From NCBI GenBank assembly GCA_031271725.1, contig JAISVE010000030.1, positions 1-21,180 on the forward strand: 21,180 nucleotides of DNA. The letters run 5' to 3'. A model generated the notes under the pieces. That model saw nothing but the letters and a program-made list of their open reading frames with translations. It had not been told where the DNA came from and did not search any database. The DNA comes from Bacteroidales bacterium (lineage in GTDB: Bacteria; Bacteroidota; Bacteroidia; Bacteroidales; P3). Positions 1 through 21,180 of this stretch are shown here, in pieces. The first letter of the stretch is position 1, and every line of letters starts with the position of its first letter. The translations under genes were made by a program, and so were the position numbers.

Positions 1-2654
1 TTGATAACAACAGTCCGAGCGAATTATCTTTGCGCAGTTTCAAAAATCATTCTAATAAAGAAATTGCAAGTGTGTATTCGCTTAATACTCCAAGTGTTAA
101 ACGCCACGTATCTTATGACAAGGCACAATATTTTACAAGTACCAAGGAAGCAAATTTTATAGCAGACACTTATGGTATTTTTGCGATAGTGTCGAAATGC
201 TCAAACCCGCCGAAGATTGATATGGGTGATTATATTCATATTTGCGAGGGACAGGATACATTACTCACAGCGCAGATTGCGGGTGGTAGCGGTCGATTGT
301 TTTATTTTTGGAATGAAGAAACTGCAAGTGTTTTGAACAGCCGCAGAGTGTGGGCTGCGGGAACATATACTCTAAAAGTAATTGATGAAAAAGGATGTGT
401 GGGCACAGATACAATCAAAGTGAGTACACATTCTTATCCCTCACCGAAAATATCTAAAAGTGCGGACTTGCTTTGTGAAGATGAAATTCTGCAACTTGTT
501 TATTCGGACACAATTCCGGACTGTTCTGTTGTTTGGAATTTCGGCGATGGTACGAATGATACCGTTGGCGCGCTTGCGTGCAGCGACACAATTTTCAAAA
601 CTTATCCAGTCGCTTGTGCAGCCTATACAATCACGCTTACAGCAACTACCCGATATGCTTGCACTGCGCAAACGCAAACATACATACGCACGGAAACAGT
701 GCCGCAGGCAGGCATGTTATTGAATTTTTTAACAGACACAATTGCGGATATATCGGCTGTGATAAACAACGTCTGCAATAATATGATAGAGTACAAATGG
801 TTTGTTAACGGCAATCTCACATCAACTCAGAATAATTTTCGTTATCATTTTCCGGAGAGAAAAATTTATAACATAAGTATGGAAATTGCAAGCCGTAAAT
901 GCAGCATGAGTCTTGACAGTACCATAGAAATTAAAGAGCGTGCGCATTTATCATTCGCATCAAACAAAAGAAAATTTTGTGAGGGCGATGAAATTATTTT
1001 GAAAAATACGACTGAGATAAACTATGGAGATTTTATGTTCTATTGGAAATTTTCAGACGGGAAAAATTACACAACTGCGGACATTGCTGACGGTGTGAAT
1101 AAAATAATGGAAAAAGCGGGAATGTATGTTATTTCTCTAACGGGTGAAAGCGGCGGCTGGATAAGGACTGTTACAGATACAATATGGGTATATGAAAATC
1201 CTGTTGTGCAGTTCCCGGATTCGATTTTCACTTGTAGCAATAACTATGTTTTATTTGTAGAAAATTCTATCTATGACCAATATGTCTGGACTGATGAAAA
1301 CGATTTTTATCTCGGTGCATACTCCCTTTATATTGTGGACAAAAATGGAAGATATAAACTTACACAAACCAATGCTCACGGTTGCACGGCAAGCGATAGT
1401 ACTGTGGCGATTTTGAATGAACGTATAAAGGTTGAACTTGGGCAAGACCTTATTGCCTGCGACAGCATAACACTTGATGCGGGTTATCTTTCGGAAAAAT
1501 GTATCTGGAAAAATTATGCGGAAAATGGTATGGGATATAGCGATACAGGGCGTTTTTATACCGTTAAGGAAAGTGGTAAAATTGTGTTGAGGGTTGAGGG
1601 CGACAGTACCTGTTTCGGCACAGACAGCATAAATATTTCAATCTACAAAAAGCCGAATGCTTCACTTGGAATAGATACTTTTTACTGCTCGTCAGATAGT
1701 GTTTTGCTTTGTATTCCTGATAATGAAGAAGGTGTCAGTATAAAGTGGAACGATAATGTCAATGTGGGCGAGAGATGGATAAAAAACAGAGGAATTTACA
1801 GCGTGGTAGTTAGTGATTTCAGCGGGTATTGCACCGACAGTTCATCAGTATTTGTAGAGGAAAAGCAGTCACCTGTTTTAAGTATTCCGGATGTTGTTTT
1901 TGCATGTAACGGTGATACGGTAACACTTGAAATGTGGGATAATATTCTTGCCGAAAGAATTGCTTGGACAATGCCTGACGGACGGCAAACAGAAGGAGTT
2001 GTATTTGAAACGAATGAAGAAGGGAGCTATGTTGTAACGGTAAAATATGCTAATGGCTGTTCTACGAGCGGTGTGTGGAATGTACACAGGCAAAGTACTT
2101 CTGCGGTATCATCATTCCTTATGGCAAGCGAAGCAATGCTTGGCGACTCTGTGTTTCTAATTAACCTTTCATATCCTGCTCCTTTGGAATATATATGGGA
2201 AGCTACAAACGGTTTTAATTCCCGTGAAGAAAATCCTGTATGCAATTTTTATCGTGAGGGAATTTATGCTGTGACGCTTGGTGCAGCAAACAACGAATGT
2301 GTTGTAAGCAAGACAAAGCAAATTCAGATAGGCAAAGGCGGTGATCTTATTAGCGAAAGCAGTGGCGATACAGTAATTATAGAAGACAAGTTAGATGATG
2401 TATCTAAAATTAAAATGACAGGAGATGAAATTATTTGTAAGGTTGCTCCCAATCCTTCAAAAAATATTTTTAAGGTAGAAGTTGAAAACGGTGATACTTA
2501 TGATGTAATAACTTCTTTGGGCAAAAATGTTTGTAGTGGAAAAATTTCAAGCAAGATTTTTGTAATAAATGCGGAAAATTGGCGTGCAGGAATATACTTA
2601 TTGCACATAAAACGAGGCAAGATGTCCAAGGTTATAAAACTTATAAAGGTGTGA
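1..2654 (+). CDS. Secreted multi-domain PKD/Ig-like protein with type IX secretion C-terminal tail (5' partial)
   Basis: The reading frame is open from base 3, so the gene begins upstream; 883 residues are visible and the signal peptide is not in the window. The visible part is a string of beta-sandwich-like units of about 80-100 residues, each with paired cysteines and Asp-Thr-rich turns. One unit carries the PKD signature WNFGDG (bases 534-551) and another the related WKFSDG. The last ~70 residues, from about base 2440, match the type A sorting domain of type IX secretion: a VAPNPSK entry motif, then a short beta domain with AGIYLLHI and a basic end (KVIKLIKV). In that pathway the tail directs export through the outer membrane and is cleaved as the protein is anchored or released. 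No catalytic domain is visible, so an adhesin or surface-structural role is inferred. The visible start codon (TTG at 30) is not the true start. Confidence 0.85.
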   Translation, partial: DNNSPSELSLRSFKNHSNKEIASVYSLNTPSVKRHVSYDKAQYFTSTKEANFIADTYGIFAIVSKCSNPPKIDMGDYIHICEGQDTLLTAQIAGGSGRLFYFWNEETASVLNSRRVWAAGTYTLKVIDEKGCVGTDTIKVSTHSYPSPKISKSADLLCEDEILQLVYSDTIPDCSVVWNFGDGTNDTVGALACSDTIFKTYPVACAAYTITLTATTRYACTAQTQTYIRTETVPQAGMLLNFLTDTIADISAVINNVCNNMIEYKWFVNGNLTSTQNNFRYHFPERKIYNISMEIASRKCSMSLDSTIEIKERAHLSFASNKRKFCEGDEIILKNTTEINYGDFMFYWKFSDGKNYTTADIADGVNKIMEKAGMYVISLTGESGGWIRTVTDTIWVYENPVVQFPDSIFTCSNNYVLFVENSIYDQYVWTDENDFYLGAYSLYIVDKNGRYKLTQTNAHGCTASDSTVAILNERIKVELGQDLIACDSITLDAGYLSEKCIWKNYAENGMGYSDTGRFYTVKESGKIVLRVEGDSTCFGTDSINISIYKKPNASLGIDTFYCSSDSVLLCIPDNEEGVSIKWNDNVNVGERWIKNRGIYSVVVSDFSGYCTDSSSVFVEEKQSPVLSIPDVVFACNGDTVTLEMWDNILAERIAWTMPDGRQTEGVVFETNEEGSYVVTVKYANGCSTSGVWNVHRQSTSAVSSFLMASEAMLGDSVFLINLSYPAPLEYIWEATNGFNSREENPVCNFYREGIYAVTLGAANNECVVSKTKQIQIGKGGDLISESSGDTVIIEDKLDDVSKIKMTGDEIICKVAPNPSKNIFKVEVENGDTYDVITSLGKNVCSGKISSKIFVINAENWRAGIYLLHIKRGKMSKVIKLIKV

Positions 2655-2691
2655 TTGTTTATTTCCTGTTAGTTTCGTGGGTGTTCAATAA

Positions 2692-2722
2692 TTGCAATTT
2701 CGTGGGGAAAAACCTATATTTG
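2692..2722 (+). promoter_or_regulatory. Bacteroidota-type promoter of dnaN
   Basis: TTG at 2692-2694, a 20-bp spacer and TATATTTG at 2715-2722 fit the Bacteroidota -33/-7 consensus (TTG...TAnnTTTG). A transcript would start near 2729, leaving a leader of about 25 nt before the dnaN ATG. A 9-bp direct repeat, TTTCGTGGG, lies at 2673-2681 and 2698-2706; the second copy sits between the two boxes and could be a regulator site. This is pattern matching only. Confidence 0.6.
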
Positions 2723-2754
2723 CCATTTACTAACCATATAAATTTTAGTAGCAA

Positions 2755-3903
2755 ATGAAGTTTAAGTTTATCGTTAATAGTAAAACATTATGGCAGGGTT
2801 TACAATCAGTAAACGGCGTAATATCAGATAATAAGAGTATGCCGATTATCGCAAATGCACTTTTTGAAGTTAAAGATAAGGAACTCACCCTTACAGGCAC
2901 AGACCTTGAAACAACTATCCGCACAAAAATTGCACTTGAAGAAGCAAGCGGTGATGTTACCGTAGCAGTTCCTGCAAAACGCATGTTGGAAATTGTTTCA
3001 ACGTTCGGTGACATTCCTTTACTTGTGGAAGTTGATCAGGAAAAATATTGGCTCACAATATCTTCGGAAAAACGCATGCTTGGCGATTTGCCGGGAGAAA
3101 ATCCTGAAGGCTTTCCGACATTAACGGAAGAGGGTGCAGACGATTCGACAATGCTTATTGATGCCGATATTTTATCATCGGCAATTTCAAAGACCGCTTT
3201 TGCAACTGCATCAGGCGACACTTTCCGCCCCACAATGGCAGGTATTTATTTTGACTTCCGTGGCGACCACGTAATTTTTGTAGGTACGGATGCCCAAAAA
3301 TTAGTAAGATACAGTCGTCTTGACATGGAGCCTCAGAGTAAGGCAGGTTTTATTGTTCCCCGCAAGTCGGCAATGCTTGTGAAGAATATGCTTGGCAGTG
3401 CAGCAGGAAAGAAAGAAAACAATGAAGTTAAACTCGGTTTTAACGATAAAAATGCCTTCTTTACCTTTGACAAGTATATGCTTGCCTGTCGTCTTATAGA
3501 CGGAAAATATCCTAATTACGATGCCGTTATTCCAAAAGAAAATCCTAATAAATTAACGATAGATAAAACCGTTCTGCTTAACGCTGTTCAACGTACTGCA
3601 CTTTTCGGAAACGATGCTACTCCTACAATTCAGATGCATTTGAACGAGACAGTGCTTGAAATTCAAACCGAAGATGTTGATACGGGCAGAAAGGCAAAGG
3701 AACAAATACCTTGTCATTATGAGGGTGAAGAAATGGTTATAGGTTTTAATGCAAAATCGCTTCTTGAAATGCTTAAAAATATAAGCAGCGAAGAAGTAAG
3801 CATAGAGATGTCCGAGCCAACCCGTGCAGGTCTTATTATCCCTGTTGGCGGCGATCCGAAGGAGGAAGTACTTATGCTTTTAATGCCTTTCTTAATAAGA
3901 TAA
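2755..3903 (+). CDS. dnaN: DNA polymerase III subunit beta (sliding clamp)
   Basis: The 382-residue product has the normal length for the bacterial beta clamp. It starts MKFKFIVNSKTLWQGLQSV and contains the typical clamp blocks SDNKSMPIIANALF, LTGTDLETTIRT, FRPTMAGIYFD and DGKYPNYDAVIP. Two clamps form a ring around DNA that tethers polymerase III and recruits other proteins through a hydrophobic cleft. The C-terminal stretch MLLMPFLIR keeps the family's LMP ending with a few extra residues. The ATG at 2755 follows a Bacteroidota promoter and a short AT-rich leader. dnaA, recF and oriC-like DnaA boxes are absent nearby, so this dnaN lies outside the classical dnaA-dnaN cluster. Confidence 0.97.
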   Translation: MKFKFIVNSKTLWQGLQSVNGVISDNKSMPIIANALFEVKDKELTLTGTDLETTIRTKIALEEASGDVTVAVPAKRMLEIVSTFGDIPLLVEVDQEKYWLTISSEKRMLGDLPGENPEGFPTLTEEGADDSTMLIDADILSSAISKTAFATASGDTFRPTMAGIYFDFRGDHVIFVGTDAQKLVRYSRLDMEPQSKAGFIVPRKSAMLVKNMLGSAAGKKENNEVKLGFNDKNAFFTFDKYMLACRLIDGKYPNYDAVIPKENPNKLTIDKTVLLNAVQRTALFGNDATPTIQMHLNETVLEIQTEDVDTGRKAKEQIPCHYEGEEMVIGFNAKSLLEMLKNISSEEVSIEMSEPTRAGLIIPVGGDPKEEVLMLLMPFLIR

Positions 3904-3908
3904 TGAAA

Positions 3909-3980
3909 TTCGGTTACGTACTTCAGTACGCTCCCTAATTTCTGCGCTTGTACGCCTTGACCTTTGAATTTTTAGAAATT
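3909..3980 (+). repeat. Dispersed intergenic repeat, copy A
   Basis: This stretch downstream of dnaN aligns with 6973-7043 downstream of the gamma subunit gene, in the same orientation. My hand alignment gives 15 mismatches and one gap over 72 columns (about 78% identity). Shared blocks include GGTTACGT, AGTACGCTC and the end TTTTAGAA. It has a small palindrome (GTACTTCAGTAC) and a hairpin GAATTT-TTAG-AAATTC at 3966-3981. No reading frame is evident. The two copies bracket the oxidoreductase operon. Confidence 0.6.
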
Positions 3981-3993
3981 CCATGGCTCTGTT

Positions 3994-4010
3994 AAGCGTA
4001 TCACACGCTT
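3994..4010 (+). terminator. Possible dnaN terminator hairpin
   Basis: AAGCGT (3994-3999), a 5-nt loop and ACGCTT (4005-4010) make a perfect 6-bp stem, followed by the T-rich TTGATTT. It lies 90 bp past the dnaN stop and before the oxidoreductase promoter, a plausible position for a terminator. The stem is short and the T-tract is interrupted, so confidence is modest. Confidence 0.35.
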
Positions 4011-4040
4011 TTGATTTCAGGGATTTTTTCCGTAACTTCG
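4010..4040 (+). promoter_or_regulatory. Candidate promoter of the oxidoreductase operon
   Basis: TTTG at 4010-4013, a 19-bp spacer and TAACTTCG at 4033-4040 match the Bacteroidota promoter with one deviation in the -7 box (TTCG for TTTG). The same TAACTTCG variant occurs before rpmE2 (12644-12651). The predicted start near 4047 gives a leader of about 40 nt that carries the direct repeats at 4045-4078. Confidence 0.45.
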
Positions 4041-4044
4041 TTAG

Positions 4045-4078
4045 AGCATTTTTAATCAGTTGAAGCATTTTTTAATCA
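4045..4078 (+). repeat. Direct repeat pair in the operon leader
   Basis: AGCATTTTTAATCA (4045-4058) is repeated as AGCATTTTTTAATCA (4064-4078), 19 bp start to start, directly before the first start codon of the operon at 4088. The pair lies at or just after the predicted transcription start, so it could be a tandem operator or simply a local duplication. Confidence 0.5.
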
Positions 4079-4087
4079 AAAAATATT

Positions 4088-4315
4088 ATGGCAAAACTTA
4101 AAGGAGAAATTGTAGTAGATCAGGAACGCTGTAAGGGCTGTGAGGTCTGCACTACGGCATGCCAATTTAATTGTATCGGCATGTCGAAAGAAGTAAATTC
4201 AAAAGGTTATCGTTATGCGATTACCGTGAACGGTGAGGCTTGCACCGGTTGCACAAATTGTGCGGTTGTATGCCCTGACGGCGTTATTACGGTTTACAGA
4301 ACAAAGGTTGAATAA
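4088..4315 (+). CDS. 2-oxoacid:ferredoxin oxidoreductase delta subunit (2x[4Fe-4S] ferredoxin)
   Basis: A 75-residue protein with two [4Fe-4S] motifs: C15-x2-C18-x2-C21-x3-C25 and C52-x2-C55-x2-C58-x3-C62-P. The second has the usual proline after the last cysteine; the first has Gln in that place. Such small subunits (KorD/VorD) pass electrons from the catalytic subunits to soluble ferredoxin. It is the first gene of a four-gene operon, 17 bp ahead of the alpha subunit, with a promoter candidate just upstream. The subunit role rests on both the motifs and the context. No symbol is given because the substrate (2-oxoglutarate or 2-oxoisovalerate) cannot be decided from sequence. Confidence 0.9.
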   Translation: MAKLKGEIVVDQERCKGCEVCTTACQFNCIGMSKEVNSKGYRYAITVNGEACTGCTNCAVVCPDGVITVYRTKVE

Positions 4316-4332
4316 GTAATCTCAATAAAAAC

Positions 4333-5418
4333 ATGGGAAAAGAAGTAACATTAATGAAAGGCAACGAGGCGTTTGCCGAATCGGTTATCCGTAGCGGTTG
4401 TGACGGGTATTTCGGTTATCCTATCACGCCTCAATCGGAAGTGATGGAGTACCTGATGAAGGAAGACCCCGAAGTTAAACGTACGGGAATGGTGGTGCTG
4501 CAGGCGGAAAGCGAAGTTGCCGCAATCAATATGGTTTACGGCGGTGCGGGCTGTGGAAAGCGTGTTCTCACTTCGTCTTCGAGTCCGGGAATATCGCTCA
4601 AACAGGAAGGTATTTCTTACATTGCAGGTGCGGAATTGCCCTGCCTTATTCTGAATGTAGCACGTGGAGGTCCGGGCTTGGGCACAATTCAGCCCTCGCA
4701 GGCGGACTATTTCCAGAGCGTAAAGGGCGGCGGACACGGCGATTACCGTATGATAGTGCTTGCCCCTTCAAGTGTGCAGGAAATGGCAGACTTTGCTCCG
4801 CTCGGTTTTGAACTTGCGTTCAAGTATCGTATTCCGGTGCTTATTCTTGCAGACGGTGTTATCGGTCAGATGATGGAAAAAGTTGTATTGCCCGATCAGC
4901 AGCCGCGCTGGACAGAGGCGGAGATTGCAAAAATCAGCCCTTGGGCAACTATCGGCAAGGCAGCAAACCGCGAGCGCAATATTATTACTTCGCTTGACCT
5001 TAACCCTGCAAAACAGGAGCAGCATAACTTTAAATTAAAGGCAAAGTACGACAAGATCGAGGAGAATGAAGTGCGTTATGAAACCGTAATGTGCGATGAT
5101 GCCGAATATGTTCTTGTTGCTTACGGTTCGGCGGCACGTATTTGCCAGAAGACTGTTGATTTGGCACGTGCAAAGGGTATTAAACTCGGATTGCTTCGCC
5201 CGATAACTCTGTTCCCCTTCCCTAAAAAACAGATACGTGATTTGTCAAAGAAAGTTAAGGGAATGATGTCGGTTGAATATTCGCTCGGACAAATGGTGGA
5301 AGACGTTCAACTCGCTGTGGGCGGTGCCTTTGAGGTGCAGTATTACGGCAGGGTAGGCGGTATGGTGCCTTCACCCGAAGAAGTTTTGGAAGCAGTAGAA
5401 AAGAAGTTAGTTAAATAG
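4333..5418 (+). CDS. vorB: 2-oxoacid:ferredoxin oxidoreductase alpha subunit (VorB type)
   Basis: The 361-residue product has the alpha-subunit fold of the pyruvate/2-oxoacid:ferredoxin oxidoreductase family. The conserved blocks are GYPITPQSEVMEYL near residue 28, QAESEVAAINMVYGGAGCGKR, TSSSSPGISLKQEGI and ARGGPGLGTIQPSQADY. The C-terminal third holds the second domain (LGLLRPITLFPFP). It pairs with the beta subunit to bind thiamine diphosphate at their interface and decarboxylate a 2-oxoacid to acyl-CoA. The short form, without fused gamma or ferredoxin domains, fits the four-subunit VOR/KOR class. The closest familiar name is VorB (3-methyl-2-oxobutanoate dehydrogenase); a 2-oxoglutarate enzyme (KorA) is the alternative. 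Confidence 0.92.
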   Translation: MGKEVTLMKGNEAFAESVIRSGCDGYFGYPITPQSEVMEYLMKEDPEVKRTGMVVLQAESEVAAINMVYGGAGCGKRVLTSSSSPGISLKQEGISYIAGAELPCLILNVARGGPGLGTIQPSQADYFQSVKGGGHGDYRMIVLAPSSVQEMADFAPLGFELAFKYRIPVLILADGVIGQMMEKVVLPDQQPRWTEAEIAKISPWATIGKAANRERNIITSLDLNPAKQEQHNFKLKAKYDKIEENEVRYETVMCDDAEYVLVAYGSAARICQKTVDLARAKGIKLGLLRPITLFPFPKKQIRDLSKKVKGMMSVEYSLGQMVEDVQLAVGGAFEVQYYGRVGGMVPSPEEVLEAVEKKLVK

Positions 5419-5453
5419 GGCGAGTGCGCTTAACAATTAAAAAAGAAAGAATT

Positions 5454-6221
5454 ATGAGTAATATAGTTTCTCCCGAAAATCTGGTCTATGCCAAAACAAA
5501 GTGTATGACCGACAATGTTCTGAGTTACTGCCCGGGCTGCGGTCACGGCGTTGTGCATAGAATGATAATGGAAGTTGTTGATGAAATGGGACTGCAGGAC
5601 AAAACAGTGGGTATTGCGCCCGTTGGCTGCTCGGTGCTCGCTTACGATTTTATGAATATCGATATGCAGCAGGCAGCGCACGGACGTGCGCCCGCGCTTG
5701 CTACAGCGGTTAAACGCCTTATGCCTGAAAAATATGTTTTCAGTTATCAGGGTGACGGTGACCTTGCCGCTATCGGTACTGCCGAAACAATCCATTGCTG
5801 CAACCGCGGTGAAGATATTGTTATGATTTTTATCAATAACGCTATCTATGGTATGACCGGTGGACAAATGGCTCCGACAACGCTTCCCGGTATGCCTTCG
5901 GCAACATCGCCTTATGGTCGTGATGTTGCACGTATGGGTTATCCTTTGCGTATCACGGAAATGATTGCTCCGCTTGCCGGTGTTTACAACTGTTCGCGCC
6001 ACAGCGTGCACACTCCCGCTGCTGTTCGTAAACTCAAAAAGGCTATCCAAAAGGGTTTTGAGGCACAGGCTGCAAAGAAAGGTGTAAGTTTTATTGAAGT
6101 GGTGTCCAACTGTAATTCAGGTTGGAAAATGACTCCCAATAATGCAAACAAGTGGATGGAGGAAAACTTGTTCCCCTACTATCCGATAGGTGATATTAAG
6201 GTTGACGGTGTAATGAAGTAA
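5454..6221 (+). CDS. 2-oxoacid:ferredoxin oxidoreductase beta subunit (TPP-binding)
   Basis: Starting at the ATG at 5454 the product is 255 residues. This start is preferred over a GTG at 5424 because a purine-rich AAAGAAAGA lies just before the ATG and the extra residues look like leader. Family motifs are CPGCGHG (residues 26-32, with the conserved first Cys pair), HGRAPALATAVKR (76-88) and the thiamine-diphosphate/Mg site GDGD (100-103), NN (128-129) and GMTGGQ (133-138). It binds the cofactor and forms the active site with VorB. The gene follows vorB by 35 bp. Its 3' neighbour, the gamma subunit, is 151 bp away, and that gap holds the hairpin island. Confidence 0.93.
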   Translation: MSNIVSPENLVYAKTKCMTDNVLSYCPGCGHGVVHRMIMEVVDEMGLQDKTVGIAPVGCSVLAYDFMNIDMQQAAHGRAPALATAVKRLMPEKYVFSYQGDGDLAAIGTAETIHCCNRGEDIVMIFINNAIYGMTGGQMAPTTLPGMPSATSPYGRDVARMGYPLRITEMIAPLAGVYNCSRHSVHTPAAVRKLKKAIQKGFEAQAAKKGVSFIEVVSNCNSGWKMTPNNANKWMEENLFPYYPIGDIKVDGVMK

Positions 6222-6372
6222 CGGTAGTTGTGCGTGAGGGATTGAGCCGGCATCCTTTTGCTTGCGGGGTTTTGTGCGGGTGGGCAAAAGATACAGGCGA
6301 AAGCCCGACCCGCTGCGGCTTGCGGAGCAAGACGGTGTGGGGCACGCCATAAAATTAAAATAAAACAAAATT
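6222..6372 (+). other. GC-rich intercistronic island with three consecutive hairpins
   Basis: This 151-bp gap splits the beta and gamma genes of an otherwise compact operon and is visibly richer in G+C than the flanks. Three hairpins follow each other: a 10-bp stem with one bulged G (6276-6285 with 6303-6313, loop 17 nt), CTTGC-GGA-GCAAG... placed at 6319-6331, and GGTGTG-GGG-CACGCC at 6334-6348 with one G-U pair. The octamer GCTTGCGG occurs at 6260-6267 and 6318-6325. After 6350 the sequence turns AT-rich and leads into the gamma start codon. Possible roles are mRNA processing or stabilisation, partial termination, or a REP-like dispersed element. No coding potential was recognised. Confidence 0.6.
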
Positions 6373-6927
6373 ATGACAGAAGAAATAATTATAGCAGGAT
6401 TTGGCGGGCAAGGTGTTTTGTCGATGGGCAAAATTCTTGCTTATTCGGGACTCATGGAGAATAAGGAGGTTTGTTGGCTTCCTTCTTACGGACCCGAAAT
6501 GCGCGGCGGTACGTCAAATGTTACCGTTATTATAAGTGATGAAAGAATTTCGTCTCCTGTGCTTACGCAGTTTGACACTGCAATAATTCTTAACCAGCCT
6601 TCGCTTGACAAGTTTGAGGCTTCGGTTAAGCCCGGCGGAGTGCTTATTTACGACCCCAACGGCATAATCCGCAAGCCCACCCGTACCGACATCAATATCT
6701 ATTCTATTGAGGCAAATGATGCGGCAGTATCTATGGGTTTGGCAAAGATATTCAATATGTTTGTGCTTGGCGGTTATCTGAAAGTGAAACCGCTTGTACA
6801 GCCTGAATATGTTCGCAAAGGGCTTGAGAAGTCCTTGCCCGCAAGGCATCATAATCTTATCCCCGATAACGAGAAAGCGATAGAGGCGGGTAAGGAGTTG
6901 ATTAAGTTGGAGCACAAGGCTGCGTAA
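6373..6927 (+). CDS. 2-oxoacid:ferredoxin oxidoreductase gamma subunit
   Basis: The 184-residue product starts MTEEIIIAGFGGQGVLSMGK, the typical GFGGQG opening of the gamma family, followed by SYGPEMRGGTSNVTVIIS, the conserved middle block. The C-terminal part contains NMFVLGGYL, also characteristic. The subunit completes the catalytic complex with the alpha, beta and delta proteins. An ATG at 6373 follows an AT-rich leader (AAAATTAAAATAAAAC). Length is normal for the stand-alone subunit. It is the last gene of the operon; a hairpin overlaps its stop codon and the repeat copy B lies downstream. Confidence 0.93.
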   Translation: MTEEIIIAGFGGQGVLSMGKILAYSGLMENKEVCWLPSYGPEMRGGTSNVTVIISDERISSPVLTQFDTAIILNQPSLDKFEASVKPGGVLIYDPNGIIRKPTRTDINIYSIEANDAAVSMGLAKIFNMFVLGGYLKVKPLVQPEYVRKGLEKSLPARHHNLIPDNEKAIEAGKELIKLEHKAA

Positions 6928-6952
6928 AGATTTTTAAATGCTTCAAATCTTT
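6926..6952 (+). terminator. Hairpin overlapping the gamma-subunit stop codon
   Basis: AAAGATTT (6926-6933) and AAATCTTT (6945-6952) form a perfect 8-bp stem with an 11-nt loop, beginning within the TAA stop. It is AT-rich and is followed by GCG rather than a run of T, so it is a weak intrinsic terminator candidate or an end-protecting hairpin. Confidence 0.35.
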
Positions 6953-6972
6953 GCGTTGCGCATCACTCATGG

Positions 6973-7043
6973 CTTGGTTACGTTATTAAGTACGCTCGCT
7001 AACCTCTCGTTTGCGCGCCTTAATCTTTGAAGTTTTAGAAGTT
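6973..7043 (+). repeat. Dispersed intergenic repeat, copy B
   Basis: Partner of copy A at 3909-3980, same orientation, about 78% identical by hand alignment. It starts 46 bp after the gamma-subunit stop, and its 3' end merges into the 14-bp tandem array that begins at 7051. The only reading frame across it is on the minus strand (to 6967); it consists of repeat-derived Leu/Asn-rich residues and a glpA shadow and is not credible. Confidence 0.6.
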
Positions 7044-7050
7044 TTTGGAA

Positions 7051-7179
7051 GTTATTCTCAAGGAGCTGTTTTAAGAGATTTACTCTCAAGGAGTTGTTCT
7101 CAAGGAGTTTTTCTAAAAGAGTTGTTTTGAGAGAGTTGTTTTGAGAGAGTTGTTTTCTAAAGTTGTTTTCTAAAAAAGA
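7051..7179 (+). repeat. 14-bp tandem repeat array abutting the glpA start codon
   Basis: The array reads as consecutive units close to GTTGTTCTCAAGGA: starts at 7051, 7065, 7079, 7093, 7107, 7121, 7135, then a 13-bp unit at 7149 and a final 18-bp extended unit at 7162 ending at the base before the glpA ATG. Units 6 and 7 (GTTGTTTTGAGAGA) are identical. Units 1, 3 and 4 end in CAAGGA, which resembles a Shine-Dalgarno core. The whole glpA leader is built from this array, and no TAnnTTTG box was found in it. A change in unit number would change the leader length in steps of 14 nt. Confidence 0.8.
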
Positions 7180-8796
7180 ATGACAGAGAGTTTCGATTGT
7201 ATAATTGTCGGCGGCGGCATTACCGGTTTGGGTATTGCACGGGATTGTTGTATGAGGGGGCTTAAAGTCCTTCTTATAGAACGTTACGACATAGCAGCGG
7301 GCGCAACAGGCAGCAACCACGGTTTGCTCCACAGTGGGGCGCGTTATGCTGTTACCGACCCTGAAAGCGCACGCGAGTGTATAGGGGAAAATCATATTCT
7401 GCGTTTTATCGCAAAACACTGTGTAGAAGACACCGGCGGGCTTTTTCTTACTCTGCCAGAAGATGGTTTGGATTTTCAGGAAAAATTTATTGAAGCCTGT
7501 ACGGCGGCAGGTATTCCAACGCGGCATTTATCGCGTAAGGAGGCATTGCGCAGGGAGCATTCTGCAAATCCTGAAATGCTTTCTGCCGTAGAAGTTCCCG
7601 ATGCGGCGGTGGATCCTTTCCGTTTAAGTGTGGCAAATATGCTTGATGCCAAGGAGTATGGTGCGGAAATTCTTACGTACAGCGAAGTTATAGATGTTAT
7701 CAGGGAGCAGGACAGGGTTGTGGGTGTAAAAGTGCGTTCACACAAGACGGGGCTTGAAACATCCTATTATGCCGATGTGGTGATTAACGCCGTTGGAATA
7801 TGGGGACAGAAGATAGCGCGAATGGCGGGCGTGGATGTTATGATGCAGCCCAACAAGGGCGCAATGCTTGTTTATGGCGAGCGGGCTAACAAAATGGTGC
7901 TTAACCGTTGCCGCAAGCCGGGCAATGCCGATATACTTGTTCCGAGCGAAACGGTAACCCTTATAGGAACAACGTCTAAAAATATTTCTTTTGACGAGGT
8001 TGACAAACTAAGTGTCAGCGCGGACGAAGTAAGGGCACTTATAGATGAGGGAGAGAAACTTTGTCCGTCTCTTGCGAGCACGCGCATATTGAGAGCCTAC
8101 GCGGGGGTTAGACCTCTTGTGGTTGACGGACAGGACAGCGAAGGGCGCAATATTTCGCGCGGAATTGCGCTGTTTGACCATGCCGAAAGAGATGGATTGC
8201 AGGGATATGTTACTATTACGGGCGGCAAGATGATGACTTATCGCTTAATGGCTGAGTGGACAACAGATTTGGTTTGCAAAAAACTTAATGTTGATGCGAA
8301 GTGCCGCACGGCGGAAGTTGCTTTGCCCGGCTCGCGGGAAGATAGGAAACAGGTTAGCAAAAAAATATTTGTGTTTCCGTCTGCTTTAAGGAAATCTCTT
8401 GTGCATAGGTACGGTGAACGTGCAATACCTGTATTATCTTATATTTTGTCTATGTTTCGAGGCAAACGCCTTGCGGCGCACAGGGCAGAAGCATACAGTT
8501 TGCTTTGCGAATGCGAACGCGTTACGGCGGGCGAAATACTCTACGCCAAAAAGGAACTTAATATAGCAACGCTTATGGACTTGCGCCGCAGAACAAGGGT
8601 AGGAATGGGGCAGTGCCAGGGCGAAATTTGTATATGTCGTGCGGCGGGTTTGCTCGGTTGCAGGAAAGAGGAGGTTGTGGGCTTTTTGCAGGAACGCTGG
8701 AAAGGCGTGATGCCCGTTGCCTTTGGCGACAGCATTGCAGAGAGCGAATACACTTCCCGGGTTTACAGGGGGCTGTGCGGCTTTGAACAGAAGTAG
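7180..8796 (+). CDS. glpA: Anaerobic glycerol-3-phosphate dehydrogenase subunit A
   Basis: The 538-residue product has nearly the length of E. coli GlpA. It begins with an FAD-binding Rossmann motif (GGGITG, residues 11-16), followed by the DAO-type oxidoreductase fold with GATGSNHGLLHSGARY and the late block TITGGKMMTYRLMAEW. The C-terminal ~100 residues form a BFD-like [2Fe-2S] domain with cysteines at 443, 445, 479 and 484/486 (CEC...CQGEICIC). It oxidises sn-glycerol-3-phosphate to dihydroxyacetone phosphate and passes electrons on through GlpB. The start at 7180 follows CTAAAAAAGA and the 14-bp array. Its usual partner glpB is displaced by 1.9 kb and no glpC is seen. Confidence 0.93.
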   Translation: MTESFDCIIVGGGITGLGIARDCCMRGLKVLLIERYDIAAGATGSNHGLLHSGARYAVTDPESARECIGENHILRFIAKHCVEDTGGLFLTLPEDGLDFQEKFIEACTAAGIPTRHLSRKEALRREHSANPEMLSAVEVPDAAVDPFRLSVANMLDAKEYGAEILTYSEVIDVIREQDRVVGVKVRSHKTGLETSYYADVVINAVGIWGQKIARMAGVDVMMQPNKGAMLVYGERANKMVLNRCRKPGNADILVPSETVTLIGTTSKNISFDEVDKLSVSADEVRALIDEGEKLCPSLASTRILRAYAGVRPLVVDGQDSEGRNISRGIALFDHAERDGLQGYVTITGGKMMTYRLMAEWTTDLVCKKLNVDAKCRTAEVALPGSREDRKQVSKKIFVFPSALRKSLVHRYGERAIPVLSYILSMFRGKRLAAHRAEAYSLLCECERVTAGEILYAKKELNIATLMDLRRRTRVGMGQCQGEICICRAAGLLGCRKEEVVGFLQERWKGVMPVAFGDSIAESEYTSRVYRGLCGFEQK

Positions 8797-8870
8797 AAGA
8801 GTTGGGGCGTTTCTGCGCGTTGCGGATATTTTATCAGTATGTGTGTATTTTCAAAATTTCGCGTATATTT

Positions 8871-9092
8871 ATAACGAATATAAACTCTATCTTAGAAAAT
8901 AATCTTGAAAAAATTGCTGAATTGAGCGAAAAGCATAGAGTTAGAGAGTTGTATGTTTTTGGCTCGGCTTTAACCGATAAGTTTAACGACAATAGTGATG
9001 TGGATTTGTTGGTTGATTTTGGAAAAGTCAATCTATATGACTATGCAGACAATTATTCGGATTATAAAGAGGGACTGGAAAAAGTAGTCTGA
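8871..9092 (+). pseudogene. Remnant of a small nucleotidyltransferase (MNT-domain) gene
   Basis: The frame encodes the core of the minimal nucleotidyltransferase fold: a helix (NNLEKIAELSEKHRVREL), the motif YVFGSALTD, and SDVDLLVDF with the two metal-binding aspartates. It then stops at GLEKVV, just where family members continue with a strand resembling RKVDLV. A six-residue fragment SEFRIK in the +1 frame (9088-9105) resembles a continuation, which suggests a small deletion or frameshift. There is no ATG in frame; the only upstream start is a TTG at 8802 that would add unlikely residues. Intact members are about 95-100 residues, often antitoxins (MntA) paired with HEPN toxins. No HEPN gene is present. 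A short intact gene with a rare start codon is the alternative. Confidence 0.5.
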
Positions 9093-9117
9093 ATTTCGAA
9101 TAAAATAGAAATCCTTA

Positions 9118-9173
9118 ATATCAAAAAGTACGGAAAAATCAAAATATTTTGATTTTTCCGTACTTTTTGATAT
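9118..9173. repeat. Perfect 56-bp palindrome overlapping a promoter
   Basis: Bases 9118-9145 are exactly the reverse complement of 9146-9173, with no loop and no mismatch; symmetry fails from 9117/9174 outward. Each arm contains ATCAAAAAGTACGG and a T/A run, so the RNA from either strand could fold into a long stem. It separates the MNT remnant from the ATPase gene. The right arm supplies the -33 box (TTTG, 9148-9151), and the arm end runs into the -7 box. It could be an operator, a bidirectional terminator, or the end of a mobile element. Confidence 0.9.
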
Positions 9174-9178
9174 ATTTG
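9148..9178 (+). promoter_or_regulatory. Promoter of the ATPase gene, embedded in the palindrome
   Basis: TTTG at 9148-9151, a 19-bp spacer and TATATTTG at 9171-9178 match the Bacteroidota promoter exactly. The predicted start lies near 9185 and the gene's ATG is at 9194, so the leader would be only about 10 nt. The -33 box and most of the spacer lie within the palindrome's right arm, so a protein binding the palindrome would be expected to block or control this promoter. Confidence 0.7.
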
Positions 9179-9193
9179 CGAAAGATTGTTTTT

Positions 9194-10528
9194 ATGAAGC
9201 GGAAAATCACAAATGCCCTTATTGAGTGGAAAACCAATAAAAATCGCAAGCCGTTAATTATAAACGGCGCAAGGCAAACAGGAAAAACCTACATTGTTAA
9301 CGAGTTTGGCAATGCTAATTTTTCAAACCTTGTTTATATAAACCTTGAAACTAATCCTGCTATCAGAAAAATCTTCGATGACAATATAGAGCCCTCATTT
9401 TTAATTCAAAGTTTGGAATCGCATACCGACCGGCGCATTATTGCAGGTGAAACATTGCTTTTTCTTGATGAAATTCAATCTTGTGAACGAGCTTTAACTT
9501 CATTAAAATACTTTTGCGAACAAGCACCTCAATATCATATTATCGCTGCAGGTTCTTTACTTGGTGTGGCAATAAATCGCGAAAAACACTCATTTCCTGT
9601 AGGTAAAGTTGATGAAATAAATATGTATCCTTTTGATTTCGAGGAATTTCTTTGGGCATTAGGACGAGAAAAATTAGCCGAAACAATAAGGGAACATTAT
9701 GCAAGATTCGAAGCTTTAGCTGAGCCGGCACACAAATTGGCACTTGAGTTGTATAATAACTATTGTATAGTAGGCGGAATGCCGGAAGTAATTACAGATT
9801 TTTTACAAAACAACAGTTTTTTAACTATAAAAAATCCCCAAACCAAAATTTTAAACGAATATATTGCCGATATGGCAAAATATGCCGACCCCGCCACAAG
9901 CGTAAAAATCAAAGCTTGTTATAACTCTATCCCTTCACAATTAGCAAAAGAAAACCATAAATTCCAATATAAAATAGTACAAAAAGGCGGAACGGCAACT
10001 ATTTTTGGCTTGGCTATTGACTGGTTGCAACAGGCAGGGATAGTATTGAAATGCCAAAAAATAGAACACGGTTTTATACCAATAAAAGCATATCAGTATT
10101 TTCCTGATTTCAAGCTTTATATGAGTGATGTTGGAATGCTTACAATGCTTTCGGGTTTTCCGGCACAAATGATCTTAAACTCAGTCGAAACCAATAACAC
10201 TTTTATGAGGGCTATTGCTGAAAATTATGTTGCACAGGCATTTATGGCAAACTCCATACCTTTGCATTATTGGAAAAGCGAAGAAAGGGCCGAAATAGAC
10301 TTTGTTTTTCAAGACAATGTTGATGTTATTCCTGTTGAAGTGAAAAAGGGCTTGCGAACTCGAAGTGGAAGCATGGCTTTGTTTACAAAAAAATATAATT
10401 CGCCTTATGCCATACGTATTTCACAAAAAAATTTTGGTCTTGAAAATAACATAAAACAGATACCTTTATACGCAGTCTATTGTATCGTCAATGACAATAA
10501 AGATGGACTTTTCAAGATAGACAACTAA
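9194..10528 (+). CDS. AAA-family ATPase with DUF4143 and a PD-(D/E)xK nuclease-like C-terminus
   Basis: I start the gene at the ATG at 9194 (444 residues). The frame extends upstream to 9149, but that lies inside the palindrome and promoter. The N-terminal ATPase has Walker A GARQTGKT (residues 25-32) and Walker B LLFLDEIQ (88-95). The middle has the DUF4143-type helices (KIKACYNSIPSQLAKEN). The C-terminus holds EIDFVF (D369) and VIPVEVKKG (E382, K384), which fits a PD-(D/E)xK nuclease core. These proteins are common in Bacteroidota and archaea, but their biological role is not settled. The gene is AT-richer than glpA and glpB, which it separates, and lies next to an MNT remnant. Horizontal acquisition is inferred. 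Confidence 0.9.
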   Translation: MKRKITNALIEWKTNKNRKPLIINGARQTGKTYIVNEFGNANFSNLVYINLETNPAIRKIFDDNIEPSFLIQSLESHTDRRIIAGETLLFLDEIQSCERALTSLKYFCEQAPQYHIIAAGSLLGVAINREKHSFPVGKVDEINMYPFDFEEFLWALGREKLAETIREHYARFEALAEPAHKLALELYNNYCIVGGMPEVITDFLQNNSFLTIKNPQTKILNEYIADMAKYADPATSVKIKACYNSIPSQLAKENHKFQYKIVQKGGTATIFGLAIDWLQQAGIVLKCQKIEHGFIPIKAYQYFPDFKLYMSDVGMLTMLSGFPAQMILNSVETNNTFMRAIAENYVAQAFMANSIPLHYWKSEERAEIDFVFQDNVDVIPVEVKKGLRTRSGSMALFTKKYNSPYAIRISQKNFGLENNIKQIPLYAVYCIVNDNKDGLFKIDN

Positions 10529-10698
10529 TTTCAGATATTTTTATTCTCTCCAATCCGCAGCAAATTCCTTATCCTGGCTTTGAATTTCGGTTAAATTCAA
10601 GCAGCTTTTCTTTTAACTGAAACTCTTGGGCACTATCGCAGTAATACAGATTTATTTTCTAACTTTGTAAGATTTGGTGATTTTCTAAGTGTGGCAAT
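10529..10698. other. Intergenic region between the ATPase gene and glpB, possible decayed coding fragment
   Basis: No complete gene is present. On the minus strand, 10575-10650 reads as an amphipathic helix-like peptide (QLKEKLLEFNRNSKPG) before a stop. A shift of frame then gives QDKEFAADWRE toward 10540. This looks like a degraded protein end, but I do not recognise the family. A -7-like box for glpB lies at 10660-10667. Confidence 0.35.
10660..10667 (+). promoter_or_regulatory. Candidate -7 box for glpB
   Basis: TAACTTTG matches TAnnTTTG and sits 31 bp before the glpB ATG. No convincing TTG/TTTG is present at the expected upstream distance, so only half the promoter is supported. If real, glpB is transcribed independently of glpA, as the intervening block would require. 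Confidence 0.4.
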
Positions 10699-12003
10699 AT
10701 GGCAAATAATTACGACATAATTATAATCGGCGGCGGCTTGGCAGGGCTTGCTTGCGGTATTACTGCTGCCAAGAAAGGCAAAAAATGTGCTGTTGTGTCG
10801 GCTGGTCCGCCGGCACTTGATTTTTCTTCAGGCTCTTTTGATTTGTTGAATGTTTTGCCTGACGGAGCAAAGGTGGATAATCCTCTCGAAGCGGCAAGGC
10901 ATTTGCCGAAAGAACATCCGTATTCCAAAATAGGTAATGTGGAAATGTATGTCCGGCGCACGGAAAACATTTTGGAACTTGCAGGCTTGTCCATGCAGGG
11001 CAATGCGAATAAAAATCATTACAGAATCAGTCCTGTCGGCAATTTCTGCCCGACTTGGTTAACCGCAAAAGGCTTGCTCACATCCGAAAACGCTGAAAGT
11101 TTGCCTTTCAAGAATGCGCTAATAATGGCACCCTCGGGATTTTTGGACTTCTACCCGAAATTTATAGGCGAGGCATTGGAAAGTAAAGGCATAAGCGTGG
11201 AGCATGCGCGTTTTCATTTGGCAAACAAAAATCACATAAACAGGTTACCTGTATCATTGCTTATAGGGCGTGGTTTGATTAGAGGTAGAAAACGAAGAAA
11301 CAATCCTGTTGAAATGCGTTCTGCCAACATAGCTGAAGTGTATGATAAAAATATTTCCAAATTGGCTCGAATAATAAACAAGCAAAAAACAAAGGCGGAA
11401 GTTGTGCTTTTACCTGCTTTAGTCGGTTTAGAGGGGAATGCTTTTGAGGAATTACGCAGTAGAAGCAATAAGCAAATTTATATGCTTGCCACAATGCCAC
11501 CGTCAGTGCCCGGAATAAATATTGCTATAACTCTAAGGAATGCTTTTATAAAGGCAGGCGGCACTTTTATACGCAATCAAAAAGTTACATCTGCAAATTT
11601 TACTGCCGATACTGCCGAAAGAAAAGTGGATAGTGTGCAAAGCATTGATGAGAATGATAATATTTCAACCCTCACCGCAAACAACTTTGTGCTCGCTACA
11701 GGTGGTATTTTCAGCGGTGGGCTAAGGACATCCTTAGACAATGTGAAGGAAGTTATTTTTGATGTTGAAGTGTCTGCGGAGGATAAGCGGGAAAAGTGGT
11801 TTTCACATAAGGTTTTGGATAACCAACCCTATATGAATTTCGGTGTCCGTACCGACAGTAGTTTCAGAGCGATTAAAAACGGCTCTGCCGTAGAAAATTT
11901 ATACGCCATAGGTGCCTGCCTTGATGGTTGCAACACTCTTGAAGAAGGCAGCGGTGCAGGCGTTTCGCTTTTAACAGGTCTTTATGTGGGCGAAAATCTG
12001 TAA
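10699..12003 (+). CDS. glpB: Anaerobic glycerol-3-phosphate dehydrogenase subunit B
   Basis: The 434-residue product starts with a dinucleotide-binding motif (DIIIIGGGLAGLACG, glycines 11-16) and carries GlpB-type blocks: SSGSFDLLNVLPDG, the C-terminal NFVLATGGIFSGGL and the final NLYAIGACLDG...EEGSGAGVSLLTG. GlpB is the FMN subunit that accepts electrons from GlpA and forwards them toward GlpC and menaquinone. glpB normally sits between glpA and glpC; here it starts 1.9 kb after glpA, and its 3' end overlaps a phosphopantetheinyl transferase gene by 20 nt, leaving no room for glpC. GlpC may be encoded elsewhere or replaced. Confidence 0.92.
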   Translation: MANNYDIIIIGGGLAGLACGITAAKKGKKCAVVSAGPPALDFSSGSFDLLNVLPDGAKVDNPLEAARHLPKEHPYSKIGNVEMYVRRTENILELAGLSMQGNANKNHYRISPVGNFCPTWLTAKGLLTSENAESLPFKNALIMAPSGFLDFYPKFIGEALESKGISVEHARFHLANKNHINRLPVSLLIGRGLIRGRKRRNNPVEMRSANIAEVYDKNISKLARIINKQKTKAEVVLLPALVGLEGNAFEELRSRSNKQIYMLATMPPSVPGINIAITLRNAFIKAGGTFIRNQKVTSANFTADTAERKVDSVQSIDENDNISTLTANNFVLATGGIFSGGLRTSLDNVKEVIFDVEVSAEDKREKWFSHKVLDNQPYMNFGVRTDSSFRAIKNGSAVENLYAIGACLDGCNTLEEGSGAGVSLLTGLYVGENL

Positions 12004-12646
12004 CGGGGCAAGTTACATTGTAGGTGATATTAGCCAAATCCCTGAAAATAGAGCTGAATGGGTTGATGTCCTGCCTCAAATCGAAAGAGAACGTTATTAC
12101 AGTTACGGCAACAGGAATGCAGCGGATTTGTTCCTGCTCGGTAGAATACTTTTGCGGAAAGAACTGCTTGCGGCGCATTCATTGCCTTTTGATGTCGAAA
12201 TAAAAACAGACAGTAATGGAAAGCCTTGCTTGCAGCATGAGCTACCGCATTTCAGCATATCACATTCAAAAGAAAAAGTTGCAGTTGCAATAGCGGATTT
12301 TCCTGTTGGAATTGACATACAGAAACTTGTTGCTAAAAGCAGGGAAACTCTGCTTGCAATGGGGCGGAAAGTGTTTTCGCCACAGGAAATGGCAATGTTG
12401 CAGGATGCCGGAAATCCTCAAGAATGTTTTACCAAGTTGTGGGTAGCAAAGGAAAGTTATGTTAAAATGTTGGGTACAGGGCTTGCGAATTCTGCGGATA
12501 TTGATATTTCCGCCATAATTAATTCAACTCAACCTCAATCGCAGCTGCAATTTCAACCACAGTCACAACCAATATGCTATTACCACACTTGCCTTCCTGA
12601 TAATTACTTTCTGTCGGTAATTGCAAAAGTTGCAAAAAATTACTAA
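11984..12646 (+). CDS. 4'-phosphopantetheinyl transferase superfamily protein (Sfp type)
   Basis: A 220-residue protein with the three conserved blocks of Sfp-type transferases: FSISHS (residues 90-95), VGIDIQ (108-113, metal-binding Asp111; the usual Glu after Ile is Gln here) and WVAKES (153-158, with Lys156 and Glu157 and a following K161). It transfers the phosphopantetheine arm of CoA to the serine of a carrier protein, activating acyl or peptidyl carriers. The start ATG at 11984 lies inside glpB, so translation is probably coupled. A Gln/Pro-rich stretch near residues 181-196 (SQLQFQPQSQ) looks like a low-complexity insertion. The substrate cannot be told from context; glpB is functionally unrelated. 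The stop codon overlaps the rpmE2 promoter. Confidence 0.88.
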   Translation: MWAKICNGASYIVGDISQIPENRAEWVDVLPQIERERYYSYGNRNAADLFLLGRILLRKELLAAHSLPFDVEIKTDSNGKPCLQHELPHFSISHSKEKVAVAIADFPVGIDIQKLVAKSRETLLAMGRKVFSPQEMAMLQDAGNPQECFTKLWVAKESYVKMLGTGLANSADIDISAIINSTQPQSQLQFQPQSQPICYYHTCLPDNYFLSVIAKVAKNY

Positions 12647-12651
12647 CTTCG
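12620..12651 (+). promoter_or_regulatory. Candidate promoter of rpmE2
   Basis: ATTG at 12620-12623, a 20-bp spacer and TAACTTCG at 12644-12651 fit the Bacteroidota pattern with one deviation, the same variant -7 box as before the oxidoreductase operon. The box overlaps the TAA stop of the preceding gene. Transcription would start near 12658. Confidence 0.4.
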
Positions 12652-12706
12652 CAACCGCCCGAAAAAACGGGTTATAAAAACAAGTAGCAACCAATTAAGC
12701 GGTTGC
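12651..12706 (+). promoter_or_regulatory. Structured rpmE2 leader with competing stems
   Basis: GCGGTTGC at 12699-12706 is the exact reverse complement of GCAACCGC at 12651-12658, and its GGTTGC part also pairs with GCAACC at 12687-12692 (loop 8 nt). The two pairings exclude each other. Between them CCCG-AAAAAA-CGGG (12658-12671) makes a third small hairpin. Such competing helices are typical of regulatory leaders, and L31 genes in other phyla are known to carry autoregulatory leaders. If transcription starts near 12658, the first arm would be missing and only the two local hairpins would form. Confidence 0.4.
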
Positions 12707-12722
12707 AGTAAAAAATAATACC

Positions 12723-12980
12723 ATGAAAAAAGACATTCATCCAAAGGACTATCGCAGTGTTGTATTCAAAGACATGTCAAATGATTTTGCATTTCTTTCA
12801 AAATCCACAATCAAAACAAAAGACACAATCAAATGGGAGGACGGTAACGAGTATCCACTTGTAAAACTTGAAATTTCAAGCGCGTCACACCCTTTCTTTA
12901 CGGGTAAAGTTAAACTTGTTGATACCGCCGGTCGTGTAGATAAGTTCATGAACAAGTACAAGAAAAATCAAGCGAAATAG
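12723..12980 (+). CDS. rpmE2: Type B 50S ribosomal protein L31
   Basis: The 85-residue product starts [19 protein letters not shown] and contains [12 protein letters not shown] and [13 protein letters not shown], the typical type B L31 blocks. It has no cysteine, so it is the zinc-independent form. L31 sits at the interface of the ribosomal subunits, bridging 5S rRNA/50S and the 30S head. In many bacteria the zinc-free paralogue is induced under zinc limitation, but Bacteroidota often carry only this form. The gene has its own candidate promoter and a structured leader, and is 76 bp ahead of the GlmU-like gene. Confidence 0.97.
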
Positions 12981-13056
12981 TTTTCCGCTAACATGCCGTA
13001 CTCCGCTTTCGGCAAAGAAGTGCAAACTTTTCCAAAACGTAAGCAAACTTAAAATT

Positions 13057-14268
13057 ATGAGTTGTATTTTATATGATGACAGTATTGTTCGTACAAATCT
13101 GTTACCTTTTACCTTTACTCGTCCCGTGTGCGAGATTAGGGTAGGAGTGCTTACAATCAGGGAAAAATGGGAGCGTATAACAGGAGTAAAAACTTATACT
13201 CTTACAGAAGATTACCTGCAAGAAAAGTTTCCGTTTTCTGAGGATGCCGATAGCAATATTATTATAAATTCTTCTTTTTTGCCTGACGGAAAAATGGCTG
13301 CTGCCGTAATGGCACTCGAATTAAACGAAGCACTTGTTAAAGGCGAAAGCGTTATTGCATATCGTTCCGAGAAGCCTGCTATCGAAGCAACAACAGAAAA
13401 CTCTGTGGCAAATACCGAAGAACTCAAAGAAATCCAATACGAAGACGAAGCTATTCAAATAACAAACGTTTGGGATATTTTTTTGCAAAACGGAGATCAA
13501 ATCCGTAATGACTTCAGCCTGATGGCACAGGGCAAAGTGTCGGAAAAACTTTCCGACAGCAACAGAATTGTAAATCCTGAGAATATTTTTGTAGAACATG
13601 GCGCGAAAATAGAAAATGCAATATTAAACGCAAAAGATGGTCCTATATATATAGGAAGAAATGCAGAAATACTTGACGGTGCCATTATAATCGGTCCTGT
13701 TGCAATATGTGAAAATGCCATTGTAAGAATGGGTGCAAGGGTTTATAATGATACAACTGTCGGTCCTTTTTGCAAAGTAGGCGGCGAAATTCAGAACACT
13801 GTTTTTATTGGTTACAGCAACAAGGCACATGACGGCTATCTCGGCAATTCCGTAATAGGTGAGTGGTGCAATATTGGTGCAGGGACAAATAGTTCAAATC
13901 TTAAAAACGACTATTCCAATGTGCGTATATGGAATTATGGAGCTGAAACGTTTTTAGAAACAGGGCAGATGTTTTGCGGACTTTTTATGGGAGATCATTC
14001 AAAAGCGGCAATTAATACAAGTTTTAATACAGGCACCATTGTGGGCGTTTGTTCAAACGTATTTGGGGCGGGTTTTCCGCGTCAATATGTTCCTTCATTT
14101 ATGTGGGGAGGCACGCATGTACATCCTCTTCTACGCGCCATTGATACAGCCGAAAAAGTAATGGCAAGGAGGGATGTTATCATGGACGAAAAAGAAAAAA
14201 ATATCTTAAAATACGTTTTTGAATCAACGCATGGCAATCGCAAAATGACGCTCAACAATCCCAAGTAA
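13057..14268 (+). CDS. GlmU-family putative sugar nucleotidyltransferase
   Basis: The 403-residue protein starts MSCILYDDSIVRTNLLPFTF and continues TRPVCEIRVGVLTIREKW, the opening of the Bacteroidota putative sugar nucleotidyltransferase family. The N-terminal ~180 residues correspond to a divergent nucleotidyltransferase domain. The C-terminal ~200 form a left-handed beta-helix of hexapeptide repeats (residues ~185-330; for example AILDGAIIIGPVAICENAIV and VFIGYSNKAHDGYLG). The helix resembles GlmU acetyltransferase domains, but the N-terminal domain lacks the canonical GlmU nucleotide loop, so its activity is unproven. A role in cell-envelope sugar metabolism is inferred. The gene ends 1 bp before lon, so the two are probably co-transcribed. 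Confidence 0.88.
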   Translation: MSCILYDDSIVRTNLLPFTFTRPVCEIRVGVLTIREKWERITGVKTYTLTEDYLQEKFPFSEDADSNIIINSSFLPDGKMAAAVMALELNEALVKGESVIAYRSEKPAIEATTENSVANTEELKEIQYEDEAIQITNVWDIFLQNGDQIRNDFSLMAQGKVSEKLSDSNRIVNPENIFVEHGAKIENAILNAKDGPIYIGRNAEILDGAIIIGPVAICENAIVRMGARVYNDTTVGPFCKVGGEIQNTVFIGYSNKAHDGYLGNSVIGEWCNIGAGTNSSNLKNDYSNVRIWNYGAETFLETGQMFCGLFMGDHSKAAINTSFNTGTIVGVCSNVFGAGFPRQYVPSFMWGGTHVHPLLRAIDTAEKVMARRDVIMDEKEKNILKYVFESTHGNRKMTLNNPK

Positions 14269-14269
14269 A

Positions 14270-16681
14270 ATGGATGATATTTTTGACGATAGTGGAGATA
14301 TGATTCCCGTTTCGCTCCTTTCGAGAGAAGACGAGAAAAATATGGAAGAGATTGAAATTCCTAAGGAATTACCGGTATTGCCATTAAGAAATAATGTCCT
14401 CTTTCCCGGAGTTCTTATACCTTTGGAAATAAAACGTGAACGCTCTATTAAACTCGCAAAGGAGGCGTATGAATCGAAAAAACCTATAGGTGTTTTTGCT
14501 CAAAAAAATCAAAACATTGATGATCCGGGCAAAAATGATATTCACACCGTAGGTGTTAGTGCAACTATTGTGCGTTCCTTTCAGCTTGATGACAGAGTTA
14601 TTTTCCTTATTCAGGGGCAACGCAGGATAGAAATAGATCATTATGTTCAAGATGAACCTTACTTTGTTGCCAAAGTAATGCCTTATCTTGACAGGTTGTC
14701 TTCAGAAAAAAAAGGTGAATATGATGTAGCTCTTATTGACTCCGCGAAAAATCTTTTAACAAAGATGCTTCGTTTGTCTATGAAAGAGAGTCCTCATATT
14801 GAATTTGCAGTAAAAAATATAGATGCCCCCTCGTTCCTGCTCTACTTTGCCGCATCTTTGGTAAAAGATTCCTTTGATAAAAAGCAGGAAATTCTTGAGA
14901 CACGTTCATTAAAGGAAAGAGCGTATCTTGTAATGAAAGCAATAGAAGCCGAAATACAGGCACTTGAACTTCGCAGAAAAATCGAAAAACAAGTACAGGG
15001 TGATATTGACAAACAGCACAAAGAATATGTCTTAAACCAACAATTAAAACGTATTCACGAGGAACTTGGCGATAATCCGGGTGAAAGAGAAATAGCCGAA
15101 TTAAAAGAAAAGGCAAAGAATAAAAAATGGTCTAAGGAAGTAAAACAGACATTTGAAAATGAACTGAAAAAACTACAGCGCACAAATACAATGTCGCCTG
15201 ATTATTCGGTGCAACTCAACTATCTTAGTATGCTTGTAGATCTGCCTTGGGGTGAATATACCGAAGATGAAAAAGATCTTAAAAAAGTACGCAAAATACT
15301 TGATAAAGATCATTTCGGATTAGATAAAGTAAAAAAACGCATCATAGAACATCTTGCAGTATTAAAATTGAGAGGTGACATGAAGGCACCGATTCTCTGT
15401 CTTGTGGGACCTCCCGGCGTAGGTAAGACTTCACTTGGAAAATCAGTGGCATCGGCAATGGAGCGTAAATACGTTAGAGTATCGCTTGGCGGTTTAAGAG
15501 ATGAGGGTGAAATCAGAGGACATAGAAAAACATACATAGGAGCAATGCCCGGAAGAATAATACAGAGTTTACTAAAAGTAAAAAGTTCAAACCCTGTCTT
15601 TATGCTTGATGAAATTGATAAAGTTTCGGGTATGACGGTGCAAGGCGATCCTTCCGCAGCACTTCTTGAAGTTCTCGACCCTGAGCAAAATACAGCCTTC
15701 CATGACAATTTTATAGATGTCGATTATGACCTTTCCAAACTTCTTTTTATAGCGACTGCCAACTCTCTGCAAACTATTCATCCGGCACTTTTGGATAGAA
15801 TGGAGATTATAGATATTTCCGGTTATATTTTAGAAGAGAAAATAAGCATAGCGCAAAAGCATTTAATACCGAAACAATTAAAAGAAAACGGAATCAAAGA
15901 AAAAGTTGTTTTCGGTGATAAAATTTTAGCATACTTGATAGATAAATATACGAGAGAGTCAGGCGTACGTCAATTGGAGAAAAAGTTAGCAGGTGTTATA
16001 CGCCATCGAGGAATGGAAATTGTTGAGCACGAAGAAGAGAATAGTCAAAGTCCCAAAAATAAATTCATAATAACAGAGAGTTTTATAACAGAAGCTCTCG
16101 GGATACCGCGTTATGAACATGATCAAAAAATGCAGCAAGATACTGTTGGCGTTTCAACCGGTCTTGCGTGGACTTCGGTTGGAGGCGAAATTCTTTTTAT
16201 AGAAACAGCACTTTCACCCGGTAAAGGAAATCTCACACTCACGGGAAATCTTGGTGATGTTATGAAAGAATCCGCAACTCTTGCCTTTGAGTATATAAAG
16301 ACACATGCTGCAGAATATAAGTTAGAGCAGGAAGTTCTTGAGAAAAATAATATTCACGTTCACTTTCCTGAGGGTGCAACCCCCAAAGACGGTCCTTCTG
16401 CGGGAATAGCTATTTTTTCTGCAATGTTGTCTTCTTTTACAAATAAAAAAATATGTTCGGATCTTGCAATGACCGGTGAAATAACCTTGCGTGGAAAAGT
16501 ACTTCCCGTGGGTGGAATAAAAGAGAAAATTCTTGCTGCAAAACGCGCAGGTATATCCAGCATTGTTTTATGTAAGGAAAATAAGCCGCAAGTAGAGGAA
16601 ATTGATAATCTCTACAAAAAAGGTTTGAAGTTCATATATGTTGATAAGGTGAGTGAATTGCCGAATAAGGTGTTTATTTAA
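14270..16681 (+). CDS. lon: ATP-dependent Lon protease (endopeptidase La)
   Basis: The 803-residue product has the normal LonA layout. The N-terminal LAN domain has LPVLPLRNNVLFPGVLIPLE, followed by a coiled-coil segment (residues ~215-300). The AAA+ domain has Walker A GPPGVGKT (380-387) and Walker B VFMLDEIDKV. The C-terminal serine-lysine protease domain has PKDGPSAG (catalytic Ser710) and GGIKEK (catalytic Lys753, 43 residues further, the spacing seen in E. coli Lon). It unfolds and degrades damaged and regulatory proteins in the cytoplasm. The ATG at 14270 follows the upstream TAA by one base, so expression probably depends on the GlmU-like gene's promoter. No heat-shock-type promoter was recognised. 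Confidence 0.97.
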   Translation: MDDIFDDSGDMIPVSLLSREDEKNMEEIEIPKELPVLPLRNNVLFPGVLIPLEIKRERSIKLAKEAYESKKPIGVFAQKNQNIDDPGKNDIHTVGVSATIVRSFQLDDRVIFLIQGQRRIEIDHYVQDEPYFVAKVMPYLDRLSSEKKGEYDVALIDSAKNLLTKMLRLSMKESPHIEFAVKNIDAPSFLLYFAASLVKDSFDKKQEILETRSLKERAYLVMKAIEAEIQALELRRKIEKQVQGDIDKQHKEYVLNQQLKRIHEELGDNPGEREIAELKEKAKNKKWSKEVKQTFENELKKLQRTNTMSPDYSVQLNYLSMLVDLPWGEYTEDEKDLKKVRKILDKDHFGLDKVKKRIIEHLAVLKLRGDMKAPILCLVGPPGVGKTSLGKSVASAMERKYVRVSLGGLRDEGEIRGHRKTYIGAMPGRIIQSLLKVKSSNPVFMLDEIDKVSGMTVQGDPSAALLEVLDPEQNTAFHDNFIDVDYDLSKLLFIATANSLQTIHPALLDRMEIIDISGYILEEKISIAQKHLIPKQLKENGIKEKVVFGDKILAYLIDKYTRESGVRQLEKKLAGVIRHRGMEIVEHEEENSQSPKNKFIITESFITEALGIPRYEHDQKMQQDTVGVSTGLAWTSVGGEILFIETALSPGKGNLTLTGNLGDVMKESATLAFEYIKTHAAEYKLEQEVLEKNNIHVHFPEGATPKDGPSAGIAIFSAMLSSFTNKKICSDLAMTGEITLRGKVLPVGGIKEKILAAKRAGISSIVLCKENKPQVEEIDNLYKKGLKFIYVDKVSELPNKVFI

Positions 16682-16726
16682 GCATAAACATTGTAATATA
16701 CAAAAAAACTTTAAGAAAAACATTTA

Positions 16727-16755
16727 TTGTATTTTATATTTTTTTCCTATATTTG
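16727..16755 (+). promoter_or_regulatory. Bacteroidota-type promoter of the susC-susD operon
   Basis: TTG at 16727-16729, an 18-bp spacer and TATATTTG at 16748-16755 give a good consensus promoter 93 bp before the susC ATG. A second, weaker box (CATATTTG) lies near 16800. There is no adjacent sigma/anti-sigma pair or hybrid two-component gene inside the window to indicate the regulator. Confidence 0.6.
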
Positions 16756-16769
16756 TATTCTGAATTATT

Positions 16770-16800
16770 GCCGATTTGTAAAATATGTTTATAAATTGGC
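16770..16800 (+). promoter_or_regulatory. Hairpin in the susC leader
   Basis: GCCGATTT (16770-16777) pairs with AAATTGGC (16793-16800) through eight pairs including one G-U, with a 15-nt AT-rich loop. It lies in the predicted 5' leader between the promoter and the susC start. It could be a control site for mRNA stability or small RNA pairing; nothing further can be said from sequence. Confidence 0.35.
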
Positions 16801-16848
16801 ATATTTGGAAATAATTGTTTCATAAATAATATCAAATTTAATTTATAC

Positions 16849-19800
16849 ATGAGAATGAGAAAAGGTTTAATATTTTTGGCGTTATTGTTTTGCGGGCTTT
16901 CGGTAGCTTTCGCGCAACGCACAATTACTGGTATTGTTACTAACGCAGCCAATAATGACCTCATTACGGGTGCTTCTGTAACAGTAAAAGGTGCTTCAAC
17001 AATGATAGGAGCAGTAACGGATTTGAATGGTGCTTTTACTATAACAGTTCCGGCAGGTCTGAATACACTTGTTGTGAGTTTTACAGGCATGAAAACTCAA
17101 GAGGTTAATGTATCTGCTGGCTCAAATGTCAGTGTGGCACTTAGTGAAGATGCGCTTAACCTTGAAACGGTTGTTATTACTGGTTACGGAGTTCAACGCA
17201 AGGCAGCGTTTACAGGTGCGGCAACAACTGTTGGTGAAGAACTTGTAACAAAGCAATCCGGTGCCAATGTTATTTCAAACTTGCAAGGCACTGTTCCTGG
17301 TGTGCAGATTAGTATCACTTCGGGTAGCCCCGGTGCCTCAAGCCCTGTTCTTATGCGTGGCTTGGGTTCGGTTAATGCAAGTAGTGCGCCATTGTATATT
17401 TTAGACGGTGTTCCTATGGTTGCCGGTAACTATTCAGAGGCAGGGCAGACGTCTGTAGACCCGATTGCATCGCTTAACCCCGATGATATAGCAAACATTT
17501 CTTTCTTGAAAGATGCATCTGCAACTTCTATCTACGGTTCAAGAGCATCTAATGGTGTTATTGTTATTACAACCAAAAGGGGGCAAACAGGTAAATCAAA
17601 TATCAGTTTCGGCATGCGTGTAGGTTGGAATGCAAAGCCGATTTTAAGAAGAAATAATACTCTTTTAAGTAAGGAAGATTATATAACAATGTTGCGTACT
17701 GCCCTTAATAATGCCGGCAACCCCAATTTTAATCCGGGAGCGGGAAAGAATTTGGATCCTTATACCAAGGAACCTTATGTTGGCGATGACCCCACTATTG
17801 AGAGAATCTATGGGATAAATCTTGAAGAAACCAAAGATATAAATACGGATTGGTGGGATGCTATTACCAAACAAGGTATTCTCCAAGAATACAATCTTTC
17901 CGCAAGTGGTGGAAATGCGGGGACTAAATACTATATATCCGGTAGCTATTACCAAAATCAAGGAAGTATAATAGGTAGCGGTACAAAACGGTATTCAGTA
18001 CGTTTGAATTTAGAAAATAACTTGAATAAGTATATTACTTTGGAAAATATTTTAGCCGGTAGCTATTCCATTACCAATGGTCTTAGTACAAATTCAGGCG
18101 ATGGTATCTATTATTCCAATCCTATTTTTGCTGCACGCAGCAATCTGCCTTTTGAACCAATAAAGAATCCGGACGGCACATGGAATTTTAAAACATCGGC
18201 AAGCGGATTTAATCCCGTTGCGCAGGTAGAGGATAAATATCCGAATGTTTTGCAGACGGATATTTATAGAGCTACTTATTCGCCAACTATCAGAGTAAAC
18301 GTTCTGAAAGATCTTTTTGTTCAAGTAAAAGGTGGGCTTGATTATACTCTATCTCAAAATGTTGATATTTTGAGTCCGACAGCAAGTCCCGATGGTAAAA
18401 ACTGGAATGGAAGTAATTACGAGAGTAAATATCAGGAAGTGACGCTAGTAAATACCAATACAATTAACTGGATGCCTCAATTTAACAAGCATAGCTTAAA
18501 TATAATGCTTGGACAGGAAATGCAAAGTATGAATGCAAATGTATTAAATGGCATGACTGTTAATTTTGCCAGTCCCAAATTAATAAATTCTCTTGGTAAT
18601 GGTAGTGTACCAATGGGTACGTCAGGTGGTAGTACAGAAGAAACTCTTTTGTCGTTTCTTGCCAATGCCGAATATAGCTACGATGACAAGTATTATTTTT
18701 CCGCATCTGTTCGCGAAGACGGTTCTTCAAAATTTTTAGGTAAAAATAAATGGGGAACTTTCTTTTCGGTTGGGGCAAAATACCGTATGAGTCAGGAAAA
18801 CTTTATGCGGGCTGTCGATAAATGGTTGCAAAACCTTACTGTTAGAATTAGTTATGGAACTACCGGTAATCAAGATCTTGGCACTTCTTTTCCTGCTATG
18901 GGCTTATATAGTTTTTCATCTTCTTATTATGGAAATCCAGCTTCCGGTCCTGCCCAGTTAGAGAGCAGTGATTTAACATGGGAAACAAGAAAAAAGTTTA
19001 ATGTTGGTTTTGAGGCTTTGTTGCTGGATAGAATCGGCATAGAATTGGATTATTTTTATGATGTAGTTGATGACATGCTTTTTGCTGTACCTATTTCAAG
19101 AACAACAGGTTTTAGCGGTCTTATGCAGAATGTGGGTACCATGAGTAATACAGGTGTAGAAGGAACCTTAAACTTTTTGCTTGTAAAAAGCAAGAATGTA
19201 ACTTGGACATTTAATGTTAATTTTACCCATTATAAAAATATAGTTAAAAAATTAAGTCCCGGAGTTGATTCTATTATTGGCGGTGCAACATTAAAAACAG
19301 CAGGTTTGCCTTGGAATACTATTTGGGTTAGAAATTTTCAAGGAATTACAGATAACGGAGTACCACTTTGGAATGATGCAGCTGGATACCCTATTTACGA
19401 TATAGCTAAAGCTAATCTATCTGCAAACAGGGTGCTTGCCGGTACTTCGGATCCTGATTTGTATGGTGGCTTTGGTACTCGTGTGGATTTCTTTGGCTTT
19501 GACCTTTCTTTGCAGTTTATCTACAGTATAGGCGGCGTAGCCTTTAATGATGCCGGACAGTTCAACGAGTTTAACAAATTAACTACCGGCACTCCATCTA
19601 ATATTACCTATTATGCCTGGGAAAATTCTTTTAAGGATGAAAGTGATAAAGGTGATGCTACCTTGCCTATAATTATGTATGGAAGAGATGATAACTGGTT
19701 TTATGCTCTTTGGTCGGAAGAACACTTGCACCCGCTGGATTATCTAAAACTGCGTAACTTGACTTTTGGTTATACTTTACCCAAGAGAATTGTCAATAAA

Positions 19801-19971
19801 GCAAAAATGAGCAACCTGAGGGTGTATTTTTCCTGTGATAATGTGTTTAGTTTGTATAACAAAAAGTATAGGGGTTTTGACACCGATCCGGGTGGTATAG
19901 CACAGGCTAATTATGGTTTTAACTATCCTATATCAAGGAACTATGTTTTCGGACTTAATTTAACATTTTAA
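16849..19971 (+). CDS. SusC/RagA-family TonB-linked outer membrane protein
   Basis: The 1040-residue product begins with a signal peptide (hydrophobic residues 6-20, cleavage expected after AFA, residue 22). It continues with a carboxypeptidase-regulatory-like beta-sandwich domain (residues ~25-105, TITGIVTNAANNDLITGASV) and a TonB-box-like segment (ETVVITGYG). The plug domain carries LQGTVPGVQIS, SPVLMRGLGS, YILDGVP and DASATSIYGSRASNGVI. The rest is a 22-strand-type barrel ending in an aromatic/beta strand (NYVFGLNLTF). It forms the gated pore of an import complex powered by TonB, with the downstream SusD lipoprotein as lid. The partner gene starts 13 bp after the stop. The ligand (glycan, peptide or other) cannot be assigned, as no enzyme genes are in view. 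Confidence 0.95.
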   Translation: MRMRKGLIFLALLFCGLSVAFAQRTITGIVTNAANNDLITGASVTVKGASTMIGAVTDLNGAFTITVPAGLNTLVVSFTGMKTQEVNVSAGSNVSVALSEDALNLETVVITGYGVQRKAAFTGAATTVGEELVTKQSGANVISNLQGTVPGVQISITSGSPGASSPVLMRGLGSVNASSAPLYILDGVPMVAGNYSEAGQTSVDPIASLNPDDIANISFLKDASATSIYGSRASNGVIVITTKRGQTGKSNISFGMRVGWNAKPILRRNNTLLSKEDYITMLRTALNNAGNPNFNPGAGKNLDPYTKEPYVGDDPTIERIYGINLEETKDINTDWWDAITKQGILQEYNLSASGGNAGTKYYISGSYYQNQGSIIGSGTKRYSVRLNLENNLNKYITLENILAGSYSITNGLSTNSGDGIYYSNPIFAARSNLPFEPIKNPDGTWNFKTSASGFNPVAQVEDKYPNVLQTDIYRATYSPTIRVNVLKDLFVQVKGGLDYTLSQNVDILSPTASPDGKNWNGSNYESKYQEVTLVNTNTINWMPQFNKHSLNIMLGQEMQSMNANVLNGMTVNFASPKLINSLGNGSVPMGTSGGSTEETLLSFLANAEYSYDDKYYFSASVREDGSSKFLGKNKWGTFFSVGAKYRMSQENFMRAVDKWLQNLTVRISYGTTGNQDLGTSFPAMGLYSFSSSYYGNPASGPAQLESSDLTWETRKKFNVGFEALLLDRIGIELDYFYDVVDDMLFAVPISRTTGFSGLMQNVGTMSNTGVEGTLNFLLVKSKNVTWTFNVNFTHYKNIVKKLSPGVDSIIGGATLKTAGLPWNTIWVRNFQGITDNGVPLWNDAAGYPIYDIAKANLSANRVLAGTSDPDLYGGFGTRVDFFGFDLSLQFIYSIGGVAFNDAGQFNEFNKLTTGTPSNITYYAWENSFKDESDKGDATLPIIMYGRDDNWFYALWSEEHLHPLDYLKLRNLTFGYTLPKRIVNKAKMSNLRVYFSCDNVFSLYNKKYRGFDTDPGGIAQANYGFNYPISRNYVFGLNLTF

Positions 19972-19983
19972 TAATATAGAAAT

Positions 19984-21180
19984 ATGAAAAATACATTAAA
20001 AATTACAACAGCAGTTTTGGCGATAGCTCTGTTCTCAGGTGCTTGTAATTACTTGGATACAAAGCCTGAAACAAATGTTAAGATGGAGGAGGCTATAGAG
20101 AATGCAGACGATCTTGTTGTTGCCACTATGGGACTCTATACTGCTATGCGCAGCACCGGTTATCAAGGTGTGGCATTGCCCGTTATAAATGATATTACAA
20201 CCGATATAGTAACAAAGATGTATCAATCGCCCTCAAATGGACATTATGATTCTTATGAAGCATGGACTTTTAATGATAATAGTCCGGAGATTGCTTCTTT
20301 ATGGGGTATTATGTATGCTACAATTGATAGGGCACAACGTAATATAATTAAAGGAAAGGAGTTGCTTTCAACTGCAAATGAGCAGGAATCTAAAAAGATA
20401 CACGCCTGCTTAGCTCAGTGTTATGGAGTAAAATCGCTTACCTTGTTTAATCTTGTTAATGTTTTTGCTTTGCCTTACAATCCTGCAACCGCCTCAGAAG
20501 AATTTAGTGGAGTGCCTAATATAGATGAAAAAATTATTGAATATACGGATAAGGTTGAGAGAGCAAGTGTAGAAAAAAACTACCAACAAATTCTTGGTGA
20601 TTTGGAAAAAGCAAAGCAAGAATGGGATTTGGCGGGTAACTTTAGCGTAACATCCATAATTCAGTATGAATGGATGATAATGAATAAAGTAGCGGTGTCT
20701 GCCGTTGAAGCACGTGTCCGTCTTTATAAGCAAGACTATGAAGGTGCAAAAATAGCAGCCCAAAATGTATTGGATATTAAACCCGGTGCTAAAAAAATGG
20801 TTTATACCGAGAGTGATTATAAAAATATGTGGTCAACGAATGTTCCAAATTCGGAAGATATTTTTACACTTGGTATGAATGTTAATGAAAATCAAGGAAC
20901 GACTTCTATAGGACAATTTTATGGTCCTTCTGACGGTGGTGATGCTAATCCTACTTACGGCGGTCGTCTTTCGCCTTTGGCACACGCTAAGATAAAGGAA
21001 AAGACAAAGGATATACGTTGGTCTATTATAGAGCGCGACAGTTTGCTTCATAAGCGTAAGAAATGTTTAAGAGTAGCCAAATATAACGGAGATCAAAACG
21101 GCAAAGTTTCCAATATACCCGTTATTAGATTGCCGGAAATATATCTGATACTTGCAGAATGTGAAAATGAACTTGGAAAT
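19984..21180 (+). CDS. SusD/RagB-family nutrient-binding outer membrane lipoprotein (3' partial)
   Basis: The frame is open to the window end: 399 codons from the ATG at 19984 and no stop. It starts with a lipoprotein signal (MKNTLKITTAVLAIALFSGAC) with the lipidated cysteine at residue 21. Next come the SusD N-terminal segment (NYLDTKPETNV), TPR-like helices and the block RLPEIYLILAECENELGN close to the end, which corresponds to the conserved C-terminal SusD region. SusD proteins bind the ligand on the cell surface and close over the SusC pore. About 100-200 residues probably lie beyond the window. Confidence 0.93.
   Translation, partial: MKNTLKITTAVLAIALFSGACNYLDTKPETNVKMEEAIENADDLVVATMGLYTAMRSTGYQGVALPVINDITTDIVTKMYQSPSNGHYDSYEAWTFNDNSPEIASLWGIMYATIDRAQRNIIKGKELLSTANEQESKKIHACLAQCYGVKSLTLFNLVNVFALPYNPATASEEFSGVPNIDEKIIEYTDKVERASVEKNYQQILGDLEKAKQEWDLAGNFSVTSIIQYEWMIMNKVAVSAVEARVRLYKQDYEGAKIAAQNVLDIKPGAKKMVYTESDYKNMWSTNVPNSEDIFTLGMNVNENQGTTSIGQFYGPSDGGDANPTYGGRLSPLAHAKIKEKTKDIRWSIIERDSLLHKRKKCLRVAKYNGDQNGKVSNIPVIRLPEIYLILAECENELGN

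Follow-up and report, generated by a model that had tools for sequence, protein, structure and literature searches.

A perfect palindrome over the promoter of a DUF4143 ATPase gene and gene-specific repeats upstream of its relatives: candidates for private operators

Introduction

ATPase-nucleases of the DUF4143 family are very common and uncharacterised. In a contig of a Bacteroidales bacterium (JAISVE010000030.1, 21,180 nucleotides; this whole stretch is called the window here) a gene of that family is preceded by a perfect palindrome which reaches into its promoter. This raises the questions whether the element belongs to the gene, what it does there and which protein would read it. The original prediction, made from the letters of the window, supposed a regulatory switch which travels with DUF4143-type ATPase genes and which could also stop transcription from both sides.

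PADLOC and Pfam assign the window protein to the candidate defence family PDC-S01 (AAA_14 plus DUF4143), which we take to be the same family as COG1373. According to PMC12988326, PDC-S01 ranks fourth in frequency among the defences of prokaryotes, and most candidates of this sort still await validation; in a rumen data set it was the individual locus met most often (PMC13356809). The accessible portions of these two papers deal with abundance and pending validation, not with operators or repeats. DUF4143 is named in a table line of PMC4406477, and COG1373 is mentioned in PMC10782964, as far as the accessible text of these papers goes. No description of promoter repeats or palindromes of DUF4143, COG1373 or PDC-S01 was found in the accessible part of the open-access literature, a scope which leaves out most subscription papers.

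Results

The palindrome and the promoter in the window

The features of the locus are the following.

9118..9173, no strand assigned: perfect 56-bp palindrome, proposed operator (inverted-pair listing; covariation in homologues)
9148..9151, plus strand: TTTG, -33 box within the right arm (read from the sequence; similarly placed in many homologous sites)
9171..9178, plus strand: TATATTTG, -7 box (TAnnTTTG), which lies across the end of the right arm (seen in the sequence; Bacteroidota operators)
9194..10528, plus strand: DUF4143 ATPase gene, 444 aa (Pfam, AlphaFold model, fold matches, PADLOC)

The arms of the palindrome (9118-9145 and 9146-9173) comprise 28 nt each, are 100% complementary and have no spacer, which confirms the error-free, loopless mirror of 28 bp that had been predicted, including its coordinates. 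The half-site reads AAGTACGGAAAAATC. Among the five inverted pairs listed for the window (arms of at least 14 nt, at most 200 nt apart) this one is the longest and the sole perfect one. A second copy of the arm with up to three mismatches is absent from the rest of the window, as it is from 100 shuffles. For the 110 nt upstream of the gene the best-palindrome score is 28, compared to a mean of 6.6 in 40 shuffles.

The promoter is of the exact Bacteroidota type, with TTTG, a 19-nt spacer and TATATTTG, and the palindrome overlaps it; this part of the original prediction was correct as well. Translation starts at the ATG at 9194, and the longer TTG-initiated reading frame from 9149 is mechanical. 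Judged from the position of the -7 box, the leader would be about 10 nt long. Among 25 Bacteroidota sites a TAnnTTTG box is found at the right arm or beyond it in 20, and up to 80 nt before the left arm in the other five (raw counts). In L028 the first box was found in the core and the second after the right arm. In the other phyla a simple -35/-10 pattern fits 5 of 16 sites, and TTGAC within the right arm is common in Bacillota sites. The element thus looks like an autoregulatory operator: a symmetric or repeated site lies over the promoter of its own gene and is conserved together with it.

A search of Rfam with positions 8780-9300 gave 22 matches up to E 1, all of them below the gathering score of their family. 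This result speaks against an RNA attenuator or riboswitch as the main reading, and so does the position of the element: the palindrome of the window, like those of most Bacteroidota sites, precedes the -7 box or extends up to it and would therefore be missing from the gene's own transcript. In the five Bacteroidota sites with the -7 box before the left arm it would fall in the leader. An assembly artefact is unlikely, since the design recurs with other arm sequences in records whose titles do not mark them as metagenome bins (Hungatella, L029; Proteiniphilum, L013), and since the direct repeats described below are also present in complete plasmids of Segatella copri, Glaesserella parasuis and Bacteroides cellulosilyticus.

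Recurrence and covariation in homologues

The protein search scored at least 7998 candidates, the best being 87% identical to the window protein. From a profile scan of genomes the best 80 of at least 592 stretches, with 45-87% identity, were kept as loci, and eight viral loci were added. According to the record titles the homologue loci include members of Bacteroidota, Bacillota, Fibrobacter, a spirochaete and a Chlamydiae bin. Many of the homologues share one design in the 110 nt upstream of the gene, which consists of an outer block, GAAAAATC, about 10-11 nt, GATTTTTC and the mirrored outer block, while the arm sequences differ from gene to gene. In a palindrome scan of these 110 nt many loci above 50% identity beat all 40 shuffles, which most of the more distant loci did not. 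A template that demanded symmetry at 14 or more of 20 positions and allowed six mismatches in all to the two cores was matched by 44 of the 89 loci (the window, the 80 and the eight). Three of these matches were dropped as odd or of another type (L007, L060, L073) and the remaining 41 sites were aligned.

In this alignment 85.7% of the cells are paired, compared to 68.2% after shuffling, a percentage which is raised because the sites were chosen partly for their symmetry. Cells changed on both sides number 179 (79 in shuffles), and the covariation score is 0.474 (0.187 in shuffles); none of 500 shuffles reached any of these three values. The number of pairs with any two-sided change does not differ from the shuffles in the 41 sites (15 and 14.8, respectively). 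Related sequences can exceed such shuffles without any structure, and so the controls in which the partner was slid by 1-3 columns weigh more; here 41-53% of the cells are paired. One of the pairs is UA in 24 sites and AU in 17, another one GC in 20 and CG in 19 with two exceptions. When the site was picked by its right arm alone, 10 or more of the 12 outer positions matched in 19 of 74 loci, whereas the displaced registers gave 1, 3, 0 and 0. The symmetry of the arms is kept by changes on both sides while their sequence diverges.

Linkage of the palindrome to the gene

A model, R1, was built from the 41 sites and searched in the window and the 80 loci (752,028 bases, E up to 0.01). The 103 rows obtained correspond to 55 distinct sites, 14 of them outside the training set. 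Forty-nine of the 55 lie within 305 nt upstream of a DUF4143 gene, six behind the gene and none elsewhere. Besides the 41 training sites the upstream group contains eight new ones at a distance of 13-305 nt (L007, L012 twice, L013, L026, L033, L036, L045).

In 12 whole genomes, with 150 candidates scored per genome so that sites may be missed, 19 distinct R1 sites score 42 bits or more on whichever strand is better, and among the matches listed 18 of these are near a DUF4143 match. Eleven of the 19 are training sites; seven of the other eight are near a DUF4143 gene, again among the matches listed. Another five sites are weak, at about 30 bits or below, and of these G008:C36 stands before a DUF4143 gene. 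Hence the supposition that the element travels with DUF4143 genes was borne out, and the palindrome is neither unique to the window nor placed at random. The phenomenon is even wider than proposed, because the arm sequences vary between genes and paralogues use arrays of direct repeats.

One strong palindrome is solitary (L233:1489-1542, corresponding to G002:C139:5988-6041). No DUF4143 match is listed on its contig, and as read from the frames it is located between an efflux/heavy-metal region and a thioredoxin-like gene.

Copies behind the gene are present in six of 81 loci, some contigs ending too early to tell; in the other 75, including the window, no rear copy was found. In L003, L005, L014, L015 and L024 the rear copy is located -2 to +31 nt from the stop codon, and in L008 it follows 1.5 kb on, behind a second gene. 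The two palindromes of L008 (4915-7871), about 3 kb apart, enclose the DUF4143 gene and this second gene of unknown kind. In L005 and L024 the arms of the rear palindrome differ from those of the upstream copy. A palindrome behind the gene is also seen in L298 (1432-1485).

These copies keep in play the idea of a stop from both sides, according to which the palindrome is a boundary element whose RNA hairpin stops transcription from either side and insulates the gene, autoregulation being secondary or absent. The five copies near a stop codon, the one behind the second gene of L008 and that of L298 would fit this function, and some AAGT-type right arms end in CTTTTT. However, rear copies are limited to six of 81 loci, at most Bacteroidota sites the upstream copy covers part of the -33 region, an overlap for which a terminator has no need, and the direct repeats of the paralogues form as such no hairpin. 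We consider a boundary element as the main function quite unlikely.

The same copies could alternatively be the ends of a mobile element on which the ATPase-nuclease acts, with the position at the promoter as a by-product. In favour of this are the six loci with flanked genes (in L008 the second gene as well) together with L298, the solitary palindrome on G002:C139, the many copies per genome and the place of the unit in the window. There glpA (7180-8796) and glpB (10699-12003; both NCBIfam) are separated by about 1.9 kb, which are made up of a nucleotidyltransferase frame and the palindrome-DUF4143 unit. In L285-L287, the three of 60 genomes with a full-length glpB match, glpA and glpB are neighbours, and therefore the unit looks inserted; no glpB was found in three genomes of the genus of G001. 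On the other hand, the 75 loci without a rear copy, the window included, do not fit element ends, a 12-nt exact test did not recover the repeat unit from the 250 nt behind the gene in any of the 15 array loci checked (although L108 carries a separate repeat of period 32 in that place), and Pfam revealed no transposase among the eight window proteins. The terminal repeats at both ends that are expected of a transposable element are not seen in the window, which has a single copy. Rear copies and the solitary site leave some room for boundary and element-end roles, and to the latter we give a slim chance.

The short nucleotidyltransferase frame (8802-9092) ends just before the palindrome. It matches positions 3-70 of 101 of the PADLOC model PDC-S09 and weakly, below the cut-off, MntA, and is probably a remnant.

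Direct-repeat arrays of paralogues

The 12 genomes carry 4-30 DUF4143 matches each. From eight genomes 100 stretches were surveyed, 99 of them upstream of listed DUF4143 matches, and 95 had a rule-based gene start. The 150 nt upstream were compared with 100 dinucleotide shuffles (p<0.01). The 202 control genes were taken from the 80 loci and not from the eight survey genomes, and their GC is 0.41 compared to 0.32. Direct repeats precede 51 of the 95 survey genes and 6 of the 202 controls, inverted repeats 20 and 22, and either type 60 and 26, respectively; 35 of the 95 have neither type at this threshold. A more spread-out sample of Bacteroidota gave direct repeats for 5 and inverted repeats for 12 of 22 genes. 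In Bacillota, with only 15 usable genes, the numbers are four direct, three inverted and six of either type. The homologues of the window gene have predominantly inverted repeats (40 of 84; direct 8 of 84).

The most frequent array period is 33 bp (23 genes), followed by 32 (13), 23 (8), 22 (2) and five others. The sequences of the repeat units differ between paralogues of one genome. Two units were searched across the genome G003, with three matches each: one was found in its own array only, while the other had two extra matches elsewhere with three mismatches, compared to one for the reversed control. In a tree of the N-terminal 230 residues the arrangement (23, 33, inverted or none) tracks the protein clade, with 24 label changes, whereas 500 shuffles averaged 44.1 and never fell below 37, and nine of ten period-23 genes group together in that tree. 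Five plasmid records were examined. A 33-bp direct repeat in three copies is present on a complete plasmid of Segatella copri, complete plasmids of Glaesserella parasuis and Bacteroides cellulosilyticus have a best period of 66, a Parabacteroides plasmid record is weak (score 11), and no array was seen in a Fusobacterium plasmid record (score 10).

The motif GAAAAARTGT was rejected as a core common to all arrays, being present in a minority of genes (16 of 95 survey genes, 23 of 84 homologues and 24 of 202 controls, at a GC of 0.32, 0.32 and 0.41, respectively). In 11 cases it is repeated on one strand, and in 10 of these the copies are 32 or 33 bp apart; two copies were not seen in any control. 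The low share together with this spacing indicates a core of some clades only.

Two other arrangements were seen. L161 and L162 (Candidatus Symbiothrix) have short AACTCAT-type tandem repeats upstream of the start, which are unlike the 23 and 33 bp arrays. Among L258-L284 the genes of some shorter DUF4143 proteins from other clades carry, in the last 45 nt, an inverted repeat which extends to the start codon (for example L258, L260, L262 and L263).

These data also bear on the possibility that a separate host regulator, and not the gene's own product, occupies the operator. Binding by the own product is itself a proposal, which leaves a place for such a regulator. A common host regulator would however give a shared site, while the element accompanies the gene in different phyla, is not the same for the paralogues of a genome and has a spacing which follows the ATPase clade. 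A host regulator is therefore disfavoured and in our opinion very improbable.

The protein and a possible link between residue and base

The 444-aa protein matches DUF4143 (PF13635; 99.4 bits, gathering score 28.1) and AAA_14 (PF13173; 96.1 bits, gathering score 27), and the PADLOC model PDLC04786 of PDC-S01 matches residues 1-433 (E 6.7e-169). The AlphaFold model has a pLDDT of 91. It suggests an AAA+ domain (about 1-155), a helical domain (159-230), a winged helix (233-310) and a PD-(D/E)XK-like domain (313-430), the names of the middle domains being read from the secondary structure. The C-terminal domain has the PD-(D/E)XK fold with its conserved E, D and E-x-K pattern (E343, D369, E382, K384) and is accordingly nuclease-like, a putative nuclease. 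The PDB contains no sequence relatives at E 0.01 for the single protein or at E 0.1 for the profile. The archaeal ATPases PABY2304 (2qen) and SSO1545 (2fna) are 16% identical to the window protein. AAA+ proteins with a winged helix of the Orc1/Cdc6 type (2qby) are among the fold matches of the model with a low TM-score.

A partial Mantel scan for protein columns associated with the half-site peaks at residues 353-364 (r 0.34; permutation maximum at the 99% level 0.21, a test which ignores phylogeny). The recognition helix had been expected to carry the specificity, but the peak was found elsewhere, with the winged-helix columns 273 and 305 coming next; residue 362 sits in the nuclease-like domain. 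In the training sites a C at the G/C position of the promoter-side half-site goes with Asn at 362 in 19 of 19 cases and a G in 3 of 22. From 63 held-out loci that were searched, 14 had the base called by the model; here C goes with Asn in 4 of 4 and G in 1 of 10, and the held-out L016 combines A with Asn. The phylogenetic (Pagel) test gave p 0.0033 for the training sites and 1.2e-4 for these and the 14 held-out loci together (55); with 13 loci read by eye in addition the numbers are C 23 of 25 and G 8 of 43 (p 0.017), the exceptions L049 and L326 having C with Ser. In an earlier set residue 362 came out on top of 523 column-residue traits, the test being applied to the 80 whose raw association was strongest; its p there (4e-4 to 5.5e-4) fails Bonferroni correction. 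The link between residue 362 and the half-site is therefore a suggestive lead. Together with the clade-specific geometry it may be an indirect sign that the protein reads its site.

A nuclease-like fold with the four conserved residues, the gene-specific sequences and the listing of the family as a defence candidate by PADLOC would also agree with a defence triggered by titration, in which the repeats would be the sequence that the nuclease senses or attacks in invading DNA and the operator copy would set its own threshold. Against this, five pattern scans of viral contigs gave 0, 0, 1, 1 and 3 hits, all of them isolated and without a DUF4143 relative in the stretch covered, and hence no support for a decoy or target in viruses. 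We regard this explanation as having little probability.

Discussion

We think it fairly probable that the DUF4143 gene has its operator in the palindrome and that the gene's own product binds there in autorepression. Two subunits would meet the two half-sites with their winged helices, and perhaps also with the C-terminal PD-(D/E)XK-like domain. The bound protein would cover the -33 box and thereby repress its own promoter, and its release or oligomerisation may depend on ATP. Related proteins would act likewise on direct repeats with a spacing of either 32-33 bp, close to three helical turns, or 23 bp. With a half-site that differs from gene to gene, cross-regulation among the paralogues of a cell would be avoided.

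Some observations do not fit autorepression easily. The rear palindromes of six loci stand where no promoter of the gene is expected, 35 of the 95 surveyed genes have neither repeat type, and one strong site is solitary between other genes. Residue 362 was found by a scan of the protein, lies in the nuclease-like domain and has exceptions.

Symmetric autoregulatory operators, for example those of type II antitoxins, are a known kind, and like the site in the window they are symmetric and lie over their own promoter. Unlike these, the DUF4143 case concerns one gene only, whose product combines AAA+ and PD-(D/E)XK-like domains; the arms diverge between copies with the symmetry kept, and related copies use direct repeats of 32-33 or 23 bp. 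Iterons and origin recognition boxes, bound by AAA+ winged-helix initiators such as Orc1/Cdc6, are known as well and resemble the arrays in having repeated sites at fixed spacing. In contrast to them the DUF4143 sites are located on the gene's own promoter, the protein has the extra nuclease-like domain, and no role in replication was seen. A private, diversifying site on many DUF4143 members with a spacing linked to the clade appears to be new.

Comparison of genes and genomes thus suggests that each DUF4143 gene brings along a private DNA switch, which its own protein probably binds. A gene-specific site on the own promoter gives a direct handle on this family: a ligand to test for each protein, a reporter and a hint at the part which may read DNA, with the 32-33 bp arrays, the 23 bp arrays and the palindrome as three geometries for comparison. 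More speculative, and in our view rather unlikely, is that the DUF4143/PDC-S01 proteins are sequence-specific DNA-binding ATPase-nucleases which diversify as a recognition repertoire, where the reading of a private repeat couples self-control to the recognition of matching invading DNA or to the gene's own mobility. If that were true, a bacterium would have as many private specificities as gene copies, up to about 30 in one genome.
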